A stretch of 64,000 bases of DNA from Reichenbachiella sp. 5M10 (GTDB lineage Bacteria; Bacteroidota; Bacteroidia; Cytophagales; Cyclobacteriaceae). The notes under the pieces were generated by a model. That model made no database searches and was not told where the DNA came from. It saw only the letters and a program-made list of their open reading frames with translations. A program made the position numbers and the translations under genes. Positions within the stretch are counted from its first letter, which is position 1. Every line of letters begins with the position of its first letter. The stretch covers positions 3,228,501 to 3,292,500 of the forward strand of contig NZ_MDGR01000007.1 of assembly GCF_002742335.1 (NCBI RefSeq), given 5' to 3'. Shown here in pieces: positions 1 to 64,000 of the stretch.

Positions 1-193
1 CATAAGGCCCCGGTGCTTCGAACCACGGCATATAGTGCATATAGACCGGCATATCGTTGGTCTTGGAGACGCCTTTGGGAGCAAGCTCCTCTACTCCTCC
101 AGGAGGCAGGACCAAGCCACCGTCTCCGTTGCCCTCATCGTCACAGGACACCCCCCACAACAAGACAAATGCTATTAGATATATTTGCTTCAT
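1..193 (-). CDS. GH99/GH71-like glycoside hydrolase lipoprotein, N-terminal fragment
   Basis: Only the first 64 codons lie in the window; the gene runs off the left edge. The ATG at 193 opens a lipoprotein-type signal peptide (hydrophobic stretch, then VSC followed by acidic DDEG), a short Gly/Pro-rich linker, and then a segment reading PVYMHYMPWFEAPGPY. The HYMPWF pattern at the start of the mature domain resembles the first strand of GH99/GH71-like TIM-barrel enzymes of Bacteroidota, which attack alpha-mannan or glucans. It follows SusD on the same strand after a 267-bp gap that holds a possible terminator, so it may be the last gene of region A or a separately transcribed one. The family call rests on a single motif and could be wrong; the catalytic residues are outside the window. 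Confidence 0.55.
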   Translation of the reverse strand, partial: MKQIYLIAFVLLWGVSCDDEGNGDGGLVLPPGGVEELAPKGVSKTNDMPVYMHYMPWFEAPGPY

Positions 194-376
194 TCTTCTT
201 CTATGTTTTTTAAAGCCAGAGTACTAGAATCTTGACAATCAACCTGATGATCAAACAGAGAATACATGTCAAAAAACTAGTTCCTCTGGTGTGGTAGCCC
301 CCACAGCTACTACTTCTTTAATTGCACTTGCGCGCAAGGGACATGTCTCATCTCTCGACAATCCCTGATCCAAACA

Positions 377-412
377 GTGCTACTGGTCACTGATCACTCG
401 GACCAGCAGCAC
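377..412 (-). terminator. Hairpin after region A SusD gene
   Basis: Twelve-base arms GTGCTACTGGTC (377-388) and GACCAGCAGCAC (401-412) pair with one G:U across a 12-nt loop, about 50 bp downstream of the SusD stop. The run after the stem on the minus strand (TGTTTGG) is only weakly U-rich, so this may be an attenuating or RNA-stabilising stem rather than a strong terminator. Confidence 0.45.
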
Positions 413-460
413 TCTATTCTAAATCAAAAGACTACCTTAATTTTGGCTGGGTCAATCCCC

Positions 461-2065
461 TTAGTATCCTGGGTTTTGAACTAAATTTTCATTGGCCGAT
501 AGAGCCGTCACTGGGATAGGATAGATCTTGCGGTACTCATCGCTTACTTCTTTGGCCCACCAAGTCCCTTTGGTGAACACGTCAAAGCGAATCAAATCCG
601 TACGTCTGTGTCCTTCCCAATAGAACTCAAACCCTCTCTCATCCAAGATCTCTTGGCCACTCGCCGCGATCGACGTGATATTGGCCGCTCCTCTAGCTGT
701 TTTCACTTGGTTGATGAGGGTCATTGCACCTGCATCGTCACCTTTTCTCCAAAGTGCCTCGCCCTTCATCAGGATCACATCGGCATATCGAATCAATGCC
801 ACGTCATTGTTCATCCACTGTGGGATCGCCGCTGTCTCATCGGGTGCCCACTTGACCACCCGTACACCCTGTGCCTCTCCTGCAGCTGTGATGGCATCAA
901 TCTCTGGGGTAAACACGAGTGGGTTGCCCACTCTATCCTCTAGATTCGCTCCGTCACGATCGACCTGCTGGCCAAACAAAAAGCCCAAGTGAAGACCTGT
1001 CTCGTCGAAATAGCGATCGTCCTGAAAACGAGAATCCGTGGTCTGCACCCCGTTGTTTGGATTGCCATCGGTGTCCCATTTGTAAAAGAACGTCGGAGGT
1101 ACGCACATCCCGTTCCATGGTTGGCCGTTGTTGACAGACTGCGTATAGTGAAGCGTCATGAAAGTGTGCGCTTGTGAGTCAAAACCTCGACCTACTTCTC
1201 CGCTGTTTTGAAGCGTCAGTAGGGTCTCTGGACTGCTCTCATTGTCACTATCAAACATGCTGAAGTAATCTGACCCGAGGCTGTACTCGCCTGTATTGAT
1301 CACGGCATCACAGTGCGCAATCACCTGATCCATGTCGTCAGCTGTGGCCGCTCTGTCTTCGTAGATGAAGCGGTTGAGGTACACTTTCGCCAACAAAGCC
1401 TGAGCCGTTTGCTTGCATGCTCTTCCATACGGTAGCTCACTTTTCTTCTTCATCATCGGTATGGCTTCTTCGAGCTCTTCGATGATAAACGCCGTCCCGT
1501 CTTGACGATTGAGCACGTCAGGATTGAGGTTGTCATCCAAAAATGGCAACACGCCAAACATGTCAATGTACTGCCACATGTAGTAGGCACGCATCACGCG
1601 TACTTCGGCCAGGTAAGGCTCCAGATCTGCTCGAAAATTGGGATCCTCCGCGGACATATTGGTGAGGTTGATGTATACCTCATAGCATCTAGCTACGCCA
1701 GAGGAGATGTCGTTCCACCCGTTGGCTATGATTGAAATCTCTGGAGTCCACTTGTGCTCATGCATGGCTACCCAGATGCCGTTATCATACCAATCTGTCC
1801 CTCGTGTAGGAGTGACCATCTCGTCGCTGGATGCTTCGGTGAGTGCGTAGATATTCCGCTCACCATTCCACTGATAGAGTGACGAATAGATGGGTTCTAC
1901 AAAGTTATCTATCAACGAAAAGTCCTCTTGCAAAGCCTCCGCAGACTCTTGCAAGTACTCTTCACCCGTTGTAAACTCCTTGATCTTGGGGTCCAAATCG
2001 GTACACGCGAATAGACTTCCGAGGGAGAGCGTTACAACTGCTATTTTTTTGCTTATTCTTATCAT
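461..2065 (-). CDS. SusD/RagB-family glycan-binding outer-membrane lipoprotein (region A)
   Basis: About 534 residues. It is the surface lid that captures oligosaccharide for the SusC channel. The start chosen is the ATG at 2065: it gives a compact lipoprotein signal (MIRISKK, hydrophobic core, LFAC then TDLDP) and lies 13 bp after the SusC stop; an upstream ATG at 2092 would overlap SusC and add a charged tail before the signal. The N-terminal half has the helical TPR-like SusD repeats (AEVRVMRAYYMWQYIDMFG region) and the C-terminus has the typical RGFEFYWEGHRRTDLIRF stretch and the closing YPIP motif. It is co-transcribed with the SusC gene. Its glycan is not known; the PKD protein and GH5_2 nearby hint at a beta-glucan. 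Confidence 0.93.
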   Translation of the reverse strand: MIRISKKIAVVTLSLGSLFACTDLDPKIKEFTTGEEYLQESAEALQEDFSLIDNFVEPIYSSLYQWNGERNIYALTEASSDEMVTPTRGTDWYDNGIWVAMHEHKWTPEISIIANGWNDISSGVARCYEVYINLTNMSAEDPNFRADLEPYLAEVRVMRAYYMWQYIDMFGVLPFLDDNLNPDVLNRQDGTAFIIEELEEAIPMMKKKSELPYGRACKQTAQALLAKVYLNRFIYEDRAATADDMDQVIAHCDAVINTGEYSLGSDYFSMFDSDNESSPETLLTLQNSGEVGRGFDSQAHTFMTLHYTQSVNNGQPWNGMCVPPTFFYKWDTDGNPNNGVQTTDSRFQDDRYFDETGLHLGFLFGQQVDRDGANLEDRVGNPLVFTPEIDAITAAGEAQGVRVVKWAPDETAAIPQWMNNDVALIRYADVILMKGEALWRKGDDAGAMTLINQVKTARGAANITSIAASGQEILDERGFEFYWEGHRRTDLIRFDVFTKGTWWAKEVSDEYRKIYPIPVTALSANENLVQNPGY

Positions 2066-2078
2066 CTCAAATGCTTTT

Positions 2079-5045
2079 TTAGAAGTTAACATTAAACCCT
2101 ATGAGGTAAATCCTCGGTCTCGGATAGGAGGTATAGTCGATACCGGCCGACGGGATACCGTTGATGGCCTTGTTGGTATTGACCTCTGGATCATACCCAG
2201 TATAGTCGGTGAGAACGAAGAGGTTTTGTCCGGTCACATAGACTCTCGGGCTGTTCAACCAACTGACGTTTTTGCTCGGGATATTCCACCCTAGCGTCAT
2301 GTTGGACAAGCGGACAAACGAAGCATCTTCCAAGTATTTGTCCGAAGCGACAACTCCATCTGACAAGCTTCGTGGTGCATTGAGTTCATCATAAGTGATG
2401 TTTTTGGCTTGAGCCAAAGCCACCTTATTGAACAGCGCATTGGCGGTGTTGTTGTATACCAAGTTTCCTTGTTTCGCATCGATGAAGAAGCTAAAGTCGA
2501 AGGCTTTGTACTTGATGATATTGCTGATACTGAAATCAAAGTTGGAGTATGGATTGCCGACATAGGATAGCTCTCCATTGTCCTTGAACACCGAGATGCC
2601 GTTGGCATCATATCCTTCAAATTCTCTCAGTTTGAAAGTCTGCGACGCATAGCCCTCCTCGAGTACTTGTGTCGGTACAGAGGTCAACCCTGGACCATTG
2701 AGTTGGCCAGTAAGTATCCCCGCTGATTCAAAATCTTCCATTACATTGTCGATCATCGTGAAGTTCCCCGTGGTAGACCATGACCAGTCCGAGCTATTGA
2801 GCCAGTTGACGGTCAAAGAAAATTCGAACCCTTTGTTGATGAGTGTCGCGTCCAGGTTTTGCCATCCATAGGGCACAATCGAAGGCGCTGCAAGTGGTCT
2901 ATAATACAGGAGGTTTGTCGTGCTACGGTGGAAGTAGTTGGCCGTACCAGCGATACGATCATCCCACAAGCCAAAGTCCAACCCCACATTGATTTGTTTG
3001 GTGGACTCCCACTGGATATCTTTGTTTTGCACCTGCACAAGTTGGACCCCTCCGTTGGCTCCATCCTTGGCGTATACTTGCTCCTGGATGTAGTCTGGGA
3101 TCTCTTGGTTTCCTGTCTCGCCATATCCTACTCTCAATTTCAAATTATTGATCGCAGATACGTTTTGCAAAAAGGCCTCTTCGGAAATCCTCCACCCCAA
3201 AGCAGCTGAAGGAAAATATCCGTAGCGGTTGTTCGCCCCAAACCGTGACGAGCCGTCCATTCTGAGGGAGGCAGTCACGAGGTACTTGTCTTGGTAGCTG
3301 TAGTTGACCCTACCGTAGACCGACTGTAGTTCGTTGATTTTGCCCCCCGAGAACACGTCGTCTGGGATATCCGAACTCGTCGCGCCGATGTTGTCTGTCG
3401 GCAGGATATTGGATGTACCAAATCCCTGGGCGACCATACTGTGCCAGGATGTCTCAAAATACTGGTAGGAGTACCCTGCCATGATGCTAAAATCACTCTC
3501 ACCAAAAGACTTGTCATACTGTAGGTAGTCTTCCATCAAGTAGTTGACAGACTCGGTATAGGCGATCTCTCCATAGCCATTGGGCATGAATAGCAACTCC
3601 TTGTCGAAATTGATCGCTCGCACCGATGTACTCTTGTCCGCTCCGAGGTTGAGGTGAAAATGCAGTCCATCGATGATCTTGAGGTCAGCGGTCGTGTTAC
3701 CCAAGATTCTATCCGTTTTGGTACGGTCATCGTAGAGATCGAGCATCGCTACGGGATTTCGCTCCGTGGTAGAAAACTGGTAGTAGGTACCGTCTGGGTT
3801 TTTGATAGGCCAAGTCGGGTTGCCTGTGAGGGCATTGTAGATCAAATCACCACCGATCCCGCCACCGTCACCGATCGGTGCACTGCGGTCCTTCACATTG
3901 GATGCTGTCAAATTCACTCCGACTTTCAGTCGATCCTCGATTAGGGATTGGTTGAGGTTGATCCTCGCTGAGATACGCTTCATGGACGAGGTTTCTACGA
4001 CCCCTTCTTGATCCATGTACCCGATCGATGCTCTGTAGTTGCCGGTCTCATTGCCTCCCGAGATCGACACTCCGTGGTTTTGAGAGATGGCCGTACGAAA
4101 AATCTCATCTTGCCAATCCGTGCTGGCACCATAATCATGATCGAGGTAACTGATGTTTCCCGTCTCGGATGCCAAAGCAATGCGAGCATTTCTCCAATCT
4201 TCGGCAGAGAGAATGTCCAGTTTTTTTCTTACTTGGGAGACACTGGCATAACCTGCATAGCTGATCGCCGCTGCTCCTTTGGCCCCACGCTTGGTGGTAA
4301 TCATGATGACACCATTAGCCCCTCTCGATCCATAGATAGCTGTCGCAGAAGCATCTTTGAGCACGTCGATACTCTCGATATCGCTTGGATTCAGAAAGTT
4401 CAATGGATTTTGAGCTTGTGTCCCTCCTAAGTCACCGGCCCCCGTACCTCCTGCCGACACGTTGCTACCACTGAGTGGCACACCGTCTACGACGTACAAG
4501 GGGTCGTTGCTACTCCGGATCGAACCGTTGCCTCTAATTTTGACAGATATCGCAGCACCTGGAGCACCACTCGACTGTGTGATCTGTACACCTGTCGCTC
4601 TACCTTGGATCATTTCCAAAGGGTTGGACACGACTCCTTTGTTGAAGTCCTCCTCACCCAGTGTACTCATTGCACCTGTCACATCTTTTTTCTCTTGTGT
4701 ACCATAACCCACTACCACGATTTCTTCGAGCTGCTCGACATCTTCGGCTAGCGCCACGTTGATGACTTGTTGATTGCCTACTTCGACGGTCTTGGAGATG
4801 AACCCAAGTGAACTAAACACCAGTATGTTTTGGTCTTCTGCTAAAGTCAACGAATAATTCCCGTTGAAATCTGATACTGTACCTGTCGATGTACCTTGGA
4901 TCAGGATGTTGACACCTGGTAGAGCTTCACCGATGGGGTCGGTCACTTTCCCAGACACTTTTTTCTCTTGCGCCTGTACGTTGAAGATCACTATCGACAA
5001 CAGCACCGCCAAGAAGAGTTTATATATTGTAAACTTATCTCTCAT
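2079..5045 (-). CDS. SusC/RagA-family TonB-dependent glycan transporter (region A)
   Basis: 988 residues. It imports oligosaccharides through the outer membrane using TonB energy. A signal peptide ends at VQAQ, followed by a carboxypeptidase-regulatory-like beta-sandwich (VSGKVTDPIGEALPGVNI, about residues 28-105), the link VEEIVVVGYGTQ-type segment near 105-118, the plug domain with the SusC signature IRGNGSI...DPLYVVDGVP and DASATAIYGSRGANGVI (about 120-255), then a 22-strand barrel ending in aromatic F (FNVNF). Length is normal for the family. It lies between the PKD protein (93 bp upstream) and SusD (13 bp downstream), so the three probably form one surface complex. Confidence 0.96.
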   Translation of the reverse strand: MRDKFTIYKLFLAVLLSIVIFNVQAQEKKVSGKVTDPIGEALPGVNILIQGTSTGTVSDFNGNYSLTLAEDQNILVFSSLGFISKTVEVGNQQVINVALAEDVEQLEEIVVVGYGTQEKKDVTGAMSTLGEEDFNKGVVSNPLEMIQGRATGVQITQSSGAPGAAISVKIRGNGSIRSSNDPLYVVDGVPLSGSNVSAGGTGAGDLGGTQAQNPLNFLNPSDIESIDVLKDASATAIYGSRGANGVIMITTKRGAKGAAAISYAGYASVSQVRKKLDILSAEDWRNARIALASETGNISYLDHDYGASTDWQDEIFRTAISQNHGVSISGGNETGNYRASIGYMDQEGVVETSSMKRISARINLNQSLIEDRLKVGVNLTASNVKDRSAPIGDGGGIGGDLIYNALTGNPTWPIKNPDGTYYQFSTTERNPVAMLDLYDDRTKTDRILGNTTADLKIIDGLHFHLNLGADKSTSVRAINFDKELLFMPNGYGEIAYTESVNYLMEDYLQYDKSFGESDFSIMAGYSYQYFETSWHSMVAQGFGTSNILPTDNIGATSSDIPDDVFSGGKINELQSVYGRVNYSYQDKYLVTASLRMDGSSRFGANNRYGYFPSAALGWRISEEAFLQNVSAINNLKLRVGYGETGNQEIPDYIQEQVYAKDGANGGVQLVQVQNKDIQWESTKQINVGLDFGLWDDRIAGTANYFHRSTTNLLYYRPLAAPSIVPYGWQNLDATLINKGFEFSLTVNWLNSSDWSWSTTGNFTMIDNVMEDFESAGILTGQLNGPGLTSVPTQVLEEGYASQTFKLREFEGYDANGISVFKDNGELSYVGNPYSNFDFSISNIIKYKAFDFSFFIDAKQGNLVYNNTANALFNKVALAQAKNITYDELNAPRSLSDGVVASDKYLEDASFVRLSNMTLGWNIPSKNVSWLNSPRVYVTGQNLFVLTDYTGYDPEVNTNKAINGIPSAGIDYTSYPRPRIYLIGFNVNF

Positions 5046-5138
5046 CTACACGCTTGTTTAAATTAGTCTTAAAGTCTTTTTCCGAAAGGGAATCACACCC
5101 CTCTAGCTAGTCTGCCAAAGTGGTGTGATTGAGCATGA

Positions 5139-6137
5139 TTAGGGTTTCGGTACGAGAACTACTTTGTACCATCTAGTACCCGCAGCTGGGTCATGTACAG
5201 CAGGTGCTGCTGCATCCATATCATCTCCGCCCCATCCGTATGAGATGAGCTCGATTCTATCCTCTGCGATTGAAACGATACCATATTCTGCTCCGTCATG
5301 TACGGCATAGTCTGAAGTATTGGTCCCCGAGACATAGTGCCCGATATATGCTCCCATACCTGCAGTGGTCAACGTATAGTTGAAAATGGTATCTGCTCCA
5401 CTCCATGTCTCTAATTCGAAAGTGAAATCACCGTCTCTCCATGCCGATACATCGTCATCAGCATACCTAGAGAGGAGCTCTTCGCCATCTGCCGAACATC
5501 CCTCGCCGCTCACTGCATCGAAAACTTTCCACTCTTTCCAAATCGCTCCGTTGGTCTCTCTTGTATAGTCGCCATCAGAAGTGAAGGTATATTCATTGTC
5601 AAATAGACAAGATCTCCCCTCTACCTGATCGGCTAGGTTGCCCCACCACATCTCTACAGCCGTATCGTCCAAGGACAAGCCATCGTACCAGATACCCGCG
5701 GGATTCCCAAAGCTCACCGCATTTTTTTCAGGTGCCAAAATCCAAGTCTTGCTGCTACCTCCTGTCAATAACGTCATAGGATCTTGACCTACCTCTTCTA
5801 TTTTCACAACTTTCACAGACTCTTTTTCACTTGCTTCGTTGCTAGCAGTCATTTTCACAGAGTAGTCTCCCGCCTCGGCATAGGTATGCACTGGGTCCTT
5901 GTCTGTAGAGGTCTCACCATCACCAAAATCCCAAGCATAGGTATCCGCATTGACGGACTCGTTGGTGAAGGTCACCGTATAATCCTCAATCACATAGCTA
6001 TAACTCGCCACGACAGGATCTGGAGTCACAGAATCGTCTCCATCGCTACTGCTGCCGCCATCGTCGCTGCTACAGTTCATCATCGTCAGTCCCAAGAACA
6101 ATACACTTGAGTACCCTAGTAATCGTCTTAAATTCAT
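5139..6137 (-). CDS. PKD-domain surface lipoprotein, putative glycan-binding protein (region A)
   Basis: 332 residues. A lipoprotein signal (MNLRRLLGYSS, hydrophobic core, MMNC then SSDDGG) precedes a low-complexity Ser/Asp linker, a PKD domain at about residues 45-112 (TYAWDFGDGETS and HTYAEAGDYSV motifs), and a C-terminal domain of about 210 residues containing SSKTW and RSCLFDNEYTF. The same PKD plus SKTW/CLFD domain occurs in the region C protein at 49990-51423, which has an extra C-terminal module missing here. It is the first gene of the leftward operon and sits where SusE/SGBP-type genes usually lie, so a cell-surface glycan-binding role is inferred; no catalytic motif is seen. Confidence 0.75.
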   Translation of the reverse strand: MNLRRLLGYSSVLFLGLTMMNCSSDDGGSSSDGDDSVTPDPVVASYSYVIEDYTVTFTNESVNADTYAWDFGDGETSTDKDPVHTYAEAGDYSVKMTASNEASEKESVKVVKIEEVGQDPMTLLTGGSSKTWILAPEKNAVSFGNPAGIWYDGLSLDDTAVEMWWGNLADQVEGRSCLFDNEYTFTSDGDYTRETNGAIWKEWKVFDAVSGEGCSADGEELLSRYADDDVSAWRDGDFTFELETWSGADTIFNYTLTTAGMGAYIGHYVSGTNTSDYAVHDGAEYGIVSIAEDRIELISYGWGGDDMDAAAPAVHDPAAGTRWYKVVLVPKP

Positions 6138-6446
6138 AATAAAAAAGTTTAGTTATTAATAATTTTAGTTTTTCAATCCTCCGATGGAGCACGTCTTTGC
6201 AAATGCTCTATCGAATTGCTTGAACAATTTTAGATTTGGAGAATCCGAGAAGGGTGGAAAAATCTGATCAAGAAGTAGAATTTTGGGACACAACTGCGCT
6301 AAACCCGATTTCTGTAACTGAAAAAGCATAACTTTTCACCTGAACAAAAAGGGGATTTTCATATAAATTCCACATTTTGTGGGACTATCTTTAGAGAATA
6401 AGATCAGCCCAAGCCAACCTTTTGATACGATTTGCTTCGGACAGTT
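6138..6446. promoter_or_regulatory. Divergent intergenic region between PKD operon and HTCS gene
   Basis: 309 bp, AT-rich, separating the leftward SusCD operon from the rightward HTCS. It must hold both promoters. Visible items are a TAGATTTG box at 6231-6238 on the plus strand (fits the Bacteroidota -7 pattern TAnnTTTG, but no TTG lies at the right spacing), and a small palindrome CCACA-TTT-TGTGG near 6380-6395. No protein-coding or RNA gene was recognised. Confidence 0.4.
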
Positions 6447-9400
6447 ATGAAAGACAATGCAGCTAAAGTTGGTTACACTTTGCGGTTGATAGCTATGCTC
6501 CTGTGGATGAGCTATGCTCCAAACCTGCATGGACAGGACATGCGTTTCTCCCACCTCGGCATGAATGAGGGACTGAGTCATGGATGGGCCAAGTGTATCG
6601 AGAAAGACAATCAAGGCTACCTATGGGTGGGTACTATCAACGGACTCAACCGCTATGATGGCAAGGAGTTCAAGGTATTCAAAACTATCTCTGGAGACCT
6701 GCATTCGCTCAGTGACAACTTCATCCAAGCCATCGAGTCAGACAGGCAGGGCTACCTCTGGATCGGGACCTACAGCGGCGGACTCAACCGCTACGACCCA
6801 CACACCGAAAAATTCAATAACTACCGCAATGCTCCCAAAAAACTCAACAGTCTCAGTGATGACCAAATACACAGCATACACGAAGACTCCCATGGGCAGC
6901 TCTGGGTAGGCACAGCCAAAGGCCTCGACCGTTATGACATCCAAAACGACAACTTTTCGCCCTATTTTTCGCTGGTCGATGACCGTCCCCACTTCATCAA
7001 GGGCATCGTCTCCACCATCTACGAAGACCATCTACAGCACCTCTGGATCGGGACAGACCAAGGACTCTACCGCATCTCTCCTGACCGCTCGACCTTCGTC
7101 GCATACCTCCCAGATCCACAAAACTCCAATCATCTCAACCACCCCTACGTCACTGGCATCTACGAGGACGAAAATTATCAAATATGGATCGGCACATGGG
7201 GAGGAGGCCTCAACCGCTACGATGCACAGACAGCCACCTTCACTTCTTACCTCCACAGCCAAGACACGATCCCCTCCCTCAGTCACCTCAGCGTACTCTG
7301 CCTCTCCGGAGACCAGCGTGGGCATCTATTCATCGGGACCGAAGGGGGTGGACTCAATGTCATGAACCTCGCCGACCACAGTCTGGAAGTCTACATCCCT
7401 CAGGTCGGCAAAAAAACTGGTATCAACAGCAACTCTATCCACTCCATATACTCCGATCACGAATCAGGCATCACCTGGGTGGGCACCTACGGTGGGGGAC
7501 TCAACTTCTTCAGCAAGTGGAACAAACCCTTCGTCCACTACAAACAAGACATCGACGAGCTCAACAACAACAGCATCCTCTCGATCGCCGAAGACCCCCA
7601 AGGCAACATCTACGTCGGAACAGACGGTGGCGGGATCAACATCGTCGATGCGCAAACTGGAGTCGTCGAGCAACTCATGCACGATCCCCACGACCAAGGA
7701 AGTCTCCTCAGCAACGCCGTACTGGCCATCCAAATCGACCGTGACGAAAACCTGTGGGTCGGGACTTTCGATGGAGGGCTCGACTTTCGTCCAAAAGGAG
7801 CCAAAGATTTCCAACACTTTGTTCCTAAACCAGGTCACCGCAATTGCATCAGCGATACAGACGTGAGTTCGATATGTTTGGCACAAAACGGTACCGTATG
7901 GGTAGGCACCATGAATGGCGGCATCAACCGCTACAACCCCTCCACTGACGAATTCAAAACATACAAGCACACCCCCGGCAACCCCACCAGCCTCTCGGAC
8001 AACTTCATCACGAGTATCTTTGAGGCCTCAGACGGCAAATTCTACATCCAAACTGGCAAAACCCTCGACATCTACGATCCGAAGACCCGACTATTTGCTC
8101 GACTCGATCAATCCTACAACATGCGACTCAACACCCCCATCGCATCCCTCGAAGACAGCCGGGGTAACATCTGGGTCGGTACCCGTGAAGGACTATTCTA
8201 CTTCGATCTAGAGTCCGACGAGTTCAAACGCTTTGACGAGACCAATGGCCTGCCCAATAGCAGCATCGCAGGCATCCTCGAAGATGACCATGGCAATCTC
8301 TGGGTCAGCACCATGGGCGGACTCGTCAAAATGGAGGCAGCAGTGACGTTCCCGGGCAGCGGCACCACCCATGTCTACACCAAAGAAGACGGATTGCAAG
8401 CCAATGACTTCAAGGACTTTTCCTGCCACAAAGGACAAAGCGGCAGGCTCTACTTCGGTGGACAAAATGGCCTCAACGCCTTCCATCCCGAAAGCATACG
8501 GCTCAACCCCGTCGTGCCACAAGTCATCTTCACAGGTTTCCGCCTCTTCAACCAAAAAGTAGACTTTGGTCAAAACCAAGTCTTGACACATCCTCTCAAT
8601 CAAACAGAAGAGATCATTTTGGATTACAGACACAACGTCTTCTCCTTTGAATTTTCGGCACTCAACTACTGGCTCCCACAAAAAAATCAGTACGCCTACA
8701 TCATGGGAGGGTTCGAAAAAGACTGGAACTACGTCGGCAACCAAAGCAGTGCCACCTATACCAATCTCGACCCAGGGCAATACACGTTTCGCGTCAAAGC
8801 AGCCAACAACGATGGCATCTGGAATGACGAAGGCAAATCCATCCGAGTCATCATCTCTCCACCCTGGTGGAAGACTACCTGGTTTCAGTTGGCCATCATC
8901 TCACTCACTCTACTAACGATATTTACCTTTATCCGAGTCCGCCTCTACCAGCTCAAACAGCGACAAAAAGAACTCCGCAAGGAAGTAGAATCTCGTACTA
9001 CGGAGATCCGTACGATCAACGAACTCCTCAAAAAACGAAACGACGAAATCGGCATCAAGAATGACACCCTCACGGACAACAACACCCAGCTGATCCGTCA
9101 AAACGAAGAACTCGAACGACAGGCAGACAAGATCCAATCCCTCTTGAAAGAGATCCAGGAACTCAACGAACTCAAGCTCCGCTTCTTTACCAATATCTCC
9201 CACGAGCTCCGCACCCCTTTGACACTCATCATAGGCCCACTCGAAAAACTCATCGGCAGCTATGCCCAAAAGAATCGATCACAAAAAGAGCTGAGTATCA
9301 TGCACCGCAACGCCCTCAAACTCCTGCGACTGATCAATCAACTCTTGGACTTTCGCAAAATCGAATCGGGCAACATCCAGCTACAAGCACAGAAAAACGA

Positions 9401-10757
9401 CATCATCACCTGCATCCAAGAAGTCTTCGACACCTTCAAGTTCATGGCCGAACGAAAGCAGATCGACTACCGCTTTGAGTCTGATTATCCCCACTATGAC
9501 CTTTGGTTTGATTCCGAAAAAATGGAAAAAATCATCACCAACCTACTCTCCAATGCCTTCAAGTACACCAAAACGGGATACATCCACGTCAAATTACAGA
9601 TGAATACCGAACAAGACTCCCTCACTCTCTCCATAGAAGATACAGGAGCGGGAATCCCCGCCGACCAGCTTGCTCATATCTTTGACCTCTACTACCAAGC
9701 CAACAACGCCACCAACCTCCACCAGGCAGGTTCGGGCATCGGACTGGCACTCATCAAGCAGTACATCGACCTGCATCACGGTCAGATAGAACTCACCAGT
9801 ACCGTAGATCAAGGCACCTGCTTTCGTGCTTCCTTTCCGATCGGGAGTGGACACTTGAGCAGCTCTGAAATCGTCACTCCCAGCAACCACCCAATCGAGA
9901 CGTCCGAGCCTCACTCACTCACCCCGCTTCTCGATCTCACTGTCTACTCCGAAGCCCGAGAAGTCGTCGATGACGGGATTTCTGATTTCGCTCTGGGCGA
10001 AAAACCCATGCTACTCCTCGTCGAAGACAATGCCGACATACGAGAGTACATCAAGGCCTCTCTGGAGCATGACTTCCAAGTCACAGAAGCATCCAACGGA
10101 CAAATGGGGCTAGAGAAAGCTCTCGACATCATCCCAGACCTCATCATCAGTGATGTGATGATGCCCGAGATGAATGGTTTCATCATGTGCCAAAACCTGA
10201 AAGAAGATGAAAAAACCAACCATATCCCCATCATTCTGCTGACAGCCTATTCGGGTGAAGAACGACAATGGGAAGGGTTCAAGTCAGGAGCGGACGACTA
10301 TGTCACCAAACCCTTCAACATCAAGATACTCCAACAAAAGCTCAAAAACATCGCCCATACCAGAGAGCACTTGATTGAGAAGTTCAACCAATCCACCTCT
10401 CTTGATATCAAGAACTTATCTCCCAAAGAAGTGGACCAAAAATTCCTCAAAAAAGCCATCGACATCATCAGCGACAATTTGACCAATACCGCTCTGAGTG
10501 TCGACGATTTCAGCGAGCACTTCCATATGAGTCGCCGCAATCTGCTGCGCAAACTCAAAGCCATCACCGGCCTATCAGTCAACGAATTCATCAAGAGTAT
10601 CCGACTCAAAAAAAGCATCGAGTACCTACAACACGGTGAAATGAACATCTCTGAAATCGCCTACGCGGTAGGGTTCAGCGACCCCAAATACTTCAGCAAA
10701 TGCTTCAAAACACAATTTGGCAAAACACCAAAAGAATACCAAGGAGCAACCACCTAA
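6447..10757 (+). CDS. Hybrid two-component system sensor/regulator (HTCS), region A
   Basis: About 1436 residues: a sensor histidine kinase and DNA-binding regulator in one chain that switches on its neighbouring locus when an oligosaccharide binds the periplasmic sensor. Order: signal peptide ending HGQ; many Reg_prop beta-propeller repeats (GYLWVGT/NLWVGT motifs) to about 725; Y_Y_Y domain about 728-796; membrane helix about 815-831; coiled coil; HisKA with phospho-acceptor His near 917 (NISHELRTP); HATPase_c with N box (LLSNAFKYT, about 1031), DTGAGI and GSGIGLAL; receiver domain with Asp near 1234 (IISDVMMPE); AraC-type helix-turn-helix about 1350-1433 (SEIAYAVGFSDPKYFSKCFK). The ATG at 6447 is preferred to an upstream TTG at 6432. 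All phosphotransfer residues are present. It probably controls the divergent PKD-SusC-SusD operon and the GH5_2 gene behind it. Confidence 0.95.
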   Translation: MKDNAAKVGYTLRLIAMLLWMSYAPNLHGQDMRFSHLGMNEGLSHGWAKCIEKDNQGYLWVGTINGLNRYDGKEFKVFKTISGDLHSLSDNFIQAIESDRQGYLWIGTYSGGLNRYDPHTEKFNNYRNAPKKLNSLSDDQIHSIHEDSHGQLWVGTAKGLDRYDIQNDNFSPYFSLVDDRPHFIKGIVSTIYEDHLQHLWIGTDQGLYRISPDRSTFVAYLPDPQNSNHLNHPYVTGIYEDENYQIWIGTWGGGLNRYDAQTATFTSYLHSQDTIPSLSHLSVLCLSGDQRGHLFIGTEGGGLNVMNLADHSLEVYIPQVGKKTGINSNSIHSIYSDHESGITWVGTYGGGLNFFSKWNKPFVHYKQDIDELNNNSILSIAEDPQGNIYVGTDGGGINIVDAQTGVVEQLMHDPHDQGSLLSNAVLAIQIDRDENLWVGTFDGGLDFRPKGAKDFQHFVPKPGHRNCISDTDVSSICLAQNGTVWVGTMNGGINRYNPSTDEFKTYKHTPGNPTSLSDNFITSIFEASDGKFYIQTGKTLDIYDPKTRLFARLDQSYNMRLNTPIASLEDSRGNIWVGTREGLFYFDLESDEFKRFDETNGLPNSSIAGILEDDHGNLWVSTMGGLVKMEAAVTFPGSGTTHVYTKEDGLQANDFKDFSCHKGQSGRLYFGGQNGLNAFHPESIRLNPVVPQVIFTGFRLFNQKVDFGQNQVLTHPLNQTEEIILDYRHNVFSFEFSALNYWLPQKNQYAYIMGGFEKDWNYVGNQSSATYTNLDPGQYTFRVKAANNDGIWNDEGKSIRVIISPPWWKTTWFQLAIISLTLLTIFTFIRVRLYQLKQRQKELRKEVESRTTEIRTINELLKKRNDEIGIKNDTLTDNNTQLIRQNEELERQADKIQSLLKEIQELNELKLRFFTNISHELRTPLTLIIGPLEKLIGSYAQKNRSQKELSIMHRNALKLLRLINQLLDFRKIESGNIQLQAQKNDIITCIQEVFDTFKFMAERKQIDYRFESDYPHYDLWFDSEKMEKIITNLLSNAFKYTKTGYIHVKLQMNTEQDSLTLSIEDTGAGIPADQLAHIFDLYYQANNATNLHQAGSGIGLALIKQYIDLHHGQIELTSTVDQGTCFRASFPIGSGHLSSSEIVTPSNHPIETSEPHSLTPLLDLTVYSEAREVVDDGISDFALGEKPMLLLVEDNADIREYIKASLEHDFQVTEASNGQMGLEKALDIIPDLIISDVMMPEMNGFIMCQNLKEDEKTNHIPIILLTAYSGEERQWEGFKSGADDYVTKPFNIKILQQKLKNIAHTREHLIEKFNQSTSLDIKNLSPKEVDQKFLKKAIDIISDNLTNTALSVDDFSEHFHMSRRNLLRKLKAITGLSVNEFIKSIRLKKSIEYLQHGEMNISEIAYAVGFSDPKYFSKCFKTQFGKTPKEYQGATT

Positions 10758-10862
10758 CCCGATACTCTGAGTGATTGGATCATTTACACGTGATATTTGG
10801 TATATCCTTCTACCCCTAGAAGAGTCTTCTTCGCTGTAGTTTTGGACCAAACTAAGATGACT

Positions 10863-11954
10863 ATGAAAACAATACAAAAGATGATCAAAAGGACACTAGT
10901 CCTCAGCTTATCCCTCGTCCTCCTGTGGGCCTGCGAAACCAAAGAAGATTCCTCTATAGAAGATAACCAACAAGAGGATGCAAGCAATACTGCAGAAAAA
11001 AATGAGGCAGAAAACACGGAACAACAAGAAGAATCAGACCTCAGCCAAACGCCTCTCGAAGCACACGGCCAACTACAAGTCAAAGGCAACGAGCTAGTCG
11101 ACGAAAATGGAAAAGTCGCTCAGCTCCGTGGGATGTCGTTCTTCTGGAGTCAATGGCAAGCCGCGATGTACAACGAAACCATCGTAGACTACCTCGCCCA
11201 AGACTGGAAAGTAGACATCATCCGTGCAGCCATGGCCGTCGAACATGAAGGCTACAAAACCCATCCCGAAACCGAGATAAAAAAAGTAGACATCCTCGTA
11301 CAAGCTGCTGTCAAAAACGGCCTCTATGTCATCATTGACTACCATTCACATGAGGCGTCCAAAGACCCGGATACTGCCGCGGACTTCTTTGGCCAAATGG
11401 CCAAAAAATACAAAGACATCCCCAATGTGATCTATGAAATATACAACGAACCCCTAGAAGACGACTGGGTCAATACTCTCGTACCCTATGCGACTCAGGT
11501 CATCGCTGCGATCCGTGCACACGACCCTGACAACCTCATCCTCTGCGGCACTCGTACTTGGTCGCAGCGTGTAGACGAAGTGGTACAACAGCCCCTTACA
11601 GATCCCAACATCGCCTATGTGTTGCACTTCTATGCAGGGACACACAAGCAATGGCTCAGAGACACCGCAGACAAAGCTCGCGCGGCTGGTCTTTGTATAT
11701 TCGTGTCGGAGTTTGGGGTGATCAATGCCAACGGAGACGGAGCAATCAACTACGAGAGTACCAAAAAATGGATGGAATGGATGGATGACAACCAATTGTC
11801 ATGGTGCAACTGGGCAGTTTCCGAAAAAGCAGAGGGAGCGTCGATATTCAAGCCAGGAACACCTGGTGACCAAACACCCACTACTGCTGATCTCACCGAA
11901 TCCGGACTCTACCTCCGCAGTATACTTCTCGACCGAAACTACGACAAACCCTAA
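10863..11954 (+). CDS. GH5 subfamily 2-type endo-beta-1,4-glucanase lipoprotein
   Basis: About 363 residues. The ATG at 10863 gives a clean lipoprotein signal (LVLSLSLVLLWAC then ETKED); in-frame ATGs at 10857 and upstream only lengthen the basic tail. After an acidic Glu/Asn-rich linker to about residue 60, the TIM barrel begins with VAQLRGMSFFWSQW, typical of GH5_2 cellulases. Glu196 in YEIYNEP is the expected acid/base and Glu283 in VSEFG the nucleophile; WCNWAVSEK follows as in the family. It should cut internal beta-1,4 bonds in cellulose-like, mixed-linkage or glucomannan chains at the cell surface. It lies 105 bp after the HTCS gene on the same strand and is followed by a hairpin. Subfamily assignment is by eye. 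Confidence 0.85.
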   Translation: MKTIQKMIKRTLVLSLSLVLLWACETKEDSSIEDNQQEDASNTAEKNEAENTEQQEESDLSQTPLEAHGQLQVKGNELVDENGKVAQLRGMSFFWSQWQAAMYNETIVDYLAQDWKVDIIRAAMAVEHEGYKTHPETEIKKVDILVQAAVKNGLYVIIDYHSHEASKDPDTAADFFGQMAKKYKDIPNVIYEIYNEPLEDDWVNTLVPYATQVIAAIRAHDPDNLILCGTRTWSQRVDEVVQQPLTDPNIAYVLHFYAGTHKQWLRDTADKARAAGLCIFVSEFGVINANGDGAINYESTKKWMEWMDDNQLSWCNWAVSEKAEGASIFKPGTPGDQTPTTADLTESGLYLRSILLDRNYDKP

Positions 11955-11977
11955 TCGCAAAACAGATTGTAAACAGC

Positions 11978-12017
11978 AGGCAGTAGATACGAAGCGATGT
12001 TTTCGTGTCTACTGCCT
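11978..12017 (+). terminator. Hairpin terminator after GH5_2
   Basis: Sixteen-base arms (11978-11993 and 12002-12017, AGGCAGTAGA/TCTACTGCCT core) with one G:U pair and an 8-nt loop, 24 bp after the stop. The tail ATTTGACAT is weakly U-rich. It also lies just past the convergent MetAP gene, so it may insulate both. Confidence 0.6.
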
Positions 12018-12060
12018 ATTTGACATAAGTCTATCCTGCGAGACAGTACGTCTCACCTAC

Positions 12061-12825
12061 TCAGTCCCACTCTCCATTGGATGCTGTGAGCACTACTGGA
12101 GCTCCATCTGTGACCAGTATAGTCTGCTCGTGCTGGGTGACATACCCCCCTCTATTCCCCACTAGCGTCCATCCGTCCGCCATCTCTACAGCTACAGTAG
12201 ACCGAGTCGAAATAAACGTCTCGATGGCTACTGTGGTATTTTTGCGAAATCGCTCCCGATTGCTCCTCACTCGGTAGTTGAGGATATTTTCAGGTGCCTC
12301 GTGTAGACTTCTACCTACACCATGCCCTGCCAAGTTTTTAATCACTTTGAATCCTGACTTTTTTGCCTCGGTCTCGATCAGGTGTCCGATATCTGCTATT
12401 TTCACCCCTCCTTTGATCTGACATATTGCTTGGCGCAAAATACGCTTGGAGGCATCCACTAGGGGCTGATGATTGTGTACATCCTCGCCTAGCACAAAGG
12501 AAGACCCATTGTCAGACCAAAACCCATCCAGCTCAGCCGAGACATCAATATTGATCAAATCGCCTTCCTGGAGGATGGTCGTATCAGAGGGGATGCCATG
12601 CGCCGCTTCTTCGTTGACACTGATACATGTATATCCCGGAAATCCATAGGTTTCGAACGGAGCTGATTTTGCTCCATAACTTCTCAATATCGCGCCCCCG
12701 TACTCGTCGAGCTCTTTCGTAGACATACCGACTTGGGCATATTCCCTCATCCGTTTGAGTGTTGTCCCTACTACCTGACTGATTCTTTCCATCCCGATCC
12801 GCTCGGATTCTTTGGTTATTGACAT
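12061..12825 (-). CDS. map: Type I methionine aminopeptidase
   Basis: About 254 residues, cytoplasmic; removes the initiator Met from nascent proteins. The start at 12825 (MSITKESERIGMERI) matches the usual N-terminus of the family; in-frame codons up to 12885 give an atypical extension. The five metal ligands are visible: the two Asp in INIDVSAELDGFWSDNG, His in GHGVGRSLHE, Glu in VAIETF and Glu in TQHEQT; the substrate His (GGAAHGI-like EEAAHGI) is also there. The short form without a zinc-finger extension is often a second, accessory copy in Bacteroidota, separate from the copy in the ribosomal protein operon; that is an inference. It is flanked by hairpins on both sides and has no functional link to the glycan loci. 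Confidence 0.95.
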   Translation of the reverse strand: MSITKESERIGMERISQVVGTTLKRMREYAQVGMSTKELDEYGGAILRSYGAKSAPFETYGFPGYTCISVNEEAAHGIPSDTTILQEGDLINIDVSAELDGFWSDNGSSFVLGEDVHNHQPLVDASKRILRQAICQIKGGVKIADIGHLIETEAKKSGFKVIKNLAGHGVGRSLHEAPENILNYRVRSNRERFRKNTTVAIETFISTRSTVAVEMADGWTLVGNRGGYVTQHEQTILVTDGAPVVLTASNGEWD

Positions 12826-12896
12826 ATGCTTGATGCTATTGTAATCGTGCCCTACATTGCTTCTTCCCATCCAATGGTTTGTCACGACACTGTTCG

Positions 12897-12930
12897 CAAA
12901 GTTAATCCTTTGGATTCCAAATCGCTACAA
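12897..12930 (-). promoter_or_regulatory. Candidate promoter for the MetAP gene
   Basis: On the minus strand TAACTTTG (12897-12904) matches the Bacteroidota -7 box TAnnTTTG, with a TTG at 12928-12930, 23 bp upstream. The spacing is slightly long. The rest of the 12826-13127 stretch shows no gene. Confidence 0.3.
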
Positions 12931-13127
12931 CCTAATATCAAATTCACATATAGCCAGCACCTTCACACCTTTCGAATAATGTACTTTGTCAGGTTGACCC
13001 AAAAGCAAATGATTATCACTTCACTATTCAAGATTCATTGTTCGAAATCCGTTATTGATTTGTACCCCTAGGAATGTCGACTAAACCATGTTAAGCACAG
13101 CATCTCTGAACTGACGAGACACATACA

Positions 13128-13163
13128 AAAAAACTCCAAGAAGATTACCTCTTGGAGTTTTTT
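13128..13163. terminator. Bidirectional rho-independent terminator after the mannan locus
   Basis: Arms AAAAAACTCCAAGA (13128-13141) and TCTTGGAGTTTTTT (13150-13163) pair perfectly round an 8-nt loop, with T-runs on both strands. It closes the leftward mannan operon whose last gene ends at 13205. Confidence 0.85.
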
Positions 13164-13190
13164 CACGAGTCAGTCGAATCTAGTCTCTGA

Positions 13191-13210
13191 GAATAAGGAC
13201 GTCCTTATTC
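13191..13210. repeat. Perfect 20-bp palindrome over the GH5_7 stop codon
   Basis: GAATAAGGAC (13191-13200) followed directly by GTCCTTATTC (13201-13210). It includes the TAA stop and lies 28 bp before the terminator hairpin. Confidence 0.7.
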
Positions 13211-14485
13211 TTCGACCTGTAGAGTAAACTCTTTGATGAGATCCACAGTACTCGTATCGGTATCATACACCGAATACCACCCCTGCAATTCATGGGCCGG
13301 GTCACCAATCAGATCGTCTCCTATCTCCCACAGTTGGCCGGGAGCAGACGGACGTCCTTCTCCTCCCCATGACCAGAAATTGCAACCCTGAATCACGCCA
13401 TCGGACTGAATGCTCCGCAGTGTATAGTCAAATATCAACCGATAGTATGCATCTCTGTATACGACAGTAGACTCATCGCCAAAAGCTCCTCCATCACGTG
13501 GCACGCCGAACTCTTCGACCACCAGTGGCTTACCGAGACGTTGTGCCTTTTCTTCTTGCCCTTTGAGATAATCAAGAGTCATCTGCTTGGCCGTCTCAAA
13601 ACTCAAAGTATCGTTGGGGTCAAACCATCCCCAATTTTGTATCCACACATGAGTGGTCGCATAGTCCACATACTTGGATAGGTTGTCCGCATAGAGTTCG
13701 TTGCCCGAGATGGGTGTAGAGGTGTCTCCTTCAGTCCCTAGACACACGAGGTGATTTTGATCTTTCTTCTTGATCAGTTTCGCTGACTTATCAATCCACG
13801 CCCTGAACTCCGGCACATGGCTGTACCCTCTCGGCTCGTTGGCCAATTGCCACGCCATGATCGTAGGGTCATCCTCGTAGGCCACCCCCGTGAGGCTATT
13901 GGTCCGTCCGATGAGGAATTCCACGAAATCGTAGTACATCTTCATGGCTTTCTTGTTGGTATAAAAAGACTCGGAATAACTGATGAACTCATCCCATGAT
14001 CCTCCACCTGTCACGTCTGGATAAGGTATCTCTGAGCCTGTCGCCCAAGAGACATACTGAGGAAATCCCCCACTCCACATCCAAAAATTGCCTAAGCAAA
14101 CCACGGCTTTCATGTCGCGTTTGGCCATCTCCACCATAAAAAAATCCAGACCTTCCAGTAGGTCCTCGTCATACACTCCAGGAGCCGTTTGGAGGATCGG
14201 CTTGTTTTGATAAGGGCTATCGAGACTACCTTCACTAGCCGCCATGACACGTAGGTTGGTCACGCCGAGGGCTTGGAGAGCATCCAGCTCCCTGACCAAT
14301 CGCTCCCGATCACCTTGATCTCCTTTCGAACCTAAATTCATACCATACCAGAGGTTCGTCCCGATGTAGTGATAAGGTTCGCTATTGATCTCAAACCCCA
14401 AGTCTTTCACTTGCACAAACCCCTTGTCTTGCCCATACACTACGCTGCTGAGTAGCAGCGCCACCATTGTCAGATATCTATACAT
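13205..14485 (-). CDS. GH5 subfamily 7-type endo-beta-1,4-mannanase
   Basis: About 426 residues. The start at 14485 gives a type I signal peptide (MYRYLTMVALLLSS ending VYGQ); an upstream in-frame ATG at 14518 only adds 11 residues. The chain begins FVQVKDLGFEINSEPYHYIGTNLWYG, typical of GH5_7. Glu217 in LANEPRG is the expected acid/base and Glu325 in VVEEFGVPRD the nucleophile. Other family marks are NLRVMAASEG, NFWMWSGGFPQY and ATTHVWIQNWGWFDP. It should cut the mannan backbone endo-wise, in the periplasm or at the surface. It lies 108 bp downstream of the HTCS gene and is the last gene of the mannan locus. A 20-bp palindrome spans its stop codon. Confidence 0.93.
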   Translation of the reverse strand: MYRYLTMVALLLSSVVYGQDKGFVQVKDLGFEINSEPYHYIGTNLWYGMNLGSKGDQGDRERLVRELDALQALGVTNLRVMAASEGSLDSPYQNKPILQTAPGVYDEDLLEGLDFFMVEMAKRDMKAVVCLGNFWMWSGGFPQYVSWATGSEIPYPDVTGGGSWDEFISYSESFYTNKKAMKMYYDFVEFLIGRTNSLTGVAYEDDPTIMAWQLANEPRGYSHVPEFRAWIDKSAKLIKKKDQNHLVCLGTEGDTSTPISGNELYADNLSKYVDYATTHVWIQNWGWFDPNDTLSFETAKQMTLDYLKGQEEKAQRLGKPLVVEEFGVPRDGGAFGDESTVVYRDAYYRLIFDYTLRSIQSDGVIQGCNFWSWGGEGRPSAPGQLWEIGDDLIGDPAHELQGWYSVYDTDTSTVDLIKEFTLQVEE

Positions 14486-14502
14486 TGTCTTTCGCTTTAT
14501 TA

Positions 14503-14522
14503 GAAATTGTATGTGCAATTTC
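14503..14522. repeat. Inverted repeat between HTCS and GH5_7
   Basis: GAAATTG (14503-14509), 6-nt spacer, CAATTTC (14516-14522), just upstream of the GH5_7 start. It could be a leader stem or an operator for a separate GH5_7 promoter; nothing decides between these. Confidence 0.4.
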
Positions 14523-14593
14523 CCGTATAGTCCCTCCTCCTATAGCGTACAAATCGATCAGAGATCGTACCTATTTTTCCCAATCAGAAGGTT

Positions 14594-17500
14594 TCACCCC
14601 TTTTTCCGTTTGTTTTTGATGTAGGCAGTAGGGGTCTCTCCAAATTGCTCTTTGAAGCACTTGCGAAAATAAGCTGGGTCCGTAAACCCCACTTGATACG
14701 TCACTTCCGAGACATTGAAATCCCCGTGTTCAAACAACTGTGCTGCACGCTTGATCCGCATCATTCGGATAAACTCATTGGGTGACTTACCGGCCAAGGC
14801 TTTGAGTTTGCGATAGAGTTGCATCCTACTGAGTCCGATTTCCTTGCCAAACTCCACCACCGAGTAATCAGAGTTGTCCATGTTCTCCTCAATGATATCC
14901 ATACAACTCTGCAAAAATGCCTCATCGGCAGAAGTCACTGTGATCATTTTGGGTTCGAGGACCAACTGATCTCTGTCTTGAACGAGCATACGACTCTGCT
15001 CTCGAGACTTGATCAAGTTACGGGCTTTGAGCTTGAGTACTTTGAGGTGAAATGGCTTGGTAACATAGTCATCCGCACCGTTTTCGAGTCCTTCGATATT
15101 GTAGATGAAGGACGTCCGTGCCGTCAACAAAATCACTGGAATATGCGACGTGTCAAGATTCTCCTTTAGTTTTTTGCAAAAAGTAATTCCATCCATGACG
15201 GGCATCATCACATCACTGATTACTAGATCAGGGTCGTGCTCGTTTGCCAATTCTATACCGACTTGCCCGTTTTCTGCTTCGAACACTGCGTACTCAAATT
15301 GAAACAGTGATTTGAGGAAATGGCGTACCTCGACGTTGTCTTCGACGATGAGGATTTTTTTGAGCCCCTCGACATCCTGGGCCTCTGCGGTCGTCGCGAG
15401 CTCATCTTCTCGCTCTTCATCGAGCACTTCGCGATAGGTGGCGATATCTTCACTGTCTTTGAAATCCTCCAGCATATCCTCTGGTTTGAAATGCGCCATC
15501 CCTGTCGGTATGCAGACTTCAAATGTCGCGCCCTGTCCCACTTCGCTCTCGACCTTGATCGCCCCGTGATGAAGCTCCACCAAACTCTTGCACAAGGCCA
15601 AACCAATGCCACTACCTGTCCCCGTGTCTTGGTCGCCTGAGTAAAACCGATCAAATACTTTCTTCTTTTCTTCTAATCCTATACCGTCTCCCGAATCTAC
15701 TACGCTCAGCACGACCTGTCCCTTTTGCTCTTTGAGTTGCACCTTGATTGCACCTCCCTTTTGAGTATGTTTGAAAGCATTGGACAATAGGTTAAACAAT
15801 ATTTTTTCGAACTGATCCCGGTCAAAATAGAGAGGGATGACATTGGATGAAGTAACAAGACTGTAATCGATCCCGCGTTGCTCGGCTAGACTGTCAAAAG
15901 ATAACTTGACCTCCTTGACGAACTTATAGAAATTGCCCTCGGCGATTCGCAAGTTGAGACTCCCCGTCTCGGCCTTGCGAAAATCAAGCAGTTGATTGAT
16001 GAGTCGCTGTAGTCTACCGGCATTTTGTGTCACCAACTTGAGCTGCTTTTGAACTTTGACTCCTCCTTCTCCATCGTCGATGAGCTGCTCGACAAGTCCC
16101 AAAATCAGCGTCAATGGCGTCCTAAACTCATGCGAGATGTTGGTGAAAAATTGCAATCTGGACTTGTTCAGCTGTTCGGTATTTTCTCGTTCGAGTCGCT
16201 CAAAGCGCAAGTCATGCTCATAGGCCGAACGTATCAAGATCATTTTTCGAAAGACAGCCAAAAAGATCATCGCCAATACCACATACAACAGGACCGCCCA
16301 GTGCGTGCGCCACCAAGGAGGTGAGATCACGACGAGGAGGCTCCTTCCTTCTTCGTTCCATAGTCCATCGTCGTTGGAGGCTCTGACGGTAAAGGTGTAA
16401 GTCCCTGGGTCGAGATTGGTGTACTTGGCATAGCGTCGGCTGGAGCTCGTCGAGTGCCATTCGGTATCAAATCCGTCCAAACGGTAAGCATAACGATTTT
16501 TGCGAGGGTTCGCAAAATGCAAAGCAACAAACTCAAACGAAATCGTATTCTCCGAAAAGTTCAGCACGATACGATCTGTCTCGCTCAGTGCTTTGGGCAA
16601 TACCACTCTCCCGTTGAACTCCTCCCCTGGTTTTAGACTGACATCTGAGACCGTCACATCTTTGATCACCACGTGAGGCAAATAGGGGTTTTGAAAAATA
16701 TTGCGAGGATTGATGATATTGAAACCGTTAGAACCTCCGAGTAGCAAGCGACCGTCATCTGCCTCCAAAGTCCCCTCGTTGTAAAAAAAACCACCTTGCA
16801 TCCTATCCTGTGAGTCGAAGTGATTGACATACATCTGTTCCAAATCGGGGTTGATGACCGTCACACCTTCCTCGCCAGCGATCCACAGCAACCCCGAATC
16901 ATCCTCTATCACTCCTACGACATCTTGCGGCAGACGGTCCTGCGTACGATTGACATGTACAAACACGTCCTCCTTGTCATCGTATCGACTGAGTCCATCC
17001 TCGGTCCCTACCCACATCCGCTCTTTGCTATCGACGTAGATTGTATTCACAAAATTATTGTTGATGCCTGGCGACTCGTCACTGTACTGATATGCCTTGA
17101 ACTCCACGACTTTTTTGTTTTGGATCATGAGACGAAACAAGCCATTGCCTCGTGTCCCCACCCAGAGGTAGCCCTCGTCATCCTCATACAAGGTCACCAT
17201 CGCGATGGGGGATAGCCTTGGCTCTTTGATCCAATACACCTCACCCTCATCGGTCACGAGATTGAGCCCTTTGCTCCAAGTACCTACCCACATCCCCCCG
17301 CTACTCGCTGGAGCAATGGACATCACATAATCATCCGTCAATGCCACTGGAGTCTTCATGTCGTAGTGTCGGTAATTTCGGATCTCATGCGTCTGATGAT
17401 TGATATCCTTGGCGTCTATCACGTACAAGCCAGCTCCCGCCGTCCCGATCCAAAACCGACCGCTTGGGTCCACGTTGAGTTTTTGAATGTAATGTGTAAA

Positions 17501-18757
17501 ATCCACGTCATCGTCAGTGACCAAGCGGTACTTGTCGATGCTGGACACGGCGTCCCCGTTGAAATTGACTTGAAACAAGCCTCCACCCAATGTCCCGATC
17601 CAATGCTTGCCATCTGGTCCTTGACGAATACTTGTGATGATGCTATTGGTCGGATCAAAGGTCTTTGTCTTTGTCAGAGAAATGTTGTTGTCGTAGGAGT
17701 CATACTTGTTGAGGCCCTTGCGTGTCCCCGCCCAAAGCACCCCACTTCTGTCAATCAGTAGTGCGGTGATGGTATTCTGACTCAAATTGACTTCTTTGTC
17801 AAAATCTCCAAAGAAACGTTCAAAACTATTCTTTTTGATGTCAAACACACTGAGTCCCATGTCTGACCCCAGCAGCAGAAACGGCTCAACCGATGACACA
17901 GAGGTCATGCTCCGAAAAATATTGAATGATGAAGCTCTCCCCTTGATCTCAAAGTTCTCCACCTTACCCTTCGCATATTTTTTCAGTCCCTTCTTCGTCC
18001 CCCAATACACTGCCATTCCTTTGGCATTTTCGATATACTGGAGATCATAGATATAGTTGTGCAAGCCATCATTGGCTGGATCAAAATCCACCACGATCCG
18101 CTCAAAATGCGGGTGCTCGGGATCAATATTTTCCATCAAAGACACTCCATACTCGGTAGCAACCCATAGCCGATTGCGTGAGTCGATCATCAACTTGGTG
18201 ACAAAATCGTTGCTCAACGAATGCACATTGGTAGAATCAGTAAAGAAGGATGTGAATTTTCCCGTATGCGTATCGAGATGATTGAGTCCATGCTCGGTCC
18301 CGATCCACAATCCACCACTAGCATCCTCAGCGATATCCCAGACGTGCTGATTGCTTAGGCTATTTGGATCGTCCGGTATATGTGTGTATTGATAAAATGC
18401 ATCGCTGTTTTTGTCCTTGCGAAAAAGTCCTCCCGTACGGGTACCCACCCACAGGGTCGAATCACTACTCTCAAATACACGAATGATCTTGTTGCTACGA
18501 AGATGGTCGGGAGAGGTGTTGTCCGCCCGATAGATCTGCGTAGAGTACCCATCGTACTTGACCAACCCAGACCAAGTACCTACCCAGAGGTAACCTTCAT
18601 GATCTTGAAGCATGCAATTGATCGATCGCTGAGACAATCCCAAATCAACTGGTAGTTGTTCAAAAAAAACATTTTTGGTCAGGATCGTCTGTGGCTGTGC
18701 ATGACACGACATGATTGCACACCATATGATCCATCCATAGATTATTATTCTTCTCAT
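14594..18757 (-). CDS. Hybrid two-component system sensor/regulator (HTCS), mannan locus
   Basis: 1387 residues with the same plan as the region A HTCS: signal peptide ending CHAQ; beta-propeller repeats (GYLWVGTWSG, GLWIGTEHG, RFWIGTAGAG and others) to about 720; Y_Y_Y domain about 737-804; membrane helix about 818-838; HisKA with the acceptor His near 876 (NISHEFRTP); HATPase_c (LLSNAFKHT, DSGDGIG, GSGIGLALCK); receiver with Asp near 1181 (VISDVMMPVMDG); AraC-type HTH about 1300-1385 (VSEVTYQVGFTDPAYFRKCFKEQFG). All key residues are intact. It lies 86 bp downstream of the 2-epimerase gene and upstream of the GH5_7 mannanase on the same strand, so it can be read through from the operon it probably controls. 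The expected signal is a manno-oligosaccharide in the periplasm. Confidence 0.95.
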   Translation of the reverse strand: MRRIIIYGWIIWCAIMSCHAQPQTILTKNVFFEQLPVDLGLSQRSINCMLQDHEGYLWVGTWSGLVKYDGYSTQIYRADNTSPDHLRSNKIIRVFESSDSTLWVGTRTGGLFRKDKNSDAFYQYTHIPDDPNSLSNQHVWDIAEDASGGLWIGTEHGLNHLDTHTGKFTSFFTDSTNVHSLSNDFVTKLMIDSRNRLWVATEYGVSLMENIDPEHPHFERIVVDFDPANDGLHNYIYDLQYIENAKGMAVYWGTKKGLKKYAKGKVENFEIKGRASSFNIFRSMTSVSSVEPFLLLGSDMGLSVFDIKKNSFERFFGDFDKEVNLSQNTITALLIDRSGVLWAGTRKGLNKYDSYDNNISLTKTKTFDPTNSIITSIRQGPDGKHWIGTLGGGLFQVNFNGDAVSSIDKYRLVTDDDVDFTHYIQKLNVDPSGRFWIGTAGAGLYVIDAKDINHQTHEIRNYRHYDMKTPVALTDDYVMSIAPASSGGMWVGTWSKGLNLVTDEGEVYWIKEPRLSPIAMVTLYEDDEGYLWVGTRGNGLFRLMIQNKKVVEFKAYQYSDESPGINNNFVNTIYVDSKERMWVGTEDGLSRYDDKEDVFVHVNRTQDRLPQDVVGVIEDDSGLLWIAGEEGVTVINPDLEQMYVNHFDSQDRMQGGFFYNEGTLEADDGRLLLGGSNGFNIINPRNIFQNPYLPHVVIKDVTVSDVSLKPGEEFNGRVVLPKALSETDRIVLNFSENTISFEFVALHFANPRKNRYAYRLDGFDTEWHSTSSSRRYAKYTNLDPGTYTFTVRASNDDGLWNEEGRSLLVVISPPWWRTHWAVLLYVVLAMIFLAVFRKMILIRSAYEHDLRFERLERENTEQLNKSRLQFFTNISHEFRTPLTLILGLVEQLIDDGEGGVKVQKQLKLVTQNAGRLQRLINQLLDFRKAETGSLNLRIAEGNFYKFVKEVKLSFDSLAEQRGIDYSLVTSSNVIPLYFDRDQFEKILFNLLSNAFKHTQKGGAIKVQLKEQKGQVVLSVVDSGDGIGLEEKKKVFDRFYSGDQDTGTGSGIGLALCKSLVELHHGAIKVESEVGQGATFEVCIPTGMAHFKPEDMLEDFKDSEDIATYREVLDEEREDELATTAEAQDVEGLKKILIVEDNVEVRHFLKSLFQFEYAVFEAENGQVGIELANEHDPDLVISDVMMPVMDGITFCKKLKENLDTSHIPVILLTARTSFIYNIEGLENGADDYVTKPFHLKVLKLKARNLIKSREQSRMLVQDRDQLVLEPKMITVTSADEAFLQSCMDIIEENMDNSDYSVVEFGKEIGLSRMQLYRKLKALAGKSPNEFIRMMRIKRAAQLFEHGDFNVSEVTYQVGFTDPAYFRKCFKEQFGETPTAYIKNKRKKG

Positions 18758-18843
18758 AACTACACTGCTTTACCACCAGAGGCACCACCTCAGGCTATCA
18801 ATACTATCGCTTTTTTAGCCTTTTCGCAAGTATATCCTCCTTC

Positions 18844-20019
18844 TCAATCCAGACGTTTGATCATTTCTATCATTGCTCGTCCGTTGTGATAAGGGCACTT
18901 CCAGGGCCCCGCCTTGTCTTCTTGCATCTGGCTACCGTCGGCATAGATCCCCCATATCCATTCGCCATGATGACGATCGATGAGCTGCTGCTGAATGAAA
19001 CCCCAACATTTTTTGGCCTGCGCCCAAAAAATCTCTCGACCAGACAACTGGTAGGCATTGACCAAACCTACCAAAGCCTCCGCCTGTGGCCACCAGTGCT
19101 TGTCCTTGTCCTCAATCTGGCCTGGCACACCCGCATTGAATAGTGCCCCGTCTGTATCAAAAAACGGCAAAGTCGCTTCTACAGTCTGCACAGCCAGTAC
19201 GCCAGTACGTTCGAGTAGATCCTCATCTTCTAGAGTTGCTGCCGCTTCGTAGAGTAGCCAAGCCGTCTCTATGTCATGGCCGTAGGATATTTCGTTGGAT
19301 TTCAAGTTCCAATCTTCGTCAAAAAACAACTCGTACTGATACGTCTTGGGATTCAGAAACTTATCCAAAAACAACTCCATCAAATTCCGGAGTTGAGTAT
19401 AGACACGTTGGTCTTGAGTCACCTTATAGAGGTTAGAATAAGCCTCCAGTACATGTAGATGTGTATTCATGGTTTTGGCCTCATTGGCATCCTTGTCACT
19501 CAGACGTAGATCGTCGAGTAGATTCCATTCGCGATCAAACGCCTCGAAATAGCCATTGCTCACCGTGTCAAAACTATAACGCTCAATGGCATCAAACAAG
19601 TCCATCGCCGTATCCCTGGCCCTGGGATCCTGCGACACCTTGTAATACTCAGACAAGCCGTAGATGGCAAATGCCTGGGCGTAGATTTGTTTCTTGGTAT
19701 CGAGTGGTTGTCCCATATGATCCAGCATCCAGTACATCCCTCCAGACTCGTGATCCATGAACCGTTCGACCAAATAATCGTAAGCTCGAGTAGCGTAGAC
19801 CTCATACTCTCCCTCTCCCAAGGTCTGATAGGCAGCCGAAAAAGCCCATAATATCCGACTATTGAGCACCAAGCCTTTGCCCGCTGACTCATCGATACGA
19901 TCTTGCGCATCGATTCTGCCCAGATACCCCCCATGGACAGCATCCACCATGTCTCTCATCCAATAGGCAAGAATAGCCTTCAACTCCTCGGTACACGCTA
20001 TTTTATTGAATTCCTTCAT
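18844..20019 (-). CDS. Cellobiose/mannobiose 2-epimerase (AGE family)
   Basis: 391 residues, no signal peptide, so cytoplasmic. It belongs to the N-acylglucosamine 2-epimerase fold (alpha6/alpha6 barrel). In this context it converts beta-1,4-mannobiose to mannosyl-glucose, the substrate of the GH130 phosphorylase in the same operon. Family landmarks seen are GKGLVLNSRILWAFSAAY near the N-terminus, TMNTHLHVLEAYSNLY, ISYGHDIETAWLL with a catalytic His, KHWWPQAEALVG, and WKCPYHNGRAM with the second catalytic His near the C-terminus. It starts 7 bp after the GH26-T9SS stop. The neighbourhood strongly favours cellobiose/mannobiose epimerase over N-acylglucosamine epimerase. Confidence 0.93.
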   Translation of the reverse strand: MKEFNKIACTEELKAILAYWMRDMVDAVHGGYLGRIDAQDRIDESAGKGLVLNSRILWAFSAAYQTLGEGEYEVYATRAYDYLVERFMDHESGGMYWMLDHMGQPLDTKKQIYAQAFAIYGLSEYYKVSQDPRARDTAMDLFDAIERYSFDTVSNGYFEAFDREWNLLDDLRLSDKDANEAKTMNTHLHVLEAYSNLYKVTQDQRVYTQLRNLMELFLDKFLNPKTYQYELFFDEDWNLKSNEISYGHDIETAWLLYEAAATLEDEDLLERTGVLAVQTVEATLPFFDTDGALFNAGVPGQIEDKDKHWWPQAEALVGLVNAYQLSGREIFWAQAKKCWGFIQQQLIDRHHGEWIWGIYADGSQMQEDKAGPWKCPYHNGRAMIEMIKRLD

Positions 20020-20026
20020 TTTCGCA

Positions 20027-21730
20027 TCAATGTCTAATGATCAGTTGTAGACGCTCTACAATCTCCCCATTTTGGAAAACCATCATATAATGTCCATCAC
20101 TCAGCCCAGATACGTCTACAGTATCTGCCTGCTGCGGCCACTCACCTACAGATCGACCCGTCATATCGTACACCGCCAAATCTACAAATCTGCCTCCCAA
20201 TACGCGCACCCGATCACGGGCTGGGTTGGGGTACAATTGTAATGCCCCACTCTCCTGTCTGATATCCAACACGGGTTCTTCGGGTTCTTCGACCTCTTCT
20301 ACTTCCTCTCTCACGAGGACGTTGTACTCCTCGTCTAGCGTGAGTACACGCCAGTGCGCATACATAGCCTGTATGTGCTCGTCCGAGTTTTGCTCGAAGA
20401 CCAAGTCGCTCCATGACATGAACATCGACCAGGGTGCGTGGTGTCTAAAAGTCGTGCTAATGTCAGGAATGGGGCCATTTTCGGTCATAGCGATCATTTT
20501 CTTTCCCTCTGTGATGCGATACAACTGATCGTACATTTGGGTTCGTGAGACATAGTTGAAGCCTCCAGGGTAGGAGTCATACCCGATGATATCGACGGTC
20601 TCATTGCCAGGATACCAATCCTCCTCTGGTGTAGACCATACCCATATCAGGTTGTGCAGCCCATGATGGTTGGTGAGCCGATCGTAGATGATGTCCCATA
20701 GTGCAAGGCAAGGCCCTGCTCCATGTGCTCCCCACCAAAACCACGCCCCCCCTGCTTCATGCAAAGGACGCCAAAGGATCGGAACACCTGCATCACTCAT
20801 CTTCTGTAGCTGTACCGCAACAGCATCTATGTCTCGAATGACCAAAGCGTATTCGTCTGTTCCTGCCTTGACCGCCTCTCGGACATCAAAACTCGTGTTT
20901 TCGGTATAAAATGTGTTGACCCCTGGTCTCCCACCCGAAGGTGAACACCAGTGCCATTGCCAGTTGACTATCCCATTGCCTCCAGTCTCTTGGTGCCAAG
21001 CGATGGCTTTCTCCACTAGGCCATTGTCTACTGCACCAAAAGCGTGACCGCCGATGCTGTTGTCCCAAGCATAGGGGTAGCCCTCCGTGTACTCCGCCAA
21101 ATCATACGTACGTATCATAGGGTGTACCCCTGTCAGATCTACTACATCGTCATAGCCATCATTGGTTTGGCCTGACATCACCCGTTCACCAAAATGAAAT
21201 CGCATAAAATCGTAAAGTGCTACCACATCCTCGTTGGCCTCCGCATCCACCAGCGAAGTAGCTATATCGTACACAGGTTCTTCTGCATCGTATAGGACAA
21301 ACTCATCCACGTCCATATAGCCCCAGTCGCTCTGGAGTTTGATTGTATTGGCTCCCCCGTTCAGCCGATAGATGCCTACTTCTTGTTCTTTCCATTCATT
21401 GGAGGCAGTGATTTCGAATGTGACGGGATGAGGTCCAATCGCATTGATGAAGAGATCCTGCGTTCGCTGACCTGAGGGAGAACTGTACCTCACCACGAGC
21501 CTATACAACGCCCCCCTCTCCACATGCAGAGTGAGTTCCACATAGTCACTCTTGCTATCAAACCCGGTGACATATCCCGAACCCGAATACCCAGGTGTAC
21601 TTGTAGCGATTGATACGCCATGGAGTATACCATCTTCCGCTTCGAAACGTGTGATAGGGTCCTGTGCCGTAGCGAGCCATGCGCTTGCGCTCAAGAAGAG
21701 CATAGTAGTGATTCGGAGTATATCTGTCAT
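20027..21730 (-). CDS. Secreted CBM-GH26 beta-mannanase with T9SS C-terminal domain
   Basis: 567 residues. A signal peptide ends ATAQ; a CBM6/CBM35-type beta-sandwich occupies about residues 24-150 (TRFEAEDGI, YSGSGYVTGFD, VDEFVLYD); the GH26 barrel covers about 155-460, with Glu325 in RPLHEAGGAWFWWG as acid/base and Glu417 in MTENGP as nucleophile; then an acidic Glu/Pro linker of about 20 residues and a type IX sorting domain of about 75 residues (LQLYPNPARDRVRV...YDMTGRSVGEW...GLSDGHYMM). T9SS export places it on the cell surface or in the medium, where it should make the first cuts in mannan. It is packed between GH27 (65 bp) and the epimerase (7 bp). Confidence 0.94.
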   Translation of the reverse strand: MTDILRITTMLFLSASAWLATAQDPITRFEAEDGILHGVSIATSTPGYSGSGYVTGFDSKSDYVELTLHVERGALYRLVVRYSSPSGQRTQDLFINAIGPHPVTFEITASNEWKEQEVGIYRLNGGANTIKLQSDWGYMDVDEFVLYDAEEPVYDIATSLVDAEANEDVVALYDFMRFHFGERVMSGQTNDGYDDVVDLTGVHPMIRTYDLAEYTEGYPYAWDNSIGGHAFGAVDNGLVEKAIAWHQETGGNGIVNWQWHWCSPSGGRPGVNTFYTENTSFDVREAVKAGTDEYALVIRDIDAVAVQLQKMSDAGVPILWRPLHEAGGAWFWWGAHGAGPCLALWDIIYDRLTNHHGLHNLIWVWSTPEEDWYPGNETVDIIGYDSYPGGFNYVSRTQMYDQLYRITEGKKMIAMTENGPIPDISTTFRHHAPWSMFMSWSDLVFEQNSDEHIQAMYAHWRVLTLDEEYNVLVREEVEEVEEPEEPVLDIRQESGALQLYPNPARDRVRVLGGRFVDLAVYDMTGRSVGEWPQQADTVDVSGLSDGHYMMVFQNGEIVERLQLIIRH

Positions 21731-21795
21731 AGTAAGTAGTCTTTGTTGATATAGAAAAGCTGTAGAGACACCTCAACAGAGGCAATGCCACGACT

Positions 21796-23001
21796 CTATT
21801 TCTTGCTCAGACGAAGCATCAATACATCTCTGCCTGGCAATGAAGCCTTCAGTGCTTTCTTGGTATTGCCTGCTTTCTTGTGTGTCCAGACGTTGTAGAT
21901 GTCATAGCGAGACTGTGCAAAATCAGTCGTGTGTCCAAAATCAGGGTCTACAAGTTTGTTGGTCGCCCAGTCAAACGTGATGTCCATCGCTTCTTCGGTT
22001 CTGTTGAGGAAACAAATCGCTACGTCACCACCGGCGAGTGGCTTGACCCATACTTCGTAATCCTCCTCATCGATATGCTTGTAGCCCTGTACACCGAGCG
22101 TGTCTTGATCGATCGCGATCACATCCTTGTTGGTCAGGATCTCCAGAGTCTCTGGTGACATATTTCGGATGTCATTGCCGGCAATCAGCGGAGCAGCCTG
22201 CATTGCCCAAAGCGCAAAGTGTGCTCTATCCTCGTTGACAGTCATGCCATTGCCAACCTCCATCATGTCAGGGTCGTTCCAGTGACCAGGCCCTGCAGCG
22301 CTACGGATACCCGGGTGCATGTCGATAATCTGCAGCACGCCCCACGACGACCAAGTCCCGTGATCTTCTTCACAGTCAAAACAATTGTAGATATCTCCTG
22401 TCGTCCTCCAGAGGTGACCGATAGGCTCTGCCCAATCCCACGGATCGTTGTCTCCCCACTCGCAGATGCTGAGTACAATCGGGCGACCTGCCTCATAAAG
22501 TGCGTCACGCATCGTCAAATAGGCTCCTTCTGCTTTGAGACCTTCGGTATTGCACCAGTCGTATTTGAGGTAGTCTACTCCCCAGCTCGCATAGGTCATC
22601 GCATCTTGGTACTCTCTACCCCGACTCCCCGGTCGACCTCCACACGTTTGCCATCCCGCATCAGAATAGATGCCAAATTTCAAGCCTTTGGAATGCACAT
22701 AATCTGCCAAAGCCTTGATCCCAGAAGGGAAACGCGCTGGATCTGCTTGGATAAACCCTAAACTGTCTCGCTCTCCATGCCAACAGTCATCTATCACGAT
22801 GTATTCGTATCCTGCGTCCTTCATACCCGAAGACACCATGGCGTCTGCCGTTTCTTTGATCAAATCTTCGGTCACATCACAGGCGAATTTATTCCAGCTG
22901 TTCCATCCCATCGGAGGAGTGTCTGCTAATCCTTCGAACTTTTGTGCTTTTGCACCTAGTGCAAAAACAGTGATCATTGCTACTATGAGTATCTTTTTCA
23001 T
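21796..23001 (-). CDS. GH27 alpha-galactosidase
   Basis: 401 residues, type I signal peptide ending GAKAQ. The family opening TPPMGWNSWNKF is at about residues 28-39. Asp148 in DYLKYDWC is the nucleophile and Asp245 in HWNDPDMMEVGN the acid/base. VIDDCW and the Cys pair typical of GH27 are present. It removes alpha-1,6-galactose side chains from galactomannan oligosaccharides in the periplasm (or surface), opening the backbone to mannanase. C-terminal beta-sandwich about residues 310-401. Its place between the acetylesterase and GH26 fits side-chain trimming. Confidence 0.95.
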   Translation of the reverse strand: MKKILIVAMITVFALGAKAQKFEGLADTPPMGWNSWNKFACDVTEDLIKETADAMVSSGMKDAGYEYIVIDDCWHGERDSLGFIQADPARFPSGIKALADYVHSKGLKFGIYSDAGWQTCGGRPGSRGREYQDAMTYASWGVDYLKYDWCNTEGLKAEGAYLTMRDALYEAGRPIVLSICEWGDNDPWDWAEPIGHLWRTTGDIYNCFDCEEDHGTWSSWGVLQIIDMHPGIRSAAGPGHWNDPDMMEVGNGMTVNEDRAHFALWAMQAAPLIAGNDIRNMSPETLEILTNKDVIAIDQDTLGVQGYKHIDEEDYEVWVKPLAGGDVAICFLNRTEEAMDITFDWATNKLVDPDFGHTTDFAQSRYDIYNVWTHKKAGNTKKALKASLPGRDVLMLRLSKK

Positions 23002-23077
23002 GCTATTCGTTTTGTTTGAACTGTCCTCTTCCTCTCTGCGCTCCCAAAATGGAAGGAAAGGCGAGCGGTCTATTTGA

Positions 23078-24985
23078 TCAATATTGTCTCTCCCAGTCGT
23101 CGGTGCGGAAAGGCACCGCTGGCAATTCTTCTTCGTTGTACAGGCTAGTCGCGGGATTGTCTGCCCAAGCGTAGCGTACCGCTACTGGCACGGCCACCTC
23201 CGACGCAGACAAGACCACTTGGTCGCCTACTATTTTGGCATCCGCCCAATAGAACTTCTGATCTTCTCCTGCAATCGCAAACCCCAGTACTTTGTCCTCA
23301 TTAGACTTCAGTCCCGTACCGATATTGTCAAAGGTCACCGTCACGGCATTGCCTTCCACTTGATGACTCTTGTACATCGGGCCTGCATAGACCACATCAT
23401 CCCCGTAGGATACCTTTTTGGCACTCAGCCAAAGTCTCTGCCCTACATCCAGCTTGTTGCGGGGATGGATATCGTCCGCATCCCCTATATCGATCGTCAC
23501 TGCCATACCCGTCTTTGGGAGGCTCAAAGTCTCAGTCTGCGCCTCTCTCAATCTCGCCCAGTCACTATCGCTTGGCTCGTCTTTTCTGGCCATGAAATTC
23601 GCCAACTGTACATACTGAAAGGCCAGATCATCCCCCCATAGCTTTCTCCAGTCCTTGATCACATTGGCAAACAAGTCACGGTAGTATTGTGGTTTGTCGG
23701 CATTGGACTCTCCTTGATACCAGATCACTCCTCGCGCCGTGTATCCACCGATCGGTGCGATCTTGGCATTGTAGAGGAAGGAGGGCAATTGATACATCTT
23801 GATCGACTCTGGGATCTTCGACTCCACATCATTAGAGTATTTCCATGCTCCTTCGAGTGACTGTTGTTGTCCATTGACTTGTAGCCACATCTCGCCTGCA
23901 CGACCGAAGTACACGTTGTTGTCCCACGAGTTGGCTACACGGTATGTGATGACGTTTTTCCCCTCTTGTACGAGTTCTTTCGGAATCTCCAGCGGCTCTA
24001 TGCCATCGCTCCATACTTTGGTCCAGATCAGCTCCCCATTGAAGAAGACAAAAGCTTCCTGCACGACATTGTTGATGTAGAGTTTCAGATCTTCTACACT
24101 GTCTGGGGACAACTGCACTTCCTTTCTTAGCCAAGCCAAATCTGTCATTTTCGCATTGCTGGGCAGCTCGTAGGTGGTCCAACTGCTGTCGTCATACTCG
24201 ACCTGCTGTGCCCCGCTGGCGATGGCTCCATCTTTGTCTCGCATCAACTCCCACTTTCGTGCTTCTTTGGCTTGGTTTTTCTCCGTAAACTCCTCCCAAC
24301 TGATCTCGGGATTGATGATCTTCTCCGCTGCTGCTTCGTATCCTGGGGTCTCGGTCAGCGTCTCGACAGAAGCCCATGCTTCGGCAGGTGTGCCCCCCCA
24401 GTGGCTCTCGATCACTCCTACAGGTACATTTTTCTCTCGATGGTTTTGCTTCGCAAAAAACCACGCTACAGCCGAAAAGCTCGGGGTATTTTTGGGTCCC
24501 GCCAAGAGCCATTCTCCTGCGCTGATGTCTTTTTGTGGGCTTGTCGCAAATTCGTTGGGTACCTGAAAAAACCTGATCTCTGGATAGTCACTGTCTTTGA
24601 CTTCCTCTTCCCAGTTGTCCACCTCCCATTGCATCTGCCACTCCATGTTGGACTGTCCTCCTGCGATCCAGACATCACCGATCAAAATATCGGTATAAGT
24701 GATCGTCGTATCTGCCGCTACCGTCAGCGTATAGGGACCTCCTGCTGTTTTGCCGTCGAGGTATGCTTCGAAGTAGCCTGTGTCATCGGCTTTGGTTTTG
24801 ACTTTCTGGTCGTCAAACTGCAACTTGATTTTTTGTTTGGGACTGGCCCAACCCCAGATTTTGGTGGGCTGGTTGCGTTGGAACACCATGTGGTCCGCAA
24901 ACAATCTAGGTAAGGTAAGATCCGCCGCATAAGATTGCATCACCAGCAACATCGGTAGGATGAATAATAGTCTTCTCAGTTTCAT
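23078..24985 (-). CDS. Sialate O-acetylesterase-like carbohydrate esterase (CE20-like)
   Basis: 635 residues with a signal peptide ending SYAA. SGNH/GDSL-type esterase of the SASA family: an N-terminal beta-domain (LPRLFADHMVFQR...IWGWASP), catalytic Ser112 in GGQSNMEW, the GVIWYQGESNA block, and the Asp-Ile-His triad end (DDIHPRN, His near 507). A second beta-domain of about 150 residues is inserted at about 235-390, as in CE20-type acetylesterases that act on plant hemicellulose oligomers. In this locus it most likely removes acetyl groups from acetylated (galacto)glucomannan oligosaccharides rather than acting on sialic acid. The exact CE family is by eye. Confidence 0.88.
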   Translation of the reverse strand: MKLRRLLFILPMLLVMQSYAADLTLPRLFADHMVFQRNQPTKIWGWASPKQKIKLQFDDQKVKTKADDTGYFEAYLDGKTAGGPYTLTVAADTTITYTDILIGDVWIAGGQSNMEWQMQWEVDNWEEEVKDSDYPEIRFFQVPNEFATSPQKDISAGEWLLAGPKNTPSFSAVAWFFAKQNHREKNVPVGVIESHWGGTPAEAWASVETLTETPGYEAAAEKIINPEISWEEFTEKNQAKEARKWELMRDKDGAIASGAQQVEYDDSSWTTYELPSNAKMTDLAWLRKEVQLSPDSVEDLKLYINNVVQEAFVFFNGELIWTKVWSDGIEPLEIPKELVQEGKNVITYRVANSWDNNVYFGRAGEMWLQVNGQQQSLEGAWKYSNDVESKIPESIKMYQLPSFLYNAKIAPIGGYTARGVIWYQGESNADKPQYYRDLFANVIKDWRKLWGDDLAFQYVQLANFMARKDEPSDSDWARLREAQTETLSLPKTGMAVTIDIGDADDIHPRNKLDVGQRLWLSAKKVSYGDDVVYAGPMYKSHQVEGNAVTVTFDNIGTGLKSNEDKVLGFAIAGEDQKFYWADAKIVGDQVVLSASEVAVPVAVRYAWADNPATSLYNEEELPAVPFRTDDWERQY

Positions 24986-25105
24986 AATTTATATGCCTTA
25001 ATTTCTAACAACTGCAATATGAAGGAGTCTGAATTGATTTGGAATCCCTATGGTTTTTCCTTACCCTAAATCCATTCATTTCTTACCCCAATTTTTAGTT
25101 TCTCA

Positions 25106-26503
25106 TCACTCTTCCATGATATTCCTGTTCAACTCCGCATTGACCTTTTCCATGAATTTTTCATCCAATTTGTAATACTGAATCGCTAAAAAGGACACAA
25201 AAGCTCCTGCTGCCGCAAACACACTAAACATGAGTCGAATACCCAACAAAGACAGCTCGGTTTGCTCTTGATTCGCCTCGAAACCGTAAGCTGCCAATAT
25301 CCATCCGGACAAGGCACCACCCAACGTCCAGCCAAACTTCTGCGACATGGACGAAGAAGAAAACACCAGACCTGTCGCTCTACGCCCAGTCTTCCACTCT
25401 GAATAATCCGCGATATCGGCGTACATCGACCAACCGAGCGGCATCACCAATCCTGCACTGATCCCAATGAAGACATTGAGTCCAAAAATCACGACTATCT
25501 GAGACGGCTCTAAGAAGAAAAATAACATACTCAAGAAGGCCGACACCAAAGCAGCATAACCGAAGGTCTTCTTTTTGCCCAATCGGGCAGAAATGGGCTT
25601 GGCCAACACTACTCCGATGATATTGGACCCGAGCCAAAGCGTCATGTACACCGAGGACAACACAGCTGTCGTCAGCTGGTAAGTCGTCCCAAATAGACTA
25701 AGCGTTTGGTCTTGGACGTAGTACTTGAAGTAAAACAAAATCGAACCGTCTCGCAGCGACATGAATATCAAGATGCAAATATTGGCCGCCAGCATGATGA
25801 ACCAAGGCTTGTTCTTTGCCAAATCTTTGAGGTCATTTTTGAGCGACCCCTGCTGCTCCTTGGTCGGAATCAGTCGCTCCTTGGTGCCCAAAAAGGTGAG
25901 TCCAAACAAGATCGCCGCGACTACCGCATAGAGTGCGATCGTCGTTTGATAACCCTGAGCCTGTGTCGTACCCTCGCTGAAGTAGGCTACCAGTACGGTC
26001 GCAGTAGAGGTCACCAGCATCCCCCCAGAATAAGCGCCAATGAACCGCCATGACGCCAAAGCAGTCCGCTCGTTGCTGTCGCTACTGATCACCGCCAGCA
26101 ACGAACCATATGGGACATTGACAGCCGTGTAGGCCATCATCATCAGCGTATAAGTCACGTAGGCATAGATCAACTTGCCCGTACTGTCCAAGTCAGGCGT
26201 AGTGAAAGTCAACACCCCCACGATCCCAAAAGGAATCGCTCCAAAGAGCAAAAAGGGTCTGAACTTGCCCCAACGGGTCTGCGTGCGGTCCGAGAGGATC
26301 CCCATCAATGGGTCATTGGCGGCATCCCAGACGCGCGTCACCAAAAACATGGTTCCCACCGCTGCTGCAGATATCCCAAAGATATCGGTGTAGAAAAACA
26401 GCAAAAACATCGAAAACAGCTTCCAAAACATAGAAGACGCAAAATCCCCCAAGCCATAGGCCATCTTCTCTCTCAACCCAACCTTCATACTGGTGTCTTT
26501 CAT
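25106..26503 (-). CDS. GPH-family (MFS) sugar:cation symporter, likely for mannobiose
   Basis: 465 residues with about 12 hydrophobic segments. The N-terminal LREKMAYGLGDFASSMFW, TRVWDAANDPLMGILSDRT and TRWGKFRPFLLFG are hallmarks of the glycoside-pentoside-hexuronide:cation symporters (MelB relatives). It sits in the inner membrane and would import the disaccharide released by the periplasmic GH26. The start is 5 bp after the GH130 stop, so the two are translationally coupled; the same GH26-GH130-symporter-epimerase set is known from the Bacteroides fragilis mannan operon. Substrate is inferred from context. Confidence 0.9.
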   Translation of the reverse strand: MKDTSMKVGLREKMAYGLGDFASSMFWKLFSMFLLFFYTDIFGISAAAVGTMFLVTRVWDAANDPLMGILSDRTQTRWGKFRPFLLFGAIPFGIVGVLTFTTPDLDSTGKLIYAYVTYTLMMMAYTAVNVPYGSLLAVISSDSNERTALASWRFIGAYSGGMLVTSTATVLVAYFSEGTTQAQGYQTTIALYAVVAAILFGLTFLGTKERLIPTKEQQGSLKNDLKDLAKNKPWFIMLAANICILIFMSLRDGSILFYFKYYVQDQTLSLFGTTYQLTTAVLSSVYMTLWLGSNIIGVVLAKPISARLGKKKTFGYAALVSAFLSMLFFFLEPSQIVVIFGLNVFIGISAGLVMPLGWSMYADIADYSEWKTGRRATGLVFSSSSMSQKFGWTLGGALSGWILAAYGFEANQEQTELSLLGIRLMFSVFAAAGAFVSFLAIQYYKLDEKFMEKVNAELNRNIMEE

Positions 26504-26508
26504 CTGGC

Positions 26509-27702
26509 TTATTTTAATCCTATTGACTTCAAATAAGCCAAATTGCTATCTATGAGTTTGTTTCTCGTCGCTACACTCGCATAGGATCGGTATCCGTCCT
26601 CTGGTGTGTGCTTGCAGTAGTCCACTAGCTGCGCGACCGATGAGGTTGCCACGTGCATCCGTGTATCCGAAGACGCGTAGTAGATCAATACCTCACCATT
26701 GTCTTTTTTGATCCATCCGTTGGTGAAGAGTACGTTGGACACATCGCCCACCCGCTCCTCGTCGATTGGCCCCATGAAGTGTCCTCCCGGTCTGTGGATC
26801 ACCTCTGAGGGGTCGTCCAGTGAGGTCATAAACATGTACAGCACATAACGCAAACCCGCAGCGGTATTTCGTACACCGTGTGCGAGATGCAGCCAGCCTT
26901 CGTCTGTTTTGATCGGTGTTGGCCCTTGCCCATTTTTCACTTCTTTGATCGTATGATAGACCTTCGGATCGATGATCTTCTCAGCACCCGTCTTGGCATT
27001 GTCCATGCTCTCGATGAGGCACCAGCCGATTCCTCCGCCCTTGCCTGCCTCGATGAATCCATCTTGTGGACGCGTATAGAGGGCGTACTTCCCCTCGATG
27101 AATTCGGGGTGCAGTACCACATTTCTTTGTTGATTCTTGCCAGAATCCAAGTCAGCCAATCGCTCCCAAGTCACCAAGTCTTTGGTACGAGCGATTCCAC
27201 ACTTGGCATCTGCGGCAGACTGATCTGCATCGGATGCAGAGGGGTCTCTCCGCTCCGTACAAAACAGCCCGTAAATCCACCCATCCTCGTGACGAGTGAG
27301 TCGCATATCGTAGACATTGGTGTCTGGCTCATGAGTCTCAGGCAAAGTGATGGGGTGATCCCAAAATCGAAAATTATCAATCCCATTTTGACTCTCTGCG
27401 ATCGCAAAAAATGACTTACGATCGTCTCCCTCTACCCGCACGGCCAAGCAAATTTTCCCGTCAAAGACGATAGCCCCCGAGTTGAAAGCCACATTGACTC
27501 CCAGTCGCTCCATGAGTAGAGGATTGGTCTCTGGATTCAAATCATAGCGCCAAAACACAGGCGTATGCTTGGCAGTTATGATCGGGTTTTGGTAGCGCTG
27601 TATCACTCCATTGAATTCCTCTTTTGGAGTATTGGCTGTAGCCAAAAATGCTTCGTGATCGGCAATCAGTTGTTTGACTGCTGCTATATGTTCTTTGCTC
27701 AT
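26509..27702 (-). CDS. GH130 4-O-beta-D-mannosyl-D-glucose phosphorylase
   Basis: 397 residues, no signal peptide, cytoplasmic. It splits mannosyl-glucose with phosphate to mannose-1-phosphate and glucose, saving an ATP. The chain has the five-bladed propeller features of GH130 subfamily 1: NPIITAKHTPVFWRYDLNP, VNVAFNSGAIVFDGK, NVYDMRLTRHEDGW with the catalytic Asp, YALYTRPQDGF, and KTDEGWLHLAHGVRNT. These resemble mannosylglucose phosphorylase rather than the mannooligosaccharide phosphorylase subfamily. Adjacent to the symporter and with the epimerase in the same operon, it completes intracellular mannobiose catabolism. Confidence 0.94.
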   Translation of the reverse strand: MSKEHIAAVKQLIADHEAFLATANTPKEEFNGVIQRYQNPIITAKHTPVFWRYDLNPETNPLLMERLGVNVAFNSGAIVFDGKICLAVRVEGDDRKSFFAIAESQNGIDNFRFWDHPITLPETHEPDTNVYDMRLTRHEDGWIYGLFCTERRDPSASDADQSAADAKCGIARTKDLVTWERLADLDSGKNQQRNVVLHPEFIEGKYALYTRPQDGFIEAGKGGGIGWCLIESMDNAKTGAEKIIDPKVYHTIKEVKNGQGPTPIKTDEGWLHLAHGVRNTAAGLRYVLYMFMTSLDDPSEVIHRPGGHFMGPIDEERVGDVSNVLFTNGWIKKDNGEVLIYYASSDTRMHVATSSVAQLVDYCKHTPEDGYRSYASVATRNKLIDSNLAYLKSIGLK

Positions 27703-27870
27703 CTGTTTTCTTTCTTTCCTCTCCCGTCCCCTCGACGAGGGAATAACGGTAGAGACCTCCTTAATTTCGTGTCATTATCCGAATGATCAGGTACACTCCT
27801 TTTAGTAAGAATAACAGCCCCCCTTGGAGAGGTTCAGCCACTTAAATGAGCGTATTCTGTTCGTCTTTAG

Positions 27871-29016
27871 CTATTTTCTATACATTCCATTCAAATCATC
27901 TTCCATCAATACAGCATCGTCTGCACAAAACTTCTTGAACCCATCTACTGAGGCATGTCCTGGGTAGGGTGCGTAGTGATGTTTTTCGTTGGCATTTCTC
28001 CATACCAACACATAGGACATTTTGATCTTATCCGAAGACTTGATCGGGCTGAGGATATGCGCATCGAACCAATCAGGATTGGTGATCGACTCTAACCCTG
28101 TCTCTGTGATGGCTGTCGCCTTGCCCTTGTCATCTGCCAAGCGCGTGACAAGTTCGAGTATTTCTACAAACACAGCTTTTTGTTCATCTAGACTGAGCTT
28201 GTTGGCATCACGGCCGACGTTCCAGTAGTCATCGATACCGAGCATATCTACATAGTCATCGCCCGGATAGCCGTATAGGTAACCCGCTTCGAGGTTGGTC
28301 GTCCCCATGCGGCTCGCATCAGGAGAGAAAGCATAGATCAGGTTGTGCAATTTCTTTTCATCGCGGAGATAGTCTACCGTAAACTTCCATATAGCGATGT
28401 ACTCTTCTTCGGTACAGAGGCCTTTCCCCCACCAAAACCAATCGCCATTGTGCTCATGAAAAGGTCTGAAGATCATCGGCACCATCGTCTTGCCTACTTT
28501 GACAGACTGAATGAAGTCCGCAAGTTCGTCGAGCTGCTGCACATATCGCTCGTGTGCTGAGCCTCCGGGCAGAATATGCTTGACTGCTGGAGTCAAATCC
28601 CACGAGTTGCCTCCCGTAGCGAAGTTGTCCCAGTGCAGGGAAATCGTGTTGATGCCTCCACGAGTATAGATGCTCTTCATCCACTCCCGCATGTCATCTA
28701 TGGATATGCCATCCAAACTTTTGCCTGTCTTGATGCGTCCGAGATCCCAACCGTGCACAGCGGGAAACGAACCGACGATGTCTTTGACGTCAGACTTCCC
28801 TTCGATCTTTTCCCAACCGACTCCATAGGCCATGTCGTCTTGGTGTCCAAACATGATCTGACCGTCGGCAATCTTGATCAGGTTGTTGAAGAGATTTTTG
28901 GTTTCTTTGGTCGCTTTATGATCGAGAAGATCGTACTGTGCCAAAGCAGGCATGACTGCTAGCATGGAAGCTAGTATGAGTACAGAAGCGAAAATTTTCA
29001 ATGTATGCTTTTCCAT
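27871..29016 (-). CDS. GH26 endo/exo-beta-1,4-mannanase, periplasmic type
   Basis: 381 residues, single-domain, signal peptide ending PALAQ, no lipobox and no T9SS tail, so periplasmic. GH26 marks: MFGHQDDMAYGVGW, VHGWDLG, Glu188 in FRPFHEHNGDWFWWG as acid/base, and Glu305 in AITETGLE as nucleophile. Its small size and partners resemble the mannobiose-producing GH26 of the Bacteroides fragilis mannan operon. It would convert imported manno-oligosaccharides to mannobiose for the symporter. A conserved upstream element (29139-29167) and a terminator (29250-29316) suggest that this gene starts a new transcript within the locus. Confidence 0.93.
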   Translation of the reverse strand: MEKHTLKIFASVLILASMLAVMPALAQYDLLDHKATKETKNLFNNLIKIADGQIMFGHQDDMAYGVGWEKIEGKSDVKDIVGSFPAVHGWDLGRIKTGKSLDGISIDDMREWMKSIYTRGGINTISLHWDNFATGGNSWDLTPAVKHILPGGSAHERYVQQLDELADFIQSVKVGKTMVPMIFRPFHEHNGDWFWWGKGLCTEEEYIAIWKFTVDYLRDEKKLHNLIYAFSPDASRMGTTNLEAGYLYGYPGDDYVDMLGIDDYWNVGRDANKLSLDEQKAVFVEILELVTRLADDKGKATAITETGLESITNPDWFDAHILSPIKSSDKIKMSYVLVWRNANEKHHYAPYPGHASVDGFKKFCADDAVLMEDDLNGMYRK

Positions 29017-29138
29017 TCTTGGTTGTTATTTCTTAAATGATATCTGGACTTCAGATTCCTTACCAATCAAAGTTGATGGATGTATTTACTTGTAATTGTC
29101 TTTCACAAAAATCTCCAAAATGGCTCCCACCTAGGAGG

Positions 29139-29167
29139 GTGTGATTTCACAGAAATGGGTGTATTAT
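29139..29167 (-). promoter_or_regulatory. Conserved regulatory element, copy B (upstream of GH26)
   Basis: Read on the plus strand: GTGTGA, TTTCACA, GAAATGGG, then TGTATTAT. The same ordered blocks occur at 38355-38390 upstream of the susC end of the locus. It lies 123 bp before the GH26 start, in the same orientation relative to transcription as the other copy. The inner TGTGA/TCACA half-sites are only 2 bp apart here. Confidence 0.45.
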
Positions 29168-29249
29168 TTTCGTTTATGGAGCTTTTTGGCTCATGTAACA
29201 CCGCTTCACTGCAATTGTTACATTGACCTACGTCGAGTCAAGAAAAAAA

Positions 29250-29316
29250 GGCTGTTTCAAAAGTATTCCTGTGCTATTTCACTAGCCCTGATCCGTATAC
29301 CTCTCTTGAAACAGCC
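29250..29316 (-). terminator. Long-loop terminator after the IPT-domain gene
   Basis: Eleven-base perfect arms GGCTGTTTCAA (29250-29260) and TTGAAACAGCC (29306-29316) with a 45-nt loop; on the minus strand the stem is followed by TTTTTTT (29243-29249). It lies 62 bp after the stop of the surface protein gene. The stretch 29017-29377 holds this hairpin and the regulatory element and no gene. Confidence 0.65.
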
Positions 29317-29377
29317 ACTATATGTAATTTCCAAAATAGACCTTCAAAACCACTGATAGCTTCAAAGGTCTATTCGT

Positions 29378-31510
29378 TTATTTTGCTTCAAACCTTAGGT
29401 TATCCATCAGAACATTTAGGTTAGTGACACCTTCGCCCCAAGCCAAGCCAAATCCTCCATCACCGACGGCATTGAGATCAGTAATTCGATCTCCCCATCC
29501 ATAGTTGTTACGGAAATCTGATAGATTAACGGTTACAGTAACCCATCCATTGGTCACTGGTACAGCCTGATTTCCTTGCCCCTCTGAGGTAGTTGCATTT
29601 GGACCATATGTCCACCAGTAGTCACCCAATTGGAATTTCAAGTTACCTGCTGCGAGAGCCTCCTTGACATTGATATCAAACTTGAAATAATAATCGTCCA
29701 CATTGGTACCAATTGCTGCTGCAGGAAAGTTATCTCCACTATTTCTAAAGAAAAATCCTTTATAATCAGTCGTCACAGCACCCTCAAGCAATGAATAATT
29801 ACCATCCAAACTTTCAGCTGCATCAGACCCTACTGCACCATCTCCCCACCAAGAACCTTTGTCGTCAAAGTTGAAATAGACCAAAGATTCATCAACCACA
29901 GGAGTGACCCCTTGAAAGTCGATGGTGGTAGATTCGGTCACATCGGTACTATACGTGGTAAACGTGATTTTACCTTCACCGATGGTTACCCCTTCAGGAA
30001 CATACACCTCGAGTATCTCAGTCGTTCTGTTGCCAAATTTGGTTGCATATACATCGCCTGGAAATATCACCTGATTGGTCAAATTCAATTTTTCACCAGT
30101 CAAAGACAACATATCTCCTGATCGCGCACTTGACGGAAACCCATCAAATACAGGCACATCAGCCAGAATAGTCAAAGCACTCGTTGATACTACCTCTACA
30201 CCATTGTTAGCTACCAAAGTCACTACACCAGTATTGGTCCCTACAGGCACGGTCACTACGAGGTCCGTCTCGGTGGCCGATACGATAGCCCCCATCGTGC
30301 CTCCTGTAAACCAAACTTCTTTCACTATATCCAAATTGGTCCCTGTGATCGTGATGTCCTCGTTGAGTTTTGCCTCGTCGGTCATCGTCGCTATCGTGGG
30401 TCTGACCATGTCGACCGCTTCAGAAGTCACGGACTTGCCAGACAATGTACGAAACTCTATCGCTCCACTCTCTGCATCTGCCGGTATCTCCACAGTAATA
30501 GCCGTGGCTGTACCGCCTGCTTGGACTGTACCTTCCTTGTCTCCCGCAAATACGACCTGACTCACCAAGTCCAAGTCTGTACCTGTCACTGAGAGCGTCT
30601 GCCCTGTTTTGGCAGGATTTGGCGTGAGCGTACTCAATACCGGCACGACCATCGTCAATGCCTCTGTGGACTCTACCGTGATCGTCGAGGGTGCGGCCAG
30701 TTTGAGTGTACCATCTTGCGTAGAAGCAGGTACGGTGACGACAATTTGTGTCGCGGTAGCACTCACGAAGTTGGCACTGTCCACGATCTGGCTGCCGCCA
30801 AACTCCACACTCATGGCGAGATCAAGGTCTGCACCTTTGATCGTAATATTCGCACCTGCTTTGATAGTCAGTGGTGTGATACTCGCCACCGAAGGTAAGA
30901 TCACCTGTAGATCCGTCTCCGTCGTGATCTCGTTGGGGATCAGTTCGTCATCGAGCAACACCAAAGGTCCCGTACCTGCATCTGCTGGCACACGAACCTT
31001 CAATATACCACGCTCTTGCTCCTCGAAAGTCGTCACCGACTTGTTCGTCGAAAAAACAACTTCCGTGATCAAATTGAGGTAGGTCCCCTCGATGGTAACC
31101 ACAGTACTTGGTCTGACCGCCGTCTCCGGGATAGAAGTGATCGTGATCGGCTCTAGTATGCTGAGGCGTGTTTTGGTTACGATATCCTCTCCATCTGCCA
31201 CTTGCAGTGCTATGGTACCTTCGACGACATTGTCTGGCACATCTATGACGATCAATTCGGACGTCAAACTGTCAAACTCAGAGGCCAAAACCTCCACATT
31301 GTTTGGCAAGATGATTCTCTCGACCTTTTCCAGGTTAGCCCCGATGAACTTGAGTTGTCCTCCGCGTAAAACAGAAGGTCCAAAACTGTACAACGCGACC
31401 TCATCGCCCAATTTATTGTCATCCTTTTCTTCACAGGCACTCCATAGCGCCATAAGCGCTAGCAGTACCAGTGAGTAGGCATAATTCAATTTTATATTTT
31501 TAAACATCAT
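29378..31510 (-). CDS. Multi-IPT/TIG surface glycan-binding lipoprotein (SGBP)
   Basis: 710 residues. Lipoprotein signal (LVLLALMALWSAC then EEKDD). Six IPT/TIG-like Ig repeats of about 80 residues follow from about 38 to 545, each with a recognisable core such as TIEGTYLNLITEVVFS, TIKGADLDLAMSVEFGG, SVTGTDLDLVSQVVFAG and TITGTNLDIVKEVWFTGG; the C-terminal 160 residues (YFNFDDKGSWWGDG...VLMDNLRFEAK) form an aromatic-rich beta-sandwich glycan-binding domain. The repeats would act as a stalk that holds the binding domain off the outer membrane, as in SGBP-B proteins of xyloglucan and other loci. No catalytic motif. It is 24 bp downstream of the shorter SGBP. Confidence 0.85.
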   Translation of the reverse strand: MMFKNIKLNYAYSLVLLALMALWSACEEKDDNKLGDEVALYSFGPSVLRGGQLKFIGANLEKVERIILPNNVEVLASEFDSLTSELIVIDVPDNVVEGTIALQVADGEDIVTKTRLSILEPITITSIPETAVRPSTVVTIEGTYLNLITEVVFSTNKSVTTFEEQERGILKVRVPADAGTGPLVLLDDELIPNEITTETDLQVILPSVASITPLTIKAGANITIKGADLDLAMSVEFGGSQIVDSANFVSATATQIVVTVPASTQDGTLKLAAPSTITVESTEALTMVVPVLSTLTPNPAKTGQTLSVTGTDLDLVSQVVFAGDKEGTVQAGGTATAITVEIPADAESGAIEFRTLSGKSVTSEAVDMVRPTIATMTDEAKLNEDITITGTNLDIVKEVWFTGGTMGAIVSATETDLVVTVPVGTNTGVVTLVANNGVEVVSTSALTILADVPVFDGFPSSARSGDMLSLTGEKLNLTNQVIFPGDVYATKFGNRTTEILEVYVPEGVTIGEGKITFTTYSTDVTESTTIDFQGVTPVVDESLVYFNFDDKGSWWGDGAVGSDAAESLDGNYSLLEGAVTTDYKGFFFRNSGDNFPAAAIGTNVDDYYFKFDINVKEALAAGNLKFQLGDYWWTYGPNATTSEGQGNQAVPVTNGWVTVTVNLSDFRNNYGWGDRITDLNAVGDGGFGLAWGEGVTNLNVLMDNLRFEAK

Positions 31511-31534
31511 TGTTCTTCTTTTAAGTGAGACTAA

Positions 31535-32686
31535 TTAGTTAGGAACTACTCGGAAGTTGTCCATACCGATGTTATAAATGGCGGGGTTTGCCCCATGGAA
31601 GTAGATGTACATCCCGTATCCTGCGGCATTGTATGGAAAACTCTGGTTGGCCTCATACACATCCACCCACGGAATACTGATCGTCTGCCATTCTCCTTTG
31701 GTGTCGACATTAGACTCCCACGGATAGTAGATGTCGTTTCGAGCATCTCCGAATTCAGTGCCGTCTGCATCACCAAGATACAAGCGCATGGTTGCTCCTA
31801 CGAAAGTTTCCAGTGTATTGAGCTCGAACTTGAGTGTGTAACCATCCGGGTTGGTAAACGCATCTGCCGGGATGTTTCTCGTTTCAAGATTGGTATCACT
31901 TTCGGCCGGACCTCCATAGACTTCTATGTATGGGTAGGCTCCTTGCGCGCCTCTATTGACACGAATAAAATCTCCAGCTATATTGGCAATATCTGCATCA
32001 GAAGACACCACAAAATCGGTCCCTCTCCACATGCCGTTGAATGTCCCATCAAAACTAGCGATGATGTTTCGATCATCGCGGAAATAGACGCCTGATTTGG
32101 TCAACCCAAAATTGGACGCTACCGAAACCGGTCCAGACTGAGCCCCCGTAGGCACTCTCACCTGAATCTCATCTGACTCGACAGACAAGATTTCTGCTAC
32201 GATTCCTCCTTCGAAAGTCACCTCTACCGGCTCATAAAAGTAATCCCCGTAGATGACTGCTACGTCACCGTCGTTGACATACTCACTTTTGAAGCGATCG
32301 ATTTGAGGCGCACTGATATCTACCGTAAAATCGTACTTCAACGAATCTCCGTTTCGAAATACCATCGTCATTTGATTGGTAATATCCGTAGGGATTCGTG
32401 ACGGAACCCTCGTAATCACCGACGTACTCGTGATGAAGGACGGATCCAATGAGGCCCCTTGATCATTGAAGAACAGGCGCACCACGTTTTCTAAGTTTTC
32501 ACCAATGATCGCGACCATTTGTCCTTGGCCAGCGGCCGAAACGAGAGAATCTGACGATTCGGGTTTCGTCACTCGGATATAGCCAATCATCGGGGAGCCA
32601 CCCGACTCCTCTTCTGTACAGCTGTATAGCCCTGCGATGATCACCGCCATCAGCAAGAGCAATGTATATCTATGTATAGATTTCAT
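31535..32686 (-). CDS. IPT/TIG surface glycan-binding lipoprotein, short form
   Basis: 383 residues. Lipoprotein signal (MKSIHRYTLLLLMAVIIAGLYSC, split about the Cys, then TEEESGG). Two IPT/TIG-like domains (about 35-125 and 127-205, second with DGDVAVIYGDYFYEPVEVTFEGG core) and a C-terminal glycan-binding domain (about 206-383, MWRGTDFVV...YIYFHGANPAIYNIGMDNFRVV). It is a paralogue in plan of the next gene but with two stalk repeats rather than six. It follows SusD by 77 bp, the usual SusE/SGBP place. Confidence 0.82.
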   Translation of the reverse strand: MKSIHRYTLLLLMAVIIAGLYSCTEEESGGSPMIGYIRVTKPESSDSLVSAAGQGQMVAIIGENLENVVRLFFNDQGASLDPSFITSTSVITRVPSRIPTDITNQMTMVFRNGDSLKYDFTVDISAPQIDRFKSEYVNDGDVAVIYGDYFYEPVEVTFEGGIVAEILSVESDEIQVRVPTGAQSGPVSVASNFGLTKSGVYFRDDRNIIASFDGTFNGMWRGTDFVVSSDADIANIAGDFIRVNRGAQGAYPYIEVYGGPAESDTNLETRNIPADAFTNPDGYTLKFELNTLETFVGATMRLYLGDADGTEFGDARNDIYYPWESNVDTKGEWQTISIPWVDVYEANQSFPYNAAGYGMYIYFHGANPAIYNIGMDNFRVVPN

Positions 32687-32763
32687 ATTTTTAATTTTTT
32701 ATTGATCAAATGAATGGCCCAATGACCTTCCATTGTGTTCTACTCCATTGTGTGTATCACCTA

Positions 32764-34479
32764 TCATTCGACAGTAAAGTCATAGGGCACTGGGTCCTCA
32801 CTTAGACTTGGTGCTTGACTTGCTTCCGAAGCAGGCAGTGGCAACAAGAAGTTACCCGAATTGGCGGTAGCCGTACTAAACTCTCTCCAAGAAGTCTTCT
32901 CGAAAGTCCATGCTGTAGGATCTGGCCACTGGTTGGGATGGATCGCATAGAATCCCCGGTCTTGGCTATTGATGATGCTGTAGGCCTTGTTTGGGTCATA
33001 ATAGTGCAAGCGTACCAAATCGTACCATGCCATACTCTCCATCGCAAACTCCTTGATTCTCTCTTCGAAGATCACATCCCAGGTCAATAGATCTGTTCCG
33101 TTTTCGGGAAATTCGGAGTGTGTTGCTCGCTGATGCACAGCATTGAAGTAGCTCATGGCCTTGGCATCAGTCGTTGACGCATTATTGCCCAGCGCTGCTT
33201 CGACATAGGTCAAATACACTTCTGACAATCTCAGCATATAGGTATTGTTTGGATAGCGCTGACGATCAGCCTCTCCTCCTACATCTACTGCTTTTCCTAC
33301 GACGTACTTTTTGATACTTGCTACGCTATTGTCGGCATCATCTCCTGGATCCTCGAATACCAGATCCTGCTCGCTGACATTGCCGTCATCGTCTGTCACC
33401 GTCTGTGTAATCTCAGGATAAGTAAACCCTGGCAACATGAAACTGGCTTTCAATCGATCATCCAAGGTAAAACCCGGTGTAGCTCCATCGTCTACGATCA
33501 ACCCATCGTACAAGCTCAGCAACCACCACGAAGCACCCAAATCGCCTCCCCAACCATCACCGTTTGCGGCGATGTTGTTGCTATAGGTGATTTGTGAGAC
33601 CATGGTATTGGCCGCATCGTATCCATTTGGAGCGAGCGAAAACACCCACTGCAACTCAAACAATGATTCGTTGTTGTTGTCATAAGGATAACGAAACAAA
33701 TCAGCATAATCCGTCAATAGTCCCTTTCCACTCATCGTGATCACACTGTCCGCATACTCCATGGCCAGATTGAGGCGCGCTTGATCCCTGTTGCCCGGAG
33801 TGGCTCCTAAGCCAGCAATTGTCAAGTGTGTACGCGCCAACATACCTAAAGCCGACCATTTGGTCAAGCGACCTTCTTCGAGGGGCTGCTCAGTCAAATT
33901 GGCTGCCGCAAACTCATAATCCCTTTGGATAAATTCCCAAACACTTTCGACTGTGTTTCGCTTCAATTGTGGGTTGTCCAAATGATCCAAATTGTTTTCA
34001 ATGATCGGCACAGCACCGTAGTTCATCACCAAGTGCTGGTATGCGGTGGCTCGCATAAAGTGCGCTTCACCTAGTGCGTGGTTTCGAATCTCATCCGAGA
34101 CGGCCTCACCTGCAAAGGTGTTGACGTTGTTGATGACGAGGTTGGACTGTCCTACGACAATGAAAAAAGAGCGATAAGCCTGTTCATTGGCCGAAGATAC
34201 CGCCGTGATGTTGAACTCTACCGCATCCCGGTCGTTCCACTGGCGAAAGACCGTACCGCCACGAATATCTCCCAACTTGAAATTGGCTGCATCCGAATAC
34301 GTCTTCCATACAGCACTATACAAGGGTGCAGTACCTGCGAGCACCTGCTCGTCTGAGTTGTAAAAACCCGCATCTACCAAGCTGCTTTGTGGCGGTCTGT
34401 CCAAGAAATCTTCCGAACAACCGACCAGTACACTGAGTACTGACAGCATCACGAATATTATATTTTTATTGCTTTTCAT
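32764..34479 (-). CDS. SusD/RagB-family glycan-binding lipoprotein (mannan locus)
   Basis: 571 residues. Lipoprotein signal MKSNKNIIFVMLSVLSVLVGC followed by SEDFLDRPPQSSL, the classic mature SusD start. Helical repeats (EAHFMRATAYQHLVMNYGAVPI, LTKWSALGMLARTHLTIAG) and the C-terminal FEERIKEFAMESMAWYDLVRL motif are present. Paired with the SusC 20 bp upstream, it should bind manno-oligosaccharides at the cell surface; the substrate comes from the downstream enzyme set. Confidence 0.95.
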   Translation of the reverse strand: MKSNKNIIFVMLSVLSVLVGCSEDFLDRPPQSSLVDAGFYNSDEQVLAGTAPLYSAVWKTYSDAANFKLGDIRGGTVFRQWNDRDAVEFNITAVSSANEQAYRSFFIVVGQSNLVINNVNTFAGEAVSDEIRNHALGEAHFMRATAYQHLVMNYGAVPIIENNLDHLDNPQLKRNTVESVWEFIQRDYEFAAANLTEQPLEEGRLTKWSALGMLARTHLTIAGLGATPGNRDQARLNLAMEYADSVITMSGKGLLTDYADLFRYPYDNNNESLFELQWVFSLAPNGYDAANTMVSQITYSNNIAANGDGWGGDLGASWWLLSLYDGLIVDDGATPGFTLDDRLKASFMLPGFTYPEITQTVTDDDGNVSEQDLVFEDPGDDADNSVASIKKYVVGKAVDVGGEADRQRYPNNTYMLRLSEVYLTYVEAALGNNASTTDAKAMSYFNAVHQRATHSEFPENGTDLLTWDVIFEERIKEFAMESMAWYDLVRLHYYDPNKAYSIINSQDRGFYAIHPNQWPDPTAWTFEKTSWREFSTATANSGNFLLPLPASEASQAPSLSEDPVPYDFTVE

Positions 34480-34499
34480 TTTTCTTACACTTTAGGGTT

Positions 34500-37400
34500 T
34501 TAGAAATCAACACCGATACTGAATGCATACACTGGTGTCAATGGGTATCGACCATAGTCTACACCTACAAATCCACCTGCTACATCTGCATTGGGCCCGA
34601 CATACGAACCAATCTCTGGATCATATCCGCTGTACTTGGTATAGGTATAGATGTTTTGTGCACTGGCACTCAAGACAACTCCACGGATTACACCTTGTCT
34701 ATCTAACAGAGAAGAAGGCAATCTGTAAGAGAGCGTGACATTCTTCACTCTGACGTACGAACCGTCCTCGATGTACTTGTCAGTGAGGCGGTCATAGTTG
34801 CCGTTGACACTAGAAGATGACATCCTAGCTACCGTCGTGCCTGGGTTTTCCAAATATGGATCCCCATTGCCGTCTGTGGCTACTCTTGCATAGTCAAATG
34901 CCTCTGTAAACATGTTTCTACCCAAGTTGATGTTGTTTGGGTTATTGTTTTGATAACGTAAGTAGTTGTAGATCTCATTGCCAAAACTACCCGTGATCAA
35001 AATGCTCAAATCAAACCCTTTGAAAGAGAAGGTATTGGTAAACCCTCCAAAGAGTTTCGGCCATGGATTTCCGATGTACGTCATGTCTTTCTCGTCAATG
35101 ACACCATCCCCTGCATCTGGCACACCGTCCCCGTCAGTATCGACGGTGAGTTGATCTTTGTACTTGACATCACCTACCCATATGCTGTTTTCAGCAATAG
35201 TATACTCATTGCCATCATTGTCTACAGGTAGCGCACTGTTTTCGAGTTCTTCGCGAGACTCGAACACTCCCTCTTCTTCATAGCCAAAGAACAACCATGG
35301 TGCTTTGCCTACCACTGATCGCTGTGCAAAATTTGGAAGAAACCAATCTTGACCTTCTCTCGTGATGTGTGTCGCACCAGAAGCCAACCCTGTGATTTGC
35401 GTCTTGAATGATGACAAGTTGAGGTTGGTCGACCATTTGAAGTTCCCTTTGTCGATGTTGATCGTGTTGAGTGTGACACTCCATCCTTTGTTTTCCAACG
35501 AACCGATGTTGACAGTAGGAGCCGTCACAGCGGCGTTTCCTTCGGTCCCCATATACCATGGCAACTCCGTCTGCAGGATCAAATTGTCCGTGTTTTTGAT
35601 GTAGTAATCTGCATCGATTTGTATACGGCTACTGAACATCCCTAAGGTCACCCCATAGTTATCCGTTTGTGTTTGCTCCCACTGGTATTCTGGGTTCGGA
35701 TAGTTGGCAGGATAGAACCCTGACCCCCATTCGGTAGGCAATGCCTGTGACATGGTCGCATAGATCGGACCACTCCCCCCTTGGTTTCCAGTCAGACCGA
35801 TTTCGTATCTGAACCGCAAGTCACTGATGAACCCTACGTTGAAGAAGTTCTCTTCAGAAAGTCTCCATGCGGCAGACACCGAAGGAAAATACCCCCATTT
35901 GTGCTCTTTCGAAAAGTTGGATGAACCATCCGCACGAAAGGCTGCCGTCACAATGTAGCGATCGTCGTAGTTGTAGTTGAAACGTCCGAGGTAGGACTCC
36001 ATGGCCCAGTCTCCTTGACCTCCCCCATTGGAGGCAGTCTCAGGATCCCCCGCATTCAAATCCAACACTTCGTTGGTCGTGAATCCCTTTCGCTGAGCAA
36101 AGAGATTTTTCCACTGCGACTGTTGTGCTTCGTGTGTTGCCATCACATCTAGGTGATGTTTGCCTAGCTGCTTGACATATTGTAGGGTTTGGTTCCAGCC
36201 CCAGTACGAGCTAAAATTTTGCGTATTGTCGAGTTGTGCTTCGTTGTTTTCTTGCCAGCCAAATTTATAGGTAGGCAAGTAATATTCCGAATTTGAAAAT
36301 CCAATATCTGTATTGAAGCTAGACTTCAACTCCAGCCCATCGACGATTTTGAACCCTACGTTCAAGCCACCGAGGAGTCTTCTCTGCATGCGGTCGTTGG
36401 TCGTGATCTCAGCCAACCCTACTGGGTTGGGCGGTGCAAACTGCTCTGCACTACTGTTGGTGATGTTGCCTCCTCCGTATGTACCATCGATGTTTTTGAC
36501 GGGGATATGTGGAGCCAATTGGATGGCATTGACAATCAACTGAGATTGAGTAGATGAAATCTGCTCATCAGTCTGCGACACGTTCACATTGGACCCGATA
36601 TAAAACCAATCTCTTGGTTTCGTATCCATATTGAGTCGCATGGATGTTCTTTCAAATCCCGAGCCACGAGCGACCCCTTCTTGTTGGAATCTCTCACCAG
36701 ACAGATAGTACGTCGTCTTGTCACTACCTCCGCTGAGGCTGATCTGATGCTTGTGCATTGCCGCTGGCCTGAAAAGCTCACCTTGCCAATCTGTACCTGA
36801 TCCTAGGATCGATGGGTCGAGAAAATCCTCTCTGACGTCCCCCCCTACGATATCCTTGTATTGGTTTTCCATCTCGGCGTACTGTCTCATATCCATCACG
36901 TCGAGGTTTTCTGGAGCGGTCTGGAGACTGTAGGTATAGCCATATGATATTTTCACTTCACCAGACTTACCTCTCTTGGTCGTAATCATCACTACCCCGT
37001 TGGTTCCTCTAGATCCATATACTGCCAGAGCAGAAGGTCCCTGTAGGATTTCGATGCTCGCTACATCCGCCGGGTTGAGCGAGGACAGTGGGTTGGTTCC
37101 CGCTGCAGAATTGTCAACGACAACTTGCACACCATCTATTACATACAACGGCTCGTTACTTCCTCCGATCGAGTTGAGTCCTCGGATATTGACCGAAATC
37201 CCTCCTCCAGGCGCGCCTGTGTTTTGTGTCACATATACACCTGCCGACCTACCTGCGATCGCTTGGTCGATGGTCGTATTGACTGTACGGGAGATATCTT
37301 CCGACGATATGGATGTTTGGGCAGAAGTCAAATCTGCCTTTCTCATCTCTCCGTACCCGACGATGACTACTTCCTCAAGCTCCTCAGCATTGATGGTCAG

Positions 37401-37733
37401 TCCTACATCAATCGTAGACCTCCCTCCGACAGACACCTCTTGGGCATTGTACCCTAGATAAGAAAAAACCAAAATAGCATCCGAAGGAACTTTTAGGTTG
37501 TAGTTTCCATCAACATCTGCAATCGTACCGTTGGTTGTCCCTTTTTGTACGATAGTCACTCCAGGCAATTCATCACCTGTATCATCGGCTGTCACCTTGC
37601 CCGATACGGTCACTTCCTGTGCCAGCACGGGATAGGACCCCAGCAAGGCAGCACAGAAAATAAGAAACATAAGTGTAGAAGTTTTCACCCCGTTGACCAC
37701 CCATGTTTTACGTCTTTTGTAAACGTCTTTCAT
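34500..37733 (-). CDS. SusC/RagA-family TonB-dependent glycan transporter (mannan locus)
   Basis: About 1077 residues. The start at 37733 (MKDVYKRRKTWVV) is preferred over 37739. Signal peptide ending VLAQ; carboxypeptidase-regulatory-like domain (VSGKVTADDTGDELPGVTI); plug with GAPGGGISVNIRGLNSI...EPLYVIDGVQ and GPSALAVYGSRGTNGVV; long barrel ending SIGVDF. First gene of the mannan operon; 600 bp of leader lies between it and the conserved element at 38355-38390, with two small open frames in between. Imports manno-oligosaccharides. Confidence 0.95.
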   Translation of the reverse strand: MKDVYKRRKTWVVNGVKTSTLMFLIFCAALLGSYPVLAQEVTVSGKVTADDTGDELPGVTIVQKGTTNGTIADVDGNYNLKVPSDAILVFSYLGYNAQEVSVGGRSTIDVGLTINAEELEEVVIVGYGEMRKADLTSAQTSISSEDISRTVNTTIDQAIAGRSAGVYVTQNTGAPGGGISVNIRGLNSIGGSNEPLYVIDGVQVVVDNSAAGTNPLSSLNPADVASIEILQGPSALAVYGSRGTNGVVMITTKRGKSGEVKISYGYTYSLQTAPENLDVMDMRQYAEMENQYKDIVGGDVREDFLDPSILGSGTDWQGELFRPAAMHKHQISLSGGSDKTTYYLSGERFQQEGVARGSGFERTSMRLNMDTKPRDWFYIGSNVNVSQTDEQISSTQSQLIVNAIQLAPHIPVKNIDGTYGGGNITNSSAEQFAPPNPVGLAEITTNDRMQRRLLGGLNVGFKIVDGLELKSSFNTDIGFSNSEYYLPTYKFGWQENNEAQLDNTQNFSSYWGWNQTLQYVKQLGKHHLDVMATHEAQQSQWKNLFAQRKGFTTNEVLDLNAGDPETASNGGGQGDWAMESYLGRFNYNYDDRYIVTAAFRADGSSNFSKEHKWGYFPSVSAAWRLSEENFFNVGFISDLRFRYEIGLTGNQGGSGPIYATMSQALPTEWGSGFYPANYPNPEYQWEQTQTDNYGVTLGMFSSRIQIDADYYIKNTDNLILQTELPWYMGTEGNAAVTAPTVNIGSLENKGWSVTLNTINIDKGNFKWSTNLNLSSFKTQITGLASGATHITREGQDWFLPNFAQRSVVGKAPWLFFGYEEEGVFESREELENSALPVDNDGNEYTIAENSIWVGDVKYKDQLTVDTDGDGVPDAGDGVIDEKDMTYIGNPWPKLFGGFTNTFSFKGFDLSILITGSFGNEIYNYLRYQNNNPNNINLGRNMFTEAFDYARVATDGNGDPYLENPGTTVARMSSSSVNGNYDRLTDKYIEDGSYVRVKNVTLSYRLPSSLLDRQGVIRGVVLSASAQNIYTYTKYSGYDPEIGSYVGPNADVAGGFVGVDYGRYPLTPVYAFSIGVDF

Positions 37734-37861
37734 AAACATGTTTTTTAGTATAAATAGTAATTAATTAGTTCCACCGCTGGGCTCTTTCACATGCCCTAGG
37801 ATGGTGGCTGACGACATCTTCTGACTTCAGCCTTTCTCCAATGTTAGTCGCGATTCATGTC

Positions 37862-37990
37862 TTACAACTGACACTTTTGAATGCATTCAGGTTCAATATT
37901 GTAGCCCACGACCTCTGCATACTTCTTCACTTCGATCTCTGCAGCAGCGCTCATTGGCCATGTTTTTGATCCTGATTTTGGAGAGAGCAT
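37862..37990 (-). CDS. Unrecognised small ORF in the susC leader
   Basis: 42 codons, ATG at 37990, TAA at 37862. The product starts MLSPKSGSKTWPMSAAAEIE and ends with two Cys (ECIQKCQL). It has no signal peptide or membrane segment. No ribosome-binding site can be judged. It could be a chance frame; a second frame just upstream (about 38060-37925, GDRYLIGLFDLRQ) overlaps it, which may mean a decayed gene. Confidence 0.25.
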   Translation of the reverse strand: MLSPKSGSKTWPMSAAAEIEVKKYAEVVGYNIEPECIQKCQL

Positions 37991-38163
37991 TGTCCTCTTG
38001 ACGCAAGTCAAACAGTCCAATCAGGTATCGGTCCCCCGATTCCGGCACTCCAGGTTTTAGTCCTCGCAAGACCTCTTTTCTTTTCGTAATCGTGTTTCAT
38101 AATTCGTAGCATTTTATAAATCCAAATAGTCATTTCACTTACAATCCTCTCTCCATAGCCCAG

Positions 38164-38286
38164 CTATAGTCCAATCAAAAGTTTCAACAAGAAGTAAACA
38201 AGCCCTACAATCAACACCCCCATCGACACCTCCATCACTAGGAAGTATCGCTTTTTGGTGTGCTGTCTGTTTGGATCATTATTCAT
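38164..38286 (-). CDS. Small single-pass membrane protein
   Basis: 40 residues: MNNDPNRQHTKKRYFL, then a hydrophobic stretch (MGVLIVGLVYFLLKLLIGL) to the C-terminus. A basic cytoplasmic head followed by one membrane helix is a plausible real peptide rather than a random frame. It is too short for most gene callers. It lies on the same strand as susC, 430 bp upstream, and 69 bp downstream of the conserved element, so it may be the first cistron of the mannan operon. Function unknown. Confidence 0.5.
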   Translation of the reverse strand: MNNDPNRQHTKKRYFLVMEVSMGVLIVGLVYFLLKLLIGL

Positions 38287-38354
38287 CGTCGTTTCTTATT
38301 CGTGGTTAAGGATTGAATCGTATGAGCAAGATGGTTGATCTCCCATTCAACCAT

Positions 38355-38390
38355 GTGTGAAGAATTTCACATTGAAAGGGGGTGAATTAT
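38355..38390 (-). promoter_or_regulatory. Conserved regulatory element, copy A, with a TGTGA-N6-TCACA palindrome
   Basis: Plus-strand blocks GTGTGA, ATTTCACA, TTGAAAGGGGG, TGAATTAT. TGTGA (38356-38360) and TCACA (38367-38371) are spaced 6 bp, the classic CRP/FNR-family spacing. The same blocks, more closely spaced, lie at 29139-29167. It sits between the leftward small membrane protein/susC unit and the rightward GH2 gene. The rest of 37734-38682 shows no further gene. Confidence 0.5.
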
Positions 38391-38682
38391 CAATGGAGAA
38401 TGGAGATGAATGTAACATGTGCTAACCACACGATGTTACCTGTATGTGGGGTATTTGCCGCGCTGTGTAACGTATCCCCTGTCCTCTTCGTGCAAGAGCC
38501 TAGTACTGAAGGATATGCACTTCTGCTACCCTCACGATGGGTTCCCTTATTTCTTGCTCTACAGTGGCCTTTCACAAAAGTTGTGACCAAGCCCTCGGTT
38601 CTCCGTGCATTTTTTCACCCTCTAGAATCCGACACCTAAGCTTACTTTGTCAAAAACATATGGGTCTGCCCCTTCTTTCACT

Positions 38683-41469
38683 ATGAGAAGCATCATTGTA
38701 CTCCTTTGCCTACTACCACTCCTTGCCTGTCAACGAGAGGCCGTAGAAACGCGTGACTATATTGACCTATCTGGCCAATGGGAATTTGCGCTAGATACCG
38801 CCGACCAAGGCGTAGCTAACAAATGGTACCTGACCCAATGGGTAGATTCGGTGCACCTGCCTGGTACTACAGATTCCAATCAAAAGGGCTGGCTCAATCG
38901 TGATACGACGACCATGCACCTCAGTCGCTTATACAAATACGAAGGAGCTGCTTGGTATCGCAAAAAGGTCATCATACCTCCTACTTTTGCCCAAAGACAG
39001 CTACAGCTCTACTGGGAGCGTAGCAAGCCTTCGCAAGTATGGATAGACTCTACTTACCTCGGTGAGTCCATACTCCTCCAGTCTCCACAGCGATTTGATG
39101 CGACAAGTCTGCTAACACCCGGTGAACACTATATCACCGTGCGCGTGGACAATAGCCTGACACTGACGCCATACGGTCACGTACATATCTACTCCGATGA
39201 CACCCAGACCAACTGGAATGGTATCCTAGGACAGATGCACATCGCCTCCCTCCCTACTACACATATCACAGATCTACAGGTATACCCTGATCTCACCCAT
39301 CAAAGTATAGATGTGAAGCTAAAGGTTAAAAAACCTACAACCAGCCCATCGTTGACGATCGAGTTGAGTATCACTTTGGATGGTGAAAATGTACCCAATT
39401 TACCCCCTCAAAAAACCATTCATTCTGGTGATTCTATAGTACAACTCAGCTACGTGCTTGGTGACCAAGTACAGCTATGGGACGAGTACAACCAACCGGT
39501 ATATCATCTCACCGCGACGATCTCTTCTACCGACGAAACCATAGATATAATGAGCGTCCCCTTTGGTATGAGGAGCTTCGAAGCAGTCGCTAAGCAATTT
39601 CAAATCAACGGTAAGACGACTTTCCTTCGCGGGAAACACGAAGCAGGGGTATTTCCACTGACAGGACATGTACCGATGGATGTCGACAGTTGGATACACG
39701 TCTACGGAATCGCCAAATCCTATGGCATCAATCACTATCGATTTCACTCCTACTGCCCCCCAGAAGCGGCTTTTACTGCTGCGGATCAGGCAGGAATTTA
39801 TTTGCAAGTCGAACTCCCCTTCTGGGGAGGGCTAGAATCTAATACCGTGGCGATGATGCTTCGAGAAGAAGGGTTGGCCATGCTCCGAAGCTATGCCAAT
39901 CACCCCTCTTTTGTGATGTTCTCCCATGGCAATGAGATATGGAGTGGACACGATCGTACCGAAGGCAACATCGCCGCACTCAAAGCATTTGATTCTAGGC
40001 CTTTGTACACCTTTGGGTCTAACAACAACATTGGCTACATGCCTCCCACCAAAAGCTCGGACTTCTTTGTGGCATCACGCACTCCCTCTGATGGAGACAC
40101 TACAATGACCCACACCCGGTTGACGCACGCCTTTGCAGATTCGCGGGGAGGGGGTAGTCTCAACACCCAAAAACCTAACACCGAGATCAACTTTGATTAC
40201 CCTATCTCCCAAACAGATATGCCCTTGGTCAGCCACGAAATCGGGCAATACCAGATCTACCCTGACTACCAAGAGATCAAAAAATACACAGGAGTGCTAC
40301 GCGCTTGGAATCTGGAAGTATTCCAAGAAAGATTGAAAAAGGCAGGTATGCTCGATCAAGACAGTCTCTTCCAAAAAGCTACAGGAGCATGGTCTGCACT
40401 CTGCTACAAAGCTGAAATGGAAGCCGCTCTACGCACGGAACAAATGGCCGGTTTTCAACTGTTGGACTTGCAAGACTTTCCGGGGCAAGGAACGGCCTTG
40501 GTGGGGATTTTGGACGCATTTATGGATGACAAAGGAGTCGTCAGCCGTGAACAGTGGCTCCAGTCCTGCAACGATGTAGTCCTACTCATGGAGTTTTCCA
40601 AATATGTATGGACCAATACAGAAACATTCGAGTCTCAACTAAAAATCGCCAACTACAGCAACCAAACCTTCACTGGAGATATCCTCTGGCGATTGGTGGA
40701 CAAAAAAGGAAATGTGATCCAAGAAGGCCACTTTGATCAGCAAGAAATACCAAACGGTCGACTAAACACTATCGGTTCTATTGCCATACATCTGTCGAAG
40801 ATCGAGACAGCAAAACAGCTCACTCTGCATACCTCCATCGCTGGCACGACCTATAGCAATCAATATGATCTCTGGGTGTATCCAAGTATAGAATTAGAGG
40901 ACAATATAGAGAAGGTATTCGTTTCGAAAAGTCTAAACCAAGCAACCCTATCCCGATTGGAGGCCGGACAGAGCGTTTTACTTTTTCCACAATCGGAAGG
41001 CCTCAAAGACAAAAGTGTTGCGGGGCATTTTCCTCCTGATTTTTGGAACTATGGCATGTTCAAAGGGATCAGCGAGTGGGTCAAAAAACCCGTTTCTCCA
41101 GGCACACTGGGGTTATGTATGGATCCAGAACATCCACTATTCCGGTCATTCCCCACGGACTACCACACCAACTGGCAGTGGTTTTCGATCATCAAAGCCA
41201 GCCGGTCACTTTTCTTGGATAGTACCTCAGCCCACTACAGACCAATCGTCCAAGTAGTAGACAACCTCGAACGAAACCATAAATTGGGTTTAATCTTTGA
41301 ATTCAAAGTAGGAAAAGGCAAGTTACTGGTATGCATGTCTGATCTTGAAAGAATCATCGACCAACCCGAGGCTGCACAGCTCTATCAGTCCATGCTCCAC
41401 TACATGAGCTCCACTGATTTTGCTCCCAAACAATCAGTAGGTGTAGATGAGTTAAAAGCCTTGCTATAG
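38683..41469 (+). CDS. GH2-family glycoside hydrolase lipoprotein
   Basis: About 928 residues. The ATG at 38683 gives a compact lipoprotein signal (MRSIIVLLCLLPLLAC then QREAV); a TTG at 38647 is less likely. Domains: GH2 N-terminal jelly-roll about 25-195 (IDLSGQWEFALD...VHLPGTTDSN), Ig-like domain about 200-305, TIM barrel about 306-620 with Glu in SHGNEIW as acid/base and Glu in VSHEIGQYQIYPDY as nucleophile, and a C-terminal region of about 300 residues containing GKGKLLVCMSDLERI. It is an exo-acting enzyme; beta-mannosidase fits the neighbours but beta-galactosidase or another specificity cannot be excluded. It is divergent from the mannan operon and shares its control region. Confidence 0.85.
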   Translation: MRSIIVLLCLLPLLACQREAVETRDYIDLSGQWEFALDTADQGVANKWYLTQWVDSVHLPGTTDSNQKGWLNRDTTTMHLSRLYKYEGAAWYRKKVIIPPTFAQRQLQLYWERSKPSQVWIDSTYLGESILLQSPQRFDATSLLTPGEHYITVRVDNSLTLTPYGHVHIYSDDTQTNWNGILGQMHIASLPTTHITDLQVYPDLTHQSIDVKLKVKKPTTSPSLTIELSITLDGENVPNLPPQKTIHSGDSIVQLSYVLGDQVQLWDEYNQPVYHLTATISSTDETIDIMSVPFGMRSFEAVAKQFQINGKTTFLRGKHEAGVFPLTGHVPMDVDSWIHVYGIAKSYGINHYRFHSYCPPEAAFTAADQAGIYLQVELPFWGGLESNTVAMMLREEGLAMLRSYANHPSFVMFSHGNEIWSGHDRTEGNIAALKAFDSRPLYTFGSNNNIGYMPPTKSSDFFVASRTPSDGDTTMTHTRLTHAFADSRGGGSLNTQKPNTEINFDYPISQTDMPLVSHEIGQYQIYPDYQEIKKYTGVLRAWNLEVFQERLKKAGMLDQDSLFQKATGAWSALCYKAEMEAALRTEQMAGFQLLDLQDFPGQGTALVGILDAFMDDKGVVSREQWLQSCNDVVLLMEFSKYVWTNTETFESQLKIANYSNQTFTGDILWRLVDKKGNVIQEGHFDQQEIPNGRLNTIGSIAIHLSKIETAKQLTLHTSIAGTTYSNQYDLWVYPSIELEDNIEKVFVSKSLNQATLSRLEAGQSVLLFPQSEGLKDKSVAGHFPPDFWNYGMFKGISEWVKKPVSPGTLGLCMDPEHPLFRSFPTDYHTNWQWFSIIKASRSLFLDSTSAHYRPIVQVVDNLERNHKLGLIFEFKVGKGKLLVCMSDLERIIDQPEAAQLYQSMLHYMSSTDFAPKQSVGVDELKALL

Positions 41470-41476
41470 ATAAAAA

Positions 41477-41520
41477 AACCTGACAGATTTCACCATCCAA
41501 TGAGTAAAACCTGTCAGGTT
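41477..41520. terminator. Terminator between convergent GH2 and DUF5107 genes
   Basis: Perfect 10-bp arms AACCTGACAG (41477-41486) and CTGTCAGGTT (41511-41520), 24-nt loop. On the minus strand the stem runs into a T-tract (41471-41480), a good terminator for the DUF5107 gene; on the plus strand it follows the GH2 stop by 8 bp. Confidence 0.75.
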
Positions 41521-41541
41521 CAGTATTGCGGTTTACACTTA

Positions 41542-43227
41542 TTAGCGTACCGCTATTTTTCGGGTGACTACCGAATGACCGTCTGCTATACGCAACAGGT
41601 ATATACCCGCTTCAGCTAGATGGATATCGATCTGACTATCTACCACATGTGCCTGTTGCACTGTCTGCCCATTGAGGTTGTAGACTTGATAACTATACTG
41701 CCCTGATTGAGGCATATGTGCGATGATCTGCAGATTGCCCATCGTATGGATTGCCATCTGATCGAGACCTACAGCAGGACGATCGACCTGCAGCACTGTC
41801 CCGACGTAGATCTCACGTGAGGTAGCCAATACTACTTCATCTTCTTGATTGTGCAATTCGAGGCTTGCCACATAATACCCTGCTGCAATATCCTCTGTGG
41901 CTAAATCATAATCAGCTCCTTGCCCCAAAGCCTCAAAAACGACATCTTCCTCCACCTTGAATCCCGAAGGATCGTCTAGAGACAATACCAAGGTATAGAC
42001 CGCATCGGGCTGAAAGGTATTCAACTCATAGCCTAACCCCTGTGCCTCTTCATCCCACAGCAAGTGCAGCGCAGCATGGGTATCCATCGCATCGACACCT
42101 GTCATGCCTACTGTCGCACAGTAGCTCTCTTTCCAGCTTTTCTCCTGATTGGCTGTCAAGGTAGCATCCGTAAAAAAGGATTCAGAAGCCCCTGCCCAGA
42201 GTTCAATGTAGTTGTCTGCTCCTCCGTTGTTGAAATCAAACATATTGTTGTCCACATTGTTTCTCCCCCATGTCCAGAGCTTCACACCTGGTGTCTCTTG
42301 GTTGTCCGAGATGCGCATGATTCCCTCCTCATTTTCATGATTGATGACTCCCCAATAGTTGGCCTTGAAATCCGCAGCATAAGCGATCCCCATGTCCACC
42401 CAATCATCGAGGTAAGCAATATCTCTCATGGCATAGTAACTGTTATAGTTGCCGATCCATGCACCAGGGCTCCAGGCGGCAAAGTACTCTTCGGACGGAA
42501 TGATCATTTCGGAATTGAGCGGCGAAGCGGTCTTTCCCTCCTCAGAACCGGGAGTTAGGGTGGTACATGTCCAATACTCGTAGTTCACACTTTCCGCCTC
42601 GTTGTTGATGAGTTTGACATCAAAATCCCACACCGCACTATGACTGTAGACGCTTACTTCTACGACACAAGTGACATTGGTCGTACCGTTGTTGAACCCA
42701 CCTGGTGCACCGTCAAAACTCCTCTCGTCGGTGTATTGCATTTGGATCGTGACGGTATCTGTGGTATTTTTCACCACCGAATAGTCCCACGGCACGAGCC
42801 AGGTCTTGCCATGCTCTGGCTCTGGAAAGGTCGGGAAAATCCCTCCCCACACCATCAGCCAATCGTAGTAGAAATTGCCTGCATTCATTCCATAAGGAGA
42901 ACCACATTCGCTCTGATAGAGGTACTCGTGCTGTGTAGGCTTATAATAATGAGACAGGACTCGTGCGCCATACTCTGGCACGATAACCAATCGGATGAGG
43001 TCATTTTCGATGACTTTTGCTCCCGAAAAGGAAACCTCTTCGATATCCGTATTGTCAGTAGTCCAAGTATCCATACTATAGTCAGGATTCAAGGCATAAC
43101 TATGATGTTGCCACGTCACCGTAGTGTCCCGCAAGATGACTTGGGCTTGTGACGAGGTACAAGATAGACCGACAATCAGTAACGACAATAGGAGGTATAA
43201 TGAATTGACTTTTTTCAAATAGTTCAT
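41542..43227 (-). CDS. Secreted DUF5107 protein with T9SS C-terminal domain
   Basis: 561 residues. N-terminal signal peptide (LLSLLIVGLSC...SSQAQ), a galactose-mutarotase-like beta-sandwich of the DUF5107 type over about 55-370 (NDLIRLVIVPEYGARVLSHYY, FEYWT-like EYWTCTTLTPG, WTWGRNNVDNNMFDF), a middle beta domain about 375-480, and a T9SS sorting domain in the last 75 residues (MGNLQIIAHMPQSGQYSYQVYNLNGQTV...GIYLLRIADG). It is probably exported to the surface. DUF5107 proteins often occur in glycan loci; the fold is seen in epimerases, lyases and some hydrolases, so an enzyme or a binding role is possible. It is the last gene of the leftward laminarin-type operon, 68 bp after SusD. Confidence 0.75.
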   Translation of the reverse strand: MNYLKKVNSLYLLLSLLIVGLSCTSSQAQVILRDTTVTWQHHSYALNPDYSMDTWTTDNTDIEEVSFSGAKVIENDLIRLVIVPEYGARVLSHYYKPTQHEYLYQSECGSPYGMNAGNFYYDWLMVWGGIFPTFPEPEHGKTWLVPWDYSVVKNTTDTVTIQMQYTDERSFDGAPGGFNNGTTNVTCVVEVSVYSHSAVWDFDVKLINNEAESVNYEYWTCTTLTPGSEEGKTASPLNSEMIIPSEEYFAAWSPGAWIGNYNSYYAMRDIAYLDDWVDMGIAYAADFKANYWGVINHENEEGIMRISDNQETPGVKLWTWGRNNVDNNMFDFNNGGADNYIELWAGASESFFTDATLTANQEKSWKESYCATVGMTGVDAMDTHAALHLLWDEEAQGLGYELNTFQPDAVYTLVLSLDDPSGFKVEEDVVFEALGQGADYDLATEDIAAGYYVASLELHNQEDEVVLATSREIYVGTVLQVDRPAVGLDQMAIHTMGNLQIIAHMPQSGQYSYQVYNLNGQTVQQAHVVDSQIDIHLAEAGIYLLRIADGHSVVTRKIAVR

Positions 43228-43295
43228 GGTAGAATAGGATAAAAAAAAGGAGGCAATGCCTCCTTCTAAGTAGGAATAAAACGAGCTACAATTTT

Positions 43296-44846
43296 TTAGT
43301 ACCCGTCGTTCTGTGTGAAGTTGCCATTGGATAAATCCAATGCATCTTGCGGGATCGGCAAAAATCCTCTCGTTGCAACATCAAAGGTTACATCGAAGTT
43401 GACTTGCTCACCTTCGTACAATGGTCCGCGCTCTCCCACTTGGGTCAATTCGGACTCTGCGTAGGTCAATCCTTTTCGGAGCAGATCAAAATACCTCAAT
43501 CCCTCCAAGGCCAGCTCCAATGAACGCTCGTTGTAGATGTTGTCAGCGGTGGCAGGTATCGACGGTACGCCAGCACGCGTTCTCACTCTATCGAGATAAT
43601 CTTGTGCATTGGGACTCCCCAATTCTGCTGCCATGAGCAAGACATCAGCAAAACGAATCACTCTAAAGTTCGCCTTGCGATTTAGCTCCAACGAACCATC
43701 CGTTCCCCAGTGCTCCTTATCTGATGAGTACTTCTGAGAAAAGTAGGTCGTGTGCTGAAAGCCATGGTCTACCGTCGTATTGATTTCTGATTCGTGGAGA
43801 ATCGTAGCTTCCAACCGAACATCCGCTGGATCAAAAGCCTCCACAACCTTATACGAAACGGGGGCATAACTCCAGCCTCGGTTCCAATCACCTCCTCCTC
43901 CAGCTCTGGGTCCTTGTAGCTGTGCTGCCAGGTTGCCTTCTCCACCAGGGATGTATCCCCAGTCTCCCCATCCAGGAGAATCCCCATATCCAATCTCAAA
44001 TACGGACTCTATGCTGTACTCTGACTCCAACCTAAACAACATGGCATAATCATCCAGCAAGTCGTGCCCGCTGTTGGCGATGACGTCTTCGAGCTCTGCC
44101 AAAACGGCCGCCTTGTCCAAGGTCACACCTCCAGCGACCAAATCCTTGCCATAGACTCCATTGTAAAACAAAAATACTCGTGCCAACATGGACTTGGCAG
44201 CCCATTTGCTCAATCGTCCCGTTTCGTCTGCAGCAATCACCTCTGGCAAATCATTGGCTGCCTCGTACAAATCAAGCGCGACTTGGTTGTATACTTCTAC
44301 TGGGTCTGCTTGCGGCATGTTGTAGTCCGAACCTTTGATCGTCTCTGTCATGAACGGGATGTTCTCAAAAAATCTCAACAACTCGAAGTAAGAATAGGCA
44401 CGACAAAATTTGGCTTCTGCCGAAGTTCTCGTTTTGAATTCCTCACTGGCATCTATCCCATCGATTTTCTCCAAAAAAAGATTGGCCCTGTAGACTCCTA
44501 CATAGTTTTTCTTCCACAAAGTCCCCGTTTGTGGGTTCTCAGCAGGTACCTTGAAGGTGTTGAGCTGCTGGTAGTTGAAGCCATCGTTGGCATCACTACC
44601 TCCTGCGAAAGCATGATCTGACAAGACGTCCGATACCGTAAGTACAGGTGCCCATGTCGTCTCGTAAGCCTGTGCCTGTATCCCATCATAACAGGCCATC
44701 AGCGCTTGCATGGCATCTGACTCGGTTTGATAGAAATTTTGCGAATCTGGATTGATTAGGTCTGGTCTATCCAAGAAATCATCCGAACAGCTCCATAAAA
44801 CACATGAAGCCAACAGCGATAAAATATATTTCCTATTTGTTTTCAT
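43296..44846 (-). CDS. SusD/RagB-family glycan-binding lipoprotein (laminarin-type locus)
   Basis: 516 residues. Lipoprotein signal MKTNRKYILSLLASCVLWSC followed by SDDFLDRPDLINPDSQNFY. SusD helical repeats (AEAKFCRAYSYFELLRFFENIPF, LSKWAAKSMLARVFLFYNGVYG) and the C-terminal NERSLELALEGLRYFDLLRKG motif and FLPIPQDAL end are present. It pairs with the SusC gene 20 bp upstream. The two GH16 genes in the same operon point to beta-1,3-glucan. Confidence 0.95.
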   Translation of the reverse strand: MKTNRKYILSLLASCVLWSCSDDFLDRPDLINPDSQNFYQTESDAMQALMACYDGIQAQAYETTWAPVLTVSDVLSDHAFAGGSDANDGFNYQQLNTFKVPAENPQTGTLWKKNYVGVYRANLFLEKIDGIDASEEFKTRTSAEAKFCRAYSYFELLRFFENIPFMTETIKGSDYNMPQADPVEVYNQVALDLYEAANDLPEVIAADETGRLSKWAAKSMLARVFLFYNGVYGKDLVAGGVTLDKAAVLAELEDVIANSGHDLLDDYAMLFRLESEYSIESVFEIGYGDSPGWGDWGYIPGGEGNLAAQLQGPRAGGGGDWNRGWSYAPVSYKVVEAFDPADVRLEATILHESEINTTVDHGFQHTTYFSQKYSSDKEHWGTDGSLELNRKANFRVIRFADVLLMAAELGSPNAQDYLDRVRTRAGVPSIPATADNIYNERSLELALEGLRYFDLLRKGLTYAESELTQVGERGPLYEGEQVNFDVTFDVATRGFLPIPQDALDLSNGNFTQNDGY

Positions 44847-44866
44847 AATTCAAATTCTTTATATCC

Positions 44867-47800
44867 TTAAAATGTAATGGATGTCCCCACTCTAAAAGTC
44901 CTCGCTTGAGGATACACCCCACGATCGATCGCAATATCGAATGCACTCATCGCACCGATCTCTGGATCCGCACCGCTGTAGTTGGTGAGGGTGATCACGT
45001 TTTCGGCAGACACATAGAACCTCCAGGTGTTGGCGCCTATTCTATCCAGAATACTGCTTGGCAAAGTGTAGCCTACTTGGATGTTTTTCAGTCTCAGATA
45101 GGACCCATCTTCGATGTACAAGTCTGAAACTCTGCTGTTGTTGTTGGTATCGGTCCAGGTGAACCGCGGAGTACTTGTACTAGGGTTGTCCACAGTCCAT
45201 CTGTCCAACATGTCTGTCGGCATGTTGGTATAGCGCAAATCACGTCGCTGCTGGCCTGCAAAAATATCATTGCCCAACGTCCCTGTAAACAGGAAGGAGA
45301 AATCCACTCCTTTGTAATCCAACGAACCATTGAATCCAAAGGTCCAGTCTGGTGTAGGATTTCCGATTTTGGTGCGGTCCTTGTCGTCCAAGATTCCATC
45401 TCCATTGAGGTCTACAAAGCGAACATCCCCTGGCACAGCGTTGGGTTGGAGAGGTTCCCCTTTGGGGCCGATGTGCTGAAACACCTCCGCATTGCTCTGG
45501 AATATACCGTCAGTTTTGTAGCCATAAAAGTAAGAAATAGGCTCTCCCTCGATGGTATTGGTCACAGGCCCTGCTACTGCCCAACTCGCCCCTGGGATGT
45601 TGGCATTGCCCGTCCCGTCTATTTTGAGCATTTCATTCTTGTTGTACGTAGCATTGGCTCCTATCGAGTAGTTCAGCTCTCCAGCCGCATTTCTAAAATC
45701 CAAAGACATCTCTATCCCTTTGTTCTCCACAGACCCTACATTTTGGTAGGGAGGAGCAATACCCGCATGTGGCTGAGTCGGAGGATTGTACAGCAGTTTA
45801 TTGGTCGTCTTGTTGTAGACATCAACTGTCCCCGTCAGACGGTTTTCGAAGAGCCCAAAATCAATCGCCAAATCCAGTTGAATGGATTCCTCCCACTGAA
45901 TGTCTGCATTCGCAGCATAGGCTGGAGATGCGCCCACTCCATAGCCACCATCTAAAGTATAGCCTCGTGTGTAGTTCATCGGCGAAGCATATCTAAATCT
46001 AGGAATGGATTCATTGCCATTGATCCCCCACGAAGCACGGAATTTCAGCAAATTGATTGGCCCTATGTTTTGCATAAATGCCTCATCGCTCAGTACCCAC
46101 GCCACGCCTAAAGATGGGAAGTAGCCGTACTTGTTGTTGTCACCAAACTTGCTCGATCCGTCTCGTCTCAAAATAGCTGTCACAGAATAGCGGTCTTTGA
46201 AATCATAGGTGATTCTACCAAAATACGAATACAGGGCGTCTTCGGTAGCACCTCCCCAAGCATTGGCCACTGTGTCCTGTGCCTGATCGATGTACACGTG
46301 ATCGTAGTCTGTCAACGGCACTTTGTCTTTGGAGCCTCCTACATTTTCCCAAGTCCGCTCTTGTGCAGAGGTCCCAAACAGCACCGAGAAGTTGTGCTCA
46401 TTGATCTTCTTGGAATAGGTAATGGTGTTGTCCCACTGCCAGTTGAACCATCTTTGAGCCTCTTTGCTGACACTGGTTCTTTCGAGATTGCCCTGTGATC
46501 CGTTGAGGTAAAACAGAGGTGTAAAATTACTGTTGATCCCTATCGCCAAATCAATCGAGTAAGCCGTTTTGATGGTCAAGCCCTTGACAGGGATAAACTC
46601 GGCATAAATACCTCCAACCAGTTTGTCTTCATTCCATTCGCCGTGCTGATTGTCTATCAAGGCAATCGGATTGACAATCTCTGATCCTACGTTGGTAGAG
46701 ATCCCATAAGGGAAACCATTGTCTGCATAGAGTACGGGTTCGCTAGCATAGGGACTCTGAGACAAAATATCTGGGTCTTGCTCTGTCAAAGGAGTCAAAG
46801 GATCCAAGTTGAGTGCGGAACTGTATGCTCCACCAAACGAGGTATTGCTCGAGATCCCTCTAGTGGTCTTGTGCGTATAGGCGAGGTTGTTGCCAAAATT
46901 AAACCAAGACGTCACATGCTGTCTAGAATTGAACCTAGCCGTGTATCGGTCGAACTGTGATTTTTCTCCTCCGATGATTCCCTGCTGCGAGAAGGCGGAC
47001 AAGGAAGATGCAAAAGACGACTTTTCAGACCCACCTGTCACTTGTATCTCATGATTACTCATAGGGGCATTTTTCGTGAATAACTCCTCTTGCCAATCGG
47101 TATCATGTGCTGGGAGTTGAGCGAGATCAAAGGGCTCATCCAACCCGCCGTTTCGAGCCCCTTCGTTTTGCATCATGCGGTACTGCTCTGCATTGAGCAT
47201 GTCGATGGTCTTGGCGGCATTTTGCATGCCATAGTAGCCCGAGTAGGTGACGTTCATTCTTCCCTCTTCTCCTGATTTGGTCGTGATCAGTACGACTCCA
47301 TTGGCTGCTCTTGCTCCATAGATCGCTGCAGAAGCCGCATCTTTCAATACATCCATGCTTTCGATATCACCCGGGTTGAGGTAGTCGATCCCCCCGACCA
47401 CCATGCCGTCTACGACATAGATCGGACTGGCATCTCCCGTGGTACCTGCTCCCCTGATTCGTACTGTGGGAGCTTCACCCGGCTGTCCTGACAGGTTGGT
47501 CACCTGGACCCCTGCCGTTCGTCCTTGCAGCGCTTGCTCCACGCGCAAAATTGGTGTCGATGTGATTTGCTTGGCCGACACACTGGCTATGGCTCCAGTC
47601 ACCACTTTTTTACTTTGTGTCCCATAGCCTATCACGACTACCTCTGTGAGTTCGGTCAAAGAAATCTGAAGCTCTGCATCGATGATCGAGCGCCCGCCGA
47701 TAGGTAGCTCCAGCGGCTCATAGCCCACAAAGGAAACGACCACCTTCTCAGCTTCCCCCGAAATACTCAAAGTGTAGCGTCCATCTATATCTGTGACTGT

Positions 47801-47971
47801 ACCGTTGGCCGTCCCTTCGACGATAACCGTCGCGCCAGGGATGGTCTCCCCGTTGGATGCGTCACGGACGACACCCGAAATGCTCCTTCCTTGCGCGAAT
47901 ACTTGAGACGCCATCAAGGTCATCAGCATGACTGCTAAAAAATTCTGTATACGTTTATTCATGTCTTTCAT
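44867..47971 (-). CDS. SusC/RagA-family TonB-dependent glycan transporter (laminarin-type locus)
   Basis: About 1034 residues. The ATG at 47971 (MKDMNKRIQNF) is preferred to an in-frame TTG at 47986. Signal peptide ending VFAQ; carboxypeptidase-regulatory-like domain (ISGVVRDASNGETIPGATV); plug with GQPGEAPTVRIRGAGTTGDASPIYVVDGM and DAASAAIYGARAANGVV; barrel ending VGTSITF. It lies 22 bp after the GH16 stop and 20 bp before SusD, so enzymes and transporter are co-transcribed, a gene order (enzymes first) different from the other two loci. Confidence 0.95.
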   Translation of the reverse strand: MKDMNKRIQNFLAVMLMTLMASQVFAQGRSISGVVRDASNGETIPGATVIVEGTANGTVTDIDGRYTLSISGEAEKVVVSFVGYEPLELPIGGRSIIDAELQISLTELTEVVVIGYGTQSKKVVTGAIASVSAKQITSTPILRVEQALQGRTAGVQVTNLSGQPGEAPTVRIRGAGTTGDASPIYVVDGMVVGGIDYLNPGDIESMDVLKDAASAAIYGARAANGVVLITTKSGEEGRMNVTYSGYYGMQNAAKTIDMLNAEQYRMMQNEGARNGGLDEPFDLAQLPAHDTDWQEELFTKNAPMSNHEIQVTGGSEKSSFASSLSAFSQQGIIGGEKSQFDRYTARFNSRQHVTSWFNFGNNLAYTHKTTRGISSNTSFGGAYSSALNLDPLTPLTEQDPDILSQSPYASEPVLYADNGFPYGISTNVGSEIVNPIALIDNQHGEWNEDKLVGGIYAEFIPVKGLTIKTAYSIDLAIGINSNFTPLFYLNGSQGNLERTSVSKEAQRWFNWQWDNTITYSKKINEHNFSVLFGTSAQERTWENVGGSKDKVPLTDYDHVYIDQAQDTVANAWGGATEDALYSYFGRITYDFKDRYSVTAILRRDGSSKFGDNNKYGYFPSLGVAWVLSDEAFMQNIGPINLLKFRASWGINGNESIPRFRYASPMNYTRGYTLDGGYGVGASPAYAANADIQWEESIQLDLAIDFGLFENRLTGTVDVYNKTTNKLLYNPPTQPHAGIAPPYQNVGSVENKGIEMSLDFRNAAGELNYSIGANATYNKNEMLKIDGTGNANIPGASWAVAGPVTNTIEGEPISYFYGYKTDGIFQSNAEVFQHIGPKGEPLQPNAVPGDVRFVDLNGDGILDDKDRTKIGNPTPDWTFGFNGSLDYKGVDFSFLFTGTLGNDIFAGQQRRDLRYTNMPTDMLDRWTVDNPSTSTPRFTWTDTNNNSRVSDLYIEDGSYLRLKNIQVGYTLPSSILDRIGANTWRFYVSAENVITLTNYSGADPEIGAMSAFDIAIDRGVYPQARTFRVGTSITF

Positions 47972-47993
47972 ATTTGGTTTTGGCAATCAATTC

Positions 47994-48809
47994 TCATTGA
48001 TATACTCTTACATAATCCACTTCCATTGTGACCGGAAGTGCTGCGGGCTCTATGCCCATCAAGCCTCCCCAGTTGCCCCCATAGGCGATGTTCATGATCA
48101 GTCGAAAATACTGGTCATAGGGCCATTGAGCCGATGAAGAGCCTTCGTTTTGATAAGTAAAAAATAACCGCTCATCTACATAGACTCTGTATTCCTCTTC
48201 GTCCCATTCCAAGATGTAGTTGTGAAAAGTAGTATCACAATCTGGTACAGCTATCGCCCTATGCTTTTGTGTACCTTGCGCACCATTGTACATAGCGGTA
48301 TGCGTAGCTGACACAATACTGTCTGGGTCATATCCGACATTCTCCATGATGTCGATCTCACCACTATGTGGCCATCCCCCGTACGTCCATTCGGTCGGGA
48401 GCATCCATAGTGCAGACCAGGTCCCTAGAGCTGAAGGTAGTTTTGCTCTCAACACAAAGCGACCGTATCTCCACCCTCTGTTGCCTGTAGACAACAGTCT
48501 CGCTGAAGTAAATAGGCTATCGCTCACACTATCCTGACGCAATACAATCTTCAATTTGCCCTCTTCCACGTAGGCGTTGGATGGGTCATCGGTGTATTGC
48601 TGCAATTCATTGTTGCCCCAGCCACACGAGCTTGGACAACCATTTCCCAAATCATAGGTCCATTTGGTCGTATCAGGCACCCCCGTGTAATCAAACTCAT
48701 CCGACCACACCAACATGCTGTACTTCTTACCCTTGCTCTCACTAGATGATACACAAGCACCCAAACTGACGAGTCCTACGATCAAAAAGCAATTCAGTCT
48801 ACTCCTCAT
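47994..48809 (-). CDS. GH16 laminarinase-like lipoprotein, short form
   Basis: About 271 residues. The ATG at 48809 (MRSRLNCFLIVG) follows the upstream GH16 stop by 1 bp; a GTG at 48818 would overlap that gene. Lipoprotein signal ends LGAC then VSSSESK. The whole mature protein is a GH16 jelly-roll: LVWSDEFDYTG, WGNNELQQYT, the catalytic GEIDIMENVG (E-x-D-x-x-E), and a C-terminal VDYVRVYQ. These fit subfamily 3 laminarinases that cut beta-1,3-glucan. The tight coupling with the larger GH16 suggests the two act together at the cell surface. Confidence 0.93.
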   Translation of the reverse strand: MRSRLNCFLIVGLVSLGACVSSSESKGKKYSMLVWSDEFDYTGVPDTTKWTYDLGNGCPSSCGWGNNELQQYTDDPSNAYVEEGKLKIVLRQDSVSDSLFTSARLLSTGNRGWRYGRFVLRAKLPSALGTWSALWMLPTEWTYGGWPHSGEIDIMENVGYDPDSIVSATHTAMYNGAQGTQKHRAIAVPDCDTTFHNYILEWDEEEYRVYVDERLFFTYQNEGSSSAQWPYDQYFRLIMNIAYGGNWGGLMGIEPAALPVTMEVDYVRVYQ

Positions 48810-48810
48810 T

Positions 48811-49923
48811 TTACTCACTCTTTTGAAACATCCTGATGTAGTCCACCTTCATCGTCTGTGGAAACACCGTCGATGCATTTGGACTTCCAGGCCAGTTGCC
48901 TCCTACGGCGATATTCATGATGAAGAAATAATCATGGTGAAACTCACTCAGCTCATCTGACGTGGTATCAATTACATTGAACTGCTTGTCGTCGACATAC
49001 CAAGTGATTTTACTCTCATCCCATACGATCGAAAACACATGGTATTCGTCCGCAAAAACCCCAGATGACAGTTTGGTTCCTTTGCCATAGCTGGCATAGT
49101 TGCCTCCATGCTCCCAGTGGACAGTCCCGTGGACTTCATCATCTCTGTCCGTGCCACCGACCAACTCCATGATGTCGATCTCCCCACAAGCCGGCCAAGT
49201 GACAGTCTGATAATTGGCGCCTAGCATCCATAGTGCCGGCCACAGACCCTGTCCTTTGGGCAACAAAGCTCTAATGTCTACTCTCCCGTAAGTGAACTCT
49301 TGCTTCTTGGCAGTCACCAATCTCGACGAAGTATACTCTCGTCCCTGAAAAGATTCCTTCTTGGCTGTGATGGTCAATACCCCTTCGCCAACCGTCGTGT
49401 TTTCTTGACGATAATACTGAAGCTCGTTGTTGCCCCAGCCGTTGCTGCCAGTCCCTGTCTCATAGCTCCAATCCGAACTATTGAGACTAGTCCCGTTGAA
49501 CTCATCGTGCCACACCAGATCCATCCCTTCGTACGATGTAGGAGTCGAATACCCATCTTCCAGGTCGATAGGACCTCCTTCTTCTCCAATTTGAATGTTG
49601 ACTTCTTGTGTTTTGCTGATATAGCGCCCTGACTCCCCATAGGCTCTCACCTCAATCTCGTAGATGCCAAACGCCGTATAGGTATACGTCAATTTGCCAT
49701 CCAAGCTAAATTCGTAGGAGTCTGGATCTTCGCCCATATAATACTGATACTGGGTCACATTGTCGCCCGTAGCGAGGACATCGACTCGCCCAGATAGGTC
49801 ATCGGCGATGGTCACTTCAACGTCTAGATTGGAAGGATTGGTCAAATCTGTTTGCCCCTCCTCTTCTTCACAAGAAAACAGAAATAGGAAGGCCATCAAT
49901 AGAGGTATGTAGAATCTCATCAT
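48811..49923 (-). CDS. GH16 laminarinase-like lipoprotein with N-terminal beta domain
   Basis: 370 residues. Lipoprotein signal MMRFYIPLLMAFLFLFSC then EEEEGQ. An N-terminal PKD/Ig-like domain (about 30-115, LTYTYTAFGIYEIEVRAYG) is followed by an acidic-Gly linker and the GH16 domain (about 130-370: DLVWHDEFNGTSLN, WGNNELQYYRQEN, catalytic GEIDIMELVGG, WYVDDKQFNV, VDYIRMFQ). It should cut laminarin or mixed-linkage glucan at the surface. It lies 66 bp after the PKD lipoprotein and is followed at once by the second GH16. Confidence 0.93.
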   Translation of the reverse strand: MMRFYIPLLMAFLFLFSCEEEEGQTDLTNPSNLDVEVTIADDLSGRVDVLATGDNVTQYQYYMGEDPDSYEFSLDGKLTYTYTAFGIYEIEVRAYGESGRYISKTQEVNIQIGEEGGPIDLEDGYSTPTSYEGMDLVWHDEFNGTSLNSSDWSYETGTGSNGWGNNELQYYRQENTTVGEGVLTITAKKESFQGREYTSSRLVTAKKQEFTYGRVDIRALLPKGQGLWPALWMLGANYQTVTWPACGEIDIMELVGGTDRDDEVHGTVHWEHGGNYASYGKGTKLSSGVFADEYHVFSIVWDESKITWYVDDKQFNVIDTTSDELSEFHHDYFFIMNIAVGGNWPGSPNASTVFPQTMKVDYIRMFQKSE

Positions 49924-49989
49924 CGGATTGAATTTAAAAATGAAGCAGTGTACACGCTTGTGTACACTGCTGTATGTGCAGAGTGAATA

Positions 49990-51423
49990 TTATTCTAGAA
50001 TGATATCATCAAAGTAGTGTACACGTGCACCCTCTTTGTTCACCGTTTGGAAATCAAAAAACAATGCCATGACATCCCACTTTTCTGTGTCTTCTGCTGC
50101 GAAAGTAAAGCTCAGCTCTTCCCACTCATTGGCGACTGTAGTTGTCACATCGATCTCCTTGTTGTCCGCAGCGTTTGCGCTACTTTCCAATTTGAACTTC
50201 ACGATGGTACCCGCCGCTGGAGAGTAGACTTTCATTTTGAAGGTTTGCTTGGTACTGAAATCTACCTTTCCTCCTAGGTTGGTCGAAATCCCTGACCAAC
50301 CTTCTGCACCATCAGTTTCGTCTACTTGACCTACTTTGGCCGAAGTATTGATACCGCCTGATACTGGGTTGTCAACGATACTCGGTGAGGCACTTCCAAA
50401 TCCACCAAAGCTAAATGCATCAGACTCTAGGTCAATGTTCACTGCATCAATCACAGTCTCTACCTCTTCGACTTCTTCTTTCACTCCCATTGCAGGCTCA
50501 TCTGCTGCGTTGGCATAACTCACGTAAATCGCTCTCCAATATTCGGCCTCATATTGAAACCCTATCGTCAAGGTATCCACCCCTGAATCTCCTCCATCAG
50601 CCAAAACAGCCGAAAATGAAGTACTAGAAGGAGGTGTAGTTCCTTTGGGATTGTAAGTAGTAGACCCCAACTTGTACAAGCCCATCCATGCACCTGCACC
50701 TGTAAGTGTAATCGTGCCTTCCGATGAGCTATACTCATAACTATGGGTATCAGAAGATAACCATGCACTGTAGTCTACCCCATCGACAGTCAGATTAGCT
50801 GCGGACTCCTCGACACAGTTCTCGTTCAAGTCTGCCTTGTCAGACTCTGCATAATAATCAGCTTCACCCCAGAAAGTGCCAGCGGCTTGGTATTCGAAGG
50901 TTCCATCTCTGTGGTAGGTAAACTCGTCATCAAACAAACAATTTCTTGATCCGTCATTGCTCAAAGTCCACCATGAGTACCAAGTAGCTTCTGCCGGGCC
51001 TATCCCCAGTGCGGCTCCTTCTCTTAACAGCTTCCACGTCTTTGATGTAACTCCTGACAACAGTGTCAATTGCTCGTCTGGATCCGTCACGGTCACGTCT
51101 GAAGAAAACTCGGCTTCAACACCCGCATCGTTGGCAGCTGTCAAAGTCACCGTATATGTACCACCTGCGAGATACGTGTAGACTGGATTCTCCTCGGTAG
51201 AGGTGCCCACCTCATCACCGAAATCCCAAGTATAGCTCGTGGCATTTTGAGAGAAATTGCTAAAAGTCGCTTCAAAGAAATCCGCTTCGTCTATCTCTAC
51301 TTGAAAGCTGGCTATCGGGTCTTTTGCTTCGGGTTCGCCCCCATCATCGGTAGAACATCCCATCATAACAATGCCCATGATCATCATTGACATGAGTCCG
51401 TAAATTAGTCTTGTTTTTTTCAT
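49990..51423 (-). CDS. PKD-domain surface lipoprotein with C-terminal CBM-like module
   Basis: 477 residues. Lipoprotein signal (MKKTRLIYGLMSMMIMGIVMMGC then STDDGGE), PKD domain about 38-112 (SYTWDFGDEVGTSTEENP, YTYLAGGTYTVTLTAAND), then a domain with SKTWKLL and RNCLFDDEFTYHRDG shared with the region A lipoprotein at 5139-6137, an acidic Glu/Val hinge near 315-325, and a C-terminal beta-sandwich (about 330-477, SVD/PVSGGINTSAKVGQ...RVHYFDDIILE) of the CBM4-like type seen in laminarin-binding proteins. First gene of the leftward operon; a glucan-binding role on the surface is inferred. Confidence 0.8.
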   Translation of the reverse strand: MKKTRLIYGLMSMMIMGIVMMGCSTDDGGEPEAKDPIASFQVEIDEADFFEATFSNFSQNATSYTWDFGDEVGTSTEENPVYTYLAGGTYTVTLTAANDAGVEAEFSSDVTVTDPDEQLTLLSGVTSKTWKLLREGAALGIGPAEATWYSWWTLSNDGSRNCLFDDEFTYHRDGTFEYQAAGTFWGEADYYAESDKADLNENCVEESAANLTVDGVDYSAWLSSDTHSYEYSSSEGTITLTGAGAWMGLYKLGSTTYNPKGTTPPSSTSFSAVLADGGDSGVDTLTIGFQYEAEYWRAIYVSYANAADEPAMGVKEEVEEVETVIDAVNIDLESDAFSFGGFGSASPSIVDNPVSGGINTSAKVGQVDETDGAEGWSGISTNLGGKVDFSTKQTFKMKVYSPAAGTIVKFKLESSANAADNKEIDVTTTVANEWEELSFTFAAEDTEKWDVMALFFDFQTVNKEGARVHYFDDIILE

Positions 51424-51550
51424 GCTTAGAAAATTTAGTTTTAGTAATTGCTCTTGTCAGAGAAGTCGAAAGTCTTTCGGTTTTCGCTTCATCCATGGTT
51501 ACAATTATGAGAAACTAAATCGCATCGCGTCAAAATACAGCCTGCACAAT

Positions 51551-51581
51551 AATACATCAATGCCAAAAATAGAATACATCA
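51551..51581. promoter_or_regulatory. Candidate operator: two AATACATCA copies spaced 22 bp
   Basis: AATACATCA at 51551-51559 and again at 51573-51581, both followed by A. Start-to-start distance is 22 bp, about two helical turns, as expected for sites bound by a dimer or tandem protomers on one face of DNA. They lie between the divergent PKD lipoprotein and regulator genes. The reverse complement TGATGTATT occurs twice before the GH3 gene. Confidence 0.6.
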
Positions 51582-51668
51582 AAAACTCATCAACAGGTGC
51601 TAATAATAGCTTTTAAAGCAAATAATACACATATTTATCATGAAAGATTAATTTACATTTTCCCGACA

Positions 51669-54596
51669 ATGAACAAAGTGACTACATCACAGCTGTGCTC
51701 CTTCCTGTTATTCCTATCCATTTTCAGCCATTCGGCTATTGCCCATGATTACAAGGGGGTTCCTTTCATCACTACCTATTCTCCCAAAGAATACGAAGCG
51801 GGCATGCAAAACAACGACCTCCTCCAAGACCAAAGAGGTCTCATCTATATCGCCAACAACTACGGGCTGCTCGAATACGACGGCAGTCGCTGGCGTATCT
51901 ACTCCGTCAGCAACGGTACCAAGGTAAGATCCGTCTCCTTGCATGCCAACGGCAGCATATATGTAGGCGCTCAAAATCAGTTTGGCTATTTTTTTCCCAA
52001 TCCAGAAGGCAGGATGACCTACCACTCTCTCTCCGACTTACTCCCCAGTCCTCAGCAGCAAGTCGGAGAGGTTTGGAAATGCTACGTCATCGAAGAAAAC
52101 ATCTACTTCTGCACCGACACCCACATCTACAAATACGACGGAGAGACAGTCACTATTGAAGCACAAGACATTGAAATCGGGTCGTCTTTTGTCGCCAACA
52201 ATCAGCTTTATATTTATCAAGAAAACAAAGGATTGACCTTCATCGAGAAAGGCCATCAAATCATGGTCTATGGCAGTGAAGTATTCTCAGACCAGCGCAT
52301 CGCAGGCTTGATCCCCTTGGCCAACGACAGGCTATTGGTATGTACCGAAGAGCATGGACTCTACTATTACAACGGCAGCAAATTCGAAACATGGAAAGTA
52401 GACGCCAACCACGTATTGCGCTCCGTCTTTATCCAAACAGTACTCCCCCTGTCCAACCATATGCTGGCTATAGGCACGCGTAGCAACGGCATTTTCCTTA
52501 TCAGCAATGAAGGTGAAATTCTTTCGAAGCTGGACAAAGAAAGGGGATTCAACAACAAAACCATCTTTGGTCTGATGGAGGACGAGTTTGGCAACCTATG
52601 GGTCGGACAAAACAACGGACTGGCCAAAATCGAACTCTCCTCTCCTTTCACATACATCAACCAACAATTCGATCTCGAAGGCGCAGGATACTGCAGCTAC
52701 TCCAACCAAGATGGGCTCTATCTAGGGACCAACAACGGGCTCTACTTGATCAACAACAAAAAGACCCCTCCCTATACCCTCAACGACTACCACACAAGCA
52801 AGCCCATGAATGGACAAATCTATTCGATCCGAGGATTTGAAAACAAAATTCTACTTGGTCATGAAGATGGCGCTACTTTCTTGGACCAAGGAGTGGCCGA
52901 CCGGTTTTCGACGACCGAAGGTGCTTGGAAGTTCATCGTCCCTCAAAACAACCCCTCGCTACTCCTAGAGGGCAATTACTTGGGCATGAAAGTCTACCAC
53001 AAGCAAAACGAACAATGGAAAAGCGAAGGCTTACTCGATGGACTCAGGGAGTCCTCCCGCGTATTTATCGAAGACGTGGATGGATCGATATGGATGACGC
53101 ATGGCTACAAGGGGGTATTCAAAATCTACCCCGCAGCAGACTACAGCAAAATCGACTCAGTCCGGTTCTATGATGACAGAAATGGTTTTGCCACCAATCG
53201 ACTCATCAATATCTTTAGCATCAACAACGAAAACATCTTCTGCTCGGGCCAAGGGATCTACCGCTACGACAAAGAGCACGACTCCTTTGTCTTACACGAC
53301 AAATTCACCGCGCTGTTTGGACCCAAAATCCACATTCGTGAAATGCAAGAAGATGCCAACGGCAACATCTACTTCATCGCGTCGAATTTTTCGGGTGTCC
53401 TGATCAAAGACAAATTCAACAACTACAGCATGGACACCAAAGTATTCAACAAAATCCACAGCAAATTGAACGACGACTTGGAAGACATCTCAGTATTGGA
53501 TTTTGGCAATGTACTATTCGGTGCTCACGAAGGCTTCATTCATTTTGACCCACAAAAAAAATCGATCCTATTAAACCCCATCAAAGTATTGATTCGCCGT
53601 GTTTTTTCGACCAATGATGACCGAATCCTCTTCGATGGGAGTTTCCAAAAAGATGGCAAAATAGTAACCAATCAGCCGACCCATTCGGATCCCGAGTTTA
53701 GCTACGACACAAACTCCGTCCTCTTCCAGTTCAGCTCTACTTTCATAGACGAGGACATGAAAACAGAATACAGCTACCGCCTCGAGGGATTCGAGAAAGA
53801 CTGGTCACTATGGACAACCAATACCGAAAAAGAATACACCAATCTACGAGAAGGGGCTTACGAATTCATCGTCAAAGCCAAAAACATCTATGACGTAGAA
53901 AGCGAAGTGGCTCGTTTTCGATTCAGCATCAACCCTCCATGGTACCGCACCAAGTTGGCCTATGTGCTATTCTTCATCCTCTTCGCGGGAAGCATCAGTG
54001 CCATCATCATTTCCCAAAACCTGGTCCACAAAAAAGAAAAAAAGGTCATGAAAATGACTCAGAAAAGAGAACTCATACGCAAAGACAACGAAATGGTCGA
54101 ACTATCCGAAAAATCAAAAACGGAGATCATGAAGCTCAAAAATGAAAACTTAGAACTAGAGATCAATACCAAAAACAAAGAGCTGGCCAGTTCTACCATG
54201 AACTTGATTGACAAAAACCAACTGCTATCAGGACTCAAAAACGACATCAAACAAATCCTAGACCAAGACAAGAAAAATAGCAACACCCGAGCCCTCAAAG
54301 AAATGCTAAAAAAGATCGACCGCAGCATATCACATGATGATGAATGGGAGCATTTCCAACAGTACTTTGATCAAGTACACGGAGATTTCACCACGCGGCT
54401 CAGGCAGGAGTACGCCAACCTATCTCCGCAAGAGGTCAAGCTATCCAACTATCTCCGAATGAGTCTCTCTACCAAGGAGATTGCACAATTGATGAATATC
54501 ACGACCAGAGGAGTAGAAATCGCCCGGTACAGGCTGAGAAAAAAATTGAACCTAGACAGAGAAGTCAACCTATCGGAGTTCATAGGGAGGTTTTAG
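51669..54596 (+). CDS. Membrane-spanning propeller/Y_Y_Y regulator with LuxR-type HTH
   Basis: About 975 residues. The ATG at 51669 gives a signal peptide (MNKVTTSQLCSFLLFLSIFS...IAH); upstream frames lack sense. A periplasmic beta-propeller (LLQDQRGLIYIANNYGLLEYDG, NLWVGQNNGLAKIE repeats) leads to a Y_Y_Y domain (about 682-757, FEKDWSLWTTNTEKEYTNLREGAYEF), a membrane helix (about 762-786), a Lys/Glu-rich coiled coil (about 791-860), and a C-terminal LuxR-type helix-turn-helix (about 918-965, LSPQEVKLSNYLRMSLSTKEIAQLMNIT). No kinase, ATPase or receiver domain is present, so it is a one-component membrane regulator unlike the two HTCS proteins in this window. It probably senses a laminari-oligosaccharide and controls the divergent operon and GH3. 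Confidence 0.9.
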   Translation: MNKVTTSQLCSFLLFLSIFSHSAIAHDYKGVPFITTYSPKEYEAGMQNNDLLQDQRGLIYIANNYGLLEYDGSRWRIYSVSNGTKVRSVSLHANGSIYVGAQNQFGYFFPNPEGRMTYHSLSDLLPSPQQQVGEVWKCYVIEENIYFCTDTHIYKYDGETVTIEAQDIEIGSSFVANNQLYIYQENKGLTFIEKGHQIMVYGSEVFSDQRIAGLIPLANDRLLVCTEEHGLYYYNGSKFETWKVDANHVLRSVFIQTVLPLSNHMLAIGTRSNGIFLISNEGEILSKLDKERGFNNKTIFGLMEDEFGNLWVGQNNGLAKIELSSPFTYINQQFDLEGAGYCSYSNQDGLYLGTNNGLYLINNKKTPPYTLNDYHTSKPMNGQIYSIRGFENKILLGHEDGATFLDQGVADRFSTTEGAWKFIVPQNNPSLLLEGNYLGMKVYHKQNEQWKSEGLLDGLRESSRVFIEDVDGSIWMTHGYKGVFKIYPAADYSKIDSVRFYDDRNGFATNRLINIFSINNENIFCSGQGIYRYDKEHDSFVLHDKFTALFGPKIHIREMQEDANGNIYFIASNFSGVLIKDKFNNYSMDTKVFNKIHSKLNDDLEDISVLDFGNVLFGAHEGFIHFDPQKKSILLNPIKVLIRRVFSTNDDRILFDGSFQKDGKIVTNQPTHSDPEFSYDTNSVLFQFSSTFIDEDMKTEYSYRLEGFEKDWSLWTTNTEKEYTNLREGAYEFIVKAKNIYDVESEVARFRFSINPPWYRTKLAYVLFFILFAGSISAIIISQNLVHKKEKKVMKMTQKRELIRKDNEMVELSEKSKTEIMKLKNENLELEINTKNKELASSTMNLIDKNQLLSGLKNDIKQILDQDKKNSNTRALKEMLKKIDRSISHDDEWEHFQQYFDQVHGDFTTRLRQEYANLSPQEVKLSNYLRMSLSTKEIAQLMNITTRGVEIARYRLRKKLNLDREVNLSEFIGRF

Positions 54597-54858
54597 AGAG
54601 TTGCGGCAGTACCCAACTTCGTGTAGTAGAACTACCCCTAGACCCACCAAAGCGCTGCAGCCCCTACAACTAACCACTCGACAGACTGCAAAGACCTCTC
54701 AATAGACCGCATAACGAACACTACGGACTGCAGAACCTTTGGGCAGTAGAGCCTGCATCCTCCTAGAAAGAATGGACGGTTTATAGCTGACGGGAGCTCG
54801 TGCCACGACGATCATCCACGCCTCTTGATGTAGGCCCTGACGCTCTCCTACGAATTAA
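54597..54858. other. Intergenic stretch after the regulator
   Basis: About 260 bp with no gene I can support. A 47-codon minus-strand open stretch (from about 54850 to a stop at 54699) has no plausible start or known motif. A short inverted repeat GTAGG/CCTAC lies near 54830-54850. No U-rich terminator hairpin was found for the regulator. Confidence 0.3.
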
Positions 54859-54867
54859 TGATGTATT
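54859..54867. promoter_or_regulatory. Candidate operator copy upstream of GH3 (distal)
   Basis: TGATGTATT, exact reverse complement of the AATACATCA repeats before the regulator gene. It lies 232 bp upstream of the GH3 start codon. Confidence 0.5.
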
Positions 54868-54889
54868 TAGAATTTCTTCTTCCTGACAA

Positions 54890-54948
54890 TCAAAAACACC
54901 CTTCAAACCGATTATTCAAACCTTTTAGCGCACCTGTAGTGTTTTTGA
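54890..54948. repeat. Inverted repeat between the two operator copies
   Basis: Perfect 10-bp arms TCAAAAACAC (54890-54899) and GTGTTTTTGA (54939-54948), 39-bp spacer, framed by TGATGTATT at 54859 and 54969. It could form a leader stem or a second protein site. Confidence 0.4.
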
Positions 54949-54968
54949 AGTAGCACAGAGCGGGCCCA

Positions 54969-54977
54969 TGATGTATT
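54969..54977. promoter_or_regulatory. Candidate operator copy upstream of GH3 (proximal)
   Basis: Second TGATGTATT, 110 bp from the first and 114 bp from the GH3 start codon. Confidence 0.5.
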
Positions 54978-55090
54978 AATGTAGGGTAGATTAATTTCGA
55001 TTTCAGTCTGTAGCAACTGATAATTGTACAAGACACTGGTGCACAGAACAAGATTTGAGTACGCCAGTCATTATTACGAAAGACTTGATT

Positions 55091-57445
55091 ATGAACCCTA
55101 GCAAACAGACTCATCCTTGCATGGCGCTGAGAGAAGCCCCATCTACAAAAACACCGACTCACTACCTTACAAAACGGCTCATCCAAGCCTTTCTGAGCCT
55201 CACACTAGGCCTCTTCTTGTGCGCCTGTGGATCCAGACCCGTAGAGAGCAACGAAGAAGAAATTTTCGTCTCAGACCTCTTGGATCAAATGACTTTGGAA
55301 GAAAAAATAGGACAACTGCACCAAATCACCAGTCAATGGAACATGACTGGTCCCGCTCCCGAATATGCACAAGGGCACGAAGAAAGACTCAAATCTGGAT
55401 TCGTGGGCTCCATGCTCAATGTAATCGGTGCAGAAGCAACACTCAATGCACAAAAACTTGTCGTTGAAAACAGCCGATTGGGTATTCCATTGATATTCGG
55501 CTATGACGTCATCCATGGCTACCGCACGATGTTTCCCGTCCCACTTGGTGAAGCAGCCTCATGGGATCCTGAGGTCGTGAAACTGTCCGCATCGATTGCC
55601 GCTTTGGAATCTGCAGCAGCGGGTCTTCACTGGACCTTTGCCCCGATGATGGATGTAGGCAGAGACGCCCGGTGGGGACGTGTGATGGAGGGAGCCGGCG
55701 AGGACCCCTACCTTGCCAGTATCCTCTCAGCAGCCAGAGTACGCGGGTTTCAAGGCGAAAATCTCGCCGATGAGAAAACGATTGCGGCCTGCGCCAAACA
55801 CTTTGCGGGCTATGCTTTTGCCGAATCAGGCAAAGACTACAACAACGTGGACATCAGCAATGCTACACTACACAACGTCATTCTGCCTCCATTCAAGGCA
55901 AGTACCGCAGCAGGCGCAGCGACCTACATGAACTCCTTCAATACCATCCAAGGCCTCCCCGCCTCGGCCAACGCGTACATCCAACGACAATTGCTCAAAG
56001 GAGACTGGGGGTTTGACGGGTTTGTCGTCTCGGACTGGAACAGCATCGGCGAAATGGTCGCACACGGAGCAGCGCCTGACCTCAAAGAGGCCGCCAACAT
56101 GGCCATACACGCGGGATCAGACATGGACATGGAAGGCAATGCCTACACCAACTTCCTCGCCGAACTGGTAGAAGAAGGCAAAGTAGACACCAAAATCATC
56201 GACGATGCAGTCAGACGGGTATTGACCGTCAAATACCGTCTGGGACTCTTCGAAGACCCCTACAAGTACTCCAACACAGAATGGGAGAAAAACACCCTCT
56301 ACAGCCTGGGCAACAAATCTGCCGCACGCAAAGTCGCCAGAGAATCCATCGTCTTACTCAAAAATGAGGGAAAACAACTCCCGATCGGCGAATCAATCAA
56401 ATCCATCGCAGTGATCGGACCACTGGCCGATGACAAAGATGCTCCTCTAGGCAACTGGAGAGCTGATGCGATCGCCAACTCGGCGGTATCTGTACTCGAA
56501 GGCATCAAAGCCCGAGCTGGCAAAGACGTCACCATCAACTACGCCAAAGGCTGTGACCTTGTCATCAGCGAGAGAACCTTTGCAGGGGAAATTCAATTCA
56601 ATACCACCGATCGATCGGGATTTGCAGCGGCAGTAGCTGCGGCCAAAAAATCCGAAATCGTGCTGCTAGCCATTGGTGAAGATTGTTTCCAATCGGGAGA
56701 AGGCAGAAGCCAAGCGGACATCGGACTCAAAGGCCTGCAAATGGAACTGTTCGACGCGATCTATGCTGTGAATCCCAACATTGTCATAGTGCTGATGAAC
56801 GGACGACCAGTCGCTATCCCTGAGTTAGACGCCAAAGCTCCCGCAATTCTAGAGACTTGGTTCTTGGGCTCAGAGGCGGGGCATGCCATCGCCGATGTAG
56901 TATTCGGAGCGCACAACCCTTCGGGCAAACTCCCGATGACTTTCCCTAGGAGCAACGGACAGATCCCTATCTACTACAACTACATGAACACGGGTAGACC
57001 CGGCCCTAAGAACGAGGTATTCTGGTCACACTACACCGACCAAAGCAATGATCCGTTGTACCCCTTTGGATACGGACTGAGCTACACAGATTTTGCGTAC
57101 GACAACCTGACTGTAGACAGCAGCGACCCGCGCGCGATTCAAGTCTCCGTCACACTGACCAATACTGGTTTGGTAACTGGCACAGAAGTCGCCCAACTCT
57201 ACATTCGAGATCAATTTGCTAGTCTTGTGAGACCTATCAAAGAACTCAAAGGTTTTCAAAAAGTGACTTTAGAATCAGGTGAATCCAAAGACTTGACTTT
57301 CACTCTAACAGAAAAAGAATTGGGTTTCTATGACAATGAAGGCAACTACCAAGTGGAGGACGGCATGTTTGACGTGATGGTCGGTACCAATTCTACGGAC
57401 TTACTCACAGAGACGTTCCTATTGACAGCAGAAGCTGTTCAGTAA
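55091..57445 (+). CDS. GH3 beta-glucosidase lipoprotein (BglX-like)
   Basis: About 784 residues from the ATG at 55091 (an in-frame ATG at 55121 is also possible; a TTG at 55055 is less likely). A long polar N-terminus leads into a lipoprotein-type signal (LIQAFLSLTLGLFLCAC then GSRPVESNE). GH3 N-terminal barrel about 50-385: MTLEEKIGQLHQIT, FGYDVIHGYRTMFPVPL, GRDARWGRVMEGAGEDPYL, KHFAGYAFAESGKDYNNVD, and Asp315 as nucleophile in GFVVSDWNS; the alpha/beta sandwich follows with SGEGRSQADI, and a fibronectin III-like domain ends the chain. It should split laminari- or cello-oligosaccharides to glucose. It follows the regulator on the same strand with its own 494-bp leader containing two candidate operator sites. 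Confidence 0.95.
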   Translation: MNPSKQTHPCMALREAPSTKTPTHYLTKRLIQAFLSLTLGLFLCACGSRPVESNEEEIFVSDLLDQMTLEEKIGQLHQITSQWNMTGPAPEYAQGHEERLKSGFVGSMLNVIGAEATLNAQKLVVENSRLGIPLIFGYDVIHGYRTMFPVPLGEAASWDPEVVKLSASIAALESAAAGLHWTFAPMMDVGRDARWGRVMEGAGEDPYLASILSAARVRGFQGENLADEKTIAACAKHFAGYAFAESGKDYNNVDISNATLHNVILPPFKASTAAGAATYMNSFNTIQGLPASANAYIQRQLLKGDWGFDGFVVSDWNSIGEMVAHGAAPDLKEAANMAIHAGSDMDMEGNAYTNFLAELVEEGKVDTKIIDDAVRRVLTVKYRLGLFEDPYKYSNTEWEKNTLYSLGNKSAARKVARESIVLLKNEGKQLPIGESIKSIAVIGPLADDKDAPLGNWRADAIANSAVSVLEGIKARAGKDVTINYAKGCDLVISERTFAGEIQFNTTDRSGFAAAVAAAKKSEIVLLAIGEDCFQSGEGRSQADIGLKGLQMELFDAIYAVNPNIVIVLMNGRPVAIPELDAKAPAILETWFLGSEAGHAIADVVFGAHNPSGKLPMTFPRSNGQIPIYYNYMNTGRPGPKNEVFWSHYTDQSNDPLYPFGYGLSYTDFAYDNLTVDSSDPRAIQVSVTLTNTGLVTGTEVAQLYIRDQFASLVRPIKELKGFQKVTLESGESKDLTFTLTEKELGFYDNEGNYQVEDGMFDVMVGTNSTDLLTETFLLTAEAVQ

Positions 57446-57483
57446 ACAAAAATCGCGCTTAGTTTAGACCGTTATTCCTTGGC

Positions 57484-57522
57484 ATGTGGCACACTGGCTA
57501 ATACATAGTCTGTGTGCCACAT
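57484..57522 (+). terminator. Stem-loop between GH3 and serine hydrolase
   Basis: Perfect 11-bp arms ATGTGGCACAC (57484-57494) and GTGTGCCACAT (57512-57522), 17-nt loop, 38 bp after the GH3 stop. There is no U-tract (TATATC follows), so it may protect the GH3 mRNA end or attenuate read-through. Confidence 0.5.
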
Positions 57523-57577
57523 TATATCAGGTTATACAATGATGAAATTGCTTCTTTAGACCCCAAACGATACAAGC

Positions 57578-58966
57578 ATGAAAAATACGATACAGATTAT
57601 TACCCCCCTATTGCTGGCGCTACTGCTGCTCTCGCAATGCAAAGAGGAGAACACTACGCAACTCAAAGGGCACGTCACCGATGCCTACACAGGAGAGACA
57701 CTGTCAGGTGTCCAGATTGTACTCCTAGAAAATGGGGCGTCCACTACTACCAGTGCAAACGGGACTTTTGCGTTTGACCCCATGGATGTAACCTCCCTCT
57801 CTACCCCTCTCGTAGGCTTGAAGTTGACCTTAGCAGGCTATCGTCCGCTCGAAATCAACGCCACGATAGATACAAACAACGACATCCAGCTATCCCCCGC
57901 TGACATCCCTGTCTACTTCTACCATCAGCCCGTACAGCTGAGTGATGGTATCACTACAGGTACGGTTCAGGGCCTGGACATGGATCAGCAACTCATTCAA
58001 AACCTGATGGACAGACTCGTCAGGGACCAATACGAAGAAATCCACAGCCTTCTCATCTACAAGGACGATCTCTTGGTAGTCGAGGAGTACTACTATGGCA
58101 ACAACGATACGATTGATTTTGAAGGAGGAGTGGTCGTCGATCACCAACCTGCCCCCATCCAGTGGTCTCGCGAGGACAAGCACTATGTAGCCTCCACCAA
58201 CAAAGCACTGACAGGCACGGTCGCAGGAATGGTTTTGGCAGAAAAAGGGATCAGTACCGACGAGGCTATCTCACAGTATCTACCCGACTATGCCTCTTAT
58301 TTCACAGACCCCAACAAAGCGAAAGTCACCCTACATCACTGCCTCAACATGACGGCAGGTTTCCAATGGGATGAGTGGTCTGACAATGACCTCAAAGACC
58401 TCTGGAAGTCCCAAGATTTTGCAGACTTTGTCCTCTCAAGGGACAACCTATCTCCCGACTCTGAGTGGAGGTACAACAGCGCCCTGCCCAACCTCATGCT
58501 CAAAGCCCTGACCAACATAGTCAATCAAGACATCAGAGACTGGGCCGACGAACACTTCTACCAAGCCCTAGGCATCACAGATTACACCTGGCAATCCCAG
58601 CCTGACGGCACTCCCGAGGGCTCTGCACGCATGTACCTCCGCCCCAGAGACATGCTCAAAATCGGCATCACACTGCTCAATAATGGGCAATGGGATGGCC
58701 AACAAGTCATACCCCAAGCATGGGTCGCTCAATGTCTAGAAGTACAAGAAAACACCGACTCTGGTGAGTATAGTCACGGGTTTTGGTTGAGGTCACTGGA
58801 TGGGGTCAACTACCTGTCGGCAGAGGGTGATGGAGGCAACTTCATCAATGTATTTCCAGAACAAAACATGGTCGTCGTGATGACCCAAGGCAACTACCTC
58901 AAGTGGCCTATATACATCAACCAAATGGACGACATGTTAGAGAACTACATTTTCCCAGCATTGTAA
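57578..58966 (+). CDS. Serine hydrolase (beta-lactamase class C fold) with N-terminal beta-sandwich, lipoprotein
   Basis: 462 residues. Lipoprotein signal (ITPLLLALLLLSQC then KEENT), a carboxypeptidase-regulatory-like domain (about 28-115, LKGHVTDAYTGETLSGVQIVLL), then a penicillin-binding/beta-lactamase-type domain (about 125-460) with the S-x-x-K motif at Ser206 (ASTNKALTG), a Tyr motif in WRYNSALPN, and a late EGDGGNFINV block in place of KTG. Such proteins are usually esterases or peptidases rather than antibiotic-resistance enzymes. It lies 132 bp after GH3 on the same strand; a deacylase for decorated glycans is one possibility, without direct support. Confidence 0.82.
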   Translation: MKNTIQIITPLLLALLLLSQCKEENTTQLKGHVTDAYTGETLSGVQIVLLENGASTTTSANGTFAFDPMDVTSLSTPLVGLKLTLAGYRPLEINATIDTNNDIQLSPADIPVYFYHQPVQLSDGITTGTVQGLDMDQQLIQNLMDRLVRDQYEEIHSLLIYKDDLLVVEEYYYGNNDTIDFEGGVVVDHQPAPIQWSREDKHYVASTNKALTGTVAGMVLAEKGISTDEAISQYLPDYASYFTDPNKAKVTLHHCLNMTAGFQWDEWSDNDLKDLWKSQDFADFVLSRDNLSPDSEWRYNSALPNLMLKALTNIVNQDIRDWADEHFYQALGITDYTWQSQPDGTPEGSARMYLRPRDMLKIGITLLNNGQWDGQQVIPQAWVAQCLEVQENTDSGEYSHGFWLRSLDGVNYLSAEGDGGNFINVFPEQNMVVVMTQGNYLKWPIYINQMDDMLENYIFPAL

Positions 58967-58982
58967 TGCATTTTGCTGTTCC

Positions 58983-59029
58983 GTATACATTCTAAATCGT
59001 GACACTAACTCAAGATTTAGAATATGTAC
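58983..59029. repeat. Imperfect hairpin after the serine hydrolase
   Basis: GTATACATTCTAAATC (58983-58998) pairs with GATTTAGAATATGTAC (59014-59029) at 14 of 16 positions, with a 15-nt loop. It lies 16 bp after the stop and lacks a U-tract; possible mRNA 3' end. Confidence 0.45.
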
Positions 59030-59068
59030 AGCACAAAAAAAGAAACGGTTGGATAACAAAGTCTTTGA

Positions 59069-59168
59069 GCTTGCGCAAGCAAGGGGCAGAAGTAAAGGTA
59101 ACACATGATCCAGCTTGCGCAAGCAAAGGGGCACGCTTGCGCAAGTTCAACCCTTTGGTTGCGCAAGC
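59069..59168. repeat. Cluster of GCTTGCGCAAGC palindromes on a 22-bp grid
   Basis: Four copies of the 12-bp palindrome: 59069-59080 and 59113-59124 exact, 59135-59146 (last base T), 59157-59168 (second base G). Start spacings are 44, 22 and 22 bp. Two copies also share the downstream AAGGGGCA. An open frame of 65 codons runs through on the plus strand but shows no protein-like features. The 58967-59290 gap holds nothing else besides a hairpin. Confidence 0.75.
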
Positions 59169-59290
59169 TTCAGCAATGATCAGTAGGTCCAGTTGATAAA
59201 AGAAAACCGAGCAGGTTTATACATAGCCGAGATTCTTGCATCACGAACCTAGACGCTTGATTTTCCTGATCCGATCAGCATACTGCTATG

Positions 59291-60985
59291 CTAATGCTCC
59301 TGCGCATCTCCTGCTCCTCGTGGGTAACGAATGCTCTCGACCATCTCTTGCACTTCCTCAGGTGGTGCAGGGTAAAAGCGAGAAATGGCAAACGACACCA
59401 CCAAGTTGACCGCCATAGCTACCGAACCAAAGCCCTCGGGTGATATCCCAAACCACCAATCCTCAGGCGTCCCTCCTCCAAAACCTTGAAGCTTGTACTT
59501 GACCATATAAAACAGCATCAACAGCGTGCCGACGACCATTCCTGCGACAGCTCCCTCTTTGTTCATCCGCTTGTCAAAGATCCCCATCACGATGGCTGGA
59601 AAAAACGACGCAGCAGCCAAACCAAACGCCAGAGCTACTGTAGCCGCGACAAAGCCCGGAGGATTGATCCCAAAGTAGCCCGCGACAAGCACCGCTGCAG
59701 CTGCACCCGCTCGTGCCCACATCAACTCTTCCTTGTCCGATATGTTGGGTTTGAGCTGCTTCTTGATCAAATCATGAGATACACTCGTCGAAATCACCAA
59801 CAACAATCCTGCTGCCGTAGAAAGCGCTGCTGCCAACCCTCCAGCCGCGACCAAGGCTATCACCCAGTTGGGCAACTGTGCGATTTCGGGATTGGCCAAA
59901 ACCATGATATCTCTGTCGATAGTCAATTCATTGACCGCAGGGTCTGCGACATATTGAATCAACCCGTCTTTGTTTTTGTCTTCGTAGGTAATCAAACCCG
60001 TCGACTCCCAGTTGCTAAACCACGCGGGCACGTCCGCATAGCTCTTCTCCGAAACCGTCGTGATCAGGTTGGTCCGTGCAAAAGCAGAAATAGCCGGAGC
60101 TGTCGTGTACAGTATCGCTATGAAAAGCAACGCCCAGCCTGCTGAGATACGTGCATCTTTGACACGTGGCACAGTGAAGAATCGCACGATCACGTGAGGC
60201 AATCCTGCCGTCCCCATCATCAGAGCCAGGGTGATGGCAAAAACATCCCACCGACTCTTTGCTCCTGAAGTGTACTCGTTGAAGCCCAACTCTACGTGTA
60301 GTTGGTCCAGCTTGTCGAGCAAGAATGTGCCCGATCCATCGTCAATCGTGCCTCCAAAACCTACTTGCGGGATGATATTGCCTGTCAACTGAATAGAAAT
60401 AAAAATCGCCGGTACCATGAAAGCAAAGATCAACACACAATACTGTGCTACTTGCGTGTAGGTGATCCCTTTCATTCCGCCAAGGACGGCATAAAAAAAC
60501 ACCAAGCCCATCCCAATGAACACCCCTGTATTGATGGGTACTTCGAGAAACCTCGCAAACACCACTCCGACTCCACGCATCTGCCCAGCCACATAAGTAA
60601 ACGACACGATGATCGCACAGATCACAGCTACCGTTCTGGCGACATTGGAGTAGTATCGATCACCGATAAAATCCGGCACGGTAAACTTCCCAAACTTGCG
60701 CAGATAGGGTGCCAACAGCAGTGCCAGCAGCACATAACCGCCCGTCCAGCCCATCAGATAGACCGCCCCATCATAGCCCATGAAGGAGATCAAGCCCGCC
60801 ATCGAAATGAAAGACGCCGCAGACATCCAGTCCGCCGCAGTAGCCAGACCATTGGTCAAAGGGTGTACACCTCCCCCCGCTACATAAAATTCTTTGGTCG
60901 ATCCCGCTCGTGACCAGATCGCAATACCAATGTAGAGTGCAAAAGTTGCCCCTACGATAATAAATGTCCAAGATTGAATATCCAT
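59291..60985 (-). CDS. Sodium:solute symporter (ActP/VC_2705-type)
   Basis: 564 residues with about 13 hydrophobic segments. The SSS family marks ATAADWMSAASFISMAGLI, YVLLALLLAPYLRKFGKFTVPDFIGDRYYS and the LAAALSTAAGLLLVISTSVSHDL block are those of the cation/acetate symporter branch, which imports acetate or other short organic acids. A hydrophilic loop of about 60 residues (ENKNKDGLIQY region) is inserted near the middle, as in the branch that pairs with a DUF4212 subunit. It starts 5 bp after the DUF4212 stop. The actual solute cannot be read from sequence. Confidence 0.93.
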   Translation of the reverse strand: MDIQSWTFIIVGATFALYIGIAIWSRAGSTKEFYVAGGGVHPLTNGLATAADWMSAASFISMAGLISFMGYDGAVYLMGWTGGYVLLALLLAPYLRKFGKFTVPDFIGDRYYSNVARTVAVICAIIVSFTYVAGQMRGVGVVFARFLEVPINTGVFIGMGLVFFYAVLGGMKGITYTQVAQYCVLIFAFMVPAIFISIQLTGNIIPQVGFGGTIDDGSGTFLLDKLDQLHVELGFNEYTSGAKSRWDVFAITLALMMGTAGLPHVIVRFFTVPRVKDARISAGWALLFIAILYTTAPAISAFARTNLITTVSEKSYADVPAWFSNWESTGLITYEDKNKDGLIQYVADPAVNELTIDRDIMVLANPEIAQLPNWVIALVAAGGLAAALSTAAGLLLVISTSVSHDLIKKQLKPNISDKEELMWARAGAAAAVLVAGYFGINPPGFVAATVALAFGLAAASFFPAIVMGIFDKRMNKEGAVAGMVVGTLLMLFYMVKYKLQGFGGGTPEDWWFGISPEGFGSVAMAVNLVVSFAISRFYPAPPEEVQEMVESIRYPRGAGDAQEH

Positions 60986-60990
60986 AACTG

Positions 60991-61251
60991 CTAGTTTTCG
61001 TCGAGGTTAGAGGTTTTGTCTAGGCGATTCATCAACCACACGTAGGTGAAGATCAAGAGAACAAACACGTAGATTGATCCCTGCTGCGCAAACCAAAATC
61101 CAAGCTTGAAGCCTCCCAAGCGAAACGCATTGAGTTCCTCTACCCAGAGGATGCCAAAACCAAATGAAACCAAAAACCATATACTGAGCAATATGGTTAG
61201 ATACCGGAGATTGGTCTTCCAGTACCGTTTATGTCCTTCGTTTTCTTTCAT
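60991..61251 (-). CDS. DUF4212 small subunit of the sodium:solute symporter
   Basis: 86 residues from the ATG at 61251 (a second ATG at 61257 adds two residues). KRYWKTNLRYLTILLSIWFLVSFG opens the first membrane helix, followed by the conserved LNAFRLGGFKLGFWFAQQGSIYVFV and a second helix. This two-helix protein is the usual partner of the symporter immediately downstream and is presumed to form one inner-membrane complex with it. Confidence 0.95.
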   Translation of the reverse strand: MKENEGHKRYWKTNLRYLTILLSIWFLVSFGFGILWVEELNAFRLGGFKLGFWFAQQGSIYVFVLLIFTYVWLMNRLDKTSNLDEN

Positions 61252-61393
61252 AATCATGTATCCATTGTATTGAACCCCTCATGCCGAGTTCACCCCACAA
61301 TATAGAAAAGGAAACAGATTTTGACCGAACAGAGCCCTAGCAAACCCAGCGTTTGGATGCATAAATGATCGATTTACCCCCCATAAAAAAACA

Positions 61394-61427
61394 GAAGTCC
61401 TCATCGAAAGCTTTCGATGAGGACTTC
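61394..61427 (-). terminator. Strong rho-independent terminator after the M16 peptidase
   Basis: Perfect 34-bp palindrome (17-base arms, GAAGTCCTCATCGAAAG and its complement); on the minus strand it is followed by TG and seven T residues. It lies 28 bp after the M16 stop and separates it from the DUF4212 operon. Confidence 0.9.
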
Positions 61428-61455
61428 ATAGTGAGTTGAAACCAACCTACGCTGT

Positions 61456-64000
61456 TTATTTTTTGGAGTCTACTTTGTTCTCCTTGATCTCTTGACCTGT
61501 CTCGTCCAGATCTATCACTTCATAGCCGAGTGCTTCGAGTTTCGAACGATTGCTGGCGGCATCACCTACGACAACAATATAGAATTTATCATCTGCCAGA
61601 TATTTCTTGGCCAGCTTGTTGAGTTCCTTCTTAGACACATTGGCGATGATCTTGTTTTGCTGATCTACAAAATCCTCTGACAAACCGTAGTGATTCATTC
61701 TCGCCAAGAATCTCGCCTTTTGTGATGGCGTCTCGTAGTTTCGTGCATCACGCTGACCGATGGCATTGCGCATAAAGCTCAATTCTTCGTCACTGATTCC
61801 ACCTTGTCGATACGTCGTGATTTCCTTCATAAACTCAAAAACTGCACTGTCCGTAGCATCTGCTTTGACCCCTGCCAGCGCAGTAAAACTCCCTGGCTCC
61901 TCAGTGCTGTAGAAATACGAACGAGCCCCGTATGTCCAACCTTTGTCCTCTCGGAGATTGAGGTTGATTCGGCTATTGAATGCCCCTCCCAAGGGAAAAT
62001 TCATCAAGTAAGACTTGTAGTAATCACCCGTCGCATCGTAGGTCATGCCCGTCATGTACCCGATACGGATCTCTGATTGAGGAGCTCCAGCCTTATCGAC
62101 GAGGTATATCTTGGTGTTTGACCCTGTCTGTGCCTCTGGCAATTCAGGTATCTTCACTTCTTTGGCTTCCCATGATGTCAAAAAGCCCAATTGACCTTTG
62201 ATCTCCTGCTCCGATACATCTCCCACGATGACCAGCTCTGACACAGTCGGTGAGTAGTACTGGCTGTAGAAACTACGTACATCCTCTACAGTGATGGTCT
62301 CTACAGTCTCTATGATCCCTTCGGTCGGTACCGAGAGAATGTGCTCATCACCATACAGCAATCGGTCATACACCAAATCAGCAATACTGCCTGGATCCTT
62401 GTGCGAAGACTTGATTCCTTCGATCTGCTGATTTTTCAATCGGTCAAAATCCTCTTGTGTGAATGCTGGATTCTTCAAAATCTCGTCGGCCAGTTCCAAT
62501 GTTCTATCCAGGTTTTTCTTGAGTGTACTGATACGCATGGTGGTCGCACCGGCATTGCTCGAGACATGGATCTCACTACCTATTTTTCTTAGCTCCTCTT
62601 GGATTTGCTCCGAACTATAATTCTCCGTAGACTCGTTCATCAACGCAGCAGTCAAGCTCGCCAACCCTGACTTGGTCGGGGCGTATGCATCCATCTTGTG
62701 TCCCCCGTTGATTGTCAACTGCAGAGTGACTGTGGGTACCTCTTTGGATTCTGTACCGATCACTTTGATACCATTGGCCAACTCGTCCGTCCAAAAGTCC
62801 GGCACCTTGATCGATGGGTTTGGTCCCAAAGGAGGTCTCTTGCTACGGTCAAAATTATCCTTCCCTGGCTTCTTGTATGTTACTTTGTCATAATCTGTGG
62901 TAGGAAACGGGTTGGGTCCTTCGGTCTGTGGCACAAAATTGTCTGGATGCGCCAGGGCAGTCTCTTCGTTTGGCACCACACTCTGGATCACTCCCGGTTT
63001 GCCATTGACATACTGGTTGAATACACGCATGACATCCTCTTTGGTGAAGTTGAGGTAGCGGTCCAAGTCATACTTGATGCTGTTAGGATCACCCAAAAAT
63101 GTCTCGTAGCTTGCCAGTTGGCTCGCTTTCCCACTGACACTTTCCAGTCCCGTGATGATGTTTTTTTCCATCGCCGCTTTGAACTTTTCGACATCCTCAT
63201 CAGTCACCCCATTCTCAGCAAACTCCTTCATGGCTTTACGCATCTCAGCTTCTGTATCGGTCAATGACTGACCTGGGAAGGCAAACACCATCATGGTAAA
63301 CTGCCCACCCAATTCACTGCATGGATGAGACACATTGGCTTGAATTGCCTTTTGTGTCAAGACAAATTTCTTGTAAAAATAAGAGCTACGTCCCGAGCCC
63401 AAAATATCCGACAAACAGTCCAATGGAGCTTCGTCAGGATGAAATCTAGGTACCGTAGGCACGGTAAAAAACAAAGCAGGGAAACGAATATTGCTATCTA
63501 CATACGACACATAGCGATCCTGATCCACTACAGGTGCATCGAGTTTCATTTTGTCCACTTCGGGTCCTCTTGGGATCACTCCAAAATACTTCTCGACAAG
63601 CTTGACTACTTCTGCGGTATTGACGTCTCCACCGACAGTCAAGGTCGCGTTGTTTGGGCCATACCAACGCATAAAAAACTTCTTGAGGTCATTTACATCC
63701 ACACGATCCAAATCCTCCAATCTACCGATGGTCAACCAAGAATATGGATGTCCATATGGATACAAGGCCGCTGCATTGACCTCACTCCATCTCCCATATG
63801 GGCGGTTGTCATAGTTCTGCCCTTTCTCATTCTTGACCGTGGCACGTTGCACTTCAAATTTCTTTTGCGTCACCGCATCGAGGAAGAAGCCCATGCGATC
63901 CGATTCCAACCACAGCATCGTCTCTAGTTGATTGCTCGGTACGGTCTCAAAATAGTTCGTCCTATCGGTGTTCGTCGTACCGTTCATGGTACCCCCTGCT
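61456..64000 (-). CDS. M16-family zinc metallopeptidase, partial (N-terminus beyond window)
   Basis: The frame is open to the window end; the Met codon at 63987 is internal (AGGT-MNGTTNTDRTNYFETVP is the standard M16 stretch about 35 residues after the zinc motif). The HxxEH zinc site is therefore outside the window. Visible are the distal part of the first M16 unit (LWLESDRMGFFLDAV, ENEKGQNYDNRPYG with the third zinc ligand Glu region), its C-terminal half, and a second inactive M16 unit (about 400 residues on, NGIKVIGTESKEVPTVTLQLTINGG) ending with YLADDKFYIVVVGD. Tandem-unit M16 peptidases of about 940 residues in Bacteroidota are usually exported and degrade peptides in the periplasm. No link to the glycan loci. 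Confidence 0.93.
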   Translation of the reverse strand, partial: AGGTMNGTTNTDRTNYFETVPSNQLETMLWLESDRMGFFLDAVTQKKFEVQRATVKNEKGQNYDNRPYGRWSEVNAAALYPYGHPYSWLTIGRLEDLDRVDVNDLKKFFMRWYGPNNATLTVGGDVNTAEVVKLVEKYFGVIPRGPEVDKMKLDAPVVDQDRYVSYVDSNIRFPALFFTVPTVPRFHPDEAPLDCLSDILGSGRSSYFYKKFVLTQKAIQANVSHPCSELGGQFTMMVFAFPGQSLTDTEAEMRKAMKEFAENGVTDEDVEKFKAAMEKNIITGLESVSGKASQLASYETFLGDPNSIKYDLDRYLNFTKEDVMRVFNQYVNGKPGVIQSVVPNEETALAHPDNFVPQTEGPNPFPTTDYDKVTYKKPGKDNFDRSKRPPLGPNPSIKVPDFWTDELANGIKVIGTESKEVPTVTLQLTINGGHKMDAYAPTKSGLASLTAALMNESTENYSSEQIQEELRKIGSEIHVSSNAGATTMRISTLKKNLDRTLELADEILKNPAFTQEDFDRLKNQQIEGIKSSHKDPGSIADLVYDRLLYGDEHILSVPTEGIIETVETITVEDVRSFYSQYYSPTVSELVIVGDVSEQEIKGQLGFLTSWEAKEVKIPELPEAQTGSNTKIYLVDKAGAPQSEIRIGYMTGMTYDATGDYYKSYLMNFPLGGAFNSRINLNLREDKGWTYGARSYFYSTEEPGSFTALAGVKADATDSAVFEFMKEITTYRQGGISDEELSFMRNAIGQRDARNYETPSQKARFLARMNHYGLSEDFVDQQNKIIANVSKKELNKLAKKYLADDKFYIVVVGDAASNRSKLEALGYEVIDLDETGQEIKENKVDSKK

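Follow-up and report, generated by a model that had tools for sequence, protein, structure and literature searches.

Sites of NarL/LuxR regulators are usually palindromes, and MalT, a maltodextrin activator of the LuxR type, uses sites that are direct repeats. SusR-like regulators of Bacteroides are glucan-responsive activators of Sus-type operons whose ligand site is periplasmic and whose HTH is C-terminal, and the relevant passages on their predicted motifs describe direct repeats on one helix face with 67 or 77 bp between centres, HTCS motifs likewise being predicted direct repeats (Ravcheev et al. 2013, PMC3878776). Regarding marine Bacteroidota, the laminarin PULs in the relevant passage of PMC13188888 combine GH149 or GH3 with PKD-domain genes, the first gene often being annotated as LuxR, and co-regulation is inferred there from the LuxR gene alone, with no operator given in that passage; three Reichenbachiella isolates are described as degrading laminarin in the part of PMC10752948 drawn on here. 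A literature search for operators of Y_Y_Y-sensor regulators found none beyond the Bacteroides SusR and HTCS predictions, and a search for TGATGTA with Bacteroidetes and SusR sites found PMC3878776 as the sole relevant one among the papers listed.

The window, the whole 64 kb stretch of Reichenbachiella DNA that was analysed, resembles these laminarin PULs in gene content and in addition has predicted operator arrays (Table 1), which are very probably activator sites of the adjacent SusR-like Reg_prop/Y_Y_Y/LuxR-type regulator governing a laminarin regulon. This regulator has one strong hydrophobic segment (about residues 761-787), its Reg_prop/Y_Y_Y portion is taken as periplasmic, and with a topology derived from hydropathy and domains it fits the SusR-like plan of outer sensor, membrane segment and C-terminal HTH, kinase-free. 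In sequence, the propeller/Y_Y_Y sensor has relatives among HTCS sensors (PDB 4a2l and 3v9f), whereas a domain search of the regulator detected neither a histidine kinase nor a receiver or AraC domain. Its C-terminal GerE-like HTH resembles that of LuxR/GerE (NarL/FixJ) proteins at a score below the Pfam gathering cut-off (E=1.8e-4; 21.5 bits against 23.5), but the regulator is membrane-bound with an outer sensor and associated with a head-to-tail 11-bp lattice. Residues 761-967 also match NCBIfam BT3442_fam weakly (26.5 bits; cut-off 940).

Table 1. Features of the regulator locus (positions in the window; operator and promoter entries are predictions).
Feature	Position	Strand	Remarks
SusD-like protein	43296..44846	-	divergent operon
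SusC-like TonB-dependent receptor	44867..47986	-	divergent operon
GH16 protein	47994..48818	-	divergent operon
GH16 protein	48811..49923	-	divergent operon
PKD-domain protein	49990..51423	-	gene 1 of divergent operon
Putative promoter of divergent operon	51502..51534	-	from the fixed-distance promoter signal of 35 arrays and the window letters
-7-like element	51509-51502	-	CATAATTG; 4/6 consensus bases
-33-like element	51534-51531	-	TTTG; putative divergent promoter
55-bp array facing the PKD/GH16/SusCD operon	51539..51593	-	predicted operator
Units of divergent array	51593-51583, 51582-51572, spacer 51571-51561, 51560-51550, 51549-51539	-	
Distal half-site TGATGTA	51683..51689	-	97 bp upstream of unit 1, within the regulator's first codons
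Regulator, 975 aa	51669..54596	+	Reg_prop propeller, Y_Y_Y, C-terminal GerE/LuxR-type HTH
Additional TGATGTA	54826..54832	+	precedes 54859 by 33 bp; of uncertain significance
Distal half-site TGATGTA	54859..54865	+	precedes the 54969 half-site by 110 bp
GH3-promoter array	54934..54989	+	CTGTAGTGTTT TTGAAGTAGCA, 12-bp spacer, ATGATGTATTA ATGTAGGGTAG
Putative -7-like element of GH3	55019..55026	+	GATAATTG; +30 from array end, as in divergent promoter
GH3 protein	55094..57445	+	

A first-pass annotation had proposed as operators a nine-base word, AATACATCA, occurring twice before the regulator (51551 and 51573) and as its reverse complement twice before GH3 (54859 and 54969). All four copies are exact, and the observation that intergenic DNA holds no other extends to the entire window (4 copies against a shuffle expectation of 0.73; 0/100 shuffles reached at least 4), where 32 forms with at most one mismatch are present (18.3 expected); concerning the near-copies named there, the one at 29078 does have a single mismatch while that at about 262 has two (AATACATGT). 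Genome-wide, however, the word has 148 copies (62 forward and 86 reverse; 18 for the backwards-read control), and 15/20 copies sampled from 100 of the 148 lie inside open frames of at least 600 nt; it is therefore nonspecific alone and was rejected as the functional unit. These counts are what favours chance recurrence of a common 9-mer, an explanation of negligible probability overall and already refuted for the divergent array by the 11-bp lattice, the conservation across genera, the rank within the genome and the Fisher test set out below. The non-random aspect of the word is its position within a larger conserved array: its opposite strand, TGATGTATT, is a half-site of the 55-bp array, the copies at 51551 and 51573 falling in units 4 and 2 of the divergent array and that at 54969 in the GH3 array. 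The operator proposal is supported, with the unit corrected to TGATGTA(T/G)T, which recurs in head-to-tail orientation at 11-bp intervals.

The array comprises five 11-bp units in the order half-site, half-site, spacer, half-site, half-site. In 11 loci, three of them from closely related species (the window, L001 and L074) and the orthologues of G009 and G028 being omitted, exact TGATGTA occurs 42 times within 350 bp to either side of the regulator (mean 1.5 and maximum 5 in 300 shuffles). Among 57 same-strand distances of up to 60 bp, 38 equal 11, 22, 33 or 44 bp (11, 10, 12 and 5 times, respectively), other values being found at most three times each; no opposite-strand distance in these loci reached four counts, and the inverted-repeat architecture of classical LuxR/NarL sites was rejected on this ground. 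The 8-mers TACATCAA and CTACATCA were detected in 9/9 of the loci, all among these 11, that entered the 8-mer count, the top of any 8-mer in 60 shuffles being 7, and MAFFT alignment of arrays cut in register by hand beforehand introduced zero gaps for 11 arrays and likewise for 32. Compared with Bacteroides SusR as described in the passages cited above, the likeness lies in the glucan regulator plan and the same-face direct repeats before Sus-type operons, the arrays here standing at helical-turn spacing before SusCD/GH genes, whereas 11-bp half-site repeats in a 55-bp array take the place of the 67 or 77 bp in this comparison of spacing, unit 1 is preceded in some promoters by one more half-site at 76-98 bp, and the substrate is probably beta-1,3-glucan.

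Regarding conservation in orthologous loci, which the first-pass annotation had named as a check, the result is strong: the array is kept upstream of the regulator in 9/10 diverged orthologues (37-61% identical), including G028 (28.3 bits), and was not found in G009. The word alone is common, yet the window's divergent array is the top match in its own genome with both models built without Reichenbachiella arrays (E=2.5e-4 with R2 and 3.9e-8 with R3, the arrays for R3 having been selected using R1, which held Reichenbachiella arrays). The second-ranked match with both of these models is a site before an unlinked gene for a GH16-like/PKD/CBM6 protein with a T9SS tail, where the single genomic copy of exact TGATGTANNNNTGATGTA is located. 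A further match in this genome, C7:3060239, falls within an ORF.

Across 390 related genomes, R1 identified at least 39 as array-positive, 38 of these 39 having the regulator at 630 bits or more, which is present in 72/390 genomes; array-positive counts are lower bounds because a limited number of first-look candidates was scored in the multi-genome search and filters were stricter above 40 genomes. Without the 6 training genomes, the regulator was present in 32/33 array-positive genomes against 34/351 others (Fisher test, p=4e-27, a value that is too small, relatives not being independent samples), and no genome among the 20 with a weaker homologue only was array-positive. R1 matches at E<=1e-3 were absent from 34/72 strong-orthologue genomes, and all 4 of those inspected carry a recognisable array, as does G028. 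Matches L147 and L148, weak and inside coding sequence, and match L142 were judged to be chance.

This co-occurrence bears on whether the arrays are real PUL operators bound by another factor, for example another Y_Y_Y regulator, with the neighbour co-occurring through the shared cluster. The genome has 22 Y_Y_Y matches (21 above cut-off, one within a GH16 protein), and the recognition helix of one homologue, L063, is near-identical to that of the regulator; since related regulators carry near-identical HTHs, such a paralogue might bind these arrays. Paralogues in G004, G007 and G014 also have related arrays, the one adjacent to L070 is TGATGTA-like by eye, and G006, a genome without the orthologue, has an array-like site before a sulfatase and GH35 (R3, E=0.001). 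However, the arrays of L063, L071 and L073 differ by eye (TGAAGTA, then TAAAGTA or AATAAGTA), and in addition to the orthologue's presence in 38/39 array-positive genomes and the 0/20 among weaker-homologue genomes, 11/12 of the arrays not adjacent to a regulator are in orthologue-bearing genomes. Binding by another factor is therefore unlikely, and we infer that the adjacent regulator binds the arrays and activates from them in response to its ligand.

Of 46 R1 matches, 34 are located 76-211 bp upstream of the regulator, 28 of them from non-training genomes, and all 34 point away from the regulator gene. According to the passage concerned in PMC7366714, the sigma-ABfr-type promoter consists of -33 TTTG and -7 TAnnTTTG. 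Taken together, the arrays stop at a constant distance from -33/-7 elements of this kind: in the 35 arrays kept from 45 rows (L130, L135, L146 and L149 dropped at <25 with an ungapped matrix, and 6 more as near-duplicates or repeats), TTTG is found at +7 in 10/35, loose TAnnTTTG at +30 in 8/35 and T at +35 in 35/35, the accompanying shuffles preserving base composition only. The alignment of 32 arrays mentioned above (A4) is this set minus both Reichenbachiella arrays and one near-duplicate. In the window the -7 elements are imperfect (CATAATTG and GATAATTG), and TTTG at +7 is absent from the GH3 promoter. A distal half-site lies 85-98 bp upstream of the array in 17/35. An RNA element was rejected, since the array, being upstream of the putative -33, should escape transcription from that promoter.

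It is still less probable that the arrays are repressor sites or govern the regulator gene itself instead of activating the divergent operon. The window's distal half-site (51683) does lie where the regulator gene begins, and in L068, L078 and L065 the distal half-site is 18-46 bp upstream of the regulator, but the polarity is uniform, the array leaves the promoter uncovered just upstream of the -33 at a fixed distance, and 9/12 non-adjacent arrays aim at catabolic genes; autoregulation as the main role was rejected on array polarity. The proposed single regulon is supported for the SusCD-GH16 operon and GH3, whereas membership of the regulator's own gene is not, 34/34 adjacent arrays facing away from it.

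Regarding target genes of the predicted activator arrays, 9 of the 12 non-adjacent ones precede glucan genes (GH3, CBM4_9/T9SS, GH16 operons, SusCD or GH149), so that arrays front beta-1,3-glucan enzymes including ones unlinked to the regulator (GH149, GH16, GH3, CBM4_9); the GH149 beta-1,3-glucan phosphorylase was identified at 1580 bits, and searching PDB sequences with L066, a CBM4_9 protein, yielded no match. The three misfits are an array facing away from its SusC (G411), one in a genome with no regulator at E<=1e-150 that looks like chance (G336) and one at a contig end (G328). Taken alone, the own-genome GH3 array scores weakly (E=0.093 with R1 and 0.083 with R2; no R3 match at E<=1 genome-wide, and 9.5 bits in the window alone), partly because its pairs sit 34, not 33, bp apart, and as a candidate site it is backed by the recurrence of counterparts before GH3 in four relatives (G001, G004, G007 and G301); its 110-bp distal spacing is repeated in L001 and L074. 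ATG 55094 is kept in these same two loci and is a likelier GH3 start than TTG 55055.

Domain content suggests that the regulator would sense a glucan oligosaccharide through its propeller/Y_Y_Y domain, and its cytoplasmic LuxR-type HTHs would occupy TGATGTA(T/G)T half-sites head to tail; as these are 11 bp apart, the subunits would lie on one helix face as two pairs separated by 33-34 bp, and at about half of the promoters another half-site is located some 8-9 turns of the helix upstream. The array would end ~6 bp before the -33 TTTG and 29 bp before the -7 element, and from this spacing contact of the bound regulator with RNA polymerase, and so class II-type activation, would be expected, its own-genome targets being predicted as the divergent PKD-GH16-GH16-SusC-SusD operon, GH3 and the unlinked GH16-like/PKD/CBM6 gene. 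More tentatively, and with somewhat less than even probability, the arrays may serve as a helical ruler on which membrane-tethered LuxR-type HTHs are placed every 11 bp in two pairs three turns apart, with a clamping half-site 8-9 turns upstream and docking at a fixed sigma-ABfr distance; the SusR 67/77 bp motifs would then be a reduced form, and many PUL regulators would be directed to their respective targets by one half-site code (TGATGTA vs TGAAGTA in some paralogues).

Laminarin ranks among the main carbon stores of the sea, and Y_Y_Y-sensor regulators are numerous. An array with polarity and a fixed promoter distance would make laminarin regulons, unlinked genes too, predictable from sequence, and it makes testable how membrane-bound glycan regulators locate their promoters.

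Comparison of the regulator loci revealed a shared upstream array. The regulator has a single strong hydrophobic segment (about residues 761-787) and a sensor part similar to HTCS sensors in the PDB; the operon divergent from it carries genes for a PKD protein, two GH16 proteins, SusC and SusD, and the GH3 gene comes after the regulator gene. Orthologues were found in Reichenbachiella agariperforans (85% identity) and further relatives (84, 61 and 37-43%). Across 11 loci, the 350 bp flanking the regulator on each side contain 42 exact TGATGTA, compared with a mean of 1.5 and no more than 5 in 300 shuffles. The half-site reads TGATGTA(T/G)T. Pairs of half-sites on one strand (one mismatch allowed, one member of each pair exact) gave 57 distances of at most 60 bp, and 38 of them equal 11, 22, 33 or 44 bp; no opposite-strand distance reaches four counts in these loci. 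Counting 8-mers without a preset motif gave the same core in 9/9 loci (maximum 7 in 60 shuffles). Cut in register, the upstream elements align gap-free, the larger alignment comprising 32 arrays. Each element has five 11-bp units, of which the third is an unconserved spacer and the other four are half-sites. Units 1 (TTGATGAGTTT) and 5 (TTGTGCAGGCT) of the window array are degenerate, yet kept in close species. Conservation in orthologous loci was checked, and the array is present in nine of ten diverged orthologues (37-61% identity), G009 being the one genome in which it was not found.

Array, regulator, putative targets and associated features
Feature	Location	Strand	Genome	Remark
Window array	51593-51539	-	own	five-unit array
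Regulator	51669-54596	+	own	Reg_prop + Y_Y_Y + GerE-like HTH
Array target: GH149 1,3-beta-D-glucan phosphorylase	L064 5995-9450		G027	non-adjacent; 1580 bits
Array target: GH3			G301	non-adjacent
Array targets: CBM4_9/T9SS proteins			G234, G027, G008	non-adjacent
Array targets: GH16 operons			G370, G349	non-adjacent
Array targets: SusCD			G340, G377	non-adjacent
Large CBM4_9/T9SS proteins	L066 6991-11313; L067 4909-9798; L136 3779-7114			long parts Pfam-unassigned
Array-like site	L145 6314-6355		G006	upstream of sulfatase + GH35

The first-pass annotation had proposed that copies of a 9-mer, AATACATCA, are operators joining the SusCD-GH16 operon, the regulator and GH3 into one regulon. Exactly four copies were confirmed in the window (51551, 51573, 54859 and 54969; 0/100 shuffles reached four), those at 51573 and 51551 lying within units 2 and 4 of the array; the supposed single-mismatch form at about 262 has two mismatches. 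Regarding the suggested genome-wide count, the 9-mer is common (148 copies) and mostly in open frames (15 of 20 sampled), and therefore proves nothing by itself, but with a whole-array model, R2, built from seven arrays of other genera, the window array is the top match in its own genome (E=2.5e-4), followed by an unlinked site (E=0.0045) and then the GH3 promoter (E=0.083). The model R3 comprises 32 arrays, none of them from Reichenbachiella; many were found with the model R1, which included Reichenbachiella arrays. R3 gave 3.9e-8 for the window array and 5.2e-4 for the unlinked site, with the GH3 site absent at E<=1. The unlinked site, the genome's sole exact TGATGTANNNNTGATGTA, precedes a gene for a 1377-aa protein with SKN1_KRE6 (GH16-like), PKD, CBM6 and a T9SS tail. 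Four congeners lack a close orthologue: no match to the regulator at E<=1e-60 was found in G002, G003 or G006, and that in G005 is 30% identical. Their best R3 matches were 0.32 (G002), 0.17 (G003), 0.001 (G006) and 0.60 (G005). The array-like site in G006, which has no orthologue of the regulator, precedes a sulfatase and GH35.

The own-genome GH3 array deviates (TGTAGTG, TGAAGTA, 12-bp spacer, TGATGTA, TGTAGGG) and is weak on its own, yet counterparts recur upstream of GH3 in G001, G007, G004 and G301, and GH3 is therefore accepted as a regulon member. The distance from the 54859 copy to the 54969 half-site is exactly 110 bp and is identical in loci L001 and L074. The regulator-GH3 intergenic region is about 500 bp, against about 290-300 bp in L003/L004, and the extra stretch adjoining the regulator stop (54597-54930 noted) looks lineage-specific; the conserved ATG at 55094 is a likelier GH3 start than the listed TTG (55055).

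Downstream of the arrays, TTTG peaks at +7 (10/35; 99% of 500 composition shuffles <=3), loose TAnnTTTG at +30 (8/35; 99% of shuffles <=4) and T occupies +35 in 35/35, signals which fit a promoter of the -33/-7 type described for Bacteroidetes sigma-ABfr (PMC7366714) at fixed distance. The +30 elements of the window's divergent promoter (CATAATTG) and GH3 (GATAATTG) are both imperfect. In 17/35 arrays, unit 1 is preceded at 85-98 bp by a distal half-site; over 260 bp, 20 same-strand half-sites were counted versus 1 on the opposite strand.

In an order-wide set, R1 matched 39 of 390 genomes at E<=1e-3, 38 of which have the regulator at >=630 bits (72 of the 390 overall); with six training genomes excluded, it is present in 32/33 positives versus 34/351 (p=4e-27, relatedness ignored), and genomes with only a weaker homologue gave 0/20. 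No match at this threshold was detected in 34 of the 72 genomes with a strong orthologue; in each of the four inspected (G286, G321, G316, G252), the regulator is preceded by an array at 150-175 bp. Most matches (34/46) are found upstream of the regulator start, at distances of 76-211 bp, and in 34/34 of these, 28 from non-training genomes, TGATGTA points away from it. In the loci annotated on the other side, PKD proteins (window, L001) and SusC (L072) lie there, and six more loci have ORFs of SusC size. Elsewhere, 9/12 matches sit upstream of glucan genes, including the GH149 gene, unlinked to the regulator; the G328 match is at a contig end, that in G411 lies beside a second Reg_prop/Y_Y_Y regulator, facing away from its SusC, and that in G336 looks like chance. 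Two weaker matches (L146, L149) also precede GH16, and two others (L147, L148) fall within coding sequence. A class-wide draw of 395 genomes gave seven R3 positives at E<=1e-4, own genome included, six from the window's family and one, G495, from another; in G495 the site lies upstream of a SusC gene, and the locus also encodes a Reg_prop/Y_Y_Y protein.

Second, paralogous Reg_prop/Y_Y_Y regulators, in L063 (own genome), L071, L073 and also L070, are 26-29% identical overall. In the recognition helix, RGVETARYRLRK stands against RGVEI(A/S)RYRLRK. Related direct repeats lie upstream of these genes; by eye, those in L063, L071 and L073 read TGAAGTA then TAAAGTA or AATAAGTA, and those in L070 are TGATGTA-like. 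The difference may be a specificity switch of one base.

Repeats in direct orientation, one helical turn apart, predict head-to-tail binding on one DNA face, and the polarity of the arrays, their constant spacing from the promoter and their placement before -33 suggest that binding would activate the target promoters. Judged from published spacing, this direct-repeat, same-face logic is common to Bacteroides SusR-like regulators, whose predicted repeats are 67 or 77 bp apart (PMC3878776), whereas the present array forms an 11-bp lattice, of which a literature search found no description. There are published laminarin clusters that contain GH149 or GH3 plus PKD proteins, many headed by a LuxR-annotated gene (PMC13188888). 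The Pfam-unassigned parts of the L066, L067 and L136 proteins are candidates for new beta-glucan-active domains; a sequence search found no PDB relative of the L066 protein. Since the targets are GH16, GH3, GH149 and CBM4_9, we infer that the ligand of the regulator is beta-1,3-glucan.
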